Position numbers and translations under genes: made by a program. Shown piece after piece: positions 1 through 64,000 of a stretch of DNA of 64,000 bases. The notes under the pieces were generated by a model, which saw only the letters and a list, made by a program, of their open reading frames with translations, was not told the origin of the DNA and searched no databases. This DNA is from Rhizobiales bacterium IMCC20636 (GTDB taxonomy: Bacteria; Pseudomonadota; Alphaproteobacteria; Rhizobiales; GCA-2746425), in the NCBI GenBank assembly GCA_016865015.1, contig CP018226.1, positions 2,015,001 through 2,079,000 on the forward strand. The letters run 5' to 3'. How positions within the stretch are numbered: position 1 is the stretch's first letter; the number at the start of each line of letters is the position of its first letter.

Positions 1-663
1 TTTGATACCGCAGGCATGCGCCGCAAGGCGAAGGTTCAGCAAAAGCTTGAAAAACTGTCTGTCTCGGACAGTCTGCGGGCCATCCAGTTTGCTCAGATTG
101 TTGTCGTCATGCTCGATGCAACAATGCCGTTTGAGAAACAGGATTTGCAGATCGCCGCCCTGATCGCCCGGGAAGGGCGCGGTTGCGTGATTGCGCTGAA
201 CAAATGGGATCTGATTGAAGATCCGGATGAAACTCTGAAAGAGTTACGGCTTGAGGCAACGCGCCTTCTGCCACAGATGCGCGGTGTGCCCGTTGTGCCA
301 ATTTCTGGCCTTGCCGGCAATGGCATCGATCAGTTGATGAAAGCTGTGTTTGAGGTCTACAAAACCTGGAATGCACGTATTTCCACGGCCCGTCTCAACC
401 GTTGGCTCGATGGCATTCTGAACCATCATCCGCCCCCCGCAGTCAGCGGCCGCCGCATCAAGCTGCGCTACATGACACAAGCCAAGACCCGGCCTCCGAC
501 CTTCTTTATATCCTGTTCCAGGCCTGACGCGCTGCCGTCTGCTTATGAGCGCTATCTGATCAATGCGTTGCGGGATGATTTTGGTCTGATGGGCATTCCG
601 TTGCGGCTGATGTTCCGCAAGGGTGAGAACCCTTATGCAGGACGTGCCAAGCGCAAATCCTGA
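1..663 (+). CDS. der: Ribosome-assembly GTPase Der (EngA), C-terminal part
   Basis: Der is a two-domain GTPase needed for 50S subunit assembly. The window opens inside the gene: frame 1 reads FDTAGMRRK at once, the G3 (DTAG) motif of the second G domain, so the true start lies upstream. Later landmarks are NKWD (G4) near residue 66 and an ISGLAG G5-like motif near residue 100. The C-terminal KH-like domain follows ([18 protein letters not shown]) and ends in a basic tail, AGRAKRKS. About 220 of the usual ~450-480 residues are present and the remaining frame is intact. It is the last core gene before the accessory island. Confidence 0.95.
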
Positions 664-697
664 GTCTGCTTGAAACGCAGGTCGTCGATTAAGTTTG

Positions 698-740
698 AGG
701 CCTTGAAAGTGATTGGTGCACCCATTCGCTTTCAAGGCCT
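698..740. terminator. Inverted repeat downstream of der
   Basis: Positions 698-709 (AGGCCTTGAAAG) and 729-740 (CTTTCAAGGCCT) are a perfect 12-bp inverted repeat. The loop between them contains the palindrome GGTGCACC. It lies 35 bp after the der stop, so a transcription-termination role is possible, but no T-run follows and it may instead be a repeat element or protein-binding site. Nothing gene-like is seen in the rest of 664-835. Confidence 0.4.
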
Positions 741-835
741 TGGACAGTGAACATGCCTGTCAGACGGTTGAAGCATAAGTCGCAGAAATCCAACGCTATG
801 GCGCGGAGGATCAGGTTGAGTCTGATGGGTTCGTT

Positions 836-1353
836 TCAGTCTTGGCTATATCCGGGGATCAGGTCGAACATCTCGTCAGCCCGAACGTCGATCAGCTTGC
901 CGCTTTCGGTAAAGTCTGGAAGCATCAACTGCACGACTTTTTCAGCAATCTCTGCGGGCTCTGGCAATGTGGCCGGGTCTTCACCCGGCATCGCCTTGGC
1001 GCGCATTGCTGTTCTTGTACCGCCGGGATTGATGGCGTTCACGCACATCGCGGTCTGGCGTGTTTCGCCAGCATAGGTCTTGGCCAGCGCTTCGACCGCT
1101 GCTTTTGATACGGAATAGACACCCCAATAGGGTTTGCACTTCCAGGCTGCGGTGGATGACAGGAAGACCACCCGGCCTGCCTCAGCGTGGCGCAGCAATG
1201 GATCGAGTGACCGGATAAGACGGAAATTGGCTGTCACGTTAACGGCCATCACATTTTCCCATTCACTGGGTTTGATGTGACCCAGAGGGGACAGAATGCC
1301 CAATATGCCGCCATTGGCGACAAGACCGTCAAGTTTGCCCCAGCGCTCGTAAA
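836..1353 (-). pseudogene. SDR 3' fragment (left duplicate)
   Basis: This is the last ~172 codons of a short-chain dehydrogenase/reductase, beginning at YERWGKLDGLVANGG and keeping the YSVSK active-site motif. It lacks the Rossmann N-terminus (TGASRGIG) and has no start of its own. It matches the 3' part of the complete gene at 9338-10126 without gaps. I count 33 mismatches in 518 bp but only four amino-acid differences (I/V, A/D, E/A, S/G). Identity stops sharply at 1353/9855, where the fragment joins IS debris. The flanks beyond the stop codons are unrelated. The mostly silent differences suggest that both copies evolved as functional genes before this one was truncated. Confidence 0.92.
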
Positions 1354-1793
1354 CCCCACCACATTCTGGGGGGGCGCTTTGGCTGTCGATCATTCCAGCG
1401 CTGGGAAAGGCTCCTTGCCTTCCAGTTCTCGCGCCGCCTGCACCGGTCCGTAGTTCATCAGCGCAAGCGTGCCATCACCGCACCGTTGAGACTGGCGGGA
1501 AATCTTGCGGCAACATCAGCCAAGCCATCCCGCCACCGGCCATGTGGAGGATGGCATTCATGATCTCACGCATGTCCGTAGTGCGTGGCTGACCGACGGG
1601 GCGGGTCGGTGGTACGAATGGTGAAAGAACAGACCACTCGTTGTCAGTCAAATCGGTTGGATAATGATTGAAATCGCGTCTATGCTCAGTGCGGGTGATA
1701 TCAGCCCAAGGCATCATGGTCTCCATCGAATTTTCATCAATCCGATGGAGACACATCCCACTGATATCACTGAACAACTTTCAAATCAGACTC
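1354..1793 (-). mobile_element. IS5-family remnant (degenerate transposase)
   Basis: On the minus strand an N-terminal IS5-type transposase piece runs from METMMPWADITRTEH (about 1725) through DLTDNEWSVLSPFVPP and DMREIMNAILHMAGG to DFPPVSTVR (about 1478). After frame damage a degenerate middle piece is recognisable as FPSAGMIDSQS (about 1387-1420), matching the SPxAGVIDSQSVKTTESGG region of intact relatives. The catalytic C-terminal half is missing. The outer end, read inward GAGTCTGATTTGAAAG, resembles the end of the IS at 2479-3361. The broken side abuts the truncated SDR copy at 1353/1354. Confidence 0.8.
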
Positions 1794-1808
1794 TAGGGCC
1801 CGGACTCT

Positions 1809-2482
1809 TCACAGCCACCATACGACCGATGCGATGAGGCACAGTGCAGCCATATAGGTTTTGAGTTTCCAGTCATAGCGGGTTGCAATTCTTCGGAAGT
1901 CCTTGAATCGGTTGAAGGTACGTTCAATGATATTTCGCTCACGATAGAGCTTCTTGTCATAGTGATATTGGATTTTGCGATTTGAGCGTGGCGGAATGAC
2001 TGGAATAGTGCCACGCGCGCTCAACCAGTCACGCAATGCCGCGCTGTCACCCTTGTCAGCGATAAGGTGTGCTGCAGGTGGCATGGCTGCCAGGCATTGA
2101 TGCGCTGCCTTGTGATCACTGGTATTTCCTAGTGTTATCGCCAGAACACACGGCCTTCCACGTCCATCGGTCACGCAGTGGATTTTAGTCGTTCTTCCGC
2201 CTTTTGATAAGCCGATACCATGAGCCAAGCCCCCCCCCTTTTTGCACCACTTGAGGAGCGATGCGCTTTGACGATTGTGCTATCGATCATGAGCCTGTCC
2301 GGAACATCTTTACTACCTGCAAGTGCGGAGAAAATATCTTCCCATATGCCGCGTTCTGCCCAGCGTTGGAGCCGGTTGTACAGCGTCTTCCTGGGACCGT
2401 GATCAGCAGGAGCGTCAACCCACCGGCCACCGGAGCGGATGACATGGACAATTCCACTCAAAATGTTTTCGTTTAATATCAT
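1809..2482 (-). pseudogene. IS427-type transposase, split and frameshifted
   Basis: Frame A (to about 2171) reads GIVHVIRSGGRWVDAPAD and LMIDSTIVKAHRSS. Frame B (1809-2228) reads GGRTTKIHCVTDGRGRP, LIADKGDS and RNIIERTFNRFKDFRRIATR. Together they give a complete DDE region. The frames meet at an A5G8 run (AAAAAGGGGGGGG on the coding strand), where a -1 slip would fuse them, as is known for IS427-type elements, so this shift is probably programmed. The N-terminal ~50 codons are cut off by the IS at 2479-3361; their start survives at 3362-3408. The transposase is therefore not made. Confidence 0.8.
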
Positions 2483-3294
2483 TGGGTTGCGATGCGCCTG
2501 GCAAGTTGCTGAACGGAAGCCATGAAGAGCCAGGCGGTGGCACTGGCGATTGTTCGCTCAAAGTCCTTCGCGAGGCGGCGGTTTCGGTTGAGCCATGCAA
2601 AGGTACGTTCGACGACCCAACGCCGGGGTACGAGCTCGAAGCCTTTTGCTGTGTCCGAACGCTTGACGAATTCGAAGGTTCACTTGCCGAGTTTCGGCCC
2701 GGCATAACTGCCATCGGCGAACACATGAAGCAGCCAAGGGAAGGAATGGCGGATTTCCTTGAGGACGGACGGAGCGCCATCACGATCCTGAATGTCGGCC
2801 GTATGAACGATGGCGCCGACGAGGAAGCCGCAAGCGTCGGTGAGTATGTGGCGCTTGCGTCCCTTGATCTTCTTGCCCGCATCATAGCCGGAAACTCCGC
2901 CACTTTCCGTGGTTTTGACCGATTGGCTGTCAAGCACGCCAGCGGTGGGTGAGGCTTCGCGACCCTCAGCTTCGCGCGCCGCCATCAGCAAGGTGTGGTT
3001 GATCGTCTGCCAAAGTCCGCTGTCGCGCCAAGCGTAGAAATAATGCTTCACGGTGGTCATCGGCGGGAACAGGCTTGGTGGCAGCATCCGCCAGGCGATC
3101 CCGCCGCGCAAAACATAGAACATCGCCTCGACGATCTGCCGGTAACCCCACTTCGCAGGACGCCCGCGTGCTTTGCGTGGCGGCAAAAGAGGCTCGATCA
3201 GCGTCCATTCGGCATCTGTCAAATCGCTTGGCAGCCGGCAATATTTTCGGGCATATTGTGCTCGGGTGATATCAGTCCACATCGTTGTATCCAT
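2479..3294 (-). pseudogene. IS5-family transposase with internal stop
   Basis: Starting at MDTTMWTDITRAQY, the frame reads LIEPLLPPRKARGRPAKW, GGIAWRMLPP, AGVLDSQSVKTTESGG (first catalytic Asp), HVFADGSYAGPKLGK (second Asp) and then a TGA at 2680-2682. The same frame continues with [36 protein letters not shown] (catalytic Glu) and ends [13 protein letters not shown]. Relatives have a Trp at the stop position (GKWTxE), so a TGG-to-TGA change is likely, plus a small deletion just before it. The enzyme is probably dead. Confidence 0.85.
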
Positions 3295-3361
3295 GGTTGG
3301 TTTCGCAACCTCATGAATCACAACCAACTGATATCACTCAACTTCTTTTTCGGTCAGGCTC
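2479..3361 (-). mobile_element. IS5-family (IS1031-like) element nested in the IS427-type element
   Basis: Its outer end at 3361 reads inward GAGCCTGACCGAAAAAGAAG, resembling the end of the remnant at 1793. It is flanked by ATTAA on both sides in the reading direction of the host element (about 3362-3366 and 2474-2478). The other terminal repeat is not recognisable: the element appears to end at the transposase stop, so its 3' end is probably deleted together with ~60 bp of the host IS. It carries one transposase gene with a nonsense codon. Confidence 0.7.
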
Positions 3362-3408
3362 TTAATACGAGCCCATTGTGCATCGGAAAACCAAAACAAA
3401 TCAGACAT
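3362..3408 (-). pseudogene. 5' end of the split IS427-type transposase
   Basis: The coding strand reads MSDLFWFSDAQWARIK, the standard N-terminus of IS427-type transposases, with a GGAGG-like Shine-Dalgarno just upstream (rc of 3415-3420). It is separated from the rest of its gene at 1809-2482 by the nested IS. Confidence 0.75.
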
Positions 3409-3483
3409 CTGCAATCCTCCAAAAAAGAACATTGAATCACATAAGAAAACAATTGGGAATTCCGTTAAAGGGTCTGGACCCTA

Positions 3484-3907
3484 AGGGCTCAATATCATGC
3501 GCTGATTACTTCACCATACGATGATTACTCAGAATTCTTTTATAAAAAATCGAATGTTTAGAAAATTTTTTGCAACTTTCAATGAATCTCTTTGTATCAG
3601 AATACGATACGAAAAACACCCCAGAATCTACATACTTTCTGCATAATTGTTGTTCCTGTGATCATCGTGATCGGAGCTTTGGGTAGGTATATTTTTTATT
3701 TTAAGAAAATTGCAATTATGAAATTTAGTAGAACAGTTGACTCGAAGGTGAGTTATGGTATAATATGGTGTTATAAATAAATTTTTTATATTGAGTTTTA
3801 TTTTTTATTTTTTGAAGTTTAATGTAATAAAAAAAGTAAATAAAATTATATCTCATAATTGTGAGACATTTTTTATATGTTGTTGATTTTGGTGAGAGTT
3901 AATTTAA
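3484..3907. other. AT-rich region upstream of the protease gene
   Basis: This stretch differs sharply in composition from its neighbours: 3781-3840 holds only 6 G/C in 60 bases. No gene is convincing. A 34-codon ATG frame at 3582-3686 contains CCSC but has no Shine-Dalgarno. The promoter of the protease gene presumably lies here, but A/T runs make any -10/-35 call arbitrary. GAGAG at about 3894-3898 is a plausible Shine-Dalgarno for the ATG at 3908. The composition suggests that the locus came from a lower-GC source or that this is an H-NS-like (MucR/Ros) silenced regulatory region. Confidence 0.5.
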
Positions 3908-5896
3908 ATGACCAAAACAATAAAAATCGGTGTTGTTGACGGAATCCCCGACATTGAGTGTTCCATATTCGACGGAACAACAATAGAGGTAGAGCAGGCT
4001 ATGGTTCCTGAGGGGGGAGGCGCCCCCGATGTTCACGGCACTGAGATCTGTAGTGTTATATTCAAGAATGACGGGCCTGACGCGCTAGGCTGCGGCGTCA
4101 AAGGACTCGTCCTTCCTATCTTCTTCAAAGACCGTTCCGGCAACATTCTGCGGACAGCTTCTCAGGTTGACATCGCAAGAGCCCTGACAATTGCTGCGGA
4201 AAGAAATGTGTCGATCATTAACGTCAGCGCAGGTCAAAGGGCATCTACGATCGAAGGTGGACGGCACCTCGAAGACGCTTTGGCTCTATGTCAGGAACGG
4301 CGTATATTGGTTGTAGCTGCCGCAGGAAACGATGGCTGTGCCTGCCTGCATGTGCCTGCTGCAGTGCCAACTGTGCTTGCTGTCGGCGCAATGAACAACA
4401 AAGGCGAACCTCTCAGTGCCAGCAATTGGAATCGGGCGTATTTAAATAACGGTATCATGGCATCAGGTGTCGATATCGAAGTTGTTGGACCAAGCAATAA
4501 GACCGCGCGTCGGTCAGGCACAAGTTTTGCTGCGGCCGCGGTGTCAAGAATAGCGGCTCAGCTCCTTACCACTTCAGACAGATCTGGCTATAGGCTCGAT
4601 CCGCTTGATATCCGTGAAATACTACTGGAAACGGTCGACCCATGTGTGCCTGGTGCCGGGGAAGACTGTGCAAAAGTGCTCGCAGGAAGAATGAATGTAG
4701 AGGCAGCGTTTGCGCGGCTTCACGAAGTAGGATCGGCTCACAACTCAGTATCAAAAAGCCTGGAAACTGACCAAGCCTGTTCAACAGATGGAAAGACGAA
4801 GCAAATGGAAGACACCGACAGCCTGCCAGAAATGATCAATGTTGATGAAATCGTGAGTGAGGTTCCAGACGTAATGTCGCCAGACCACCATACCAGCCCA
4901 CCGTCCGTTCAACCTGCGCCTTTTGCTGAAGAAATCAACGTAAAACCAACAGGAGCACACCAAATGCAAACCTCTCAACCGCCAACCCAAGGCGTAAGTC
5001 GGCTTTCAGTCGATCAGTCTGATTGCAACTGTGGTGGAGACGAGGACGAAGCGAGTCAATCCTCCGTGTTGCAGTCTGCTTGCGGGTGCGGTGGAGCTGA
5101 CAACCCGCAAATTGCGTACGCATTGGGTTCGCTTTGGTTCGATTTTGGAAGTGAGGCACGGTATGATGCGATTGTGCAGGCCATGGGCGATTCCGTAGCC
5201 GCGAATACCCCAAGTGACCTTTTTGGGTTTCTGTCCGAGAACTTGGAATACGCGCCAGGGATCACGTTTATCCTCATGCAAGACCAAATCCCACTGTACG
5301 CAATCCAACCAAGTGGCCCCTTTGCGCTGCGCGGGTATGAGGCATTGCTGGAAGGCCTAACAGCAGCCCTTGATGACCCAGCATCCATAAACCGCGTCGC
5401 TATCCCGGGGTACTCTACGGGCACTACCCGCTTAATGAACGGCATGGTGTTGCCTATTATCTATCCGGACTTGCGCGGCATGTTCCAGTGGAGGGCACCA
5501 GAGCTTGTCCAAGCTGCGAAAATGGCCGCAAATGTCGAGGATATGGACGACGATCCTATCTTTAACTTCCTTGTCCGAGTGTATGATGAGTTGCGCAATC
5601 TCGGTATGGCGCCCGAAGAGCGCGCATTGAACTTTGCTGCGACCAACGCCTTTCAGGCGGCGACCGCATTTGGTGATGCCTTGGCTCGCAAAATGGAACT
5701 TTTCGGCATTGAGGTAAGCAAAAGTCCGATTTGTCGGCCTGATTCAGATTGCTGGGACGTGAAACTGCAGATGTTCGATCCGGAGAATGATCGTCGCGCG
5801 GGACGCGTCTACCGCTACACCGTCGATGTAAGCGAGACACTGCCGGTCACGGTCGGCCCAATGCGGGCATGGTCAGCGCCGCTTTCGGCAATTTGA
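3908..5896 (+). CDS. PatA/PatG-type subtilisin-like peptide maturation protease
   Basis: A 662-residue S8 serine protease fused to a PatG-type C-terminal domain. Residues ~5-270 are the protease, with Asp11 (VVDG), His43 (DVHGTEICSVIF), oxyanion Asn141 (AAAGNDGCACLHVPAA) and Ser206 (SGTSFAAA). The AAGNDGCxCLHVPAA and LAVGAMNNKGEPLSASNW blocks are signatures of cyanobactin PatA/PatG proteases. A poor, acidic linker (~275-395) contains two CxCGG motifs (CNCGG at 373, CGCGG at 392). Residues ~400-662 match the PatG C-terminal domain: YALGSLWFDFGSEAR, NLGMAPEERALNFAATNAFQ, SPICRPDSDCWDVKL and FDPEN. Family members cut leader peptides and, in PatG, macrocyclise cores. There is no signal peptide, so it acts in the cytoplasm. 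It lies 123 bp before a Cys-rich peptide gene on the same strand. Protease or macrocyclase activity is inferred. Confidence 0.9.
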   Translation: MTKTIKIGVVDGIPDIECSIFDGTTIEVEQAMVPEGGGAPDVHGTEICSVIFKNDGPDALGCGVKGLVLPIFFKDRSGNILRTASQVDIARALTIAAERNVSIINVSAGQRASTIEGGRHLEDALALCQERRILVVAAAGNDGCACLHVPAAVPTVLAVGAMNNKGEPLSASNWNRAYLNNGIMASGVDIEVVGPSNKTARRSGTSFAAAAVSRIAAQLLTTSDRSGYRLDPLDIREILLETVDPCVPGAGEDCAKVLAGRMNVEAAFARLHEVGSAHNSVSKSLETDQACSTDGKTKQMEDTDSLPEMINVDEIVSEVPDVMSPDHHTSPPSVQPAPFAEEINVKPTGAHQMQTSQPPTQGVSRLSVDQSDCNCGGDEDEASQSSVLQSACGCGGADNPQIAYALGSLWFDFGSEARYDAIVQAMGDSVAANTPSDLFGFLSENLEYAPGITFILMQDQIPLYAIQPSGPFALRGYEALLEGLTAALDDPASINRVAIPGYSTGTTRLMNGMVLPIIYPDLRGMFQWRAPELVQAAKMAANVEDMDDDPIFNFLVRVYDELRNLGMAPEERALNFAATNAFQAATAFGDALARKMELFGIEVSKSPICRPDSDCWDVKLQMFDPENDRRAGRVYRYTVDVSETLPVTVGPMRAWSAPLSAI

Positions 5897-5948
5897 TCGC
5901 AAGGAATTGCATGGGCGAAACTCAGTTTCGTTTCGTCTGTGTAAAGCC

Positions 5949-5967
5949 GCCGGTTTCTTAAACCGGC
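5949..5967 (+). promoter_or_regulatory. Stem-loop between protease and first peptide gene
   Basis: GCCGGTTT-CTT-AAACCGGC is a perfect 8-bp stem with a 3-base loop, 53 bp after the protease stop and 53 bp before the peptide start. It is kept in the second repeat. No T-run follows, so it is more likely an mRNA processing, stability or attenuation element setting different levels of protease and peptide than a simple terminator. Function is inferred. Confidence 0.5.
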
Positions 5968-6019
5968 ATTCAATGGCAGATCTCGACATGAGGTCCGCTT
6001 TCAACATGGAGATAGCACT

Positions 6020-6148
6020 ATGAAATCCCCAATCCAAGCAGCTCCCGCACTGCGCGCCAACGTCTCAAGCGTACAGACAACAATGAAGCAATCTGGCTGC
6101 TGTGTACAAGTTGCCGGCGTATGCCTTGTCAGCAGCCCGATCTGCTAA
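6020..6148 (+). CDS. Cys-rich RiPP-like precursor peptide 1
   Basis: A 42-residue peptide whose ATG is preceded by GGAGATAGCACT, a good Shine-Dalgarno. It starts MKSPIQAAPALRANVSSV and ends with the block SGCCVQVAGVCLVSSPIC. The Cys residues are 27, 28, 35 and 42, giving CC-X6-C-X6-C with a C-terminal Cys. It is not an annotated family I recognise. Its position after a PatG-type protease, its short length, conserved N-terminal part and variable C-terminus (see 7000-7128) fit a leader-core precursor. The leader/core border is not visible; just before or after SGCC or AGVC are candidates. Modification could be heterocyclisation, thioether or disulfide formation, or cyclisation; none is shown. 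Confidence 0.8.
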   Translation: MKSPIQAAPALRANVSSVQTTMKQSGCCVQVAGVCLVSSPIC

Positions 6149-6346
6149 ACAGCGCTTTATCGCCCTAAACCCGGCCCTCGCAACACTTCTTCTTGCGAAG
6201 TTATCTGCACTGCGGGGGCCACAAAGTCGATTGCGCAACCTCAATGGTTGACAACATAACACATGCAGTGTTTCGGCCCGTAACGGGGTAGAGTAGACAA
6301 ACCATCCAGGAATAGCTCTATCCCAGAGCCTCAGGAGATGCGATAA

Positions 6347-6595
6347 ATGATTAATCTCCCCCGCCAATCCCCTCCACGAGAACGCAAGTTCATGCAGCCT
6401 ATAACAGGTCCTTGTTGGATTCCAGAAGTCCATATAATTCATGCTAGACGACAATTTGGGGCGGATATGGTCAATAGACTAGAAGGATCAACGCGAGCAA
6501 GGCTAAGCCGTGAAGCGTTCAGAAAAGTCGCAGCGCGGAGAAATAAAAAGTTCGACAATCCATGTTTAGTTCAATTAAAGACCTTCTCCGTCTAA
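6347..6595 (+). CDS. Small hypothetical protein of the peptide locus
   Basis: An 82-residue ORF with a clear Shine-Dalgarno (CAGGAG, 11-12 bases before the ATG). It is basic (for example RLSREAFRKVAARRNKKF) with two Cys (GPCWIPEVHIIHARRQFG; DNPCLVQLK). I do not recognise it. Evidence for coding comes from the second repeat, where a decayed twin keeps the reading LSAKAVKEVSTRRNKKL against LSREAFRKVAARRNKKF here despite many base changes. It may be a leader-binding, immunity or modification factor; this is speculation. A +1 shift near its 3' end would continue it into the open frame at 6579-6746. Confidence 0.45.
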   Translation: MINLPRQSPPRERKFMQPITGPCWIPEVHIIHARRQFGADMVNRLEGSTRARLSREAFRKVAARRNKKFDNPCLVQLKTFSV

Positions 6596-6746
6596 CGTTT
6601 TTGAAGAATTTATAAATAGTTTAGTTGACTCAACATACGTTGATATGCCCGTGACGAGGTCAGGAAAGGCTTTAGTAGGGGAGGATTTATTTATATCTAG
6701 AACGGAAAGTACTCCGCAAGCTCATGTTTATTGTTATAGTTCATAG
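6579..6746 (+). pseudogene. Possible frameshifted continuation of the 6347 ORF
   Basis: This open frame (+1 relative to the 82-residue ORF, overlapping its last 17 bp) has no start of its own. It reads like protein: NVFEEFINSLVDSTYVDM, PVTRSGKALVGEDLFISR and ends VYCYSS. If joined, the product would be ~135 residues. A frameshift mutation has probably split one gene, but chance cannot be excluded because no second copy of this part survives. Confidence 0.3.
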
Positions 6747-6928
6747 TTCCGCGAATGCGGCAGTCAGATATGCTTTGCAAGAAAATACCCTGCGGACCAA
6801 TTTGATGAGTAAAAAAGTGCAAATAGCCGCCAACGCAATACTGTCGATCCAATGCAGGCGTGGTCAGCGCGGCTTTCGGCAAGAAATTGCACGGGCAAAA
6901 CTCAGTCTCGTTTCGTCTGTGTAAAGCC

Positions 6929-6947
6929 GCCGGCTTCTTAAACCGGC
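6929..6947 (+). promoter_or_regulatory. Stem-loop before second peptide gene
   Basis: GCCGGCTT-CTT-AAACCGGC, the counterpart of 5949-5967 exactly 980 bp downstream. One base change (T to C) leaves a C-A mismatch in the stem, so the structure is slightly weakened here. Confidence 0.45.
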
Positions 6948-6999
6948 ATTCAATGGTAGATCTCGATATGAGGTCTGCTTTCAACATGGAGATAACACT

Positions 7000-7128
7000 A
7001 TGAAATCCCCAATTCAAGCAGCTCCCGCACTGCGCGTCAACGTCTCAAGCGTACAGACAACAATCAAGCAATCTGGCTGCTGTGTACAAGTCGCTGGCGT
7101 ATGCGTTGTCTGGCACCCATGGTGCTAA
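7000..7128 (+). CDS. Cys-rich RiPP-like precursor peptide 2
   Basis: A 42-residue paralogue of the peptide at 6020, with the same Shine-Dalgarno (GGAGATAACACT). It starts MKSPIQAAPALRVNVSSV and ends SGCCVQVAGVCVVWHPWC. Differences from peptide 1 are A13V, M22I, L36V, S38W, S39H and I41W. The first 35 residues are almost unchanged, while three of the last five change radically, and Pro40 and all four Cys (27, 28, 35, 42) stay. This conserved-leader, variable-core pattern is typical of RiPP families served by one processing enzyme. Its downstream flank is broken by the IS630 insertion 75 bp after the stop, but the coding frame is intact. Confidence 0.8.
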   Translation: MKSPIQAAPALRVNVSSVQTTIKQSGCCVQVAGVCVVWHPWC

Positions 7129-7285
7129 GCAGCACATTTCGCACTGAAAATGGCCCTCGCAATGCTAATTCTTGCAGAACTGTCTGCACTGCGGGAGCCA
7201 CTAATACCAACGGTGAGATTTTCTGACTCTATTGGGATTCCCAAATTGCTTTTGGTCTGATTCAGTGTGGCAAAGGAGATTTGCC

Positions 7286-7810
7286 ATGGGATCAGCAGTT
7301 CCACTTCGTACTGATTATTCAGCGACAGAGCTTCGTCGATTGGCCCGTCGTTGCAGCGACAACAGGCAGATACGCCGGTTGCTGGCCTTGGCGGCGGTCT
7401 ATGAAGGTATGAATCGGACGCAGGCAGCTCGGATTGGCGGGATGGACCGCCAGACGCTGCGCGACTGGGTTCATCAGTTCAATAAACACGGCCCTGATGG
7501 GAAGACCAATGCGAAAGGAGCCGGTCGTCCGCGTCGGTTGAACGATGAACAGATGCAGGAACTGGCACAAATCGTCGAGACCGGGCCAGATATTGAGGTG
7601 GATGGTGTGGTACGCTGGCGGCGTATAGACTTGGTGCGGGTGATGGCCGAGCGGTTTGGTGTGGAATGCTCCGAACGGTCAATGTCGGACTATCTGGCCG
7701 AATTGGGCTTCTCCAACATCTCCGGTCTCCCAAGACATTCCAAGCAGGATGCCGGGGTGATCGATGCGTTCAAAAAACTTCGCCAACACGCTGGCAGCGC
7801 ACGTAGCTGA
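7286..7810 (+). CDS. IS630-family transposase, first frame (orfA)
   Basis: The start at 7286 is chosen for its Shine-Dalgarno AAAGGAG, 7 bases upstream. The product reads MGSAVPLRTDYSATELRRLA, then a helix-turn-helix domain (NRTQAARIGGMDRQTLRDWV), a linker GPDGKTNAKGAGRPRRL and a second winged region. The DDE domain is in the next frame, entered near FKKLRQ at an A6 run (about 7771-7776), which needs a +1 (or -2) shift. This may be programmed, as in many two-frame IS630 elements, or a mutation. Confidence 0.8.
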   Translation: MGSAVPLRTDYSATELRRLARRCSDNRQIRRLLALAAVYEGMNRTQAARIGGMDRQTLRDWVHQFNKHGPDGKTNAKGAGRPRRLNDEQMQELAQIVETGPDIEVDGVVRWRRIDLVRVMAERFGVECSERSMSDYLAELGFSNISGLPRHSKQDAGVIDAFKKLRQHAGSARS

Positions 7811-8285
7811 TCTACCGAAAGGCAGACCGGTGGAGATATGGTTCCAAGACGAAGCGCGGATTGGCCAAAAGAACGGCCAGGTGCGCGTCTGGGCGCAAAA
7901 GGGGACCCGCCCACGGCTGCCTGCCGATCAACGGTATGAAAACACCTATCTGTTTGGCGCGATTTGTCCCAAACGCGGCACTGGAGCGGTACTCGTCCTG
8001 CCAAGGGCCAATACTGAAGCGATGCAGTTGCATCTCAACGAGATCAGCAAATACGTTGCGCCCAAGGCTCATGCTGTTGTGCTCATGGACCGGGCCGGAT
8101 GGCACAGCACCGGAAAGTTAAAGGTGCCAAAAAACCTCACCATCATCCTGCTCCCATCGAAATCGCCCGAACTCAACCCGGTTGAGAACATCTGGCAATT
8201 TCTGCGCGCAAACTACCTCTCAAACCGCGTGTTCAACGACTACAACGACATCGTAGATGCAGCCTGCGATGCGTGGAATGCATAG
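7764..8285 (+). CDS. IS630-family transposase, DDE domain (orfB), prematurely stopped
   Basis: This is the catalytic part: WFQDEARIG (Asp), AVVLMDRAGWH (Asp) and KSPELNPVENIWQFLR (Glu). It ends DACDAWNA at a TAG (8283-8285), but the same frame continues IDKPSTITSIGMRDWAHL to a TGA at about 8341, the usual C-terminus of the family. A point mutation has therefore removed the last ~19 residues, and the transposase may be weakened or inactive. Confidence 0.8.
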   Translation: MRSKNFANTLAAHVADLPKGRPVEIWFQDEARIGQKNGQVRVWAQKGTRPRLPADQRYENTYLFGAICPKRGTGAVLVLPRANTEAMQLHLNEISKYVAPKAHAVVLMDRAGWHSTGKLKVPKNLTIILLPSKSPELNPVENIWQFLRANYLSNRVFNDYNDIVDAACDAWNA

Positions 8286-8490
8286 ATCGACAAACCGTCA
8301 ACTATCACATCTATAGGTATGCGGGACTGGGCGCATCTGTGAAAAGTCAGAAAATACCGCCGGTGGTATAAGACGACTGCGTAGCCTCAATAGTTAACAA
8401 CATGACACACGAAGTGTTTCGCCCCGTGGGGATAAAGTAGACAAACCACTCAAGATTAGCCGCATCCCAGTGATCCGAGAGACGCGATCG

Positions 8491-8574
8491 ATGAACAATC
8501 TTACACGCAAGTGAGCCTGAGTGCTAAAGCAGTGAAGGAAGTCAGCACGCGGAGAAACAAGAAGTTAGCTTCTA
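8491..8574 (+). pseudogene. Decayed twin of the small ORF at 6347
   Basis: An ATG at the equivalent position starts MNNLTRK and stops after seven codons. Most of the gene is deleted. The remaining part reads LSAKAVKEVSTRRNKKLAS in one frame, matching LSREAFRKVAARRNKKFDN of the unit 1 ORF. It ends where IS debris starts (GCAGGCTGTTGAAAAAGT). Confidence 0.55.
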
Positions 8575-8880
8575 GCAGGCTGTTGAAAAAGTATCTTGCT
8601 GGGCCTTTAGAACGGCTTCATCCCTGAGATCGTAGGTGGGCTCGACTTCAAGTGTACCATCCTTAAGGAGTTCGGCTGTTCCTGAGCCGCTGACATCGTC
8701 CACTTCTTCGAACCCAGCCTCGGTGAAGAACACCATGGAACGGCTATACTTAAGATCAAGGCCTGCCTGCATGGCTCCGAATGCGATTTCGTCATGTCCA
8801 TCTTCGTGAATGATAATCATTGCGGGCTTTACCAGATCGAGATGGATCCAGTCCCAAAGATCGGACACGGTGTTACGCTG
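8572..8880 (-). pseudogene. Hypothetical protein fragment
   Basis: A minus-strand frame reads AMIIIHEDGHDEIAFGAM, then SMVFFTEAGFEEVDDVSG, SGTAELLKDGTLEVEPTY and LRDEAVLKAQQDTFSTAC. The composition is that of a real protein and it resembles small hypothetical proteins seen on alphaproteobacterial plasmids, from memory. Its end lies in an IS-like end (ACTTTTTCAACAG) and its upstream side runs into the transposase remnant, so it is a chimeric or truncated relic. Function unknown. Confidence 0.4.
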
Positions 8881-8884
8881 GCGT

Positions 8885-9225
8885 CTAATCAATCGGCAGT
8901 CTGCAGGCGTGCTCATGGGGGCTCGCGAACAGCTTGGGCAGGCGCACCAGATTATAAACCATAGCTGCAAAGGTAAAGGCAACGCCAACGCGATCAAGAT
9001 CTCTGAAGACTGTCTTATCCTGGCCTGCGATGGTCTTGATCCAGCCGAAGGTCTCCTCAATGCGTTTGCGCAGACGCTGGCTCATCCTATAGCCGCGATG
9101 TTGGGTTGTGTGTCCGTCGATAGCAGACCTGCGCCCGCTCGTGTTCTGCGTCCACCCATGGATCGCAGTTCATTGACGAAGTCCTGTGTATCATAGGCTT
9201 TGTTTGCACAGCCGATATTGGCCGG
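8885..9225 (-). pseudogene. IS5/IS1182-type transposase C-terminal remnant
   Basis: On the minus strand GCANKAYDTQDFVNELRSMG, then after a frame change TSGRRSAIDGHTTQHRGYRM and RLRKRIEETFGWIKTIAGQD, ending AAMVYNLVRLPKLFAS. The RKRIEExFGWIKT block is the Glu-containing C-terminal part of a DDE transposase. At least one frameshift and a missing N-terminus make it non-functional. 9226-9330, between it and the SDR gene, holds nothing recognisable. Confidence 0.75.
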
Positions 9226-9337
9226 ACGGTAATAACTTAGTAACATCAATCAACAGTTTGAAACCACAACCCTTAACATTCACATTGAAAACCACAGGTA
9301 AGGCCCAGAGCATCGGTCCAATTCAACACAGTTTGTC

Positions 9338-10126
9338 TCAGTCTTGGCCGTAGCCGGGGATCAGATCGAACATTGCGTCAGCCCGAACGTCGATCAGCTT
9401 GCCGCTTTCGGTAAAGTCGGGAAGCATCAACTGCACGACTTTTTCTGCAATCTCTGCGGGCTCTGGTAATGTGTCCGGGTCTTCACCCGGCATCGCCTTG
9501 GCGCGCATTGCGGTTCTCGTGCCACCAGGATTGATGGCATTCACGCACATCGCGGTCTGACGTGTTTCGCCAGCATAGGTCTTGGCCAGCGCTTCGACCG
9601 CTGCTTTTGATACGGAATAGACACCCCAATAGGGTTTGCACTTCCAGGCTGCGGTAGATGACAGGAAGACCACGCGGCCTGCCTCAGCGTGGCGCAGCAA
9701 TGGGTCGAGCGACCGGACAAGGCGGAAATTGGCGGTTACGTTAACAGCCATCACATTTTCCCATTCGCTGGGTTTGATATGACCCAGTGGGGACAGAATG
9801 CCCAGTATGCCACCATTGGCGACAAGACCGTCGAGTTTACCCCAGCGCTCGTAAATGGCACCGCCGAGGCGGTCAATTGCATCAAAATCCTTCAAGTCCA
9901 TCGGCACAAGCGTTGCAGAGCCACCCTTGGCCTTGATGGCATCATCCAGATCTTCAAGGCCGCCAACGGTTCGTGCCACAGCGACAATATGCGCTCCACG
10001 CTCTGCCAGTTGCAGGGCCGTAAAGTAACCTATGCCACGTGAAGCACCGGTGACGACCATCACCTGTCCTTCGAGCGGTCGTTGGGTTTTTGCTGCCTGA
10101 TCAGAAACGTTGCTGTCAGCCGTCAT
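9338..10126 (-). CDS. Short-chain dehydrogenase/reductase
   Basis: A complete 262-residue classical SDR: NAD(P)-binding VTGASRGIG near residue 27, ANGGILG in place of NNAG, then a Ser (FLSSTAA) and YSVSK catalytic residues. The substrate is not predictable. Its ATG overlaps the purF stop by one base (TGATG), so it is translationally coupled to purF and is the last gene of cvpA-purF-SDR. Its 3' 518 bp are duplicated at 836-1353, and recombination between the copies would delete the island and still leave a complete gene. Confidence 0.9.
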   Translation of the reverse strand: MTADSNVSDQAAKTQRPLEGQVMVVTGASRGIGYFTALQLAERGAHIVAVARTVGGLEDLDDAIKAKGGSATLVPMDLKDFDAIDRLGGAIYERWGKLDGLVANGGILGILSPLGHIKPSEWENVMAVNVTANFRLVRSLDPLLRHAEAGRVVFLSSTAAWKCKPYWGVYSVSKAAVEALAKTYAGETRQTAMCVNAINPGGTRTAMRAKAMPGEDPDTLPEPAEIAEKVVQLMLPDFTESGKLIDVRADAMFDLIPGYGQD

Positions 10127-11568
10127 CAGCTTGCCTCAACCAAAGTCACAATCTGATTGCTTGCGCGCTCGTTTTCCTTGTCGGTCAAGCGCGTTGGGTA
10201 ATCACTGGTAAAGCAGGCATCACAATATTGCGGCTGGTCGTTGTTGCGCGCATCTTCGCCAACTGCGCGATAGAGGCCATCCAGGCTGAGAAATGCCAGC
10301 GAATCCACTTTGATGTAGTCCGCCATGTCAGCAACCGACATGCGTGAAGCCAGCAGCTTTGATTTCTCAGGTGTATCGACACCATAATAGCAAGGGCTCA
10401 TGGTCGGTGGGCTTGCGATGCGCATATGCACTTCCGATGCGCCAGCATCGCGGACCATCTGGACAATTTTGCTGGAGGTGGTGCCTCTGACAATGGAATC
10501 ATCGACAAGCACAACGCGTCGACCTCGAAGGACCGAGCTGTTTGCATTGTGTTTCAGCTTCACGCCCATATGCCGGATGGAATCGGAGGGCTGGATGAAG
10601 GTCCGGCCGACATAGTGATTTCGAATGATGCCAAGGTCGAAGGGCAGGCCGCTTTGTTCCGCATAGCCAATGGCAGCGGGTGTTCCGGAATCTGGTACGG
10701 GCACAACAATGTCAGCGTCAGCAGGAAACTCCATCGCCAGTTCCTTGCCGATCAATTTGCGCACATCGTATACGCTGGTGCCCTTGATGATAGAGTCGGG
10801 CCTTGCAAAATAGACATGCTCGAAGATGCAGGACCGTGATTTTGTGGGCTCGAACGGGCGCAGGCTTTCAATCCCGTCCGGGGTGATTATGACCATTTCG
10901 CCCGGGTCGATTTCGCGCACGAAACGTGCGCCGATAATATCCAGTGCGCAGGTTTCCGATGCCAGAATATAAGCGCCTTCAAGATCGCCCAATACCAGAG
11001 GACGCACGCCAAGCGGGTCGCGGCATCCGATCATCTTCTTGCGGGACAGGGCTACGAGTGAGTAGGCGCCTTCGATCTGGTTGAGGGAATCGACAATGCG
11101 ATCCACCAGTGGGCCTTTTTCACTTGTGGCGATCAGGTGAATGATGACTTCGGTATCGGAGGTCGATTGAAAAATGGATCCGCGCAATTGCAGTTCACGT
11201 TTCAGCGTGAGAGCGTTTGTCAGATTGCCATTATGGGCAACCGCAAAGCCGCCTCCTGCGAATTCCGCGAACAGGGGCTGTACATTGCGCAGGCCAGCCC
11301 CGCCGGTTGTTGCGTAGCGGTTGTGGCCGATTGCCCGGTCACCCGAGAGCCGTTTCATGACGTTTGGCTTGGTAAAATTATCGCCTACCAGACCGATATG
11401 GCGTTCTGTGTAAAACTGACGTCCGTCAAAGGCGACGATGCCAGCGGCTTCCTGTCCGCGATGCTGAAGCGCGTGAAGGCCCAACGTCGTGATTGCACTT
11501 GCATCAGAATGACCAAAAACGCCGAAGACGCCGCATTCCTCATGGAGTTTGTCATCGTTCGGAAGCAT
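10126..11568 (-). CDS. purF: Amidophosphoribosyltransferase
   Basis: PurF makes 5-phosphoribosylamine from PRPP and glutamine, the first step of purine synthesis. The 480-residue protein has an 11-residue propeptide before the Ntn nucleophile Cys12 (HEE-CGVFGVFG). The PRPP loop is VVLVDDSIVRGTTS. Cys residues in CIFEHVYFARPDS, TMSPCYYGVDT and YCDACFTSDYP match the ligands of the Bacillus-type enzyme, so it probably carries a [4Fe-4S] cluster. It starts 2 bp after cvpA. Confidence 0.95.
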   Translation of the reverse strand: MLPNDDKLHEECGVFGVFGHSDASAITTLGLHALQHRGQEAAGIVAFDGRQFYTERHIGLVGDNFTKPNVMKRLSGDRAIGHNRYATTGGAGLRNVQPLFAEFAGGGFAVAHNGNLTNALTLKRELQLRGSIFQSTSDTEVIIHLIATSEKGPLVDRIVDSLNQIEGAYSLVALSRKKMIGCRDPLGVRPLVLGDLEGAYILASETCALDIIGARFVREIDPGEMVIITPDGIESLRPFEPTKSRSCIFEHVYFARPDSIIKGTSVYDVRKLIGKELAMEFPADADIVVPVPDSGTPAAIGYAEQSGLPFDLGIIRNHYVGRTFIQPSDSIRHMGVKLKHNANSSVLRGRRVVLVDDSIVRGTTSSKIVQMVRDAGASEVHMRIASPPTMSPCYYGVDTPEKSKLLASRMSVADMADYIKVDSLAFLSLDGLYRAVGEDARNNDQPQYCDACFTSDYPTRLTDKENERASNQIVTLVEAS

Positions 11569-11570
11569 TA

Positions 11571-12341
11571 TCAGTTTTCCGGGGTTGCGTTGATGATGCG
11601 TTCTACGTTTCTGGTGTCATCCTGAGGAATCGTTGTGGTTGTGTCGTCCTCAAGATCTGGCAAGTCTTCGCTGTCCTGAATGGTTGAGTCTTCAGGCGCG
11701 GTTGTATCGTCCGCCGGATCCACGCTGCGCAGCGTCCCGGTGGGAGGCGTGCCAGGGGACGATGCACCGGGAGCCGGGACCGGCGAATCCAGATCATCAT
11801 TTGGAAGAACCGTGGCATCAGGTTCGGATTTGCTGCCAAAGAAGTTCGTGATGGTTTCCTGAATATTCTCCGGTAACGCTGCCGTAATACGTCCGCCGAT
11901 TTCCGTGAGAACTGGGAGGGATTTTGCATTCGTTACCCAGGTGGGCCGTTTTTCGCGTTGCACCAGGCCGTTGAACAGCATCAGGGCCACGACCACAATC
12001 AGCAGGCCGCGCAGAGCGCCAAACATAAAGCCCAGAGTTCTGTCGATCGGACCGACACCGCTGTCCAAAATGAAATCTGAAATGCGTATTGTGATAAATG
12101 ACACAAGGATCAGGGTTACGAAGAACACCGCTGCTGCGGATATCGCCTGAGACAACAGATCATTGCCGACATAGGGTTCGACATAAGGGACAAGCAGTGA
12201 GTGAAAAAACAGGGCTGCGGCTGCGGCGGCAATCCACGTTCCAATGGAGAAGACCTCGCGGATGAAACCGCGCATCATCGCCAGAAAGGCGGATATCAGC
12301 ATTACGCCCAGCAGTACTCCGTCCAGAATTGTAATGGACAT
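11571..12341 (-). CDS. cvpA: CvpA family membrane protein
   Basis: A 256-residue inner-membrane protein with about four hydrophobic segments in the first 120 residues (VLLGVMLISAFLAMMRGFIR; AAAVFFVTLILVSFITIRI; GALRGLLIVVVALMLFNGLV). The remainder is a Pro/Asp/Thr-rich hydrophilic tail. CvpA family members precede purF in many Proteobacteria and are linked to colicin V production and envelope homeostasis; the biochemical role is unclear. Confidence 0.88.
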   Translation of the reverse strand: MSITILDGVLLGVMLISAFLAMMRGFIREVFSIGTWIAAAAAALFFHSLLVPYVEPYVGNDLLSQAISAAAVFFVTLILVSFITIRISDFILDSGVGPIDRTLGFMFGALRGLLIVVVALMLFNGLVQREKRPTWVTNAKSLPVLTEIGGRITAALPENIQETITNFFGSKSEPDATVLPNDDLDSPVPAPGASSPGTPPTGTLRSVDPADDTTAPEDSTIQDSEDLPDLEDDTTTTIPQDDTRNVERIINATPEN

Positions 12342-12438
12342 AAGGCAGGCTCCTGGCTTTCTTAATTGACGGTTTGCTTCTTAGCCTGATTATGCTGCAT
12401 TGCCAAATGTTTCCATGGGTTTTCCAGCGATGTCTGCT

Positions 12439-13845
12439 TCAAGTCTCTTTTTTGGGTGCTGAGGCTGCGACACGCGCAACCATTGTTGTCAGATCGGCGA
12501 TGGAGTTGATCGCAATGTCTTTCAACCCGGATGTATTATCCTTTGTTGCCTCGGGGACCGTTGCCAAGGTGAAGCCCAGTTTCTCGGCTTCCTTCAAACG
12601 CGCCTGTGTATGGGTGACTGAACGGATGGCTCCCGACAGGCTGATTTCACCAAAATAGACACTATTCTGGGGCAGAGGTGCACCGGTGAGGGACGAGACC
12701 AGCGCTGCAGCGACTGCCAGATCGGCTGCCGGTTCCACTATTCTCAGGCCCCCAGCGATGTTCAGATAGACATCATTGGCGCCGATTTTCACCCCGCAAT
12801 GGGTCTCCAACACCGCAATAACCATAGCAAGACGGCTGTTATCCCATCCCACGACTGCGCGCCTTGGCGTGCCAAGAGAGGAGGGCGCCACAAGCGCCTG
12901 TATTTCTACCAGCACTGGCCGGGTGCCTTCCATGCCGGCAAAAACAGCCGTGCCAGGATTGTTGGCTTTGCGTTCCCCCAGGAACAGTTCGGAGGGGTTG
13001 GATACCTCACGCAAGCCGCCGCCGGTCATTTCAAAAACGCCGATTTCATCGGTGGGACCAAAGCGGTTTTTGACCGCCCGCATAATGCGGAACTGGTGCC
13101 CGCCTTCGCCCTCGAAATAGAACACGGCGTCCACCATGTGCTCGACAACACGGGGACCGGCAATCTGTCCATCCTTCGTGACGTGGCCAACCAGAATGAT
13201 TGTCGCACCGGTTTTCTTGGCATAGCGAATCATGGCCTGGGCTGACGTGCGGACCTGGGTCACGGTGCCGGGTGCCGAATCAACCTGCGACGTCCAAAGC
13301 GTCTGGATGGAATCCAGAATAAGCAAATGGGGCGGCTCGCCTGCCTCCAGGGTTGTCAGAATATCTTCAACACTGGTTTCAGCGGCCAGACTGACCGGCG
13401 CGTCAGCGAGACCAAGACGGCGGGCGCGCATGCGGACCTGTGCAATGGCTTCCTCTCCGGAAATATAGACAACCCGGCCGCCTGCTTTGGCCATGCGCGC
13501 AGCCGCTTGCAGCAGAATGGTTGATTTTCCAATGCCTGGATCGCCGCCAACCAGAAGAGCGGAGCCGGGCACAAACCCGCCACCGGTGACTCTGTCCAGT
13601 TCGGCAATGCCACATTGAATGCGCGGTGCTTCCGGTGTCTCGCCTGCAAGCGGCACCAATTCCATGATCCGGCCTTTGCCGACCAACCGCTTGGAGGCGC
13701 CACCGATTCCGGAGCCCGGATTCTCTTCAACAATGGTGTTCCAGGCATTGCATGCCTCGCATTTGCCACTCCAGCGGGGCGAAACCGCACCACAGTTCTG
13801 GCAGAGATATTGCAGTTTTTGTTTGGCCAAGGAGAATCCTGTCAA
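12439..13845 (-). CDS. radA: DNA repair protein RadA
   Basis: A 468-residue RecA-like ATPase that assists branch migration in homologous recombination. It shows the N-terminal zinc finger (YLCQNCGAVSPRWSGKCEAC), Walker A (GGDPGIGKST), the RadA-specific KNRFG motif (RAVKNRFGPTDEIG) and a C-terminal Lon-like domain (DVYLNIAGGLRI). Full length. The stop overlaps alr by 4 bp, so the two are likely co-transcribed in the order dnaB-alr-radA-cvpA-purF. Confidence 0.95.
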   Translation of the reverse strand: MTGFSLAKQKLQYLCQNCGAVSPRWSGKCEACNAWNTIVEENPGSGIGGASKRLVGKGRIMELVPLAGETPEAPRIQCGIAELDRVTGGGFVPGSALLVGGDPGIGKSTILLQAAARMAKAGGRVVYISGEEAIAQVRMRARRLGLADAPVSLAAETSVEDILTTLEAGEPPHLLILDSIQTLWTSQVDSAPGTVTQVRTSAQAMIRYAKKTGATIILVGHVTKDGQIAGPRVVEHMVDAVFYFEGEGGHQFRIMRAVKNRFGPTDEIGVFEMTGGGLREVSNPSELFLGERKANNPGTAVFAGMEGTRPVLVEIQALVAPSSLGTPRRAVVGWDNSRLAMVIAVLETHCGVKIGANDVYLNIAGGLRIVEPAADLAVAAALVSSLTGAPLPQNSVYFGEISLSGAIRSVTHTQARLKEAEKLGFTLATVPEATKDNTSGLKDIAINSIADLTTMVARVAASAPKKET

Positions 13846-14996
13846 AGATCGTTGATGTAAGTTCGGTGATAACGCCTGCCAAGGCTGGTCAGCAACTCAT
13901 ATCCGATGGTTCCGGCAGCGGAGGCCACTTCGTCGAGTTTAACCGTTGGTCCTATCAGCTCAATCCAGTGGTCCTGCCAGTTGTCGCCCAGCAATTGTTC
14001 GCTGTCGGGATGCTCTGTCATGTCCACGGTCAGAAGGTCCATCGACACACGTCCGACAAGAGGCACCCGGACACCGTGCCAGGCCGCAAATGCGCCTTGA
14101 TGATCATCAGCGCTGCCTGCCGCGCGCAAATATCCATCGGAATAGCCCACCGAAAGCGTGGCAAGTATGCGGTTGTTGCCTTCGGGCCGATCCGATGGGC
14201 GTATTGTTTCAGCACCACTGTAGCCGACCGTTGCGCCCGGTTGGGCTGATTTGACCTGCAGAATGCGGGCTTCGATGTTGATGACCGGTTGCATCGGGTT
14301 ATCGCGCAGATGGGCATGGGCAGAAGCGCCGCCATACAGTGCGATGCCGGGCCGCACCAGATCGTAGTGATAGTCGGCTCCGAGGAATATTCCGGCAGAA
14401 TTTGCCAGGGATGTTTGCTCGCTATATGTCAGCTCGATAATTTTGCGAAATTCAGTATTCTGCGTTTCATTCAATGGATGATCCGGTGTGTCTGCACAGG
14501 CCAGGTGACTCATGACAAGGCTGGGCTTGTGAGTGTCCAGCAAACCGGATGTCTGCAAATTCACAAAGGTTTCTATCGACATGCCAAGCCGGTTCATTCC
14601 GGTTTCCAACTGGATGGCATAGGGCAGGGTGCCACCGGATGCGGCGATCCAGCTGTCCAGTTCATCATTGATCACCGGACGCAGGGCGTAGTCCTGGTAG
14701 GTTTCAATCGCGCGCGGCAAATAGCCTGCCAGAACATAGATGGTAGCTTCAGGTGCGGCTTTGCGCACCCGTATGCCTTCGCTCGGCAAGGCAACGAAGA
14801 AGGTGCGGCATCCCGCTTTCCAAAGCGTCGGTACGGCCTGTTCGATGCCCAGTCCATAGGCATCGGCCTTGACGACAGCACTACACTCGCTGGCGCCAGA
14901 TAAATCGTTCAGCGTGCGCCAGTTGTTGGCGAGTGCACCCAGGTCGATGGTCAATCGTCCCCCGGCCAGATCGTCATTGTGTGGCTGGCTATTCAT
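13842..14996 (-). CDS. alr: Alanine racemase
   Basis: A PLP enzyme that makes D-alanine for peptidoglycan. The PLP lysine is in AVVKADAYGLG. SVGYSDGYLR holds the second catalytic region and GRVSMDLLTVDMT follows. The start at 14996 (MNSQPHNDD) is chosen over an upstream in-frame start because it sits 5 bp inside the dnaB end and gives the usual N-terminal length (384 residues). Confidence 0.93.
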   Translation of the reverse strand: MNSQPHNDDLAGGRLTIDLGALANNWRTLNDLSGASECSAVVKADAYGLGIEQAVPTLWKAGCRTFFVALPSEGIRVRKAAPEATIYVLAGYLPRAIETYQDYALRPVINDELDSWIAASGGTLPYAIQLETGMNRLGMSIETFVNLQTSGLLDTHKPSLVMSHLACADTPDHPLNETQNTEFRKIIELTYSEQTSLANSAGIFLGADYHYDLVRPGIALYGGASAHAHLRDNPMQPVINIEARILQVKSAQPGATVGYSGAETIRPSDRPEGNNRILATLSVGYSDGYLRAAGSADDHQGAFAAWHGVRVPLVGRVSMDLLTVDMTEHPDSEQLLGDNWQDHWIELIGPTVKLDEVASAAGTIGYELLTSLGRRYHRTYINDL

Positions 14997-16497
14997 ATTG
15001 CTCCGGCAATCGATCTTCCTGCGCAAGATTGCTGAACCTTGTGAATTCGCCCTCGAACAACAACCTTACCGAACCGGTTGGACCGTGGCGCTGCTTGCCG
15101 ATAATGACCTCGGCCACGCCTGCAATCTCTTCCATATCGGCCTGCCATTTGAAGAATTCTTCCGTGCCTTCTTTCGGCATCTGGCGTTGCAGATAATATT
15201 CCTCACGATAGACAAACATCACGACGTCAGCATCCTGCTCAATCGAACCAGATTCACGCAGATCAGACAATTGTGGCCGTTTGTCATCGCGGTTTTCCAC
15301 CTGTCGTGACAATTGGGACAAAGCCAGGACCGGGACATTCAGCTCTTTGGCCAATGCTTTCAGTCCGGTGGTGATTTCGGTCAGTTCCTGCACCCTGTTG
15401 TCTGAGCGTTTTCCCGAACCTTGCAGCAATTGCAGGTAATCGATGATGATCATATCCAGACCACGCTGGCGCTTCAGGCGTCGTGCGCGCGCTGTGAGCT
15501 GAGATATCGAAATGCCGCCGGTGTGATCGATATAGAACGGAATGCTCTGCATTTCCTGGCTGGCAATCACGATGTCGTTGAACTGGCGTTCGTCGATTGA
15601 TCCACGCCGAATTTCTGATGATGAGACGCCGGATTGCTCGGCAATGATACGTGTGGCCAATTGCTCGGACGACATTTCCAGTGAGAAGAACCCGACAATC
15701 CCACCATTCATTGCCTTTGTGGTGCCGTCCGGCTGGGTTTCTCCCATATAGGCTCTGGCCACGTTGAAGGCGATGTTGGTGGCGAGCGCTGTTTTCCCCA
15801 TTGCCGGCCGGCCGGCCAGAACAATCAGATCCGAGGACTGCAGTCCGCCCATCTGTTTGTCGAGATCGCGCAAACCTGTGGAAATCCCGGAGAGGTGGCC
15901 ATCCCGCTGGTAGGCGGCACTGGCCATATCGATGGCGTCTTTCAACGCATCGGTAAAGCTGTGGAAGCCACCATCATAACGACCTTGTTCGGCCAGTTCA
16001 TAGAGGCGTTTCTCGGCGTCTTCAATCTGCTCGCGCGGGGCGTGATCGACGGGTGAATCAAACGCTACGTTGACGAGATCCTCACCGATGCCGATCAGCG
16101 AGCGGCGAATGGCCAGATCATAGATGGAGCGCCCATAATCAACCGCGTTGATGATGGTTGTTGCCTGTGTGGCGAGTCGAACCAGATACTGACTGACTGT
16201 AATTTCGCCAACCTGTTCGTCAGCCGGCAGGAATGTCTTCAAGGTGATGGGTGTTGCAACCTTGCCGACGCGAATCAGCTGTGCCGCGGTTTCATAAACC
16301 TGGCGGTGCAAACCTTCGTAAAAGTGCTCTGGTTCGAGGAAATCAGAGACCCGGTAAAAAGCCTCATTATTCACCAGAATAGCACCCAGCAATGCTTGTT
16401 CAGCCTCGATATTATGCGGTGCCAGCCGATAATTCTCATCGGCCGGTTCCGGCTGGTTTGCTGCTTTTTCGATAGAGGTCAGTGCCGTGGTGTTCAT
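14989..16497 (-). CDS. dnaB: Replicative DNA helicase DnaB
   Basis: A hexameric 5'-3' helicase of the replisome, 502 residues. The N-terminal domain includes PHNIEAEQALLGAILVN. The RecA-like domain has Walker A GRPAMGKTAL, Walker B-like MIIIDYLQL and KALAKELNVPVLALSQLSRQ. No intein is present. The start at 16497 (MNTTALTS) is preceded by GGAG at correct spacing; a TTG six codons upstream is less likely. Confidence 0.96.
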   Translation of the reverse strand: MNTTALTSIEKAANQPEPADENYRLAPHNIEAEQALLGAILVNNEAFYRVSDFLEPEHFYEGLHRQVYETAAQLIRVGKVATPITLKTFLPADEQVGEITVSQYLVRLATQATTIINAVDYGRSIYDLAIRRSLIGIGEDLVNVAFDSPVDHAPREQIEDAEKRLYELAEQGRYDGGFHSFTDALKDAIDMASAAYQRDGHLSGISTGLRDLDKQMGGLQSSDLIVLAGRPAMGKTALATNIAFNVARAYMGETQPDGTTKAMNGGIVGFFSLEMSSEQLATRIIAEQSGVSSSEIRRGSIDERQFNDIVIASQEMQSIPFYIDHTGGISISQLTARARRLKRQRGLDMIIIDYLQLLQGSGKRSDNRVQELTEITTGLKALAKELNVPVLALSQLSRQVENRDDKRPQLSDLRESGSIEQDADVVMFVYREEYYLQRQMPKEGTEEFFKWQADMEEIAGVAEVIIGKQRHGPTGSVRLLFEGEFTRFSNLAQEDRLPEQYE

Positions 16498-16656
16498 GCA
16501 ATTCTCCGCTTCCAACGGGTTTTAACTATTTCGTAACCAGAGCGGAAGGGAGAGTGTTCTTTTCCCCGTTACACACAGAGGTTTTTTCGGCATTTTATCT
16601 GATGGCATTGACTGTGATTGGCGCGGACGTTGCCGGGCGCATCCCTGCCGTCGGTG

Positions 16657-16866
16657 TTATTGATCAATTGCGAATCTACTTCCTGTCTGGCTGTCAATGA
16701 AATGAAGGTTTTCCCTGTCGAAGCTGAGATGAATCTTTTCATAGGAACTCAACTGGATTGAGGGTTCAAGCGGGGCCGTCAAATCCTGCTTCGAAAATAG
16801 GCAAATGGCCATTGTGCCCTCGCCAAGGTGCAATAGTGGTGTCGCTTCTCTCCGACGAATCTGCAA
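16657..16866 (-). pseudogene. Possible remnant of ABC-transporter ATPase C-terminus
   Basis: In the 490-bp space between rplI and dnaB a minus-strand frame ends YEKIHLSFDRENLHFIDSQT. This resembles the C-terminal TOBE/OB end of UgpC/MalK-type sugar ABC ATPases (typically IxLxFDxxxLHxFDxxTG). No Walker A or signature motif is present upstream, so at most ~60-90 residues of a larger gene survive. The similarity is judged by eye. The rest of 16498-16985 has only the rplI terminator. Confidence 0.35.
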
Positions 16867-16930
16867 TTGGGTTTCTTGTATGGTCCAATTGCTGACACCG
16901 CCTGAACAATACGCCCACTACCCGGCACAA

Positions 16931-16960
16931 CGAAAAACACCCGGTCAATGACCGGGTGTT
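16931..16960 (-). terminator. Rho-independent terminator of the rplI operon
   Basis: AACACCCGGTC-AAT-GACCGGGTGTT is a perfect 11-bp stem with a 3-base loop, followed on the minus strand by TTTTTCG. It lies 25 bp after the rplI stop. Confidence 0.9.
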
Positions 16961-16985
16961 CTCGCAGACTGGACCGAGATGTGGA

Positions 16986-17615
16986 TCAGTCGGTTTTGTC
17001 TTCGTCTGAAGCGTCGTCTTCGTCGGCATTTTCGCCTGCGCCGTCTTCAAAAACTTCGTCAAGATCTGGCGCGTCTTCGTCGACTGCAACTTCTTCTTCT
17101 TCCTCGTCATCGGCAAATGCATCTTCAGCAACAGATACATCTTCGCCCTGGGCCTGACGTTCTGCTTCGTCTTCGGAACGAGCGACATTGACGGAGACAG
17201 ACGCGTTGACATCTGCAAACAGGGCCACAACGATTTCATGAAGGCCGATTTTCTTGATGGGCTCATTCAATTGAATCTGGGAGCGCAGAACGCTGAAGCC
17301 GGTTTCCGCAAGAGCGGCTGCAATATCGCGTGTGTTGACTGAGCCGTAAAGCTGGCCGGTCTGACCTGCACGGCGGATCATGACGACGGACTGTCCGTTG
17401 AGGCGCTCTGCAACCTGCTGAGCTTCGGACTGCATTTCCAGATTGCGTGCTTCGATTTCGACGCGACGGTGTTCGAACTCTTTCTTATTGGCTGATGTGG
17501 CGCGCAATGCCTTGCCATTTGGCAGCAGATAGTTACGGGCGTAACCGTCTTTTACGCGCACAACATCCCCGACCTGTCCGAGGCGGGCGATACGTTCCAG
17601 AAGAATGATATTCAT
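16986..17615 (-). CDS. rplI: 50S ribosomal protein L9 with acidic extension
   Basis: The N-terminal L9 domain ([35 protein letters not shown]) and C-terminal domain ([19 protein letters not shown]) occupy ~150 residues. About 55 further residues are almost wholly Asp/Glu/Ala (for example [20 protein letters not shown]). Acidic L9 tails occur in Rhizobiales; their role is unknown. It is the last gene of rpsF-rpsR-DUF2232-rplI. Confidence 0.95.
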
Positions 17616-17639
17616 TGGTCTTTTTCCTTAGTTTGAAAG

Positions 17640-18584
17640 TTATGAATTGGAGGCGCGATCAGATGAGCGACCACGCAGGTTGAGAAGCCCATCGACCCAG
17701 CCAAGGATCAGGATGAGCAAAAGAGGGAAGGTAAACAGAATGATGCTGCCATAGGTGGCAAACAATATGATGCGCCGTGATGACAATCGGTTGGTCAGTG
17801 CATGCAAGGCTGCAAAGCCGGAGAAGATGACCAGCGTCGATGACGCGCCTGCCAGAGCGGTCAGGAACGGATGCGCTGCTCCGCTTGTCCAGATGATAAC
17901 CAGTGACGCCAGAGCTACCACATGAACAATGCGTGGAATATCCAGAAACTGAATGCTGGTGGCTGGTCGTTTGAAGGTTCCGTAACGGCGCGCAATGCGG
18001 ATGGCGAGGATCAGGTTCAGTGTCGTCAGGACCACCAGTCCGGCGGCAGCAACAAACGGGAACAGGCTGACGAAAAGAACTGCCAGCTGATTGATCGTCT
18101 CCAGCGTAATCTGACCACTTTCGACAGATGGCGCCAGCATTGTCAGGGTCTGTGTCTCGATGGCAGCCACGGCCTGGTCCGGCGTGAAGCCTGAGTAAAG
18201 GCTGAGCAGAATGAAGATGATGAACGCCGTGCCACCGATAATCGTCAGAATGCGACCCAGAGGATACCAGGCTGCAAGGTCTTCATTTGGAAAGTCTGTG
18301 TTTCTCAGTCCGGCAAGATAACTTGCGATCAGTGCAGGAGCTGCAAAATTGAGCGCGTAAGAGAATGTCTGACTGGGCAGACCGGAGACAAACAGAAGCG
18401 CAACAATCGCAGCCAGAGCGGCGACAAGGCTGGTCCGTGGGCCAAATGTCAGGCTGACAGTCTGCAACGGCAATTGAGAAAACATCTGAAGGATAATTGC
18501 GACCAGAGATCCAGTCAGAATGCTTGCAAAAAGCAAGGCAGACAGAAGGCCTGCACCAATACTGATCAGAATAGTCTGTGTCAT
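17640..18584 (-). CDS. DUF2232 multi-spanning membrane protein
   Basis: A 314-residue protein with about eight hydrophobic segments (for example LISIGAGLLSALLFASILTG and IIGGTAFIIFILLSLYSGF). Its place between rpsR and rplI is characteristic of the alphaproteobacterial DUF2232 family (YybS-like), whose function is unknown. Starts 117 bp after rpsR and ends 24 bp before rplI. Confidence 0.8.
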   Translation of the reverse strand: MTQTILISIGAGLLSALLFASILTGSLVAIILQMFSQLPLQTVSLTFGPRTSLVAALAAIVALLFVSGLPSQTFSYALNFAAPALIASYLAGLRNTDFPNEDLAAWYPLGRILTIIGGTAFIIFILLSLYSGFTPDQAVAAIETQTLTMLAPSVESGQITLETINQLAVLFVSLFPFVAAAGLVVLTTLNLILAIRIARRYGTFKRPATSIQFLDIPRIVHVVALASLVIIWTSGAAHPFLTALAGASSTLVIFSGFAALHALTNRLSSRRIILFATYGSIILFTFPLLLILILGWVDGLLNLRGRSSDRASNS

Positions 18585-18701
18585 TTTTTGCTGTCCCGCG
18601 ATTGGCGGTTAGAAACCTGTCTGCCTTGGGGCAGGGCTTCAGCTGAAAGCCCGGAGGGCGGCTCATCCGCCATCCGGGTCGTGTGTTTGTTCGTGTCTGG
18701 C

Positions 18702-18950
18702 TTACTTGATGACGTAAGGCAGCAGACCAAGAAAACGGGAGCGTTTGATGGCCTGGGCCAGCTCGCGCTGTTTCTTGGCGGAAACTGCTGTAATACGTGA
18801 AGGCACGATCTTGCCGCGCTCAGATACATAGCGCTGCAGCAGTTTTACATCTTTGTAATCAATCTTCGGCGCATTGTCGCCGGAGAATGGGCATGTTTTG
18901 CGACGACGGTGAAACGGGCGGCGTTGCGGAAGTTGTGCAATATCAACCAT
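18702..18950 (-). CDS. rpsR: 30S ribosomal protein S18
   Basis: An 82-residue basic protein: [38 protein letters not shown] and [19 protein letters not shown]. It binds S6 in the 30S platform. Starts 17 bp after rpsF. Confidence 0.97.
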
Positions 18951-18967
18951 TGAAAATATCCTCGTTC

Positions 18968-19339
18968 TTACCGGTCACGGCCACGACCGCCGCCACCAGG
19001 GCGTCGATCATCGCGATCACGTTTTTGCATCATTGCAGTTGGACCTTCTTCGTGTTCTTTCACACGAATGGTCATGTAACGCAGCACATCTTCATTGAGG
19101 CGCATCTGACGCTCCATTTCGGCCACAGCCGCATGGGAAGCATCGATGTTCATGAAGGTGAAATGTGCTTTGCGGTTCCGCTGGATGCGGTAGGTCAGGG
19201 ATTTCAGTCCCCAGCTTTCCACAAACGGAACAGTGCCGCCATTTTCTGTGACGATTTCTTTCAGCGAGTCGACCAGGGTTTCAACCTGTTGACCGGACAA
19301 GTCCTGACGTGCAAGCACGACATGCTCGTAAAGTGGCAT
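18968..19339 (-). CDS. rpsF: 30S ribosomal protein S6
   Basis: A 123-residue S6 starting [20 protein letters not shown], with [20 protein letters not shown] and an Arg/Gly-rich tail ([17 protein letters not shown]) instead of the glutamate tail of E. coli. First gene of the ribosomal operon. Confidence 0.96.
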
Positions 19340-19722
19340 ATTGCCTTTCCTTATATAGTCGTTCGGCGCAAAGCCCCATCGAAGCCCTGTGGTCGGGTGA
19401 CCGTAGGAAAGGCTGATCGAAGACGCATCGAGAGCGGGGACACTGAAAGCCGGGACAAAGCCCTACTGTTGATCTCACCAGAAATGTTGTTCTTTTTGAA
19501 AACAGTTCCTGTGAAAAGCCACAGCCTTTCATTCAGCCCCCAGCCGAACTGGTTGCGATGGCGGCGTTATACGCATGGCATCGGTAAATGCAAGGCCAAA
19601 CTGGCTGATATGGCCGCTTTTGGGGCTTTTGAGCTAAAGTTCCTTGACAGAAGGGCGCAGAATGGAGTGTTTCAGCGTTCGTTTCATAATATTGTCACAT
19701 GGTAATACAGGATTTCCGTTTC
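19340..19722. promoter_or_regulatory. Divergent control region rpsF / fabD
   Basis: This 383-bp region separates the leftward rpsF operon from the rightward fab operon and must hold both promoters. On the rpsF side the leader contains CCCGACCACAGGG (reverse complement of about 19384-19396) within a potentially structured stretch. An S6:S18-binding leader is possible, as is known upstream of rpsF in many bacteria, but I cannot fold it here. No convincing ORF. Confidence 0.35.
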
Positions 19723-20652
19723 ATGACACGTGTTTTCATCTTCCCCGGACAGGGCAGCCAGGCCGTTGGCATGGGCAAGGCGCTGGCAGATGCATCATCT
19801 GCTGCAAGAGAGGTTTTCGCTGAAGTTGACGACGCTCTGGGGCAGCCACTCAGCCAGTTGATCTGGGAAGGCCCTGCAGATGTATTGACGCTGACTGCAA
19901 ATACACAACCTGCTTTGATGGCTGTCAGTCTGGCAACAATTGCCGCCATGAATGAAGCCGGTGTGACAGTCGAGAATTCTGCAGCCTTTGTGGCGGGGCA
20001 TTCGCTTGGTGAGTATTCGGCTTTGGCTGCTGCGGGAAGCCTGAGTGTGGCCGATGCTGCGCGGCTGCTGCGGATTCGTGGCGAAGCCATGCAAACGGCT
20101 GTGCCGGTCGGGGAAGGCGCCATGGCAGCCATACTGGGACTGGAGCTTGAACAGGTGGAGAAACTTGCCGCTGAGGCATCGCTGGTCGGTGTTTGTGATG
20201 TTGCAAATGATAATGGTCCGGGACAAGTTGTGGTATCCGGCATTAAGGCGGCTGTGGAAAAAGCCGCAGAACTGGCAAAAGAGCTTGGCGCACGCCGCGC
20301 ATTGATGTTGCCCGTCAGCGCACCTTTCCATTGTTCCTTGATGCAACCGGCGGCTGACCGGATGGCCGAAGCTCTGGCGCAGGTTACCCTGAACGCGCCC
20401 AATGTTCCATTGATTGCCAATGTGCTTGCAGCGCCTGTCAGCGATCCTGATGCGATACGAACTCATCTCGTCGCGCAGGTAACGGGCCGCGTTCGGTGGC
20501 GTGAATCTGTTCTCTGGATGTCAGAGAATGATGTCGATGCAGCGTTTGAGATTGGCGCAGGCAAGGTTCTGACCGGTCTTGTCAAACGCATTGCACCGGG
20601 AGTTGCTGCCTCGTCAATTTCAACTCCGGATGATATTCAATCCATTACGTGA
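19723..20652 (+). CDS. fabD: Malonyl-CoA-ACP transacylase
   Basis: FabD loads malonyl onto ACP for fatty-acid synthesis. A 309-residue enzyme with [14 protein letters not shown] at the N-terminus, the nucleophile Ser in [10 protein letters not shown] and the His in [11 protein letters not shown]. The start at 19723 (MTRVFIFPG) gives the conserved N-terminus. First of fabD-fabG-acpP-fabF. Confidence 0.95.
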
Positions 20653-20688
20653 TGTCTGTAGACCTCAAAGCACTGAGCGGAGCCTGAT

Positions 20689-21426
20689 ATGTTTGATCTG
20701 ACTGGAAAAATTGCCCTTGTCACGGGCGCTAGCGGGAGCCTTGGCTCTGCAATAGCAAAAGCCTTGCACGCCCAGGGCGCGATTGTTGCTCTCCATGGAA
20801 CGCGAGTTGAGGCACTGGAGGCACTGCAAGCGGAACTGGGTGAGAGATCTCATGTCTTTCCATGCAATCTGGCAGATCGCGCGGCACGTTCCATGCTGGT
20901 TCCAAACGTCATCGAGGCGCTCGGGCAGGTTGACATTCTGGTCAATAATGCCGGCATCACCCGGGACGGATTGGCGATGCGAATGAAAGATGAAGATTGG
21001 GACAGCGTTGTGGATATCAACCTCAATGCGCCCTTTGAACTTGCACGTGCCTGCCTGCGCGGGATGATGAAGTCGAGACAGGGTCGGATTATCGGAATTA
21101 CGTCTGTTGCCGGCGTTGTCGGAAATGCCGGGCAGACAAATTATGCTGCAACAAAGGCCGGTCTCATTGGTCTGTCAAAAGCTCTTGCACAGGAAGTGGC
21201 CAGCCGCGGCATTACTGTCAATTGTGTCGCGCCGGGGCTGATCGATTCAGCCATGAATGACAAGCTCAATGACAAGCAACGCGAATCCATTTTAGCCAAT
21301 GTTCCAGTGGGGCGGCTCGGAACGGCACAAGAGATTGCCGCCGCTGTGGTGTTTCTTGCCAGTGAGGAGGCCGCCTACATCACGGGTGAGACCATTCAGA
21401 TTAATGGCGGGATGGCAATGGTATAA
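20689..21426 (+). CDS. fabG: 3-oxoacyl-ACP reductase
   Basis: A 245-residue SDR that reduces 3-oxoacyl-ACP with NADPH. Motifs are LVTGASGSLGSAIAKAL, NNAGITRDGLAMRM, catalytic Ser (ITSVAG) and YAATKAG, and it ends GETIQINGGMAMV. It follows fabD by 36 bp. Confidence 0.95.
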   Translation: MFDLTGKIALVTGASGSLGSAIAKALHAQGAIVALHGTRVEALEALQAELGERSHVFPCNLADRAARSMLVPNVIEALGQVDILVNNAGITRDGLAMRMKDEDWDSVVDINLNAPFELARACLRGMMKSRQGRIIGITSVAGVVGNAGQTNYAATKAGLIGLSKALAQEVASRGITVNCVAPGLIDSAMNDKLNDKQRESILANVPVGRLGTAQEIAAAVVFLASEEAAYITGETIQINGGMAMV

Positions 21427-21841
21427 GCTTTTTTGGGGCCTCGACAGAACGGCGACCCAAAGAGGGGATTCTGGCAATTCAAAGTGAACTGTGTTAGCAA
21501 GCGCGTTATTCTGAGGTTGACGTGGCGTTGAAGCGGTATTACGTGCTGCCGGGAACTGGGCATTGGTATGACTTTCGATGCAAGATGGCTGACGTGTTTG
21601 CTGCCTGCATGAGTTGGATTTTACCAGGGCTGAAGACAGTTGAATAATCTCGCTTGGGTTTTGATGTATCAAACACTAAGCTGGGAAAACATAGAATCAC
21701 CGGCGCATTGAGAGCGCTCAAACGGTATTCTGAGACAATCGTGTGCAAATAGCATTCGTTCGCAATGTTTCAGGATTGCTGGTGTATAGTATTATTTGAG
21801 CAACCGTGAAATCGCGGTGAAGGTTATGAGGAAAGTGACTT
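21427..21841 (+). promoter_or_regulatory. Long spacer before acpP
   Basis: A 415-bp spacer separates fabG and acpP. No ORF has a ribosome-binding site or protein-like composition. An acpP-specific promoter is expected within the last ~100 bp, since ACP is made in large amounts, but no single -35/-10 pair stands out. GAGGAAAG at about 21829-21836 is the acpP Shine-Dalgarno. Confidence 0.4.
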
Positions 21842-22081
21842 ATGAGCAATGTTGCCGATAAGGTAAAAGAAATTGTGGTTGGCCATCTTGATGCTGATCC
21901 TGAAAAGGTGACAACTGAAGCCAGTTTCATTGAAGATCTGGGTGCAGATAGCCTTGACACCGTTGAATTGGTCATGAAGTTCGAAGAAGCCTTCGAAATT
22001 ACCATTCCTGACGAAGCTGCTGAATCAATTGTTACTGTTGGAGATGCGGTCAAATTCATTGAGTCTCAGGCAGACGCATAG
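21842..22081 (+). CDS. acpP: Acyl carrier protein
   Basis: A 79-residue acidic protein with the phosphopantetheine Ser in [15 protein letters not shown]. It carries growing acyl chains for the Fab enzymes encoded around it. Confidence 0.97.
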
Positions 22082-22182
22082 AATTTGGATTTGCTAGTGC
22101 AGCATCAGCAAGTCTTTTGGGAATTGCTGATTGCTGACGAGTTAATCCCTACAAACTTTTCAGCTCAGCGGTTGGGTGGATT

Positions 22183-23445
22183 ATGAGACGTGTGGTTGTA
22201 ACTGGCCTTGGCACGGTCAATCCGCTTGGCTGCGGAGTTGAAGTGTCCTGGGCGAATCTGATAGCCGGGAAAAGCGGTGCTTCCGTTGTCGAACGATTTC
22301 AGGTCGATGATCTGGCCTGTCAGATTGCGTGTCATATTCCGCATGGTGACGGGTCTGACGGCACCTATAATCCAGATGACTGGATGGCTCCAAGAGAGCA
22401 GCGCAAAGTCGATAATTTCATCGTATATGCCATGGCCGCTGCACAGCAGGCTCTGGACGATGCTGACTGGCATCCTGCCTCTTATGAGGATCAAATTGCC
22501 TCAGGCGTCTTGATCGGATCCGGCATTGGTGGCCTTGAAGGCATCGAAACCGCCTCGAACATATTGCGGGACAGTGGACCGAGGCGTATCAGCCCGTTTT
22601 TCATTCCCGGACGCCTGATCAATCTCGCATCGGGCTATGTATCCATAAAGCATGGCCTGAAGGGCCCTAATCATTCCGTGGTGACGGCCTGTTCAACAGG
22701 CGCCCATGCAATCGGTGATGCCGGGCGACTTATTGCTCTGGGTGACGCTGATATCATGGTTGCCGGTGGGTCGGAGTCTCCTGTGTGCCGGCTGTCGCTG
22801 GCAGGATTTGCTGCCTGCCGCGCATTGTCGACCGGATTTAATGACGATCCAACGCGCGCTTCGCGGCCATATGACAAAGATCGCGATGGATTTGTCATGG
22901 GCGAGGGTGCGGGCGTCGTCGTGCTTGAAGAGTATGAGCACGCGAAGGCGCGCGGTGCCAAGATCTATGGCGAGTTGATTGGCTATGGTCTGTCCGGTGA
23001 CGCTCACCATATTACTGCACCCGCCGGTGACGGTGATGGTGCGTATCGTTGCATGAAAGCTGCTTTGAAGCGCGCCAATTTGACACCATCCGATCTTGAT
23101 TATGTCAACGCTCATGGCACTTCGACACCGCTTGGTGACGAGATCGAATTGCGTGCGGTGGAGCGGTTGGTTGGCGACGATGCAGAAAATCTGACAATGT
23201 CTGCAACAAAATCTGCGACAGGTCATCTGCTTGGAGCTGCGGGCGCTATCGAGGCCATTTTCTCGCTATTGGCCATTCGTGACGATATCGTTCCGCCGAC
23301 GTTGAACCTTGACAATCCGTCGGTTGAGACAAAAATTGATCTTGTGCCAAAAACGGCTAAGAAAAAACCCATTTCCATTGCACTCTCGAATTCGTTTGGA
23401 TTTGGCGGCACCAACGCATCGCTTATTTTTAGGGATGTTGACTGA
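22183..23445 (+). CDS. fabF: 3-oxoacyl-ACP synthase II
   Basis: A 420-residue condensing enzyme. The Cys-His-His triad is in VVTACSTGAHAIG, YVNAHGTSTPLGD and SATKSATGHLLGAAGA. It ends in SNSFGFGGTNASLIF. It follows acpP, as in most Proteobacteria. Confidence 0.95.
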   Translation: MRRVVVTGLGTVNPLGCGVEVSWANLIAGKSGASVVERFQVDDLACQIACHIPHGDGSDGTYNPDDWMAPREQRKVDNFIVYAMAAAQQALDDADWHPASYEDQIASGVLIGSGIGGLEGIETASNILRDSGPRRISPFFIPGRLINLASGYVSIKHGLKGPNHSVVTACSTGAHAIGDAGRLIALGDADIMVAGGSESPVCRLSLAGFAACRALSTGFNDDPTRASRPYDKDRDGFVMGEGAGVVVLEEYEHAKARGAKIYGELIGYGLSGDAHHITAPAGDGDGAYRCMKAALKRANLTPSDLDYVNAHGTSTPLGDEIELRAVERLVGDDAENLTMSATKSATGHLLGAAGAIEAIFSLLAIRDDIVPPTLNLDNPSVETKIDLVPKTAKKKPISIALSNSFGFGGTNASLIFRDVD

Positions 23446-23490
23446 CCGGTTTCAACCGACTCAACTCAACCCCGATTTGGAGACCAATTG

Positions 23491-24645
23491 ATGATACGAT
23501 CCAGGCGTGGTTCACGAGAATCAGGGCATGATCGGCTCGACTTTGACAGTGATGACCGGCGTTATTCACCACGAAGCGCGCGGCAATCTTTGCAATCCGA
23601 GATCGCTCCGCCACCGCCTTCGGGTCGCAAGCGCGGACGTCATCCCATTGTTTTCCTGCTGAATTTTCTGCTCATGTCAGCCATCTTTCTGGTGGTCGGT
23701 CTGGGAGCGTTATTGTACTATGGCAAGAGCGTTTACGAGTCAGATGGCCCTCTCAAAATTGACAAAACCGTTCTGGTTGAGCGTGGCATGAGTGTTCAAA
23801 CCATTGCCAATCTGCTTGATGATACGAATGTCATCAACAACAAGATTCTGTTCTTGGCCAGCGTACGCGTGACAGAAGCGCGGGGCCGTTTGAAGGCAGG
23901 CGAATATCTGTTCGAAGAAGGTATTTCCATGTCGGATGTCGTTGCGCGTCTTGTGGAAGGCAAGTCAATTCTTCACACGGTCACTGTTCCCGAGGGACGC
24001 ACCTCCAAGCAGATTGTGGATATTCTCAATGCAGATTCCGTCCTGACAGGCGAGATTGCCAGCATTCCGGCAGAGGGCACTCTTTTACCAGAGACATATA
24101 AATTTACCCGTGGTGATAACAGGATCCAGATATTGGAACGCATGCGGGCTGCACGTGACCGTGTGGTTGCAGATGTGTGGTCACGACGGTCCCCTGAATT
24201 GCCAATCTCGACGCCAGAAGAAATGGTTGTTCTGGCCAGTATTGTCGAGAAGGAAACAGCACTTGCAGACGAGCGTCCCCGTGTTGCCTCAGTGTTCATA
24301 AACAGGCTGAAGGAGGGTATGCGGTTGCAAACCGATCCGACTGTCATTTACGGGCTTGTTGGCGGTGAGGGTACCCTTGGCCGTCCGATTTCTCGTGCTG
24401 ATCTGCGCGCAGAGAACCCTTACAACACTTACGTTATTGACGGACTTCCGCCCGGACCGATTGCCAATCCGGGCCGTGCTGCATTGGAAGCAGTGATCAA
24501 TCCAGCACGCACTGAGGATTTGTTTTTTGTTGCTGATGGATCCGGTGGGCACGTATTTGCAAAAACATTTGCCGAACATCAGGCGAATGTGCGCAAATGG
24601 CGACAGATCGAACGCGACAATGCAGCTCAAGATGCCGTGGAGTAG
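23491..24645 (+). CDS. mltG: Endolytic murein transglycosylase MltG
   Basis: A YceG-family enzyme that cuts nascent glycan and terminates peptidoglycan strands. A basic Arg-rich cytoplasmic tail comes first, then one membrane segment (IVFLLNFLLMSAIFLVVGLG), a LysM-like part and the catalytic domain with Glu in ASIVEKETALADERPRVASV, then LQTDPTVIYGL and NPYNTYVIDGLPPGPI. The ATG at 23491 is preferred over TTG at 23488; GGAGACC precedes both. Confidence 0.92.
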   Translation: MIRSRRGSRESGHDRLDFDSDDRRYSPRSARQSLQSEIAPPPPSGRKRGRHPIVFLLNFLLMSAIFLVVGLGALLYYGKSVYESDGPLKIDKTVLVERGMSVQTIANLLDDTNVINNKILFLASVRVTEARGRLKAGEYLFEEGISMSDVVARLVEGKSILHTVTVPEGRTSKQIVDILNADSVLTGEIASIPAEGTLLPETYKFTRGDNRIQILERMRAARDRVVADVWSRRSPELPISTPEEMVVLASIVEKETALADERPRVASVFINRLKEGMRLQTDPTVIYGLVGGEGTLGRPISRADLRAENPYNTYVIDGLPPGPIANPGRAALEAVINPARTEDLFFVADGSGGHVFAKTFAEHQANVRKWRQIERDNAAQDAVE

Positions 24646-24715
24646 GACGATACCGAGTATCGGACGCTAGACTCAGCTTTTTTGGATTGCGGTCGTGACA
24701 CAGGGGGCTTTTTTG

Positions 24716-25603
24716 ATGGCGATAAGCAGTATGACTGGTTATGGCCGGTCTGAAGGTACATTTGAAGATAGAAGCTGGTATTGGGAGCTTCGATCTGTAA
24801 ACGGGCGCGGGCTTGATCTGAAGTTCAGGATGCCCAATGGTTTTGATGCTGTCGAGCTGACCTGTCGGAAGCGAGCGCAAGCTGTCTTCGGGCGCGGAAA
24901 TCTGCAATGCAATCTTTCCCTGAGTTTCAGCGAGGGCCGACCCGCATTCGCGATTAATGAAGCGGCACTTTCACAGGCACTGTCATTTATTTCTGTTGTC
25001 GATGGCCACGTCAATTCAACTACCCCGTCTGCCACAGATATTCTGGCCATGCCCGGTGTCATGGAGCGCGTTGTGGATGATCGAGACGCAGCGGGAATGG
25101 AAGACCTGGCTGTTGTCCTCATTGAAAGCTTCGAGAATGCATTGCAGGCACTCCTTGCGGCGCGCAGGGCAGAAGGTGTGCATCTTCATGCCATCATTTC
25201 CGGTCTGGTGACGCAGATTACAGAATTGACCCAACAGGCCATCGAAAACCCGGCAAGATCGCCAGAGGCTATTCAGGCGCGTATTAGCAAACAGATTGCG
25301 CTGTTATCTGGTGGGCAGGTCAGCCTGGATGCAGATCGCTTGCATCAGGAAGCCATGCTGATTGCGACAAAGGCAGACATTCAGGAGGAACTGGATCGTT
25401 TGCAAGCGCATGTCGCTGCAGCCTGGGAGTTGTTGAATCATGATCAGCCGGTTGGGCGAAAATTCGACTTCCTGACCCAGGAATTCAATCGCGAAGCCAA
25501 TACGCTGTGTGCAAAATCGAATGGTGCAGATCTGACAAAGATTGGTCTTGCGCTCAAGGCGGTTGTCGATCAGATGCGCGAACAGATACAAAACGTCGAA
25601 TAG
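24716..25603 (+). CDS. yicC: YicC family endoribonuclease/adaptor
   Basis: A 295-residue YicC protein starting MAISSMTGYGRSEGTFEDRS, with SVNGRGLDLKFRMP and C-terminal DFLTQEFNREANTLCAKS. YicC proteins are implicated in sRNA turnover (E. coli RyhB) and stationary-phase survival. Start chosen at the conserved MAISSMTGYGR; it lies 8 bp before gmk. Confidence 0.9.
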   Translation: MAISSMTGYGRSEGTFEDRSWYWELRSVNGRGLDLKFRMPNGFDAVELTCRKRAQAVFGRGNLQCNLSLSFSEGRPAFAINEAALSQALSFISVVDGHVNSTTPSATDILAMPGVMERVVDDRDAAGMEDLAVVLIESFENALQALLAARRAEGVHLHAIISGLVTQITELTQQAIENPARSPEAIQARISKQIALLSGGQVSLDADRLHQEAMLIATKADIQEELDRLQAHVAAAWELLNHDQPVGRKFDFLTQEFNREANTLCAKSNGADLTKIGLALKAVVDQMREQIQNVE

Positions 25604-25611
25604 GAATTCAG

Positions 25612-26259
25612 ATGCGAAACAGTTCAGCCAGCACGATAGACCGCCGCGGCGTCATGCTTGTACTGTCGTCCCCTTCAGGTGCCGGAAAGTCCAGCATTGC
25701 AAGGGAGATTCTCAGCAAGAATTCCGAGATCGAACTGTCTGTGTCCGTGACGACCCGCCAGCAGCGGCCAAGCGAGATTGATGGGACGCATTACCATTTC
25801 ATAGATCAAAAGAAGTTCTCGGTGATGCGTGACCGCGATGAATTGCTGGAATGGGCAGAAGTTCATGGCAATTTCTATGGCACGCCCAGAGATCCCGTTG
25901 AAGCGGCGCTTTCGGCAGGCCGGGATGTTCTGTTTGATATTGATTGGCAGGGTACGAAACAGCTTCACGAGAAAATGCCGGAAGACCTGGTACGGATTTT
26001 TGTGTTGCCGCCATCCATTGAAGAACTGAAAGCGCGTTTGGAACGGCGCGCTGAAGACAGTGCTGAGGTTATTGCCAAGCGGCTGGCAAACTCCGCGCTG
26101 GAGATGGAGCAATGGTCGGAATATGATTATGTCATCATCAACGAAAAGCTTGAGTTGTCGTTTCAACGCGTCCAATCGATTTTGCATGCCGAACGCATGC
26201 GTCGGGACCGTGTAGTCGGGATGCGCATGTTTGTTGACGGTCTGATTGGGCAGTTGTAG
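25612..26259 (+). CDS. gmk: Guanylate kinase
   Basis: Phosphorylates GMP to GDP. 215 residues: P-loop LSSPSGAGKSS, SVTTRQQRPSEIDGTHYHF for GMP binding and LFDIDWQGTKQL. The ATG at 25612 gives the usual length. It converges with rsmA, 12 bp away. Confidence 0.95.
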   Translation: MRNSSASTIDRRGVMLVLSSPSGAGKSSIAREILSKNSEIELSVSVTTRQQRPSEIDGTHYHFIDQKKFSVMRDRDELLEWAEVHGNFYGTPRDPVEAALSAGRDVLFDIDWQGTKQLHEKMPEDLVRIFVLPPSIEELKARLERRAEDSAEVIAKRLANSALEMEQWSEYDYVIINEKLELSFQRVQSILHAERMRRDRVVGMRMFVDGLIGQL

Positions 26260-26271
26260 AGCTCTTTTTGA

Positions 26272-27114
26272 TTATTTGGCAGCGTCAAGCGCATTTGCCA
26301 GGGCGACAAAGCCACTGACTGGTATCTGTTCAGCACGCTCCATTGGTGAGATTCCGGTCTGTTCAAAGATCTGATTTGTCACACCCACAGATTTCAGGCT
26401 CTGGCGCAGCATTTTTCGTCTCTGTCCGAAGGCCGCTGCTGTGACCGCCGTAAGGCTTTTCAGTTTGCACGGCATAGGTTCCGCCCGTGGTTCAAGATGC
26501 ACGACGCTGGAGGTCACTTTTGGCGGCGGTGTGAAAGCCTGTGGTGGAATGTCGAATAATTGTTCGGTTGTACAGCGCCACTGCGCAAGGACTGCAAGGC
26601 GCCCATAGGTGCGGCTGCCTGGTGCTGCGACGATGCGGTCTGCGACTTCTTTCTGGAACATCAAGGTCATGGAAGCAAAGAACGGGGGCCATGGTTCTGT
26701 CTCGAGCCAGCCAATCAGCAAAGGCGTGGCTATATTGTAGGGTAGATTGGCAATGATCCGGGTCTGAAGGCCAGCATCCATTTGTGGTTGATCCAGAAGG
26801 GCATCGCCGGCGATAATGTGCAGCTTGCCCGGATAGTGTGCTGATACCTGTTCAAGAGCTGCAATGCACCTGTCATCCCGTTCAATGACGGTGAGGCTGG
26901 CCGGGTTTTCTTTCAAAATTGCGCGCGTCAAACCACCGGGCCCTGGTCCGATTTCCAGAACGTTTGCGTCCTGCAACCGCCCGGCACTGCGTGCAATCCG
27001 GCTTGTCAGGTTCAGGTCCAGAAGAAAGTTTTGCCCAAGCGATTTTTTGGGGTTGAGATCAAACTGATCCAAAACCTCACGTAATGGGGGCAAATTATCG
27101 AAGGAATGGCTCAT
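26272..27114 (-). CDS. rsmA: 16S rRNA dimethyladenosine transferase
   Basis: RsmA (KsgA) dimethylates A1518 and A1519 of 16S rRNA (E. coli numbering). 280 residues: [14 protein letters not shown] site [15 protein letters not shown], catalytic NLPYN and [12 protein letters not shown]. Start overlaps the pdxA stop by 4 bp; last gene of lptF-lptG-lptD-surA-pdxA-rsmA. Confidence 0.96.
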
Positions 27115-28118
27115 CGGGCTGATCTCGCTGACATCGCATGCGCCATCCTGATGGCACAGATAAGGCTGTCAGGACGAGCAATGTTCTTTCCGGCAATATC
27201 GAGTGCGGTCCCATGGTCTGGTGAGGTGCGAATGAAGGGGAGCCCGAGGGTGACATTGACCCCCTCATCAAAAGCCAGTGTTTTTGCCGGGATCAACGCC
27301 TGATCATGGTACATGCAGATCGCAACGTCATATGAAGCGCGCGCGCGCGGATGAAACATTGTATCTGCGGGCAGCGGCCCCTGGATCTCAAACCCCTCTT
27401 TACGCAATTCTTCAAGAGCGGGTGCAATGAAGGTCTGTTCCTCCAACCCCATGGCACCGTTTTCTCCAGCATGTGGGTTGAGACCCGCAACTGCGATGCG
27501 TGGTTTGGTGATGCCGAAGCGCGTCATCATGTCTGATCTGCAGACCCGGATGGTGGTCTTGATGTTTTCAGCATTCAGTTGGCCGGGTACATCACTGATC
27601 GGTATGTGAATTGTCACTGGGACCGTGCGCAACGTGTCTGAGGCAATCATCATGACCGGTGTATGAGCCTGACCGGTATATCGGGTCGCCAGTGCTGCAA
27701 GATATTCGGTATGTCCGGGATATTGAAATCCGGCCTTGTAGAGGTTTTTTTTGTGGATGGGGCAGGTGACCAACCCGGAAAAATCACCGGTCATGACCCC
27801 GGCAACAGCATGATCGATAAAACCAATGACTGCCGCGCCATTGGCCGCGTGTAGAGAGCCGCAGCAATCGGGATTTGCAACCGGCAGATCAATGACCGGC
27901 ATAGCAGCCGAGTCTGTCGCTTCTGAACCAGGTACATCGACTCGCACTATGGGAATGTCGAGGCCCAACAAAGCTGCGCGCAATGCCAATGTTTTGGCAC
28001 AGCCAACAACCACGAAGCGCGGCAGATCCAATTGCGTGCGCTGGTGCCATATGGCCAGCGCCAAATCAGGTCCGATGCCCGAAGGCTCTCCCATGGTCAA
28101 GGCCAGTGGTTTCGTCAC
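27111..28118 (-). CDS. pdxA: 4-hydroxythreonine-4-phosphate dehydrogenase
   Basis: PdxA of the pyridoxal 5'-phosphate pathway, 335 residues. Metal and substrate residues are in [34 protein letters not shown] and [11 protein letters not shown]. The surA-pdxA-rsmA order is widely conserved. Confidence 0.95.
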
Positions 28119-28149
28119 AATTTAAAGCCTGACTATTGGTAAAAGCCTG

Positions 28150-29073
28150 TTACCGGATTTCAATCACGGCGTCCTGTCGCAGATCACGAATATAACGTCG
28201 TGCCAGCAACTGACCTTCCTTGTCCATCATTTCGGTGCGGACTTCGTCCAGCGCGGCAGTGTCGCTCGCGATCTCGCGGATATTGCAGATCACCAGCATT
28301 TCGAATCCTTCATCGATCGGGGCAGGTTCAGTTGCCATGCCAACCTGCAGGGAAGCGAGCTTTTCCAGCAATGGTCCTGACAATTGAGACTCGTCGCGGC
28401 GGCCGACCGTTTTTACAACGACATCGCGCATGCCCTGGGTTTGCGCAAGAACAGCCTCGCAGCCAGCGATCGTTGGCTGGAATCTCTGAGCCTTTTTCTT
28501 GACCGCTGCAGCCTCGGAATCACTCGCGTCTTTGGGAACGATAAAGATAACCTGCTTGAGAGTGAACTCTTTCACCATCCGTTCCATATCGCCCCTTGAA
28601 CGCGCGGAGGCCAGAACATCGGCTTCCTCAACATTCACAGTACCGCGAAACCGTGCACGAACAGTTCTGGCCCAGGCCAATTCCGCTCTGAGCCGGGCTT
28701 TCAAAGCCTCAGGACTGACGCCGTTTTTGCCAAGCGCCTGTCCCAATTGCGCTGGGCTCATTTTGGTTCTGCCAGCAATGCTTGCAAAGGCGCTGTCGAC
28801 TTCCTGAGGTGAAGGGTTTATGCCGCGCCGTTGGGCTTCCTTCAACTTCAACTTCTCTTCGATCAGTTCTTCAAGAGCTTTGGACCTCGAGCCAGTTCGG
28901 GTCGTCAGTTTGAGCAATTTTGTTCGTTGATCAAGTTCATAGCTGGTTATCGGTTCATCGTTGACCAGTGCAACGATTTTGCTTTGCGCCTGAACTGGAA
29001 CACTGAGCGATACGAAAACGCAAGTCAGCGCTGCAAAAGCAAAGCCGCGAAAGATATTGGGGACAGACAACAT
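28150..29073 (-). CDS. surA: SurA-like periplasmic chaperone
   Basis: A 307-residue exported protein. The signal peptide (FRGFAFAALTCVFVSLSVPV, then QAQS) is followed by the SurA N domain (KIVALVNDEPITSYELDQR, LEELIEEKLKLKEAQRRG). A weakly conserved parvulin-like region follows. It probably helps fold outer-membrane proteins, including the LptD encoded just upstream. The start at 29073 has AAGGA and gives a normal signal peptide. Confidence 0.85.
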   Translation of the reverse strand: MLSVPNIFRGFAFAALTCVFVSLSVPVQAQSKIVALVNDEPITSYELDQRTKLLKLTTRTGSRSKALEELIEEKLKLKEAQRRGINPSPQEVDSAFASIAGRTKMSPAQLGQALGKNGVSPEALKARLRAELAWARTVRARFRGTVNVEEADVLASARSRGDMERMVKEFTLKQVIFIVPKDASDSEAAAVKKKAQRFQPTIAGCEAVLAQTQGMRDVVVKTVGRRDESQLSGPLLEKLASLQVGMATEPAPIDEGFEMLVICNIREIASDTAALDEVRTEMMDKEGQLLARRYIRDLRQDAVIEIR

Positions 29074-29190
29074 GAAAATGTCCTTATGAGTACATCGATG
29101 TTTGGTCATATGAACCAAACCTGATTTCTAGCGTGAACATTTGCCATGCAGATTTGGAGAAATTGAGGCGATTCATCTGCGAAGAGAGAC

Positions 29191-31710
29191 TTAATAGGTA
29201 GAGCTGGAGCTGTCGCTGTCGTCTCCGCCAATGTCCTGACTGAGCTGACCACCACCGATTGTTTTCAGATTGACGCGCAGATAGATCTGCTGGTCAGTCT
29301 CGAGATCGGTGTAGCGGTCATGGGTTTCGGAATAGGTTAGCGATATTGCGAAGCACTCGTCATCATAGGCAATGCCCAGGCTGTCGCTGACGGCACCATT
29401 GTTTTCAATATCATAACGAATGTCGCCAAACAGGCGCCAGTTTTCGTTGACCTGGAGTGAGGCGGACCCACGAATCTCTTCGCGATCATCAACGATGCCC
29501 AGATTAGGTTGTGCGCCAAAATAGGCATAGCCAATTGAGCCTGCGACAAACCCTCGTTTTCCACTGGCTGTAATTTCTGTACGATTGACCGCAAAGTCGT
29601 CTTCATCGAGGCGCACAAAGGCGTCCAGACGAAGGTCATTGGGCGTATCAATCGTAAAACGCCCAATGTAATCGGACCGATCAGATTCCAGACCACTGTC
29701 AAGACCTGTTGCGGCAACATCCGGATTGGCAAAGGAATTGGTTCCAAACAGATGGTATGACTGACCCAGTACGGTCCGGATTGAGACGCCATTGTTCAGA
29801 TTCGCGCGGTGAATCAAACCGATATTGGCGCGCGAGCCACCCTCGATACGATCATACCCGGAGAATTTGTTGACGCTGAACAAATTGGTGTCATCAAACA
29901 CCAGACTTTGCGCATCTTCATTGGGCAGAGAGCCCAGCTGGTTTTCATTGCTGCGCAATATAATCTGAGCGACCGGCTCGAAACGCTGCGTGCCCCAGGT
30001 GTGTTGACTAAGCAGCGGCCAGCGCCATTCGACCCCGGCAAGCGCCAAGCCACGGAAGGCCTCGTCTTCTTCGATAAAGGCTGCCAGCGGTTCATTGTTT
30101 TCCAGCCAGAAGGCGTCGCCGCGCAATGATGCAAATGGTGTGAACAGCTGCCCCATTGGGCCAACAAGTGTCTTCTGCCATGTCGATTCAAGAGACAGGC
30201 GGGTGTACGTTCCCTTTGGTCCAACGACGCGGCCGGTGGTCGAGCCGTTGCTGCTGCCAAAATCGGTGTTTTCCCGGGACAGGCTTGTGAAATTCAAATC
30301 GAATGACAGTTCGCCGTTCAGGACCGGGTCGCCAAAGACGAGATTGTAGTCCAGCACAGGATGAACGATCGCCTGTTCTTCCTGAAAATTGGTTCCAACA
30401 CTGTCTTCCAGATCCTCGCGCAGGACCCGGAAATGATAGCCGCGCAGATCGAAAAAATTACGCTCGCTCTGACCGGTCAGATAAAGTGTGGAAACCGCTT
30501 CCTGAGTTTCGGTATCTTCCAGATCATAATCGCGGGTAAATGTGCGATCACTGATTGCAGTGGCGTCCCATCCCCATTTCCATTGCTGATTGATGTTGAA
30601 TTCACCGTCGGACTGAACATAGCCACGGAACGTCTGGTCGCCCTGAAGCCCTTCAAATTCGTCCGGGTCAAATTGCGCAATTCCTGCGCCGCGGATGCGG
30701 TAGGAACCGGTGATCAGCTTGTGGCGCCATTCAGCGTCCAGCAAAATACCCTGACCGGTGTAGAAGGTCGGGGCAACGGTTACATCGTAATTGGGTGCCA
30801 GATTGAAGAAATATGGCGTTGTCAGACCAGCGCCGATTGACTTGCTGTAATTCAGACGCGGCATCAGAAAGCCGCTCTTGCGCTTCACACTCGGATCAGC
30901 GTGCGAGAAAAACGGCATATAGGCTATGGGAACACCCATGAATTCCAGCCAGGCGTTCTGATAGTAAATCATCTGTTCTTGCTGGTCATGAATGACCTTG
31001 GCAGCTTTGATCTGCCACAAATAGGGGCGCTCCGGCCGATCGGCGCATGCTTCACAGGCTGTGTAGCTGCCCTGATTGAAAACAGTTCGGTTCCCCTCGG
31101 TGCGTTCAGCAGATTCGGCACCAAAAGTTGCGTTTTCCGGTGTGCGAATCTGGAGTGACTGGACAAAGCCATCGCGGAAGTCTTCGGTGATATCAACCTG
31201 GTCTGCAGTCAGAACGTTGCCGGTCGGTTCGGTAATGCGAACATTGCCCAGAGCCATCATGCGGCCACTGCGCTGATTGTAGACCACACGGTCCGCATTC
31301 AGCATATACCCATCATAGACTATTTCAACATTGCCGTCGGCAGAGACTGTTTCATCATCATAGTTGTATATCAGCTCATCAGCCTCAACCAACATTTGGG
31401 CTTCCGGGTTGGCTTGCACTCTATCGCGCAAGGCGTCGGCAGCATTTGGTCCGCCGGCTTGCGCTGATGTAACCTGACCGGAAGTGGATTGGGCATGGGC
31501 TGTAAACAGGTCTGGCGCAAACCCAGCCGCAAGCGGCAAGGTCAGCGCGGACACGGAAAGACAAAGAGCCAGCTTCAAGCTGATGCCTGAACAGGATCTG
31601 AATGTGTTGAAATTTGATCGGCGTGCAAGTGCAGGTCTTCCTTCGCTCACAAATGAAGCGCAAGAATTGCCAATACTATTCTCGGATCGGGCGTTGTCAC
31701 GCTGCCTCAT
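29191..31710 (-). CDS. lptD: LPS-assembly protein LptD
   Basis: The outer-membrane beta-barrel that inserts lipopolysaccharide at the cell surface. 839 residues: signal peptide (KLALCLSVSALTLPLAAG), OstA jellyroll (LVEADELIYNYDDETVSADG; MLNADRVVYNQRSGRM), then a barrel with FMGVPIAYMPFFSHADP. A CxxC (TACEACADRP) lies at the jellyroll-barrel border. The start at 31710 has AGGAGG at 5 bp and overlaps the lptG stop. Confidence 0.94.
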   Translation of the reverse strand: MRQRDNARSENSIGNSCASFVSEGRPALARRSNFNTFRSCSGISLKLALCLSVSALTLPLAAGFAPDLFTAHAQSTSGQVTSAQAGGPNAADALRDRVQANPEAQMLVEADELIYNYDDETVSADGNVEIVYDGYMLNADRVVYNQRSGRMMALGNVRITEPTGNVLTADQVDITEDFRDGFVQSLQIRTPENATFGAESAERTEGNRTVFNQGSYTACEACADRPERPYLWQIKAAKVIHDQQEQMIYYQNAWLEFMGVPIAYMPFFSHADPSVKRKSGFLMPRLNYSKSIGAGLTTPYFFNLAPNYDVTVAPTFYTGQGILLDAEWRHKLITGSYRIRGAGIAQFDPDEFEGLQGDQTFRGYVQSDGEFNINQQWKWGWDATAISDRTFTRDYDLEDTETQEAVSTLYLTGQSERNFFDLRGYHFRVLREDLEDSVGTNFQEEQAIVHPVLDYNLVFGDPVLNGELSFDLNFTSLSRENTDFGSSNGSTTGRVVGPKGTYTRLSLESTWQKTLVGPMGQLFTPFASLRGDAFWLENNEPLAAFIEEDEAFRGLALAGVEWRWPLLSQHTWGTQRFEPVAQIILRSNENQLGSLPNEDAQSLVFDDTNLFSVNKFSGYDRIEGGSRANIGLIHRANLNNGVSIRTVLGQSYHLFGTNSFANPDVAATGLDSGLESDRSDYIGRFTIDTPNDLRLDAFVRLDEDDFAVNRTEITASGKRGFVAGSIGYAYFGAQPNLGIVDDREEIRGSASLQVNENWRLFGDIRYDIENNGAVSDSLGIAYDDECFAISLTYSETHDRYTDLETDQQIYLRVNLKTIGGGQLSQDIGGDDSDSSSSTY

Positions 31711-32801
31711 CCGTCCTCCTGATACAATAAAACAGTTACGCCCAATACAAAAGCAATGAGCGCAGGAAGCCAAGCGGCAAGGGCTGGTTCCAAAAGCCCA
31801 TTGCTTCCGAAATCCCCAACCAGTTCTGAAAGCACATAAAGCACGAAGCCTGCGCTAATTCCACCTAAAACCATATGACTTGCACCGCCAAGTCTTGTCA
31901 ATTTTAATGAAACTGTTGCTGCAATGATAACCATTGCCGCAAATAGCAATGGCCGCGCCAAAAGTGACTGAAATTCCAAGCGCATACGATTTGTGTTTAA
32001 ACCTGCGCGTTGAGCCGCTTCTATCGCGGCTGAAAACCCCCAAAAACTGAGGTTTCCTGTGCTTTCAGCCTGCTGGCGGGCTTGTTCCTGTGTAAAAAAA
32101 GTACTCAGGCGATATTCGGTTCTCAACTCGGGTGGAGAATCTGCAGTGGTAACGCGCGCATCATTAAGCTGCCAGTAACCATCTTTCCAATTTGCAGAGA
32201 CCGCATCGACCTGTTCCTTGAATGTTCTGTCATCATTGAAGACGAGCGCCGTAACGCCAATGAGCGTCAGACCCTTGTTCAAGGAGCGATCTGCCGACAA
32301 GATGGACTCGCCATCCTGTCCCTCCTGACGAAACCAGATGTTGTCCGTTCCGGTTTTCCGAAAAGTCTTGCCACTGCTGAATTGCTGCACTTCCATCTGC
32401 TTCGATTGCTCTTGAAGCCAAATTGACAGTGGGTTGTAGGCAATGCTCGTGAAAACTCCGATGATCGCAGCCAGGAACAAAGCTGGCTTGATGAATTGCC
32501 AAACGGAAACGCCCGCAGCCCGCGTGACAGCAAGTTCAAGCTTACGTGTCAAATTCAGGAATGCGACAATTGATCCAATGAGAATGGCAAAGGGAAGAAC
32601 CTGTTCCGCGATCGCGGGCGTTCGATAGAGTGCCATCTGCACGCCAAAGAGAAAAAAGAACTCTTTCTGGTCAGACAGATCACGTATGCGCTCGATCAGG
32701 TCGACAAGAAATATGATTGCAAAACAAATCAGAAAGACACCGAGAATCGACTTCAGGAAGACCTTCATGAAATACAGGTTCAGGGTTTTGCGAAAGATCA
32801 T
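31707..32801 (-). CDS. lptG: LPS export permease LptG
   Basis: A transmembrane subunit of the LptB2FG transporter (YjgP/YjgQ family), ~364 residues. Six membrane segments in two groups of three are separated by a periplasmic domain (for example ILGVFLICFAIIFLVDLIER and LPALIAFVLGVTVLLYQEDG). The start at 32801 (MIFRKTLNLYFMK) forms an ATGA overlap with lptF. Confidence 0.93.
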   Translation of the reverse strand: MIFRKTLNLYFMKVFLKSILGVFLICFAIIFLVDLIERIRDLSDQKEFFFLFGVQMALYRTPAIAEQVLPFAILIGSIVAFLNLTRKLELAVTRAAGVSVWQFIKPALFLAAIIGVFTSIAYNPLSIWLQEQSKQMEVQQFSSGKTFRKTGTDNIWFRQEGQDGESILSADRSLNKGLTLIGVTALVFNDDRTFKEQVDAVSANWKDGYWQLNDARVTTADSPPELRTEYRLSTFFTQEQARQQAESTGNLSFWGFSAAIEAAQRAGLNTNRMRLEFQSLLARPLLFAAMVIIAATVSLKLTRLGGASHMVLGGISAGFVLYVLSELVGDFGSNGLLEPALAAWLPALIAFVLGVTVLLYQEDG

Positions 32802-34003
32802 TTGCTGTAGGCTTCCCGGCCCAAACTTTTGGCACGACGCGTTGCAACAAGCCTTTCCCAGATGTCTGCAAGTCGGTCGGCAACCCGTTGTGCAAAATCC
32901 AGCCTGACATTTTTCCAAAGCAAGATGAGGCAGATGATTGTTGTGCCAATGGGTATCGCATATAGCGTCACTATGCCGGCAGCGCTGTTTTCTGCCAGGC
33001 TTTCAGCGGCAAAACCAAGCCCTCGAATCGATATGGCAAGAGTTGTGGCTGACAGGATGGCAACGCCCTGACCCGTTCTGGTGGTCTGCGGACTGGCCAT
33101 GAACAACATGGCCACCATGGCAAAACAAAACGCGTAAAGGGGCGCGACAAAGCGACTGTGCAATTCTGCACTCAATTCGCCGCTCCTGATGTTTGCCTCG
33201 GCATTGGGATTGAAGAGATCGTCCAGCAGTTCGGCTGTGCTGCGTTCCTTGGAGCGGTAGCCTGCCTTTGCAGTGCGCTCACGGAACTGCGACAAGTCAA
33301 ATGCATAGCTTTCGAACTCAATGATTGAGGATGAGTTCTGCAGTTTTTCCCGGCGGACGATATTGCCATTCTGCATGACCAGATATGTGCTGGGACCGGT
33401 TTCGACCAATGCACCTCTATCTGCGAGGTATTGAAACGATATATCGGGATTGCGCGTGTCACTGATCAAGATGCCACCCAGAAACCCATCAACACTGCGT
33501 TCCTTGATATGCACCATCAGGCCATCATCGACATCTGTGAATGCTCCGGGAATCATGATGCTGCTGATGAGATCTGCACGGACCTGTATCACATGGCCAC
33601 GCAATTGGTTGAGACCCGCTGGTGCCACATAAACGCTTAGAAAGGCTGTGGCTAATGCCACAAACAGGCTGAGCCACAGCAAGGGGCGGGTCACACGCTT
33701 GGGCGAACCACCGGCAGCGGCAATGATGACAAGTTCGCTGCCCTGATGCAGCGAGTTCATGGTATACAGGATGGCAATCAGCAGGGCGATGGGAGCAAGC
33801 ACAACAACAAGGCTTGGTATGGCCAGTGAGGAAATCAGGAGGAACAGTTGCAAGGTCTGACCTTTGGCTGTTACCAGATCAATTTCCCGAAGCGCCTGTG
33901 TCATCCACACAATTGCCGTCAAGGTAATGGTGGTCAGCAGAAAGGCAAATAATCCTTTCCACATGACATAACGTTCAATTCTTGCACCAAGCCCAATGTT
34001 CAT
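32798..34003 (-). CDS. lptF: LPS export permease LptF
   Basis: The partner permease of LptG, ~401 residues, starting MNIGLGARIERYVMWKGLFA. It has membrane segments at both ends and a periplasmic domain between. First gene of the outer-membrane operon, opposite pepA. A TTG seven codons upstream is a weaker start candidate. Confidence 0.92.
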   Translation of the reverse strand: MNIGLGARIERYVMWKGLFAFLLTTITLTAIVWMTQALREIDLVTAKGQTLQLFLLISSLAIPSLVVVLAPIALLIAILYTMNSLHQGSELVIIAAAGGSPKRVTRPLLWLSLFVALATAFLSVYVAPAGLNQLRGHVIQVRADLISSIMIPGAFTDVDDGLMVHIKERSVDGFLGGILISDTRNPDISFQYLADRGALVETGPSTYLVMQNGNIVRREKLQNSSSIIEFESYAFDLSQFRERTAKAGYRSKERSTAELLDDLFNPNAEANIRSGELSAELHSRFVAPLYAFCFAMVAMLFMASPQTTRTGQGVAILSATTLAISIRGLGFAAESLAENSAAGIVTLYAIPIGTTIICLILLWKNVRLDFAQRVADRLADIWERLVATRRAKSLGREAYSK

Positions 34004-34262
34004 TTTTGCGTCTGTAATCTTCAAATAGAGGTCTTATCGAATGCGTCCCACACAGGATCGTCGAGGGTCAAGCAGCTTTCACCGAACTGGACCCTGCCAA
34101 CCATATTTAGCCTGAAAGTTTAGCCAGTAGGGCTTGTTCGACCTTAACATTTGTACCACTTTCCCGTTAACCGCTGATCATACTTCTGATTTTGCCCGCA
34201 AAAAGGCCGCGAATCTGAAGTCTTGGTCAGTAAGTCATTAATCTATCAAGGAAGTCCATTTT

Positions 34263-35741
34263 ATGTCCCACCTGTCTGACGTCACTTTTCATAAAAAAAT
34301 TAGCGGGTCGCCAAAAATCGTGGTGACGGTGTGCGCGGATGATCTTGCGCTGCCGGCAATGCTTGTTGACGGTCGGGCGGATTTGCAGGCTTTTTTTGAA
34401 AAAGCGGCTGGTGCTACCGGATTTGACGGGACACATGGCAAGACCATTAATCTGGTGACGCCAGGCGGAGCCGAATTTGATCGCCTGATAGTCCTTGGGC
34501 TGACGTCAAAGGATGATGACGATGCAACGAACTGGCTGAATATTGGTGGGCAGATGATGGGCGCCCTGTCGGGTGACAGCGCTTCCATTGTTCTTGGTGA
34601 GGTTGCTGCGGCCGATATGTCGTCATGTGCCAAAGGGCTTTATCTGCGTAGCTACAAATTCAACAAATACAAAACCAAAGAAGATGACGACAAAAGCAAG
34701 GTCAAATCTCAAAAAATCGGCATTGTAGGAGTGGCTTTTGAGGAGGCGAAAAAGCTGTGGACCACAGATCGGGCGGTTGCCGATGGAACGATATTCGCCC
34801 GGAATCTGGTGAATGAGCCCGCTAACATTTTGACTACAACCGAGTTTGCCGAGCGCCTCAAGGAATTGGGCGAACTTGGTGTTGACGTTCAGGTTCTGGA
34901 TGAGAAGGCTTTGGGCAAAATCGGCATGCATGCGCTGCTGGGCGTTGGGCAGGGGTCTGCCATGCCATCCAGAGTTGTTGTGATGCGTTGGAATGGCGGC
35001 AAAGCCAAAGATCAGCCTCTGGCCTTTGTCGGGAAAGGCGTTGTGTTTGACACCGGCGGAATTTCCATCAAGCCAGCCGGTGGCATGGAAGACATGAAGG
35101 GCGATATGGGCGGCGCAGCAGCTGTATCCGGTTTGATGAAGGCGCTTGCGGGCCGGAAAGCGAAAGCCAATGTTGTTGGTATCGTCGGGCTTGTGGAAAA
35201 TATGCCAGATGGCATGGCACAGCGTCCCGGAGACATTGTGACCTCTCTTTCAGGCCAGACGATTGAAATCATCAATACAGATGCTGAAGGACGTCTCGTT
35301 TTGGCGGACCTGCTGTGGTACACGGAAGACACCTTCAAGCCCAAATTCATGATCAATCTTGCAACCCTGACCGGCGCCATTATCGTGGCGCTGGGCAATG
35401 ATCATGCAGGCATGTTCTCAAATTCCGATGACCTGTCTGCAAAGCTCTCAATGGCCGGAGAAGCTTCCGAAGAACTGGTCTGGCGCATGCCGCTGAGCAA
35501 ATCTTATGACAAGCTGATCGACAGCAAATTTGCCGACATGAAAAACACGGGTGGTCGCTGGGCAGGATCCGTGACTGCAGGGCAATTCCTGAAGCGTTTC
35601 GTCCGGGATGTCGACTGGGCTCATCTGGATATTGCAGGGACAGCGATGGGATCTCCGACCACGGATATCAGCCATTCCTGGGGGTCCGGCTTTGGCGTGG
35701 CTTTGTTGAATCAGCTTGTGGCTGATCAGTATGAGAACTGA
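34263..35741 (+). CDS. pepA: Leucyl aminopeptidase
   Basis: An M17 cytosolic metallo-aminopeptidase, 492 residues. The active-site signature is NTDAEGRLVLADLLWY; metal ligands are also in GKGVVFDTGGISIKPAGGM. The start ATG follows CAAGGAAG. The 34004-34262 spacer holds both this and the lptF promoter. Confidence 0.95.
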   Translation: MSHLSDVTFHKKISGSPKIVVTVCADDLALPAMLVDGRADLQAFFEKAAGATGFDGTHGKTINLVTPGGAEFDRLIVLGLTSKDDDDATNWLNIGGQMMGALSGDSASIVLGEVAAADMSSCAKGLYLRSYKFNKYKTKEDDDKSKVKSQKIGIVGVAFEEAKKLWTTDRAVADGTIFARNLVNEPANILTTTEFAERLKELGELGVDVQVLDEKALGKIGMHALLGVGQGSAMPSRVVVMRWNGGKAKDQPLAFVGKGVVFDTGGISIKPAGGMEDMKGDMGGAAAVSGLMKALAGRKAKANVVGIVGLVENMPDGMAQRPGDIVTSLSGQTIEIINTDAEGRLVLADLLWYTEDTFKPKFMINLATLTGAIIVALGNDHAGMFSNSDDLSAKLSMAGEASEELVWRMPLSKSYDKLIDSKFADMKNTGGRWAGSVTAGQFLKRFVRDVDWAHLDIAGTAMGSPTTDISHSWGSGFGVALLNQLVADQYEN

Positions 35742-35794
35742 TCGGCAGAGCAGGTTTCCGGTCAGATGATGCAAGACAAGCAAGGTGTGCTTTA

Positions 35795-36244
35795 GTGGCT
35801 GAGGTTCTGTTTTATCATTTGCAGGCCCAGCCACTGGAAGAAGTTCTGCCGGGCCTGCTCGAGCGGTCGCTCGCGCGCAATTGGCGTGTGGTTGTTGAAA
35901 GCGGTGCGCCGGAACAGCTTGAAGAGATTGACAATCTGCTGTGGACCTATCGGGAAGAAAGTTTTCTTCCCCATGGGCTCGACGATCATGAATTTGCCAG
36001 CGAACAGCCCATCTTGTTGACGAGCACGGACGCGAACGCGAATGCCGCGCACATCCGATTCCTGGTTCATGACGCTGCTTTGCCAAGTGATCTGAATTAC
36101 GTGCGGGTGGTTCTGCTGTTTGACGGTCTTGATGAGGTGTCGGTGCAAAACGCCCGACAGCACTGGAAGGCGCTGAAGGGCACCGACCATGACCTCACCT
36201 ATTGGCAGCAAAATGAGGCAGGGCGCTGGCAGAAGAAAGCCTGA
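35795..36244 (+). CDS. holC: DNA polymerase III chi subunit
   Basis: The chi clamp-loader accessory subunit, 149 residues, with GTG start (MAEVLFYHLQAQPLEEVLPG) and conserved LDDHEFASEQPILLTS. Chi links the clamp loader to SSB. pepA-holC is a common pair. Confidence 0.9.
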   Translation: MAEVLFYHLQAQPLEEVLPGLLERSLARNWRVVVESGAPEQLEEIDNLLWTYREESFLPHGLDDHEFASEQPILLTSTDANANAAHIRFLVHDAALPSDLNYVRVVLLFDGLDEVSVQNARQHWKALKGTDHDLTYWQQNEAGRWQKKA

Positions 36245-36301
36245 TGCGGCGTGCCATGCCCAAGCAGTTTTGAGCTGTTTTGAAAATGCTGTTATTTGGC
36301 G

Positions 36302-36320
36302 CGACGATATAAATTCGTCG
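36302..36320. promoter_or_regulatory. Inverted repeat upstream of sda
   Basis: CGACGA-TATAAAT-TCGTCG, a 6-bp inverted repeat 45 bp before the sda start. It overlaps a possible -10 (TATAAA), so it could be an operator. No regulator is identified. Confidence 0.3.
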
Positions 36321-36364
36321 TGTTATCGTTTTCAGGGAAATTATCAACAATACGGTTCTGACAG

Positions 36365-37780
36365 ATGTTTTTGAGTGTATTTGATCTGTTCAAGATTGGT
36401 GTCGGGCCGTCCTCATCTCATACGATGGGGCCAATGGTTGCTGCACGTCGGTTCTTGATCGAGATTCGCGATGGTGACTGGCCACGGCCAGCCAATGCGC
36501 AAGTCGACCATGTGACGGTCAGCCTGCACGGTTCTCTCAGCTTTACCGGCAAGGGACACGCCACCGACCGCGCCATCTTGCTGGGACTGGCCGGTTTTGA
36601 GCCAAAGACCCTGGATCCGGAGCAGGCAAAGGCAGCAATTGCAGAGGTAAACTCTTCGAAAAAGGTTTCACCTCAGGGGTTTGGAACGTTTTTTTTCGAC
36701 CCTGAATCCGATCTGGTTTTTGACTATGGTCCCGCCTTGCCACAGCACGCCAATGGGATGATTTTCAACGGTTTTGACAAAAATGGACTGCAATTGCTGA
36801 AGCGGAGCTATTTTTCGGTCGGTGGGGGGTTCGTGCTGACCGAGGCCGAAATGGATGCTGCTACACGCGCAAAGGGCGGCGGTGTGCCAGCCGATGATGC
36901 TGCGGAAGCGGTGCCATATCCGTTCCGGTCTGCCAACGAAATGCTCGCCATGGGCGCTGCAAGCGGGTTGTCGATTGCCGATATGAAGCGCGAGAACGAG
37001 GTCGCCAACAGCAGTCCTCAGGTGTTGGACAAAGGGCTCATTGAAGTCTGGGCAGCGATGTCCGACTGCATGGACCGGGGACTTGCGGGCGATGGGCAAT
37101 TGCCGGGCGGGCTGAAGGTCAAGCGCCGGGCGCGGGAAATTCATGACCAGTTGGTTGCAGAAACCGGCAGTAATGCGTTTCATCCCCATAAGGTTATGGA
37201 CTGGCTGGGGGTTTACGCCATGGCTGTCAACGAAGAGAACGCTGCCGGAGGCAGAGTTGTCACTGCGCCCACTAACGGGGCAGCTGGTGTGGTTCCAGCC
37301 GTCATTCGCTATTATCTCGACCATTGCATCGGCGCGACAGAAGAAGGGGTCAAAACCTTTCTGCTGGTTGCAGGCGCGATTGGAGGCATCATAAAATATA
37401 ATGCGTCCATCTCCGGCGCTGAAGTTGGCTGTCAGGGCGAAGTCGGGTCAGCCTCGGCCATGGCTGCAGCTGGACTGTGTGCGGTTCTTGGTGGCAGCAA
37501 TAAACAGGTCGAGAACGCGGCTGAGATAGCTCTGGAGCACCATTTGGGTATGACTTGCGATCCAGTTGCCGGCCTTGTTCAGGTGCCGTGTATCGAACGC
37601 AACGCTCTGGGTGCTGTGAAAGCCGTGACCGCTGCCAGCCTTGCGCTGCGCGGCAGTGGCGATCATTTCGTACCGCTGGACACCTGCGTGGAAACCATGC
37701 GCCAGACCGGGCGCGATATGATGGATGAATACAAGGAAACCTCAAAAGGCGGGCTGGCGGTAAATCTTGTCGCCTGTTGA
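36365..37780 (+). CDS. sda: L-serine ammonia-lyase (iron-sulfur)
   Basis: Deaminates L-serine to pyruvate. 471 residues, single-chain type with a beta domain ([20 protein letters not shown]) and an alpha domain. Cys in [34 protein letters not shown] and near CMDRG fit [4Fe-4S] cluster ligands. Full length. Confidence 0.94.
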
Positions 37781-37855
37781 TGTGGTAAAATGATACCGTT
37801 TATTCAAATATCTGCAAAATAACACCTTTTTTGCATCGATTCTGAAAAACGTGTC

Positions 37856-37884
37856 TTGACCGGTGGCGTCTGCTCGGCTAAATC
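37856..37884 (+). promoter_or_regulatory. Putative rplM-rpsI promoter
   Basis: TTGACC at 37856-37861, a 17-bp spacer, then TAAATC at 37879-37884. This matches the housekeeping promoter type of Alphaproteobacteria and lies ~100 bp before rplM, leaving room for a leader. Confidence 0.5.
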
Positions 37885-37984
37885 GCGCCCATCGAATTGC
37901 GGCTCACAGATCGGGCCGTTTATGATTTTGTGACCTGAGGCCTATCGTGCCGGGTTACGTCTCCACCGGATTTGAGCTGAACAT

Positions 37985-38449
37985 ATGAAAACATATTCTG
38001 CAAAAGCCAGCGAGATCGAAAAAAACTGGATTTTGATCGACGCTGAAGACCTTGTCCTTGGTCGCCTTGCTGCATTCGTGGCAACGCGCCTGCGTGGCAA
38101 GCACAAGCCAACCTACACACCGCATATGGATTGCGGCGATCATGTTATTGTCGTGAATGCTGAGAAAGTCGCATTCACCGGCAAGAAATTTGAAGACAAG
38201 GTTTACTATTGGCACACCGGTTTTCCCGGCGGTATCAAACAGCGCACGGCGCGTGAGATCATCGAAGGCCGTTTTCCTGAGCGTGTGGTTATGAAAGCTG
38301 TGCAGCGCATGTTGCCAAGTGGTCCTCTTGGCCGCCAGCAATTGCGCAATCTGAAAGTTTATGGCGGGTCTGAGCATCCTCATGAAGCACAGCAGCCTGT
38401 GACAATGGACGTCGCGGCAATGAACACCAAGAACAAGAAGGCCTCCTGA
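37985..38449 (+). CDS. rplM: 50S ribosomal protein L13
   Basis: 154 residues: [40 protein letters not shown] and [18 protein letters not shown]. In operon with rpsI, 2 bp apart. Confidence 0.97.
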
Positions 38450-38451
38450 TC

Positions 38452-38940
38452 ATGGCTGAAGAATTGCAAACTCTTGAAGATCTGGGCAACGTCATGGATG
38501 CGGACAGCGAAGCTGTTGAAGCGGCTCCTGTCTATGTGCAGAAACTTGATGAACATGGCCGTGCATATGCCACTGGCAAACGTAAAGATGCGGTTGCACG
38601 TGTCTGGCTCAGCCCGGGCGCTGGTCGCATCACTGTGAATGGCAAGCCATTTGATGGGTATTTTGCCCGTGCAGTGCTGCAACTGGTGGTACGTCAGCCG
38701 CTGGTCGCTGCTGATCGTGATACTCAGTATGATATCAATGCAACGGTTGCTGGCGGCGGTCTGTCCGGCCAGGCTGGTGCAGTGCGCCACGGTATTTCCA
38801 AGGCTCTGACCTATTTCGAGCCTGTGTTGCGCGGTACTCTGAAACAGGGTGGGTTCCTGACCCGCGATAGTCGTGTTGTTGAGCGTAAGAAATACGGTAA
38901 GGCGAAAGCCCGTAAGTCTTTCCAGTTCTCCAAACGTTAA
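38452..38940 (+). CDS. rpsI: 30S ribosomal protein S9
   Basis: 162 residues with a ~30-residue N-terminal extension before [20 protein letters not shown]. It ends with [11 protein letters not shown], the conserved C-terminus reaching the P site. Confidence 0.97.
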
Positions 38941-38960
38941 GACTGAATTTTACGGAACTG

Positions 38961-38988
38961 AAAAGGGCGGCCATGGGTCGCCCTTTTT
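38961..38988 (+). terminator. Rho-independent terminator after rpsI
   Basis: AAAAGGGCG, 9-base loop, CGCCCTTTTT, 20 bp after the rpsI stop. The A/T flanks may also let it end the converging pirin gene. Confidence 0.88.
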
Positions 38989-39009
38989 GTTGTTTGATGC
39001 AGAATTACT

Positions 39010-39738
39010 TTATTGCTGCAACGGTGCGAGGTCGAACAGCAGGACATCAGCATTGCGGCCCGCTTCCAGCACGACAGAACCGCCATTGGTGGCGGCACCG
39101 TCGCCTTCATGGAGCGCTTCGCCATTCAACGTGAGTGATCCGGCGGCCACCTGCAGCCATAATTTCCGATCTGGCTGTGCGGTATGATCAATCCGCTCGT
39201 CGCCATCCAGATGAGCGGCGTAGACCAGCGCATCCTGTTGCACACGAATTGAACCGTTCGAACCATCCGGTGAGAGGATGAGCGCCAGTTTCCCGCGCTT
39301 GTCGAGGTCTTTTGCAGCCAGAGTTTCGTATCGTGGTGTCACATTTTGCGCGTCCGGTATCAGCCAGATTTGCAGGAAATGCACAGCATCATCTGCAGAC
39401 GGGTTGAACTCGCTGTGTGACACGCCGCTGCCAGTGCTCATATATTGGACACCACCGGCCTGCACCACAGAGCCGTTGCCCAATGTGTCCTTGTGCTCCA
39501 AAGCACCTTCCAGGACATAGGAAAAGATCTCGAAGTTCTTATGTGGATGGGTCGGGAAGCCGCCATTGGCTGCAACCCGGTCGTCATTGATCACCCGCAG
39601 TGATTCATAATGGACGTGGTCCGGATCATTGTAGCCTGCAAATGAAAAACTGTGGGCGCTTTTGAGCCAGCCATGGTCAGCGATGCCGCGTTCGTTCGCG
39701 CGCCGGATGGTGATCGGATTGGTTGTTGTGGTCGACAT
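39010..39738 (-). CDS. Pirin-family protein (YhhW-like)
   Basis: A 242-residue bicupin. Metal-binding His residues are in FPTHPHKNFEIFSYVLEG, SGVSHSEFNPS and near HSFSFAGYNDP. E. coli YhhW has quercetin 2,3-dioxygenase activity; the natural role is unknown. Start at 39738 (MSTTTTNPITIRRA) after AAGGAG. Confidence 0.88.
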   Translation of the reverse strand: MSTTTTNPITIRRANERGIADHGWLKSAHSFSFAGYNDPDHVHYESLRVINDDRVAANGGFPTHPHKNFEIFSYVLEGALEHKDTLGNGSVVQAGGVQYMSTGSGVSHSEFNPSADDAVHFLQIWLIPDAQNVTPRYETLAAKDLDKRGKLALILSPDGSNGSIRVQQDALVYAAHLDGDERIDHTAQPDRKLWLQVAAGSLTLNGEALHEGDGAATNGGSVVLEAGRNADVLLFDLAPLQQ

Positions 39739-39951
39739 TGTCTTACTCCTTGTTGGATTGCGATTGAACCTGATCTGGGGTGTAGCGCTCCGGTTATAAA
39801 TGGTAATCAATGTAATAAGACTGTTTCTTCTTGGTGAACAAATGAGTGGTTCTGTTTATTGGTGAACCAACCATGCAAACGCCGATTTGCGTTTTGCACG
39901 CATACGGCGTATCTGCAGCCAAAATCGTTTGCCAAAATATGGAAGAACATC

Positions 39952-41007
39952 ATGTCGGACAGAAAAATCAGAGTGGGTGTGTTGGGTGCCTCCGGTTATA
40001 CGGGCGCCGATCTGGTGCGCCTTGCTGTGCGACATCCGAATGTGGATGTCACTGTTCTGACTGCAAATTCTCACGCGGGAAAGCCGATTGAGGATGTGTT
40101 CCCACATCTGCGCGGGCTTGGTCTGCCAGATCTGGTGACGGTTGAAGAGGCGGACTGGTCAGAGGTGGATGCAGTCTTTTGCGGATTGCCACATGGCACG
40201 ACACAACAGATCACCAGTTCTGTCCTGAAGACACATCCGCATGTCAAATTCATTGATATGTCGGCTGACTTCCGGCTGCGCAATGCAGATACCTATCAGC
40301 AATGGTACGGCATCAAGCACCAGGCACCCGAGTTACAGCTCGAGGCTGTCTACGGGCTCAGCGAGCATTATCGGGATGAGATTGCGAAAGCGCGTCTTGT
40401 TGCCTGTCCCGGTTGTTACCCAACGGCTGTTCTGACGGCGATGCTTCCACTGGCTAGTCAGAACCTGATTGATGCCAGCGAAATCATTATTGATGCGAAA
40501 TCTGGCGTGTCAGGGGCTGGCCGTGGTCTGAAACAGAACACGTTGTTCTGCGAAGCAGGTGAGGGGCTGTCCCCCTATGCTGTTGGCACACACAGGCATG
40601 CACCGGAAATCGAACAGGAAGTCGGCAAGGCCTTTGGCTCTGACGTAACCGTCAATTTCACGCCGCATCTCATTCCCATGTCACGGGGAGAATTGTGCAC
40701 GCATTATGTGCGTTGCATGGGGGATACGACTGCTGATGATCTGCGCGATGCGCTTTCCAGATTTTATGCCGACAAGAGTTTTGTAACTGTGCTGAAGTCA
40801 GGTGAAATACCTGCAACGCAACATGTGCGCGGCTCGAACAATGTGCTGATCGGTGTGTTTCCAGACCGGATTTCGGGTCGTGCCATCGTTATTTCGGCGC
40901 TGGATAATCTGGTCAAGGGCTCTGCCGGGCAGGCTCTGCAGAACTTCAATTTGATGTTTGGCCTGCCGGAAGTGACCGGACTTGAGCAGGTTGCCCTCTT
41001 TCCCTAG
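39952..41007 (+). CDS. argC: N-acetyl-gamma-glutamyl-phosphate reductase
   Basis: The third enzyme of arginine synthesis, 351 residues. NADP fold VGVLGASGYTGADLVRLA, catalytic Cys in VACPGCYPTAVL, ending LPEVTGLEQVALFP. The start at 39952 is preceded by GGAAG and gives the type 1 length. Confidence 0.95.
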   Translation: MSDRKIRVGVLGASGYTGADLVRLAVRHPNVDVTVLTANSHAGKPIEDVFPHLRGLGLPDLVTVEEADWSEVDAVFCGLPHGTTQQITSSVLKTHPHVKFIDMSADFRLRNADTYQQWYGIKHQAPELQLEAVYGLSEHYRDEIAKARLVACPGCYPTAVLTAMLPLASQNLIDASEIIIDAKSGVSGAGRGLKQNTLFCEAGEGLSPYAVGTHRHAPEIEQEVGKAFGSDVTVNFTPHLIPMSRGELCTHYVRCMGDTTADDLRDALSRFYADKSFVTVLKSGEIPATQHVRGSNNVLIGVFPDRISGRAIVISALDNLVKGSAGQALQNFNLMFGLPEVTGLEQVALFP

Positions 41008-41129
41008 AGCACTGTAAGGTGTTTTGAGCGGCACAATCACTTGACTTTCATGCTGTCTCATGTGTTTTTCCGCCAGAGTTTGAACCATTATCAGCGGCCT
41101 TGTGGCCGCACAGAATTTCAGGACATAAA

Positions 41130-42917
41130 ATGCACCGTTATCGCACCCACACATGTGGCGCTCTTCGTTTGTCTGATGCCGACCAGACTGTTCGTCTGTC
41201 AGGTTGGGTTCACCGTGTGCGTGATCATGGCGGGTTGCTGTTTATCGATTTGCGCGATCATTACGGATTGACCCAGATCGTCGTTGATCCCGATTCGTCA
41301 GCCTTTTCGATGGCAGAAAGCCTGCGTGCCGAATATTGCATTCGCATCGATGGCGCGGTCAGGGCGCGTGATGCCGACACGATCAACCCGAATCTTGATA
41401 CCGGTGAGATTGAAGTTTTCTGCGTAGAAATGGAAATCCTCGGTTCTGCCGAAGATCTGCCAGTGCCGGTGTTTGGTGAACTGGATTACCCTGAAGATAC
41501 CCGTCTGCGCAATCGGTTCCTCGATCTGCGCCGTGAGACGCTGCACAAGAACATCATGACGCGGACGAAGATCATTGCGGACATGCGGGCGCGGATGGCT
41601 GGCGAGGGCTTCAACGAGTTCCAGACGCCTATCCTGACTGCTTCGTCTCCAGAAGGCGCACGTGACTTTCTGGTGCCGTCGCGTCTTCATGACGGCACAT
41701 TCTACGCATTGCCCCAGGCACCTCAGCAGTTCAAGCAATTGCTGATGATTTCCGGCTTCGACCGCTATTTCCAGATTGCGCCATGTTTCCGCGATGAGGA
41801 TCCGCGCGCTGACCGTCTGCCCGGCGAGTTTTACCAACTCGATGTGGAGATGAGCTTTGTCACGCAGGAAGATGTGCTCTCAACAATGGAGCCTGTTCTG
41901 CGCGGCGTTTTTGAAGCCTTCGCCGAGGGCAAGCTCGTCACCCAGGAATTTCCACGGATTCCATATGCAGAATCTCTGCGCAAATATGGCAGTGACAAGC
42001 CTGATTTGCGCAACCCGATCGAGATGGAAGCTGTCACCGAGCATTTTGCAGGTTCCGGGTTCAAGATTTTCGCTGGCATGATCGAACGCGACCCAAAGGT
42101 TGAAGTCTGGGCAATTCCAGCGAAAACCGGTGGCAGCCGCGCGTTTTGCGACCGTATGAACAGCTGGGCACAGGGCGAAGGCCAGCCCGGGCTTGGCTAT
42201 ATCTTCTTCCGTATGGAAGGTGACGAAGTGGTTGGTGCCGGACCCTTGGCCAAGAATATCGGTCCTGAGCGTACCTTGGCTTTGCGCACTCAACTTGGTC
42301 TTGGCGACGGTGATTCCGTGTTCTTTGTGGCCGGCGTTCCGTCAAAATTTGCCGCCTTTGCCGGCGCTGCACGTACACGGGTCGGCAGCGAGCTTGGCCT
42401 GATCGATGAAAATCAGTTTGCGCTGTGCTGGATTGTCGATTTCCCAATGTATGAATGGGATGAAGAAAACAAGAAAGTCGAGTTTTCTCACAACCCGTTC
42501 TCCATGCCGATGGGCGGTCTTGAGGCTCTGGAAAATCAGGATCCTCTGACCATCAACGCCTATCAGTATGACATGGTGTGCAACGGTTTCGAGATCGCGT
42601 CCGGTGCCATCCGTAACCATGATGTCGAGGTCATGAAAAAGGCGTTTGCCATTGCCGGCTATGCGGAAGACGTGCTGGAGGAGCAGTTTGGCGGCCTCTA
42701 TCGTGCGTTCAAGTTTGGTCCGCCACCCCATGGTGGCATGGCTGCTGGTGTTGACCGCGTCGTGATGTTGCTGGTGGGTGCCAAAAACCTGCGGGAAGTG
42801 ACATTGTTCCCGATGAACCAGCAGGCACAGGATCTGTTGATGGGAGCTCCGGCTCCCGCAGCACCCAGCCAGTTGCAGGAATTGCATCTGCGTGTGATCC
42901 CGTCAGCCAAATCCTGA
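41130..42917 (+). CDS. aspS: Aspartyl-tRNA synthetase
   Basis: A 595-residue bacterial class II enzyme: OB fold ([20 protein letters not shown]), motif 2 ([13 protein letters not shown]), GAD insertion ([17 protein letters not shown]) and motif 3 ([15 protein letters not shown]). Alphaproteobacterial AspRS of this type are often non-discriminating when Asn-tRNA synthetase is absent; this cannot be judged here. Confidence 0.95.
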
Positions 42918-42958
42918 TACACGCTTCCTGCTTGGGCATTTAAATAGTCAAAGAGTGA

Positions 42959-45007
42959 CTAGTTCGGAGTTTGTTCCGAGCTGTCACTCGAACTGTCTGG
43001 CTTGTTCTGAATTGTAACGCCAAGCAATGCCAGTAATTTGCGTGGATCGCCACGCAGCTGGCGCTCAATGTCTGCAATCGCCACGCCAGCAGCATCTGGC
43101 TTCAATTCCACGATCAGGCCGTCCGGGTCAGGCAGGAACGCCTGCAAGGCGGCTACAAGCTCCTTCTGGAACCTCTGGTTCTGCAAGACAGCAACCAAAA
43201 ATGGCAGTGTGGCACCGACCTGGCCCCGCAGCACATCACCTTTGGTGTTGAGTTTTTCCGCCTGCGCGTCAAATCCGGCTTCAACGACACCATGATTGTT
43301 GAATGTGATCTGCGCATCCATCAGCTTGCCCTTGCGAAGGGTGCTGCTGGCCTTGGCAGGGTCGGCAAAAGGCGAGGTGGTGACATCTTCAATCCGTGCG
43401 GCCATCTGAAGCCGGCCCAGATCCTGAATGTCGACATCCAGCTGTTCCAGTGTCAGCGTCTGCTTTGATGCATTGTATTGCAACGTCAAAGACTGATCGA
43501 GCTCAAGTGTGTCGGTCTCCATTGTGCGCAAAATGCTGGTCAGTCGACCAAGCAGGCCTGTGCCGTCGGGAATGAGTGCCGTTGGCACGCGAAGTTTTTC
43601 CAGAGTGACTTCCACCGCATTGGGGGTGCCAGACGCATCAGTCCTGGTCTGCAGGTCCAGCGTTTGAATGCCAGCTTCCAATGCAAGTTCCTGAAGACTG
43701 GCATCAAAACCATTCAGAAACACCGAACTGATTGTCGGGATCAGGTCTGCAGTTGATACCTCGCCACCATCCATCTTTTCACGCAGAAAATCCTTGTCAG
43801 GAAAATCAACATCCTTGACGGTTGCACGATGGACATGCACCGCTCCAAGGTCGGTCAGGCTGGCGCGAAAATCCTGCACATCGGCCTCGGCAAATCCGCC
43901 AAGAGATGCCTGAGACAGTCCCATCGATCCTACTGTAAAATAATCGATCCCCAGAGCCTGGGTCTGGAGCTGCTTGAGTTCCAGTTTTTCGATGTCAAAT
44001 GCCGAAGCTAAATTCAACAGAAAAGAGCCTACTTCGGCGTTTGGCACCGCATCGATCCCATTTGGACTTTTGGCAACCGTGATCAGATGAGCCTTGGTGG
44101 TCTGATCCAGAGGCTCAAGCGCCAGATTGGCCACTTTTACGGCGTCAATGGTCAAGGTGAGGCCACCAATCGAGACCGCATAATCACGGACGGAGAGGCC
44201 TCCCAATATAACTTGTCGGGAGTTCCATTGTGTTGTCGGATCCAGCAAGGATGTTATTGCATCCATGTTCAGATCTGTGAAAACTGTGTCCTGAAAGCTT
44301 TCACTGAGGATGGGCTCCAAAGGCGGGCTTAACGACAATGTGCTGGAAATCTGCCATTGACCGATCCGCCGATCCCGAACATCAGACAGAACATTGTGCC
44401 GGTATATGCTTTCACCCAGGAGTTCTGTGTCTTTCTTGGTCGAATAGGTGCGTACGGAGAGCTTGGGAATTGTTACGGTACCAGCCTGAACGCCAAGAAG
44501 CTGTGCCAGAAACTGGCGTTGGCGTTCAAATTTATCAACTCCGCTGCCGGTTGCACCAAGGCGGGCGATGTCGAGACGGGGAAGGGCCGCTTTCTCAACC
44601 ACAAGGGTCTCGGCAACAAACTCCATCTGGCCCTGCTTGATGCCAACGTTGTTGAGGGTCATGCTGCTTGCCAGTGCGACAAAATCACCGTCACTCAGAC
44701 GCGGGCTCTCCAGAACCACCTTGCCAATCTCTACACTCAAATCCAGACCGGGCACTTCCAGGGACATGCCATCAATTAACAAAGCGCCATCGACTGATCT
44801 TGTTGAGATATAGCCGATGCTGGCTGTAGCATTGCCAAAACGCGTAATCTCCCGCACCCAGTTTTGAAGTGAATGGTAAATTGTGCGGGAGAAAATGCTG
44901 CCAAGCGATTGCGAGGGGAGATCCCCCGAATTTTGTGCGTGCAGCGGTGCAATGCCAGCGGCCCATGTCGCAGCAAGGACGAGCAAAACACTTCGGATGA
45001 CCGTCAT
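42959..45007 (-). CDS. Exported protein of unknown function (paralogue A)
   Basis: 682 residues with a signal peptide (VIRSVLLVLAATWAAGIAPL, HAQ). It has several long repeats of beta-rich type (for example ALLIDGMSLEVPGLDLSVEI, GGLSVRDYAVSIGGLTLTID) that read as duplicated domains. A C-terminal block TLPFLVAVLQNQRFQKELVA, AFLPDPDGLIVELKP, LLALLGVTIQN is shared with the next two genes. I do not recognise the family. It is soluble after export, so probably periplasmic. It is about twice the length of its paralogues and may be a fused tandem duplicate. It has a Ser/Gln-rich tail. Confidence 0.8.
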   Translation of the reverse strand: MTVIRSVLLVLAATWAAGIAPLHAQNSGDLPSQSLGSIFSRTIYHSLQNWVREITRFGNATASIGYISTRSVDGALLIDGMSLEVPGLDLSVEIGKVVLESPRLSDGDFVALASSMTLNNVGIKQGQMEFVAETLVVEKAALPRLDIARLGATGSGVDKFERQRQFLAQLLGVQAGTVTIPKLSVRTYSTKKDTELLGESIYRHNVLSDVRDRRIGQWQISSTLSLSPPLEPILSESFQDTVFTDLNMDAITSLLDPTTQWNSRQVILGGLSVRDYAVSIGGLTLTIDAVKVANLALEPLDQTTKAHLITVAKSPNGIDAVPNAEVGSFLLNLASAFDIEKLELKQLQTQALGIDYFTVGSMGLSQASLGGFAEADVQDFRASLTDLGAVHVHRATVKDVDFPDKDFLREKMDGGEVSTADLIPTISSVFLNGFDASLQELALEAGIQTLDLQTRTDASGTPNAVEVTLEKLRVPTALIPDGTGLLGRLTSILRTMETDTLELDQSLTLQYNASKQTLTLEQLDVDIQDLGRLQMAARIEDVTTSPFADPAKASSTLRKGKLMDAQITFNNHGVVEAGFDAQAEKLNTKGDVLRGQVGATLPFLVAVLQNQRFQKELVAALQAFLPDPDGLIVELKPDAAGVAIADIERQLRGDPRKLLALLGVTIQNKPDSSSDSSEQTPN

Positions 45008-45036
45008 TCGCTCAGGCTCCTTAAGCGCTGGTGGCG

Positions 45037-46197
45037 CTATTTATTGGCATTGATCGACAATCCCAGCAGTTCGACAACCGTGCCGGGCGCAGATGTCAAA
45101 GCTGCAAAGACCTGGATGAAAGGCGTCGGTTTGTCAGGTGCCATCAGGATGGTGAAATTCTGAGGGTCGCTCAGGAATGCGGTAACAGCGTCCGCAACCT
45201 GCTTTTGAAAAGCATCATTTTCCAACACGGCAAGGAAGAAGGGAAGAGCGCCGGACAATTGGGCTGCAAGCGCCTCTGGCTCAACACCCATTTTCTCGGC
45301 CTGCGCTGACAGCACCCGACCTGCGAGCGAATTGTCATCGACCTGCAGGTTCAGACTGCCGATGCTGGCTGTTGCGATAATGGCTCTTGGATCGAGAGGA
45401 GAGGCCATAAAGCTTTGCGGAATGCCGCCGATAGCGGCTTCCACTGACAGGGCGGCAGTGTCGTCACCGGACAGCAGAAAACGCTCCACTGTCAGCGTTT
45501 CATCTTCCGGCGCATAAGACCCTTTTGCTGACAATGACAGATTCAATTCCTGGTAGCCAAGTCCGACAATGTCCCGTTTGATGCGGGAATCCGGAAAATC
45601 AGCAATCTGGATTGAAATGCCTGCAACCTCCACTTCGCCAGCAACTGGAATGCTGTCATTGTTGATGTCGGCGATCGTATCAACAGAGGCGATGGTCACC
45701 AGACGGCTCTCAGCATTTCCACCAAGACGGATGTCCTTCACCGTGGAGGTCTTGTAGCGAAACCATTGACTGACGGCGCCTTCAACGATTTGGTCTGCGG
45801 GCTGAACGGTGACGTTCAGCGCAGTTGCGGACGCGACCGATCCCTCGGCTCTCCGAGACTGCAATATGATGCCTTCGGTGGTGATGCCTTCTGCGCTGAA
45901 ACCACCATCAGACAGAATTTTCGGCCCTTGGATCCGCGTTTCGTCGATGATGATACTGGGGCGTTTTGCCTTGTCGCGCGTCAGGGTCACATTCTCCAGC
46001 ACAACAACATTATCGGCTTCTTCAAAGCGTGCAGATTCATAGGCGAATGTGTCGCCGCTGACCTTTGACATGGTTGCGACCAGTGTCTGACCAATTGTTT
46101 CCGCAATATCTGATTGCGCGGCGAGTTGGCTGCTTGCCAGCACCCCGATAGCTAGAGCGACGACGGGGGGGATTGCCGAACGGAACGAATAGATCAT
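45037..46197 (-). CDS. Exported protein of unknown function (paralogue B)
   Basis: 386 residues: signal peptide (FRSAIPPVVALAIGVLASSQ, LAAQ), then repeated segments describing features such as VVVLENVTLTRDKAKRPSII. The C-terminal block is ALPFFLAVLENDAFQKQVAD, AFLSDPQNFTILMAPDKP, VVELLGLSINANK. It shares this layout with paralogues A and C and lies 29 bp upstream of A in the same direction. Start chosen at MIYSFRSA with AGAGAG upstream. Function unknown. Confidence 0.8.
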   Translation of the reverse strand: MIYSFRSAIPPVVALAIGVLASSQLAAQSDIAETIGQTLVATMSKVSGDTFAYESARFEEADNVVVLENVTLTRDKAKRPSIIIDETRIQGPKILSDGGFSAEGITTEGIILQSRRAEGSVASATALNVTVQPADQIVEGAVSQWFRYKTSTVKDIRLGGNAESRLVTIASVDTIADINNDSIPVAGEVEVAGISIQIADFPDSRIKRDIVGLGYQELNLSLSAKGSYAPEDETLTVERFLLSGDDTAALSVEAAIGGIPQSFMASPLDPRAIIATASIGSLNLQVDDNSLAGRVLSAQAEKMGVEPEALAAQLSGALPFFLAVLENDAFQKQVADAVTAFLSDPQNFTILMAPDKPTPFIQVFAALTSAPGTVVELLGLSINANK

Positions 46198-46388
46198 GAA
46201 GCTTCTCTCTGCTTGCCTCTGCAAATGGCCGATATGCCGGTCATCTGGCTATGTTGGACTGACACATGTTTTCGGTCCACTGGGACCCCACATGCCGGGT
46301 AAATTTCTTGAGGCAAAGTGCCTGGGGAATTATTTTGTATTTGGAATCATAGAATGGTTCAACTTAACAAACGGCACTGCGGCTTTGG

Positions 46389-46424
46389 CAAAAAAAAGGC
46401 CGCAAACCAAATTGCAGCCTTTTT
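46389..46424 (-). terminator. Terminator after paralogue C
   Basis: On the minus strand AAAAAGGCTGC, a 10-base loop and GCGGCCTTTTTTT form a near-perfect stem with a T-run, ~20 bp after the 46444 stop. Paralogue C is thus at least partly uncoupled from B and A. Confidence 0.8.
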
Positions 46425-46443
46425 AACATCAGAGCCGGATTTT

Positions 46444-47583
46444 TTATTGATTGGCTTCAACGGCCACGCCCAACAAATCGGGAACAACTTGAGGAGAACT
46501 CATGGCCGCCCCGGCAATTTGAGCAACTGGAACCGGATTTTCCGGAGAAATTGTGATGGACAGGGACTCAGGATTGTCGAGGAATTCGGTCACTGCATCG
46601 GTCACCATTTTGGTGAAGTCCGCATTGTTGATCTGCGCCAAGGCAAAGCCAAGTACGAAGGGTGCCTGAGCCTTGAGTTGGCTTGCATCCTGACCCGTCA
46701 TCCTGGCCGCAAAATCCAACCCTTTTTCAAAGATGGAGTTGTTTGAGAAACTCAGATTGGCGCTGCGCAGTGTCGCGGTTGCCATCAGGCCCTGTAGTTG
46801 CTCGGGGTCCCGCAGCATTTCATCGACCATGCCACCCAGATATGCAGAAAAATTGATGACGCCCATATCCTGAGCATCAAAAGACATGGTCGTCAGATCA
46901 AGCGTTTGACCCGCTGCGTCATAGGTCGCATCAACCGCGATATCAAGAATGAGGTGCTGATAGCCAGAAGCATCCATGAATGCCTTGGCTTCGTTCTCCA
47001 TAATGCTTGCCGGGATTGAAAGATCGACGATCGTCAGGGTGCCTCGTCCGCTGATCCCATCATCAGCTGTATAGTCAGCCGAGCTTTTGACCAATGCGAC
47101 AGTGATGGGAGCCGAACCCTTTGGAATGGCATTTATGTTTGCGAATTCTGCTGAGGAGTATGTGACATCTTCCCAGGATTCCGGATCATCGGCGTCAACA
47201 TCCAGTGAGGGAATGGAAAGACCTTTGACCGTTGCACGGCCGACAAGCACCTGCGTATCGGCATCAACCATCTCAAGACCGGTGGCCGTGATGTCTTGTG
47301 CGCCGAAACCTGCGGTGTTTGCTTCGTCAAATCCCTTGACGGAAACGGTCGCAAAAGTTCCGGAACCATCCTCATCGCTGACTTTGAAGTTGAGCACGGT
47401 GACGACGTCATCAGAAGCATCGTAGACTGCACTTTGATAGGAGGCCTGTGATCCGGTCAGGGCAATCATCTCAACCAGACGGTCTGCGACAGCAACAGGG
47501 TCTGGTGCTGAGAAAGCTGAGCCGGTGTGGAAGATGGTTGCGGCCAATGCCGCGTAAAGCACGACGTGCCTGAAAGGTTTCAT
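46444..47583 (-). CDS. Exported protein of unknown function (paralogue C)
   Basis: 379 residues: signal peptide (HVVLYAALAATIFHTGSAFS, APD). Asp/Thr/Ser-rich body (VYDASDDVVTVLNFKVSDED, MEMVDA-type repeats). The C-terminal block is QAPFVLGFALAQINNADFTK, EFLDNPESLSITISPENPVP, VPDLLGVAVEANQ, matching B and A. A strong Shine-Dalgarno (AGGAGG) precedes the ATG. Function unknown; acidic and probably periplasmic. Confidence 0.8.
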   Translation of the reverse strand: MKPFRHVVLYAALAATIFHTGSAFSAPDPVAVADRLVEMIALTGSQASYQSAVYDASDDVVTVLNFKVSDEDGSGTFATVSVKGFDEANTAGFGAQDITATGLEMVDADTQVLVGRATVKGLSIPSLDVDADDPESWEDVTYSSAEFANINAIPKGSAPITVALVKSSADYTADDGISGRGTLTIVDLSIPASIMENEAKAFMDASGYQHLILDIAVDATYDAAGQTLDLTTMSFDAQDMGVINFSAYLGGMVDEMLRDPEQLQGLMATATLRSANLSFSNNSIFEKGLDFAARMTGQDASQLKAQAPFVLGFALAQINNADFTKMVTDAVTEFLDNPESLSITISPENPVPVAQIAGAAMSSPQVVPDLLGVAVEANQ

Positions 47584-48001
47584 AAAATTCCTCCTTGATA
47601 GAAATACGAAAATATCAACCCAAAAGTGTCCGCATCCTAGTTGAAGGCAGTCGACAGGGCTCGCTTCAGATCATCTTTGGTGCTCACATTTCTGTGATGC
47701 TGATTAGTGTCAGCACCCTGAAAGCGTCTTTTTTCCCATACTGGGTCTATCTGATAATAACAAGCATCCGTATCGAGCGATGTGTGAAACAGTGGCCGAA
47801 GCAACGACATTTTGCTTAAAGTCTTAGGTGTTTTTGGATCACACGAGAGTTCATTTCGAAGCTTTTCCACTCATGCCCTTCGCAAACGGGCTGCCAATCT
47901 TACGCTATCAGTGTGCTGAAGCACCGTTCTGATGGTCCGGTAAGCAAACGTTTACGGCCATTCTGCTAACTTGCAGCGAACAATGCACCGGATTGGGAAT
48001 A
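47584..48001. other. Intergenic region paralogue C / EAL gene
   Basis: 418 bp between divergent genes. No ORF with a ribosome-binding site and protein-like sequence; promoters for both genes must be here, but no pair of boxes is clear. Confidence 0.4.
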
Positions 48002-49732
48002 ATGAGATTCTTTAAACGAATCAGACGGCGACTGTTTATCAGTCTGGCGGCAGTGGTGATCTTTGCCGTCATTACATTGTTCCTGTTTGAACGAACGAAT
48101 TCACAACTGGAGAACAAGACGCAGCAGATGCTGCATGAGGAACTTCTGAGTATCGGTCAAATGCTCATCGACACGTTTGATCAGCAAATTGCACACGCGA
48201 TCAATCAAATTGAGCTGTCAGGCCTGGAAAAAACAGAAGGTTGTTCGCAGCGTTTCTTCGGAATCAGCCGCTTTCTGGTGGGTTCGCTGGACCATGTTCA
48301 GGACATAGGTTTCATTTCATCAGACGGTACGATGCAGTGCTCAGCCTTGCGGTCAAGTCGTCCCGTCGCCGGTTTTTTGAAACCCTGGAGCCTTGAAGCT
48401 CCCGCACTGTCCCTTGCCGTCCTTGAGGATGCCGAACTGGAACGCCGACCACTGGCTGTGATTATCAACAAGGGATTGAACCAACGGTTTGTTGTGCGGT
48501 TTTCTCCATCTGTTTTACCAGCGGTCGTCGGTTCAACGCCCGTCAGACCGTTTCTGACTTATGATGCATTGTTGACCAGCGGTGATCGTTGGATCTTCAA
48601 GGAATACAGTCACCTGCGCAAACTTCCTGTGAGCCAGGTCACACGACAGGCTTTTGATCTGCGTGGTTTGCCTGATCGGTTCAGCCATTCAATGACGTCT
48701 GAAATTTTTCCCCTGATCATTTCAGTGTCAGCTGACGTTGAGGCGCTTCTGGTTTTCTATTCCCGTCTTGGCACCGGCACCATCTCGCTCGGGCTCTCGG
48801 CGGGATTTGTCATCCTGATTTTGCTGTTGATTCTCGGTTGGCGTTCAGGACGGTCAGAAACGGATCAGCTAACAGCATTCGATGACGGCGAATTTATTGC
48901 CCATTATCAACCGGTGGTAGATATGGGCAATGGCAGTATTTTGGGCTGTGAAGTGTTGCTGCGGTTCCGGACCAAAGACGGGCGGTTTATCCAGCCAGCA
49001 TCTTTCATTGCCTATGCAGAGACAACCGGGGCGATCATGGACATCACGCGCAACTTGCTATTGCGTGTCGCTCGGGAACTTGATGAACTCTCAAAGGAGT
49101 TTGGACACCTGAAAGTCGGAATCAATCTGACCGGAAAACATTTCGAAAACATGACGGTTGTTGATGAAATTCAGGAGGCTTTTGGCAAGAGCCATACGTC
49201 CTTCCAACAACTGGTTTTCGAATTGACAGAACGCCATCCGGTTCAGGATTTCGAGATGGCCAGAATGGTAATTTCCGGGATTCAGGAACTGGGCGCAAGT
49301 GTTGCGCTGGATGATGCCGGAACCGGCCATGGCGGCTTTTCCTATTTGCAGAAACTCGGGCTTGATGTGATCAAGATCGACAAGATGTTTGTCGACAGCT
49401 TCAGCGAAGATGTCACCACCATGACGATCATAGATATCATCGTCGAGTTGGCGAAAAGTCTGGATATGGGCATCATCGCCGAGGGCGTGGAGAATCAGGA
49501 GCAGGTGAACGCATTGCGTAAACTTGGCATTTCAGCCGCACAGGGCTACTTCTTTGCCCCGGCACTGTCCCCTGAGAAATATATTGAACTGGTCAGAAAA
49601 TCCCATACTGCAAAAGACAAGTTCGCGTTGTTTGAAGCGACTCGAATTTCACAGACCAAGAGAATCCGTCCTGTCGGAAATGCGACCGAGGACACCGCAC
49701 CGACCGAGGGACAGCTGGCTAAAGCGTCCTAG
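48002..49732 (+). CDS. c-di-GMP phosphodiesterase with CSS-motif sensor
   Basis: 576 residues: TM1 at ~11-29, a periplasmic domain with Cys81 (EGCSQRFF) and the CSS-like QCSALRSS (Cys113), TM2 (LGLSAGFVILILLLILGW) and a cytoplasmic EAL domain. The signature is EVL (CEVLLRF) with INLTGKHF, FELTERHP, LDDAGTGHGGFSYLQ, IKIDKMF and AEGVENQEQ, so the catalytic residues look intact. In E. coli relatives (PdeB/PdeC type) the CSS cysteines respond to DsbA/DsbB redox state. Likely role: lowers c-di-GMP when the periplasm is reducing. Start ATG at 48002 preferred over TTG at 47993. Confidence 0.88.
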   Translation: MRFFKRIRRRLFISLAAVVIFAVITLFLFERTNSQLENKTQQMLHEELLSIGQMLIDTFDQQIAHAINQIELSGLEKTEGCSQRFFGISRFLVGSLDHVQDIGFISSDGTMQCSALRSSRPVAGFLKPWSLEAPALSLAVLEDAELERRPLAVIINKGLNQRFVVRFSPSVLPAVVGSTPVRPFLTYDALLTSGDRWIFKEYSHLRKLPVSQVTRQAFDLRGLPDRFSHSMTSEIFPLIISVSADVEALLVFYSRLGTGTISLGLSAGFVILILLLILGWRSGRSETDQLTAFDDGEFIAHYQPVVDMGNGSILGCEVLLRFRTKDGRFIQPASFIAYAETTGAIMDITRNLLLRVARELDELSKEFGHLKVGINLTGKHFENMTVVDEIQEAFGKSHTSFQQLVFELTERHPVQDFEMARMVISGIQELGASVALDDAGTGHGGFSYLQKLGLDVIKIDKMFVDSFSEDVTTMTIIDIIVELAKSLDMGIIAEGVENQEQVNALRKLGISAAQGYFFAPALSPEKYIELVRKSHTAKDKFALFEATRISQTKRIRPVGNATEDTAPTEGQLAKAS

Positions 49733-49888
49733 AGATTCTGCCGGCATTGCAGCCCCTCAGCTGATTCACACCATTTACCGATGGAATTCCTCCGGCGCAG
49801 TGCCAATGCGTTGTGTTGATCCTTCAAATCAGTGCATAACAGAGGCACGCGTTTTTACCTTACCGCATTGCCTGCATAGGAACCCAAA

Positions 49889-52198
49889 ATGGCTGATGGA
49901 GACACTTCCAAAAACAAACGATCCGCAAATGCTGATTTTGATCAGAATGCTCTGTTTTATCATGAGTTTCCAAAACCAGGTAAGCTTGAAATTCGAGCGA
50001 CAAAACCGCTGGGCAATCAGCGGGATCTTGCGCTAGCCTATTCTCCCGGTGTTGCGGCACCCTGTCTTGCCATTGCGCAAGACCCATCAACGGCCTTCCG
50101 TTACACTGCCAGAGGCAATCTGGTTGGTGTGATTAGCAATGGTACAGCGGTCCTTGGGTTGGGCGCGATCGGACCCTTGGCCTCCAAACCGGTGATGGAA
50201 GGCAAAGCGGTTCTGTTTAAAAAATTCGCCGGGATCGATGTGTTTGACATTGAAGTCGACGAAACCGGTGTCGATGAGTTTGTCAATGTTGTGCGCGCGC
50301 TGGAACCGACGTTTGGCGGCATAAACCTTGAAGACATCAAAGCACCGGAATGCTTTCAAATTGAACGTGCCTTGCGCGAAAAGATGAACATACCCGTCTT
50401 CCATGATGATCAGCACGGGACGGCGATTATTGTCGGCGCTGCTGTTCTCAATGGTGTGGAACTGGCGGGCAAGAAGCTCGACGAGATCAAGCTGGTTGCA
50501 TCCGGTGCAGGGGCGGCGGCACTGGCCTGTCTCAACCTTCTGGTATCGCTTGGTGTTCAACGGAAAAACATTTGGGTAACCGACATTGAAGGCGTTGTTT
50601 ATGAGGGCCGGGAAGCTCTTATGGATGAGTGGAAAGGGATATTTGCTCAAAACACGGACGCCCGGACGCTGGATGATGTGATCGAGGGCGCAGATGTGTT
50701 TCTGGGCGTTTCAGCGGGTGGCGTTCTGAAGCAGTCCATGGTCAGGCGGATGGCAAGCAAGCCCTTGATCATGGCGCTTGCCAATCCCAGTCCCGAAATC
50801 ATGCCGGAAGAGGCATTGGAAGCGTGTCCAGATGCGATGATTTGTACCGGCCGGTCCGACTATTCGAACCAGGTCAATAATGTGCTGTGTTTCCCCTACA
50901 TCTTCAGGGGGGCACTGGATGTTGGTGCCACCGTCATAAATGAGGATATGAAACATGCCGCCGTGCGGGCAATTGCCGCCCTTGCGCGCGAGGAACCAAC
51001 GGAAGTGGTGGCCCAGGCCTATGGCGGGGAATTACATACCTTTGGTCCACAATATCTGATCCCGTCTCCCTTCGATCAGCGTCTCATCATTCGCATCGCG
51101 CCTGCCGTCGCGAAGGCTGCGATGGATTCGGGTGTTTCAACCCGCCCGATAGACGACATGCATGCCTATCGAGATCGTCTCAGCCAGTTTGTGTTCAAGT
51201 CCGGCTTGCTGATGAAGCCAATCTTTACCGCGGCTCAACAGAACCTGAGCCGCATCATCTATTCCGACGGGGAAGATGAACGCATTCTTCGGGCGGCACA
51301 GGTGCTTGTGGAAGATGGCATTGCGATCCCGATTCTCATTGGACGACCCAGTGTGATGGACAGCCGCGCTGAGCGCTTTGGCCTGCGGTTTCGTCCGGGA
51401 CGAGATTGTGAAATCATCAATCCGGAAGATGATCCGCGCTATCGTGATTATGTTGATCTGTTCTTCTCGAAGGTTGGGCGCAAAGGCGTAACCAATGATG
51501 CGGCGCGTACGATCGTGCGGACCAACAATACGGTCATTGCCGCATTGGCACTTGAACGCGGTGATGCTGATGCCATGATCTGCGGTCTGGAAGGGCGCTA
51601 TGACAAACATGTGCGCGATATTCGCAATATTATCGGCTTCAAGGATGGTGCCCATGATTATTCAAGTCTCAGCCTGATCATCAATGGCAGCGGCGGATAT
51701 TTTCTGACAGATACATATGTCACTGAAGATCCGTCCGCGGATGAAATTGCTGAAATGACAATCCTGGCAGCACATCATATCCGCCAATTCGGTATCGACC
51801 CGAAAGCGGCGCTGTTGTCGCATTCGAACTTTGGGTCGCGCGATACAGCTACCGCCAAGAAAATGCGCGATGCATTGGCCATTTTGCGGCGTATGGAGGT
51901 GGATTTCGAGGTGGATGGTGAAATGCATGGTGATGCAGCCTTGTCCACTGTCATGCGCGAAAGAGCGATGCCGGGAAGCCCCTTGAAGGGGGACGCAAAC
52001 CTGCTGGTGTTCCCGACCCTTGATGCGGCAAATATTTCACTTAATTTATTGAAATCAATGACTGACGCGCTTCACGTTGGGCCAATATTGCTGGGGTGTG
52101 CCAAATCAGCACACATCGTCACACCTTCGGTAACATCGCGCGGTATCGTCAACATCTCAGCGCTTGCGGCGGTAGAAGCAAATTCCACCACAGCATAA
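49889..52198 (+). CDS. maeB: NADP-dependent malic enzyme (MaeB type)
   Basis: 769 residues: an N-terminal malic enzyme ([44 protein letters not shown]) and a C-terminal phosphotransacetylase-like domain ([20 protein letters not shown]). Converts malate to pyruvate; in MaeB enzymes the PTA part is regulatory (acetyl-CoA). Good Shine-Dalgarno ATAGGAA. Confidence 0.95.
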
Positions 52199-52230
52199 CA
52201 CCCAAGCGGCCCTCATTATCTGGAGTATTT

Positions 52231-53733
52231 ATGACCGATAAATCGGAAAAGGACTGGAGTGATATTCTTCTGATGCCGGAGCCGATGAGCGCCTTGGTAA
52301 CGATGAATGTCGATGAGGCGGTTGATCGCCTGGTGGAAATTTATGATCGCAATTCCGGTTTCATCCAGAGCCATTTTCGTCAGCTGCTTGAAGATGGTGT
52401 GCCCAGTGGCCGGGTGAGGGCATGTTACCCTTTCGCGAGACTGACCACCACCCGCTACACACGGCCTGACTCCCGCTCATCCTATGGATTTGTTGCCGGT
52501 CCCGGGACCTATCAAACCACATTAAGCAGACCGGATCTGTTTCGCGATTACCTGACAGAGCAATTCCACAAACTGATTGAGAGTCATGGGGTTGGCATAG
52601 AAATTGGAGAAAGTGATTCACCCATTCCGCTGCATTTCGCCTTTCCCGAAGGCATGCATGTGGAAGGTGGGCTCTCCCAGCGACTGGATGTGCAACTGCG
52701 TGAAGTGTTTGACGTTCCCGATTTGGCGGTCACCGATGATGCCATTGCCAATGGTGAGCACGAAACGTCGCCCGGAGCACCATTGCCACTGGCGGCTTTT
52801 CCGGCACAACGAGTCGATTATTCCCTGCATCGTCTGGCCCATTACACAGCCACAAGCCCAACTCATTTCCAGAATTTCGTGCTGTTTACAAATTACCAGT
52901 TTTACATCGATGAGTTCTGCAACCTGGCCCATGAGATCATGAGAAGCGGCGAGGGCGAGTATGAGTGTTTCGTGGAACCTGGCAATGTGCTGACCAGACT
53001 GGGTGAAGAGGTGCCGTGCGCGGGCGTTGCTCCGGGTCGGTTGCCACAAATGCCTGCCTATCATCTATGCCGCAAAGACCATACTGGCATTACCATGGTC
53101 AATATCGGCGTTGGGCCATCCAATGCGAAAACCATTACCGATCACATCGCTGTGCTGAGGCCTGCTGCATGGCTGATGCTGGGACATTGCGCCGGATTGC
53201 GGAATTCTCAGCGGCTTGGTGACTATGTGCTGGCTCACGGCTATGTGCGTGAAGATCATGTTCTGGATGCAGATCTGCCGACTTCAGTTCCGATTCCGCC
53301 ACTTGCAGAAGTGCAGGTAGCACTTGAACAGGCGGTGGCGGAAGTCACCGGGCTGACAGGGTATGAATTGAAAAGCGTGATGCGCACAGGGACCGTGGCC
53401 ACCATCGATAATCGAAATTGGGAATTGCGCGACCATCGCGAGCCCGTGCAGCGTTTTTCCCAATCCCGGGCAATCGCTCTGGATATGGAAAGCGCGACAA
53501 TTGCTGCGAACGGATTTCGGTTCCGCGTTCCTTATGGAACACTTTTGTGCGTTTCGGACAAGCCCTTGCATGGCGAACTCAAGCTGCCTGGAATGGCCAG
53601 CGAGTTTTACAAGCGGCAGGTTGCCCAGCACTTGCTGATCGGCATCAGGGCTGTCGAGAAAATGCGTGAGATGCCTGCAGAAAGATTGCATAGCCGTAAA
53701 CTCAGAAGCTTTGCTGAAACAGCATTTCAATAA
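52231..53733 (+). CDS. amn: AMP nucleosidase
   Basis: Splits AMP into adenine and ribose 5-phosphate. 500 residues: N-terminal Amn domain (AVDRLVEIYDRNSGFIQSHF, LTTTRYTRPDSRSSYGF) and a phosphorylase fold (NIGVGPSNAKTITDHIAVLR, LGDYVLAHGYVRED, AIALDMESATIAANGFRFRV). Start at 52231 after GGAG, 32 bp from maeB, so possibly co-transcribed. Confidence 0.93.
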   Translation: MTDKSEKDWSDILLMPEPMSALVTMNVDEAVDRLVEIYDRNSGFIQSHFRQLLEDGVPSGRVRACYPFARLTTTRYTRPDSRSSYGFVAGPGTYQTTLSRPDLFRDYLTEQFHKLIESHGVGIEIGESDSPIPLHFAFPEGMHVEGGLSQRLDVQLREVFDVPDLAVTDDAIANGEHETSPGAPLPLAAFPAQRVDYSLHRLAHYTATSPTHFQNFVLFTNYQFYIDEFCNLAHEIMRSGEGEYECFVEPGNVLTRLGEEVPCAGVAPGRLPQMPAYHLCRKDHTGITMVNIGVGPSNAKTITDHIAVLRPAAWLMLGHCAGLRNSQRLGDYVLAHGYVREDHVLDADLPTSVPIPPLAEVQVALEQAVAEVTGLTGYELKSVMRTGTVATIDNRNWELRDHREPVQRFSQSRAIALDMESATIAANGFRFRVPYGTLLCVSDKPLHGELKLPGMASEFYKRQVAQHLLIGIRAVEKMREMPAERLHSRKLRSFAETAFQ

Positions 53734-53776
53734 ACTGAATCTGGCTTTGAATTCAGTTTCGAATTTACTGAGACAT

Positions 53777-53810
53777 AAAAAAACCCCGGCGAATTCGCCG
53801 GGGTTTTTTT
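53777..53810. terminator. Bidirectional terminator amn / rne
   Basis: A7-CCCCGGCGAATTCGCCGGGG-T7, a perfect palindrome with A and T runs. It ends both amn and the converging rne. Confidence 0.95.
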
Positions 53811-53811
53811 G

Positions 53812-56514
53812 TTATTTGTTGCGGCGCCACCATCCGCTGCGCTTGGGCGCGGCAGGTTCTGGTGTTGGTGGCTCAGGCGCCAGTTCAACCGACGGCACCG
53901 CATTGCTTTCCGCAATCAGTTCAACGGGCACTTCCAGCGCCGCCTCTGTCGCATCATCGGCCATGATCTTGCCAGCGCCATTTGACCGCTCTTCGGACGC
54001 ACTCTCTGCAGCCACATGTGTGGTCTCTTCAAGCACTGGCTCTGCAGGAGACTCTGCTTCCGCTTTAGCCGGAGATTCCACTTCAGGTGCAGTCTCTACA
54101 GCAATATCAGCTTTTTTTGCTCTGGGTTTGCGGACTCTGCGGGGCTTGGGTTTTGGAACCGCTTCCTCTGCCGCTTCTTCTGATGCCGTGGCCTTGCTTT
54201 CCGGTGCGTCTTTTTCACCAGCCGTTTCGTCAGAGGTCTCCTGGTCAGACGCTTCGGCACCTGTATCAGCCTGGGCTGCTATTTCAGTGCTTTCAGCATC
54301 TCCCGTTTCTGACGGAGCCTGGGTTTCTGCATTGTCCTCACCGTCACCCCGTTTGCGACGGTTACGGCGGCCACCGCGTTTTCCACGACGGCGTTTCTTT
54401 GGCTGGCCATCGGCGTCTGCGTCGCCATCTTCATTGTCTTCTGCGCCATCATCATTGCTTTCGCTGGCCTCGGACGTTTCTTCAGAGGTCTCTGCAGCAT
54501 TGTTGTTGGCAGCGGTATCTTGCTGACCATTCTGCTCGGAATTACCGCCACGCTTGCGTCTACGCCGACGCCGTTTGCGCTTTGGCTCTTCTTCCTGTTC
54601 GACTTCTTCTGCTTCAGCCTCTACCTCGACTGCATCATCCTCATCATCGTCCTCAGTTTCAGGCTCGATGCTGTCGACGCTGACCAGAGCCGTTCTTGCC
54701 GCGGGCGTCGCCCGTGCTTCTGCGCGCTCACCTTTTTCAAGTGTGAAGCCTTGCATGGAAATGGAATTATCGGCCTCAACGGTGATCTGGACACCAAAGC
54801 GGCCTTCAAGTTCTGCAAGATTGCTGCGCTTCTGGTTCAGAATGTAAAGCGCGACTTCAGTGCGTACTTTCACAGCAACATTGTTGCTGGAATGCTTTGC
54901 CAGATGATCTTCCAATCCACGCAAAACCTGCAAGGATATGGAGGCGGGAGAGCGGACATATCCGGTTCCCTCGCAATGGTCACACACGACAGTTGTGCTT
55001 TCCAGCACACCGGTCCGAATGCGCTGACGCGACATTTCCATCAATCCGAATGGTGAAATGCGTCCGACCTGAATGCGTGCCCTGTCAGATTTCAGACAAT
55101 CTTTCAGTTTGCGTTCAACAGCATTGTTGTTGCGACGTTCATCCATGTCAATGAAATCGATCACAATCAAGCCAGCCAGATCGCGCAATCGCAATTGACG
55201 GGCTACTTCTTCGGCGGCTTCCAGATTGGTCTGAACCGCGGTGTCCTCGATATTGTGCTCTCGGGTGGATTTTCCCGAGTTCACATCTACCGACACCAAA
55301 GCTTCCGTTGGATTGATGACAAGGTAGCCACCGGATTTCAGGGTCACCTGAGGTGAGAACATGGCATCCAGTTGGGGCTCAATTCCAAACGCTGTAAACA
55401 GCGATTTTTCGGCCCTGTAGAGTTTCACATTCTTGGCGTGGCTCGGCATCAGCATTTTCATGAAGTCTTTGGCTTCACGATAGCCTGCCTCGCCGGCGAC
55501 CTGAATTTCGTCAATGTCCTTGCTGTAAAGGTCCCGTATGGAGCGCTTGACCAGACTGCCTTCCTCATACACCAGACAAGGTGCGCTGGATTGCAATGTC
55601 AGGGTGCGGACGTTTTCCCAAAGCCGAAGCAGGTACTCAAAGTCACGCTTGATTTCCGGCTTGGTGCGGTTTGCACCGGCCGTGCGCAAGATCACGCCCA
55701 TACCGGCTGCAACATCCAATGAGTTTGCAACTGTTTTGAGACGTTTGCGATCTGCCGGATTTGTGATTTTACGGGAAATTCCGCCGCCACGCGCGGTGTT
55801 CGGCATCAATACGGAGTAACGGCCAGCCAATGACAGATAGGTTGTCATTGCAGCGCCCTTATTGCCGCGCTCTTCCTTGACGACCTGAACGAGCAGGACC
55901 TGACGCCGTTTGATGACTTCCTGTATCTTGTACTGGCGACGGCGGGGACGACGTCTTTCAGGAACTTCCTCAAGTGCATCCTCAGCGCCAACCATCTCGA
56001 TATCCGACGTGTCTTCGCCGTCACCGGATGATCCATCACTATCAGCATCCGACTCATCGTCGGCTGATACTTCCAGTTCTACGCTATCGTCTGCATCAGA
56101 AGATTGTGCGACAGTTTTGCCGTTGGCTTTGTCTGAGGACTGACCTGACTCGTCAGAGTTGTCCGCTGACTGGGCATCAGAACCCTCGTCAAAGTCTGAA
56201 TCGTCGCTTTCTTTCGCTTCGATTTCGTCGGCTGCTTCCTCATCCAGAAGTGCCTGACGGTCTGCGATCGGAATTTGATAATAGTCGGGATGTATTTCGC
56301 TAAATGCAAGGAAGCCATGGCGATTTCCGCCATAATCAACGAACGCCGCTTGCAGCGACGGCTCGACCCTTGTTACTTTTGCGAGATAGATATTTCCCCT
56401 TAATTGAACTCTGTTTGCAGCTTCAAAGTCGAACTCTTCGACTTTGTTACCCTTGACGACTGCCACCCGGGTTTCTTCCGGTTGGGAGGCATCGATAAGC
56501 ATTTTATTTGCCAT
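53812..56514 (-). CDS. rne: Ribonuclease E
   Basis: A 900-residue endonuclease scaffold of the RNA degradosome. The S1 domain starts RVQLRGNIYLAKVTRVEPSL and is split by a ~115-residue Asp/Ser-rich acidic insert before VLLVQVVKEERGNKGAAMT, typical of Alphaproteobacteria. The DNase I-like catalytic region has IDFIDMDERRNNNAVERKL and the Zn-link CDHCEGTGYV. The C-terminal ~300 residues alternate Arg-rich RNA-binding patches (KRKRRRRRRKRGG; KRRRGKRGGRRNRRKRGDGE) with acidic stretches. Start ATG at 56514. Confidence 0.95.
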   Translation of the reverse strand: MANKMLIDASQPEETRVAVVKGNKVEEFDFEAANRVQLRGNIYLAKVTRVEPSLQAAFVDYGGNRHGFLAFSEIHPDYYQIPIADRQALLDEEAADEIEAKESDDSDFDEGSDAQSADNSDESGQSSDKANGKTVAQSSDADDSVELEVSADDESDADSDGSSGDGEDTSDIEMVGAEDALEEVPERRRPRRRQYKIQEVIKRRQVLLVQVVKEERGNKGAAMTTYLSLAGRYSVLMPNTARGGGISRKITNPADRKRLKTVANSLDVAAGMGVILRTAGANRTKPEIKRDFEYLLRLWENVRTLTLQSSAPCLVYEEGSLVKRSIRDLYSKDIDEIQVAGEAGYREAKDFMKMLMPSHAKNVKLYRAEKSLFTAFGIEPQLDAMFSPQVTLKSGGYLVINPTEALVSVDVNSGKSTREHNIEDTAVQTNLEAAEEVARQLRLRDLAGLIVIDFIDMDERRNNNAVERKLKDCLKSDRARIQVGRISPFGLMEMSRQRIRTGVLESTTVVCDHCEGTGYVRSPASISLQVLRGLEDHLAKHSSNNVAVKVRTEVALYILNQKRSNLAELEGRFGVQITVEADNSISMQGFTLEKGERAEARATPAARTALVSVDSIEPETEDDDEDDAVEVEAEAEEVEQEEEPKRKRRRRRRKRGGNSEQNGQQDTAANNNAAETSEETSEASESNDDGAEDNEDGDADADGQPKKRRRGKRGGRRNRRKRGDGEDNAETQAPSETGDAESTEIAAQADTGAEASDQETSDETAGEKDAPESKATASEEAAEEAVPKPKPRRVRKPRAKKADIAVETAPEVESPAKAEAESPAEPVLEETTHVAAESASEERSNGAGKIMADDATEAALEVPVELIAESNAVPSVELAPEPPTPEPAAPKRSGWWRRNK

Positions 56515-57138
56515 TGATGTTTTTCTCCGCAGGCTGGATACCAAGCGCGGTGCAGGGCGCAATAAAGCGTTCCGACTGCGGGCAAGGCATAGCCTGGTGT
56601 TGTGCTTGAAATGCGTGAAATACGTTTCGGAGAGGGCAGTGCGGCGATCAGCGCCAAGCGCGACCAGGTAAAGACCTGGACAATGGAAAGCAGAATGTCA
56701 TGCATCCTGCTGTATCCTGCTTCGCAAGCCGTATCTGCGATTGTTAGTCTCACCCGAAACGGAACCTTCAAATTGATATGTACACGGCAATATATAGCCG
56801 TGTGAGGAGTGGGCTCACTCTTCACAGATGACGATGTCCGCTTACCGGAAACTCGTTTAGCCCTTTCGGCGTTGCGTTTTCGACAAAATTCGACCTGAGG
56901 TCGATTGTCTTGCCGGTATGCATCGCCATCCGAATGTGTGCGCCCTGTTACCTTAATAGGTTTGACAGCGCATTTAAGCAAGCGTCTGTTTTACAAAACC
57001 GTGTCTTTTGACATGTCTTTGATTTTTGATATCCAAATACTAATTTAACTCAATCCGTTCATATTTGTGGTGTTTCATATACACTTCCTACACCTTTCGC
57101 CTCATTGGCTGAAATTATCACGGGATAGACAGAGCCGA
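56515..57138. promoter_or_regulatory. Long divergent region rne / amidase
   Basis: A 624-bp region between two divergent genes. The rne leader probably fills much of it; CCAGGT-AAAG-ACCTGG (56664-56679) is one clear stem-loop. RNase E controls its own mRNA through 5' leader structure in enterics, so a similar leader is plausible here but not shown. On the amidase side TTGACA (57008-57013), 16 bp, TATCCA is a possible promoter. No convincing ORF. Confidence 0.4.
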
Positions 57139-58389
57139 ATGTCACAAAACTGCAATGATCCATTATTGAGAACTCCACTGGGAGGGCACTTATTTACTGT
57201 GTTTGTGCTTGTCGCTGTCGCAGTGGTTTGTCTGGCCCAAAGCGCCGTGGCTCAGGTTTCTGCTGCCCCGGTCCGCACAATAGATGCACGCGCTGCCGGG
57301 AACCTTGAACGCACACGGTTTGTCATTGACCTGGAAGAGGCCGTTGAATTTGCTGCCTTCACGCTTGCAGACCCGTATCGCGTTGTCATCGATGTTCCTG
57401 AACTGGATTTTTCCGAACTTGCTGAAAACAGCAGGGACGGGCGCGGTCTCGTTGGCACATTTCGGTATGGTCTCATTGCCAAGGGTAAGTCCCGCATGGT
57501 GCTGGATCTCACCGAACCAGTGAATATTGACGAATCTTTCGTTCTGGAGTCGCTGGAAGGGCAGCCGGCGCGCCTTGTCTTTGATCTGGTTCCAGCCAGC
57601 AGGAAAGAGTTTCTTGAAGGTGTCGGCAAGCTTAAATCAGTTGGAAACTTGCCAACCAAGGCACCGCTCGCCTCGGTGCCGACACCTAAAGGCCCGGGCA
57701 AGATGGTTATTGTGTTGGACCCCGGGCATGGCGGCATCGATGATGGTGCGATTGGACCTGGTGGAACCAAAGAGAAGGATCTTGTTCTTCAATTTACCAT
57801 GGACGTTCGCGATGCTCTGAAAAGGCATGGCGGTTTTGAAGTCCTGATGACGCGGGATGATGACACATTCATTGCTCTTGATGAGCGGGTGGAGTTCGCG
57901 CGTACAAATGGTGCGCAATTGATGGTGTCGATTCATGCAGACACAGTGACACAGGCCTATGTCAGCGGCGCGACCGTGTACACGTTGGACGAGACAGCCT
58001 CTGACGATTTAGCCAGAATGCTGGCCGACAAGGAAAACCGGTCAGATACAATTGCCGGGGTGGAACTGGCCGACAAGCCTGATGAGGTTGCTGATATTCT
58101 GATCGATCTGGCGAGACGAGAAACCAAAAACCTGTCCATCTCTTTTGCCCGTCGATTGCTGGGAGACATCAAACCGGCCATGAAACTGAACAAGAATCCG
58201 CGCCGGTCAGCCGACTTTCGCGTTCTGACGGCACCTGATGTGCCTTCGGTTCTGGTTGAGCTGGGCTATTTGTCGAATTCTGGAGACGAAAAATTACTGG
58301 GTTCGCCCGAATGGCGCAAAAAAGTCGCGGCCAGATTTGCAAGTTCGATTGAGACTTTTTTCAGCCGGATGTCGAAAAACTCTGGGTGA
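57139..58389 (+). CDS. N-acetylmuramoyl-L-alanine amidase (AmiC-like)
   Basis: A periplasmic amidase that cuts peptide stems from peptidoglycan. Signal region (LFTVFVLVAVAVVCLAQSAV, AQV), an AMIN domain (TRFVIDLEEAVEFAAFTLAD) and a zinc amidase_3 domain with IVLDPGHGGIDDGAIG, SIHAD and PSVLVELGYLSNSGDEKLL. 416 residues. Start at 57139 (MSQNCNDP) is chosen; a GTG at 57067 would add 24 residues. Next to PBP1a, as in other Rhizobiales. Confidence 0.9.
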   Translation: MSQNCNDPLLRTPLGGHLFTVFVLVAVAVVCLAQSAVAQVSAAPVRTIDARAAGNLERTRFVIDLEEAVEFAAFTLADPYRVVIDVPELDFSELAENSRDGRGLVGTFRYGLIAKGKSRMVLDLTEPVNIDESFVLESLEGQPARLVFDLVPASRKEFLEGVGKLKSVGNLPTKAPLASVPTPKGPGKMVIVLDPGHGGIDDGAIGPGGTKEKDLVLQFTMDVRDALKRHGGFEVLMTRDDDTFIALDERVEFARTNGAQLMVSIHADTVTQAYVSGATVYTLDETASDDLARMLADKENRSDTIAGVELADKPDEVADILIDLARRETKNLSISFARRLLGDIKPAMKLNKNPRRSADFRVLTAPDVPSVLVELGYLSNSGDEKLLGSPEWRKKVAARFASSIETFFSRMSKNSG

Positions 58390-58633
58390 TGCATTAAGCG
58401 TGATGCTGATATTTGGCGTCTGATCCGAGAAAAAGCAGGTATATTTGTAATATATCTGTCACACTGACTGAAAAATGGCTGCTGCAGTACCTGACAGCCC
58501 ATTTTCGCCCAAATTAGTTGAAAAGACGTATATTTAGGGCTGATCAAAGAATCATGATGAAATGCATAAACCATCGAAGTGTTCTCAGTACGTGGATACC
58601 GGGTTTGCTCTGGATACAAGGAAAGTTCGTGCA

Positions 58634-61138
58634 ATGAATGGCGCAGGCAACCGCCGTCGAAAAAGGGCGAAACGATCAATGTTTGCAAAAGTTTTTGGCT
58701 TTCTGTTCACGTTCGGAATAGTGGCTGCACTCGGTGTCGGAGGGGTCGCGGCCTATTTTCTGACGCAATATTCCGAAGAATTGCCGGATTACGAGGTGCT
58801 GAGCGCCTATGAGCCACCGGTGATGACACGGGTGCATGCGGCCAACGGCGTGCTGATTGCGGAATATGCCAGAGAGCGCAGGCTGTATCTGCCTGCAGCT
58901 GCCATTCCGGATTTGATCAAAGCGGCTTTCCTCAGCGCTGAGGACAAGAATTTCTATCGCCACAAAGGTGTGGACTACGTCGGCATTGCCACAGCAATGG
59001 CGCGCAATGTGCAGTCATTGGCCAGTGGTCGTCGGTTTGCCGGTGCTTCGACCATCACCCAGCAGGTTGCCAAGGTATTCTTGTTGTCCAGCGAACGGAC
59101 AATGACGCGAAAGCTGAAGGAAGCCATGCTCGCCCTGCGGATTGAGCAGGCCTACACCAAAGACAAGATCCTGGAACTCTATCTCAATGAGATTTATCTC
59201 GGTCTTGGCTCCTATGGTGTTGCTGCAGCCTCGCTGAATTACTTTGACAAATCAGTCCATGAACTGACTCTTGAAGAGGCTGCCTATCTCGCGGCTCTTC
59301 CCAAAGGACCCAACAACTATCATCCGTTCCGGCAGACCGAAGCCGCCATTGAACGCCGCAACTACGTTCTGGACCGGATGCATATCAATGGCTACATCAC
59401 CCCTGAACAGGCTGAGGCAGGCAAGGCTTTGCCGTTGCAGGTTCGTCTTCGGGAATATGGCTCACAGATTTTTGCCGCCGACTTCTTTGCCGAAGAAGTC
59501 CGACGGGAACTGTTCGACATCTACGGTGAAGAGAAGTTGTATGGTGGCGGTCTATCAGTCCGCACAACCCTGAACCCGAAGACGCAGGTTCAGGCGCGTG
59601 CAGCCCTGCAAAATGGCCTGATCAAATTTGATGAATCTCGTGGCTGGCGTGGTCCCAAGACCAAACTCGATCTTTCTGCTGCTGATGATTGGGGCAAATT
59701 GATCGGGGAGATCGAGCCGCTGTCCGATGTGCCGGAATGGTTATTGGCGGTTGTCCTTGACGTAAACGCTGAACAGGCGACTCTCGGAATTCGGCCAGAT
59801 TCCATTCGTTCTCGCGGTTTGTCTGATGACCGTAAGACAGGTGTCTTGCCGCTGAAGTATGCCAAATGGGCCAAGTGGTCGGTTGGCGAGCGCAAGGGGC
59901 GCGCCATCAAGGGTGTCACGGATGTCGTGTCGGTTGGTGATGTCATTTTTGTTGAGCAGGTTGCGGATACGGATGCCACCTATCGGCTGCGCCAGATTCC
60001 CGAAATCAACGGTGCTATGGTGGTCATGGACCCGCATACAGGCCGCGTAACGGCGCTGGTGGGTGGATTTTCCTACGATGCAAGTGAGTTCAACCGGGCG
60101 ACGCAAGCCAATCGCCAACCCGGTTCCTCCTTCAAGCCGATCGTCTATGCGACTGCGTTGGACAATGGCTACACACCGTCCTCTGTGGTGCTGGATGCTC
60201 CAATTGAAATCAGGTCAGGCGGCCAGCTCTGGAAACCTCAGAATTATGGCCGTAACTTTCTCGGACCTTCGACTTTGCGCACTGGTATCGAGCGTTCCCG
60301 CAATGTCATGACCGTGCGACTGGCTCAGGATATGGGCATGCCACTGATTTCCGAATATGCTCGGCGTTTCGGTGTCTATGATGATCTGCAACCAGTATTG
60401 TCCATGTCGCTTGGAGCTGGAGAAACAACGGCCATGCGCATGGCCGCTGCGTTCAGCGTGTTTGCCAATGGGGGTCGCAAGATCGAGCCGACCCTGATCG
60501 ACAGGATACAGGATCGATTTGGCAAGACGATCTTCCGGCACGATCAACGGATTTGTGAAGGCTGCGATGCAGCGTCCTGGGCCGGGCAGGAAGAGCCGAT
60601 TCTAATTGATGAACGTCTGCAGGTTCTGGATCCCATGACTGCGTATCAGATCACCTCCATGATGGAAGGTGTGGTGCAACGCGGCACGGCCACGGTTGTT
60701 CGCGAAGTCGGTAAGCCGATTGCCGGCAAAACCGGCACGACCAATGATGAGAAAGACGCGTGGTTTGTTGGCTTCTCACCGGATCTGGTGGCCGCTGTCT
60801 ACATCGGCTATGACAACCCGCGCAGTATGGGACGTGGCGCAACTGGTGGACAATTGGCAGCTCCCATCTTCAGAGACTTCATGATGGAAGCGCTTGCAGA
60901 TACGCCTGCGGTGCCGTTCCGCTTGCCACAGGGTCTGACGCTCATTCCGATTGATCGCAAGACCGGCTTGCGCGCCAATGGCGGCAGCGAGGGCGTCATC
61001 ATGGAAGCTTTCAAACCCGGTACGGCGCCACCGGATGATTATTCCATTATCGGTTACAGCGACAATCCGGGCCTTCCCCTGACTGTTGCACCGGAATCGG
61101 ATCGGGCTGTTATTTCCGGGACGGGCGGGCTGTATTAG
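58634..61138 (+). CDS. mrcA: Penicillin-binding protein 1a
   Basis: A bifunctional peptidoglycan synthase, 834 residues. One membrane segment (VFGFLFTFGIVAALGVGGVA). Transglycosylase: EDKNFYRHKGVDYVG, GASTITQQVAK, RKLKEAMLALRIEQAYTKDK. An OB-like domain lies between. Transpeptidase: Ser in RQPGSSFKP, SRN, and KTGTTNDEKDAWFVGF. Start at 58634 follows AAGGAAAG. Confidence 0.95.
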   Translation: MNGAGNRRRKRAKRSMFAKVFGFLFTFGIVAALGVGGVAAYFLTQYSEELPDYEVLSAYEPPVMTRVHAANGVLIAEYARERRLYLPAAAIPDLIKAAFLSAEDKNFYRHKGVDYVGIATAMARNVQSLASGRRFAGASTITQQVAKVFLLSSERTMTRKLKEAMLALRIEQAYTKDKILELYLNEIYLGLGSYGVAAASLNYFDKSVHELTLEEAAYLAALPKGPNNYHPFRQTEAAIERRNYVLDRMHINGYITPEQAEAGKALPLQVRLREYGSQIFAADFFAEEVRRELFDIYGEEKLYGGGLSVRTTLNPKTQVQARAALQNGLIKFDESRGWRGPKTKLDLSAADDWGKLIGEIEPLSDVPEWLLAVVLDVNAEQATLGIRPDSIRSRGLSDDRKTGVLPLKYAKWAKWSVGERKGRAIKGVTDVVSVGDVIFVEQVADTDATYRLRQIPEINGAMVVMDPHTGRVTALVGGFSYDASEFNRATQANRQPGSSFKPIVYATALDNGYTPSSVVLDAPIEIRSGGQLWKPQNYGRNFLGPSTLRTGIERSRNVMTVRLAQDMGMPLISEYARRFGVYDDLQPVLSMSLGAGETTAMRMAAAFSVFANGGRKIEPTLIDRIQDRFGKTIFRHDQRICEGCDAASWAGQEEPILIDERLQVLDPMTAYQITSMMEGVVQRGTATVVREVGKPIAGKTGTTNDEKDAWFVGFSPDLVAAVYIGYDNPRSMGRGATGGQLAAPIFRDFMMEALADTPAVPFRLPQGLTLIPIDRKTGLRANGGSEGVIMEAFKPGTAPPDDYSIIGYSDNPGLPLTVAPESDRAVISGTGGLY

Positions 61139-61168
61139 CCTTTTCACAGGACAGTCATCTTGAACTCG

Positions 61169-61197
61169 GCGCGTGGGTCATGCATAAGCCCACGCGC
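61169..61197 (+). terminator. Stem-loop between mrcA and prfB
   Basis: GCGCGTGGG, 11-base loop, CCCACGCGC: a 9-bp GC-rich stem 30 bp after mrcA, followed by a weak T stretch (ACTTTTCGTTTT). Probable terminator or attenuator. Confidence 0.5.
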
Positions 61198-61241
61198 TGA
61201 CACTTTTCGTTTTGCCGACTTTCAAATCCGGAGTTTTTCCT

Positions 61242-62373
61242 ATGCGTGCTGAAACGCAGCAATTAGTTGATGACATCGAGCAGGCACTCACCCTGCTAAG
61301 GAGGCATCTTTGACTGGGATAATGCCCGGATTCGCCTCGCAGAACTGAATGCGCTGGTTGAAGATCCCAATCTTTGGGATGATTCAACGCAGGCGCAGAA
61401 GATCATGCGCGAACGCCAGAATCTTGATGATCAGATCACTGGTATTCTGGATTTGCAGACCGCTGTTGCGGATAATCTTGAATTGATAGAGATGGGTGAA
61501 GCCGAAGGTGATGAAGAGATTATCGCCGAGGCGGACAAGGCCATTGCTGATCTGAGTGAAAAAGTCCGAGGCCAGCAGATACGGGCAATGCTATCCGGTG
61601 AAGTGGATGGCAATGACACTTATGTGGAAATTCACTCTGGAGCCGGTGGCACGGAAAGCCAGGACTGGGCGTCCATGCTGTTGCGCATGTATACGCGCTG
61701 GGGCGGCCGGGACGGGCGCAAGGTCGAGGTGATTGAAATACAGGACGGTGAAGAGGCTGGCGTAAAGGCCGCCACCATTCTGGTTAAGGGCGCTGATTCT
61801 TACGGCTGGCTTAAAACTGAATCCGGTGTGCATCGCCTTGTGCGTATCTCACCTTATGACAGCAATGCCCGGCGTCACACCAGCTTTGCCAGTGTTTGGG
61901 TCTATCCGGTGATCGATGATTCGATTGAGATCGACATCCCGGATTCCGATGTGCGTATCGATACATATCGCGCCTCGGGTGCTGGTGGCCAGCACGTGAA
62001 TACAACCGACTCCGCTGTGCGGATTACCCATCTGCCCAGTGGTGTTGTTGTTCAGTGTCAAAATGACCGCTCTCAACACAAGAACAAGGCGACTGCCTGG
62101 AGCATGTTGCGTTCTCGGCTCTATGAAGAAGAAATGAAAAAGCGGGAAGAGGCGGCCATGGAGGAAGCCTCTTCCAAATCCACCGTAGGGTGGGGGCATC
62201 AGATCCGGTCATACGTCTTGCAGCCCTATCAGCTGGTCAAGGATCTACGAACCGGTCATGAGAGCACCGACCCGCAAAAAGTTCTGGATGGTGGCATTGA
62301 TGGGTTTCTGGAAGCATCACTGGCGCACCGTATCAAGGGTGGCGCCAGTGCCGAGATTGAAGATATCGAATAG
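61242..62373 (+). CDS. prfB: Peptide chain release factor 2 (programmed +1 frameshift)
   Basis: RF2 releases peptides at UGA and UAA. The gene is join(61242..61310, 61312..62373), 376 residues. A 23-codon first frame runs into an in-frame TGA at 61311-61313. A +1 shift on CTT then reads DWDNARIRLAELNALVED and onward. The GGQ motif is SGAGGQHVNTTDSAVR. The codon-recognition tripeptide is SPY (RISPYDSNARRHTSF) where E. coli has SPF, as is usual in this class. Ends 5 bp from the converging M23 gene. Confidence 0.96.
61298..61314 (+). promoter_or_regulatory. RF2 programmed frameshift site
   Basis: AAGGAGGCATCTTTGAC: an internal Shine-Dalgarno (AGGAGG) 3 bases before CTT-TGA-C, the classic autoregulatory site. 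When RF2 is scarce, slow termination at TGA favours the +1 shift and more RF2. Confidence 0.95.
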
Positions 62374-62378
62374 TCGAC

Positions 62379-63701
62379 CTACAGATTTGGAATCTGCTTG
62401 CCTGCATCAATGAATGGCTGTGGATTGCGAGCCTTGCCATTGTTCCTGACTTCGTAATGCAGGTGAGGCCCGGTGCTGCGTCCGGTGCTGCCGACCTTAC
62501 CGATCACATCGCCGCGCTTTACGGACTGTCCGGCTTTGACGGTGATTTTGCTGAGATGGCCGTAGCGCGTGGTGAGACCGTGGGCGTGACGCAGTTCAAC
62601 CAGATTTCCGTAACCACCAACACGGCCCGCACGCAACACCTGTCCGTCTGCTGTTGCCAGAACAGATGTGCCCGTGGACGCGCGAAAATCAACGCCGGAG
62701 TGAAAGGCCGCACGTTTGCGGAAGGGGTCGATACGGCGTCCGAATGTGCTGGACTTAGTCGGGTTTTTCAAAGGAACTGCGATTGGCAACGCCTTGGATA
62801 GCTTGCGCAGTCGGGAAATATCCTGCAACTGCCCGTCTATGCGTTTGGAGGCGGCATTGAGCGCGTTTTCGTCAAACTCTGCCGGGATGAATGGACCGCC
62901 AATGCCATGTGCTTCGGCCGGCAATTTCAATTTGATCGGCAATTCCTTGAGGGCGCTGAGGTAAGCGTCATGTTCGTCCGTTATTGCGACAGCAACGGCT
63001 TGAACCGAAACAGCATTTATCTGTTCCATTGTATCAAGGTCTGCTTGAAACTGATCTATGCGGCTGAATGGGTCGCGCAGATTTGATTCACGCTCAAAAT
63101 CTTCGAAGGTGTCCGGAAAGGCATCCAGAGTGCCGTTCAACCCGCTATCCATCGGCACTTCCGAACCACCGATGGCGGTCTCGTCACCGCCCAGTGAGAC
63201 GTCACTGTCAGCCAGCAGCGGCGCGCTGCCCGGTTTGATGACCGGAAGAGGAGCTGCTACGGCGGCAACGCGAATGCCCATCTTTCTGGCATTGTCGATA
63301 ACCGCTGCCACTCGTGCATGCCGAGTTGCGTATTGGTTTTGACGATCTTCCAGCTGTGCCATTTCATTGGCCAAACGAATTCGCTCTTCCGCTGAATGAT
63401 CCTGAATTGTTTCCATCGCTGTTTGAAAACGTTGGAACTTGGCTTCGTAAGCCTGACGCAATTCAATTTCCTGAACCGCATTGCGGGACAGCAGATCATC
63501 GCGTTCAAACAGATAGAAGGCTGCTGCGACATTGAACAATGCCAATATCAGCAATGTTGTTACAGCCCCACTTAAAACCCAAGGCTGGATAGCCATGACA
63601 ATTGTTTTTTGGCCAAAACTGAAAATAACACGTTTGGCCTTTCGTTGGTCCGCAGGCCGGGACCCAGGCTTCTTGACTGTATTGGACATTACACCACTCA
63701 T
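62379..63701 (-). CDS. M23 (LytM) family peptidase
   Basis: 440 residues: a short basic N-terminus, one membrane segment (VLSGAVTTLLILALFNVAAA), a coiled coil (~60-145), a variable region and a LytM domain with zinc ligands in AAFHSGVDFRAS and GPHLHYEVRNNG. The HxxxD and HxH motifs are intact, so it is probably an active peptidoglycan endopeptidase rather than an EnvC-type regulator. Start at 63701; 63689 is an alternative. Confidence 0.88.
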   Translation of the reverse strand: MSGVMSNTVKKPGSRPADQRKAKRVIFSFGQKTIVMAIQPWVLSGAVTTLLILALFNVAAAFYLFERDDLLSRNAVQEIELRQAYEAKFQRFQTAMETIQDHSAEERIRLANEMAQLEDRQNQYATRHARVAAVIDNARKMGIRVAAVAAPLPVIKPGSAPLLADSDVSLGGDETAIGGSEVPMDSGLNGTLDAFPDTFEDFERESNLRDPFSRIDQFQADLDTMEQINAVSVQAVAVAITDEHDAYLSALKELPIKLKLPAEAHGIGGPFIPAEFDENALNAASKRIDGQLQDISRLRKLSKALPIAVPLKNPTKSSTFGRRIDPFRKRAAFHSGVDFRASTGTSVLATADGQVLRAGRVGGYGNLVELRHAHGLTTRYGHLSKITVKAGQSVKRGDVIGKVGSTGRSTGPHLHYEVRNNGKARNPQPFIDAGKQIPNL

Positions 63702-63790
63702 ACGCAACTCTAACTGAATCTATTACGCACAGTTAAGGTTAACGTCGGCTTTCCAAATAAAGAACAAGTCGTTAATTCGAGGAAATTGCT

Positions 63791-63952
63791 GTGGATATGT
63801 ATCAAGACGAATTGCAAATTGCGTTGCTGGTGCCCGTTGTGTTGCTACCACAGGGTGAACATGTGGTGCTGATCAAGGCATCGCTTTGTCGGCGCAAGGC
63901 GCGCCGACTTGGTGTTGATCCGTCTTTTCCAGAATTACAGGGAAGAGAGTGA
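63791..63952 (+). CDS. Possible small hypothetical protein
   Basis: A 53-codon frame with GTG start (ATG two codons later at 63797) and GAGGAAA 6-8 bases upstream. It reads YQDELQIALLVPVVLLPQGE, then a basic part (CRRKARRLGVDPSF). It ends 8 bp before the next minus-strand gene end. Family unknown; could be chance. Confidence 0.35.
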   Translation: MDMYQDELQIALLVPVVLLPQGEHVVLIKASLCRRKARRLGVDPSFPELQGRE

Positions 63953-63960
63953 ATTGGTAT

Positions 63961-64000
63961 CTACAGTGCTTTGGCCGCTTCCAGGACCGCGTCCACATGG
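63961..64000 (-). CDS. C-terminal end of a gene, possibly thioredoxin peroxidase Bcp
   Basis: Thirteen codons are visible on the minus strand, ending HVDAVLEAAKAL and TAG. This resembles the C-terminus of BCP-type peroxiredoxins from memory, but so short a piece cannot prove it. Confidence 0.35.
   Translation of the reverse strand, partial: HVDAVLEAAKAL

Follow-up and report, generated by a model that had tools for sequence, protein, structure and literature searches.

What does a protease of the cyanobactin family do in an alphaproteobacterium, and are the short open reading frames next to its gene its substrates? These questions arise from a locus in the stretch of 64,000 nucleotides of Rhizobiales bacterium IMCC20636 that was analysed here (the window). 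A preliminary description of this DNA had proposed that the locus encodes a "PatG-type" S8 protein with intact Asp11, His43 and Ser206, followed on the same strand by two 42-residue precursor peptides with ribosome-binding sites. The protease gene was present as described, as a plus-strand open reading frame of 662 residues at 3908..5896, and the three residues, which we take to be catalytic, fall within motifs that align with those of PatA. Its product matched TIGR03895, PF00082, PF18047 and PF18065, and in the profile search the TIGR03895 score of 686 bits (cut-off 421.05, coverage 1–606 of 606 positions) placed it in the PatA/PatG family. The protein consists of an S8 domain (residues 4–272), a linker and a DUF (PatG_D and PatG_C; residues 403–658), and is thus an A-type N-terminal protease with a DUF, as is characteristic of cyanobactin pathways.

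The profile matches to TIGR03895, PF18047 and PF18065 bore out the family but the PatG label did not survive. The S8 domain aligned end to end with the PatA structures 4H6V, 3ZXX, 3ZXY and 4H6W (E values of 6.5e-55 to 1.6e-56), and the DUF aligned with the PatG DUF structure 4UVQ (E 4.1e-56), so that the architecture, triad motifs and DUF are those of the cyanobactin PatA. In contrast, the PatG macrocyclase 4H6X aligned significantly solely at residues 78–269 (E 2.2e-24). From the Asp-block, for which the match was sub-significant (1.3 bits), to the aligned part there are 91 residues in PatG vs. 52 in the window protease, a spacing that is that of a protein without the macrocyclisation insert. 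Neither AYDG nor SYDG was found at the C-terminus of any of 55 precursor-like peptides picked by eye from the loci considered below. PatG-type macrocyclisation, and with it the cyclisation of cores that the "PatG-type" label had implied, was rejected because the structure alignment fits PatA and AYDG is absent. Judged by these alignments, the window protease is of the PatA, predicted leader-cleaving, type and not of the PatG type.

Other roles were considered for the protease and rejected: PADLOC gave merely partial S8-domain matches (E 1.5e-7 and 0.0012) for an antiphage role, and PHROGs a partial protease match (E 6.2e-25) for a phage origin. An AlphaFold model of the window protease with L037 (2 sequences; mean pLDDT 37, pTM 0.35) was too poor for use. 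A promoter-like TTGACT-16-TATAAT lies 5' of patA at 3737..3764 (plus strand), which is a consensus match only and a weak call, with three such sites found vs. 4.1 expected in shuffled sequence.

Both 42-residue peptides were confirmed as plus-strand open reading frames (precursor 1, 6020..6148; precursor 2, 7000..7128), each with GGAG 5' of its ATG. Both match CC-X6-C-X6-C and have the junction KQS, after which the predicted cores, with four Cys each, are GCCVQVAGVCLVSSPIC at 6095–6145 and GCCVQVAGVCVVWHPWC at 7075–7125; precursor 1 has a homologue at 11287 in locus L039. The earlier count of two had overlooked a third precursor-like peptide of 82 residues (6347..6595, plus strand), with the leader LPRQSPPRER and the C-terminal sequence NPCLVQLKTFSV. 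Peptides that resemble it by eye were seen in L039 (11874), L043 (10631) and L065 (11449), each 3' of a PatA-type gene.

The likeness of the two 42-mers by itself is no proof that they are genes, because both sit in a duplication on the plus strand with 84% identical copies, one with the end of patA and precursor 1 (5849..6225) and the other with a patA-end fragment and precursor 2 (6840..7204). The two differ at 10 codons (4 silent changes and 6 replacements), and 4 of the 6 replacements fall at residues 36, 38, 39 and 41; at the DNA level 3 of the 72 leader bases are changed, as are 11 of the 57 bases at 6092–6148. A probable relic of the third-peptide unit was found at 8370..8627 (plus strand), of which 8370–8501 is 75% like 6224–6357 and the frame is broken beyond. 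The cassette, together with IS5-type and IS630-type transposase genes, occupies an inserted segment (1354..9330), which is flanked by two copies of the end of an SDR gene (829–1353 and 9331–9855, 93% identical). Elsewhere in the window genome, precursor 1 matched its second copy alone, other matches (E 0.29 and 0.7) being taken as chance. Pfam, NCBIfam, PHROGs and PADLOC gave no name for the window precursors.

That the short reading frames are chance products of duplicated DNA, as the position of both 42-mers within the duplication might suggest, is hardly credible given their recurrence in other genomes. We opened 24 non-canonical PatA-type loci (17 alphaproteobacterial, 4 cyanobacterial and 3 from Streptomyces), the planctomycete locus L038 having been dropped since its match covered 67 residues only. 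Precursor-like peptides were found nearby in all 24 (19 by a strict rule and 5 by eye), similar reading frames occupying the same place; homologous proteases without neighbouring peptides, which the preliminary description had named as evidence against its proposal, were not among them. The search near homologues also showed that CC-X6-C-X6-C, which had been offered as the precursor pattern, is just one of several core classes. Among 199 genomes of one family, one peptide type gave matches with E values no higher than 3.4e-7 in exactly the 8 genomes that have PF18065, and in no other genome at E below 9e-4. Six PatA-less genomes matched at E 9e-4 to 0.008 and were taken as chance, with the line drawn post hoc; one of these matches lies inside a 496-residue frame, another inside a 611-residue frame, and four contain stops. 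In addition, one related core class showed purifying selection (dN 0–0.10, dS 0.49–1.40; 15 pairs). The low dN relative to dS, the co-occurrence with PatA and the leader motif enrichment given below led us to reject chance reading frames.

Eight of the best 10 plasmid matches were also opened (H7 and H9 were left out); precursor type C had no match in plasmids, and the annotated plasmid records labelled the small peptides as hypothetical or did not list them. Sub-threshold NCBIfam matches of single peptides to geopeptide, ChlP and class C beta-lactamase were taken as chance and these identities rejected. Together, the sequence anatomy, co-occurrence and selection indicate an encoded precursor with leader and core, as in a RiPP. 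The pairing of PatA with peptides recurs in bacteria only distantly related to this one, in most cases with the customary partner enzymes missing. The earlier proposal of a cassette for peptide maturation in a non-cyanobacterium, its precursors lacking a name in the databases searched, is well supported.

What most of the peptides have in common is an N-terminal motif, PxQxxPxxR. It occurred within 12 residues of a start 38 times in 70,386 nucleotides 3' of the 24 PatA-type genes, vs. 7 times in 753,808 strand-nucleotides of control; by eye, two of the control matches were true Streptomyces precursors and three were antisense to precursors. Among the 55 collected leaders, a set partly chosen by the motif, 40 contained it (0.15 expected on shuffling). 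A truncated 29-residue peptide of L043 was left out of this set, as were two peptides, from L041 and L071, that are longer at the N-terminus and each have the motif followed by six Cys. The motif is common to most of the collected peptides and cyanobactin precursors (PatE and its relatives; TIGR03678, TIGR04446), and NILPQQGQPVIR, presumably the start of the PatE leader, fits it. That sequence is given as a cyanobactin peptide in a passage of PMC5108345. Nostoc and Gloeocapsa peptides matched TIGR03678 and TIGR04446 sub-threshold at the motif stretch (E 0.059 and 0.044).

PatA is described in a passage of PMC10885120 as cleaving after G(L/V)E(A/P)S; this RSII-like site occurred exactly in 2 of the 55 peptides (GVEPS in L041 and GVEAS in L073) and, with looser matching that admits GIAPS or GITPS for instance, in 21. 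The pattern [PQ]S[GDASE]C was found directly at the first core Cys in 18, both window 42-mers included, and cleavage after [PQ]S, just before that Cys, is the site that this pattern makes rather likely. The scarcity of the exact published site, together with KQS at the window junction, counts against this cut site and lowers our confidence in it. The number of Cys after residue 20 was even in all 39 Cys-rich cores and, under a uniform rule, in 52 of 55 peptides (control reading frames, 75 even and 25 odd), although grouping related cores into 12 clusters leaves a modest signal (about 0.03, given 75% even among controls). Such a very high and mostly even Cys content, with CxC and CC motifs in the cores and the protease linker, could instead mark metallothionein-like, metal-binding peptides that PatA processes or turns over, with the CGCGCGG of the linker binding the same metal. 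We consider this improbable, as the window cores have merely 4 Cys and Cys-poor or Cys-less hydrophobic cores follow the same leader in Streptomyces (L052, L073 and L074) or a variant leader in L054.

Are the cores further modified? According to a passage of PMC4663559, every active cyanobactin cluster contains A and G proteases along with a precursor and the B and C genes, which would favor a RiPP pathway, of the cyanobactin or another kind, that is split, with enzymes encoded elsewhere adding heterocycles, thioethers or a macrocycle. YcaO was indeed found in 7 of the 16 PatA-bearing genomes searched, and in one of these (G1283, locus L072) its gene lies about 3 kb from the cassette, on the opposite strand. 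However, the window genome (one contig, 100% complete) had no YcaO (PF02624) and a single TIGR03895 match, with no G-type protease or macrocyclase of that family; of its two PF00082 matches, the second was in a distant 1818-residue frame. Unlike cyanobactin precursors, the 55 collected peptides lack both AYDG and the heterocyclase site LAELSEE (0 of 55) and have one long Cys-rich or hydrophobic core. No neighbor is widely conserved at the PatA loci either: besides the protease, every neighbor cluster is confined to 4 or fewer of the 25 loci. Among the neighbors, 21 were judged by eye and solely the three of L072 by a family search. Judged by the YcaO, TIGR03895 and neighbor searches, a split pathway appears unlikely to us, albeit less so than metal binding. 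The YcaO heterocyclase (D) is itself usual but not universal, some cyanobactin pathways having none. In the absence of YcaO and of a second TIGR03895 protein from the window genome, the cores would be linear and their cysteines most likely disulphides.

How the protease might be controlled is suggested by its inter-domain linker, which contains the precursor cut-site pattern [PQ]S|[DGA]C twice, as QS|DC (residues 370–373, then NCGG; 5015..5026, plus strand) and QS|AC (residues 389–392, then GCGG; 5072..5083, plus strand). Across 25 PatA proteins, [PQ]S[GDAES]C, a pattern defined after being seen, occurred 13 times in 12 proteins, every one at linker positions, vs. 0.93 expected in shuffled proteins. 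In L044 the unusual PA|GC is present in both the linker and precursor 1. These copies would most likely be self-cleavage or pseudosubstrate sites that gate the protease. We give slightly less than even odds to the rival view that the motif is just a Gly/Cys-rich flexible spacer, its resemblance to the cut site being a coincidence or an inheritance without function. The linkers of L039 (QQ), L040 (MS), L041 (AS), L042 (HE) and L054 (SQ) deviate from their own precursors, and L043, L053, L073 and L075 have no motif, three of these genes being damaged or cut. Moreover, the agreement of Q-type linkers with Q-type precursors is close to one event because a single clade (support 100/100) accounts for it. 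As for the DUF, a simple leader-binding role is disfavored because the PatG-DUF showed no precursor binding by NMR, according to a passage of PMC4259220.

Based on these comparisons, we think it likely that the locus is a minimal, horizontally moved, PatA-only, cyanobactin-related cassette that releases linear, probably disulphide-rich peptides. It would consist of one PatA-type leader protease with a C-terminal DUF and several small precursors, which the protease would recognize via PxQxxPxxR and cut after [PQ]S, directly N-terminal to the first core Cys; cleavage would free linear cores, GCCVQVAGVCLVSSPIC and GCCVQVAGVCVVWHPWC in the window, and the even-numbered cysteines would most likely pair as disulphides. 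Against this pairing, disulphides do not readily form in a reducing cytosol. The product would probably be a released antimicrobial or signalling peptide, which is the weakest step of the proposal, and no conserved transporter or immunity gene was found near the PatA loci.

Unlike cyanobactin PatA, the window protease is accompanied by its peptides only, with no TIGR03895-family PatG partner. Bacteriocins that are rich in disulphides and have their own leader protease likewise combine a leader, a Cys-rich core and a protease, but the PatA cassettes have no conserved transporter and their protease is cyanobactin-type. A cyanobactin peptidase gene has been reported in another alphaproteobacterium, Roseomonas oryzae, where a cyanobactin-like peptide was considered the probable product (PMC8776678); neither precursors nor a motif or distribution are described in the passage concerned. 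Among the literature matches listed, as far as their passages go, none described precursors of this sort.

The window thus represents a natural system pared to protease, DUF and leader motif, without YcaO or PatG. Since the motif and DUF are kept and the sites that the missing enzymes would recognize are absent, the open questions about them are directly testable. The pairing of PatA with peptides also offers a way to search for small peptides which the annotated plasmid records examined call hypothetical or do not list. More tentatively, and we regard this as rather doubtful at present, PxQxxPxxR in these widespread stand-alone cassettes may be the true recognition element of the PatA family, with the enzyme gated, through self-cleavage or pseudosubstrate release, by the cut site in its own linker between protease and DUF. 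If this speculation is correct, such PatA-only cassettes would account for the purpose of the conserved DUF and linker and would represent a minimal, perhaps ancestral, version of the cyanobactin pathway.

The ORF at 3908-5896 on the plus strand of the window (2015001-2079000 of a single-contig genome of 4.79 Mb) encodes a protein of 662 residues that covers the entire TIGR03895 model (PatA/PatG family cyanobactin maturation protease) with a score of 686 bits (cut-off 421), and has Pfam matches to Peptidase_S8, PatG_D and PatG_C. The preliminary description had called this protein a PatG-type protease. We assign its protease domain instead to the PatA type, as the PatA structure 4H6V aligned with the domain end to end (residues 4-271, E 1.6e-56), the PatG macrocyclase 4H6X was significant only at 78-269 (E 2.2e-24), and the block spacing is short, with 52 residues from the Asp block to the next versus 91 in PatG, whose Asp-block match was itself sub-significant (1.3 bits). 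Based on this shorter spacing, we take the protease to lack the macrocyclisation insert of PatG, which is treated in a passage of PMC4663559. The Asp-His spacing is 32. The AlphaFold model had a mean pLDDT of 37 and was too poor to interpret.

Downstream of the protease gene on the same strand, the two 42-residue peptides reported earlier are indeed present, MKSPIQAAPALRANVSSVQTTMKQSGCCVQVAGVCLVSSPIC at 6020-6148 and MKSPIQAAPALRVNVSSVQTTIKQSGCCVQVAGVCVVWHPWC at 7000-7128. Between them lies an ORF of 82 residues (6347-6595, plus strand) that had not been listed. It belongs to a class also found at three other opened loci with a PatA-type gene, L039 (11874), L043 (10631) and L065 (11449), which combines the leader motif PxQxxPxxR with a conserved C-terminal block (NPCLVQLKTF and similar). 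This class has no [PQ]S cut-site, and candidate roles are a second product, immunity or a regulator.

Within the order, TIGR03895 matched above cut-off in 7 of 397 genomes, and any S8 match at E 0.001 was found in 230 of 397. PF18065 was identified in 2/385 genomes of the class, 2/398 of the phylum, 8/199 of one family and 1/5, 2/28 and 1/17 in further sets, each of these PF18065 counts including the centre genome or genome G000 wherever drawn. Of the 25 loci opened, we treated 17 as alphaproteobacterial (the window, Eilatimonas milleporae and 15 genomes that share the window's order or class); five are cyanobacterial and three from Streptomyces. The Eilatimonas locus was added by a protein scan of genome contigs, and the cyanobacteria and Streptomyces by plasmid search. 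Leaving out the cyanobacterial L050, an annotated canonical cyanobactin cluster, gave 24 loci. At 19 of them at least one same-strand ORF lies within 3 kb downstream of the PatA-type gene and has PxQxxPxxR no more than 12 residues from its start; at the other five (L042, L044, L051, L054, L071), inspection by eye identified peptides that have a ribosome-binding site and whose motif is relaxed or N-terminally extended. No homologous protease without neighbouring peptides was thus found among the non-canonical loci (24/24), which sustains the pairing proposed in the preliminary description. Motif-bearing ORFs numbered 38 in 70,386 nt downstream of PatA-type genes versus 7 in 753,808 strand-nt of control, and by eye two of these seven were genuine Streptomyces precursors and three antisense to precursors. 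In a draw of 199 genomes made with the settings of the family draw for PF18065, one peptide type had matches of E 3.4e-7 or lower in the eight protease-bearing genomes and in no other; matches in six other genomes (E 9e-4 to 0.008) were taken as chance. The protease gene is damaged or cut at 3/24 loci (L043, L053, L075). At L043 (genome G120) and L053 (a Nostoc plasmid), the PatA-type gene has internal deletions and stands next to intact-looking peptides; both are probably decaying cassettes.

The leader motif was found in 40 of 55 collected leaders versus 0.15 of 55 after shuffling, in a set selected partly by this motif. We take NILPQQGQPVIR, which matches PxQxxPxxR, to be the start of the PatE leader, and the collected leaders look like this cyanobactin leader start. 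A passage of PMC5108345 describes the same peptide in use with a cyanobactin oxidase. Matches of Nostoc and Gloeocapsa peptides to the cyanobactin precursor models TIGR03678 and TIGR04446 were below threshold (E 0.059 and 0.044) and fell at the leader-motif stretch. According to a passage of PMC10885120, the cut made by PatA-like enzymes follows G(L/V)E(A/P)S. This sequence occurs exactly in 2/55 peptides, GVEPS↓GCN (L041) and GVEAS↓IVS (L073), and in loosened form in 21/55 (GIAPS↓DCC, GITPS↓GTN, GIEPS↓FLP and similar; arrows mark the predicted cut). [PQ]S[GDASE]C stands right at the first core Cys in 18/55, including both window 42-mers (KQS↓GCC) and peptides of L039 and L065. Neither LAELSEE, the heterocyclase site, nor AYDG, the macrocyclase site, was found in any of the 55 collected peptides. 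Passages of PMC5460452 and PMC4558948 give LAELSEE as a conserved leader motif of classical cyanobactins. The peptides therefore keep what PatA potentially needs, without the sites of the absent enzymes. Several mostly Cys-less peptides accompany the PatA-type genes on the Streptomyces plasmids (L052, L073, L074), with MPQQAPPIDR as an example of their leaders and GVEAD and GVEAS as examples of their junctions; a BTAD-type regulator lies upstream.

Resemblance to the precursor junction extends to the protease itself. The linker between the window's S8 domain and its C-terminal PatG_D and PatG_C region (DUF) contains QS↓DCNCGG and QS↓ACGCGG; PS↓DCGC is present in 6/8 members of one clade, and PA↓GCGCGG in L044. 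With a pattern written after inspection, [PQ]S[GDAES]C, we counted 13 occurrences in 12/25 PatA-type proteins versus 0.93 in shuffled proteins, all at inter-domain positions (residues 353-499, the range for the set). Linker and precursor are of the same type in the window, L037 and L065 (QS), L066-L071, L049 and L051 (PS) and L044 (PA), and differ in L039 (QQ), L040 (MS), L041 (AS), L042 (HE) and L054. The QS-type proteases form one clade in the tree, so that these agreements include just a few independent ones. The linker copy may be a self-cleavage or pseudosubstrate site, a reading for and against which we are evenly divided. In the literature searched, nothing was found on autoproteolysis of PatA, the relevant passage of PMC10885120 concerning NisP. 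Two or three consecutive CxCGG blocks, possibly metal-binding, occur in the linkers of L040, L044, L066 and L068.

The alphaproteobacterial and cyanobacterial cores are mostly Cys-rich and fall into a number of classes; few or no Cys residues occur in the majority of Streptomyces peptides and in L054. Counted after residue 20, all 39 Cys-rich cores have an even Cys number (4, 6, 8 or 10), with 11 Streptomyces, one Cys-less and four third-type peptides left out; counted after the leader motif, 52/55 are even (odd: L043_3, L065_4, L075_1). Because random ORFs of similar size with at least four Cys are already even in 75/100, and the chance of 12 clusters all being even at 75% is about 0.03, this signal is modest. 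Strong purifying selection acts on the core class SDCCGxGxCC...CVPNIGQC (dN 0-0.10, dS 0.49-1.40, 15 pairs), whereas a passage of PMC4603692 describes hypervariable cores in classical cyanobactins. A second class is looser (dN 0.01-0.29, dS 0.54-2.0, 3 saturated, 10 pairs). Purifying selection on the cores argues for translation of the peptides.

Clustering of 313 mechanically picked ORFs of at least 100 residues from the 25 loci gave the protease as the sole large cluster (21 loci; displaced in the other four by its own antisense frame or a deletion) and no other widely conserved neighbour. The next clusters, of at most four loci each, were protease antisense frames, genes common within one bacterial family, transposases and the regulator that precedes the PatA-type gene at the three Streptomyces loci; a few two-locus clusters crossed groups, for example those of general enzymes and of YcaO (L050 with L072). 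Among 21 neighbours judged by eye, several are presumably housekeeping genes (ClpB, GlmS, TrmFO, LepA, RlmN), and we took one to be transposase-like and two secreted-peptidase-like (L039, L070); the remainder had no clear likeness or were spurious frames. YcaO was not found in the window genome and was absent from 9/16 PatA genomes searched. At L072 (genome G1283), a YcaO gene lies about 3 kb downstream of the PatA-type gene on the opposite strand; with two neighbours without Pfam assignment it occupies 11944-13584 in PatA orientation, convergent to the PatA-type gene and precursor. L072 may represent a mixed pathway, possibly a heterocycle-forming cyanobactin-like cluster outside cyanobacteria.

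In the window, two copies of the 3' part of an SDR gene (829-1353 and 9331-9855; 93% identity) bracket a segment of about 8 kb that carries the cassette along with IS5-type and IS630-type transposase genes. The SDR gene was found in all four other genomes of the genus examined, and TIGR03895 above cut-off in none of them. Two have the empty arrangement, with the der gene end directly adjoining the SDR gene in uninterrupted purF-SDR-der order; in the other two, der was not within the 1.5 kb examined beside the SDR gene. Bacterial families are intermingled in the protease tree: f1, f16 and f24 are represented in the window clade alongside Eilatimonas (Kordiimonadaceae), and the families f16 and f24 each have proteases in another clade as well.

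A passage of a 2015 review had cyanobactin clusters identified solely in cyanobacteria (PMC4663559), and a passage of PMC8776678 notes a cyanobactin peptidase in the alphaproteobacterium Roseomonas oryzae. We found no description of these precursors, of the leader motif outside canonical clusters or of the linker cut-site copy in the literature searched. For this cassette, whose gene anatomy, family membership, common leader, co-occurrence and selection are direct observations, we propose that the protease would, with reasonable likelihood, recognise its precursors through PxQxxPxxR and, with slightly more assurance, cut them after [PQ]S. That binding of precursor by PatG-DUF was not seen by NMR, according to a passage of PMC4259220, and that no exporter is conserved across the opened loci both count against this mechanism. 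The released cores would fairly likely be linear and disulphide-bonded, and the linker might or might not gate the protease, in our view with equal weight. More tentatively, the product could be antimicrobial or signalling.
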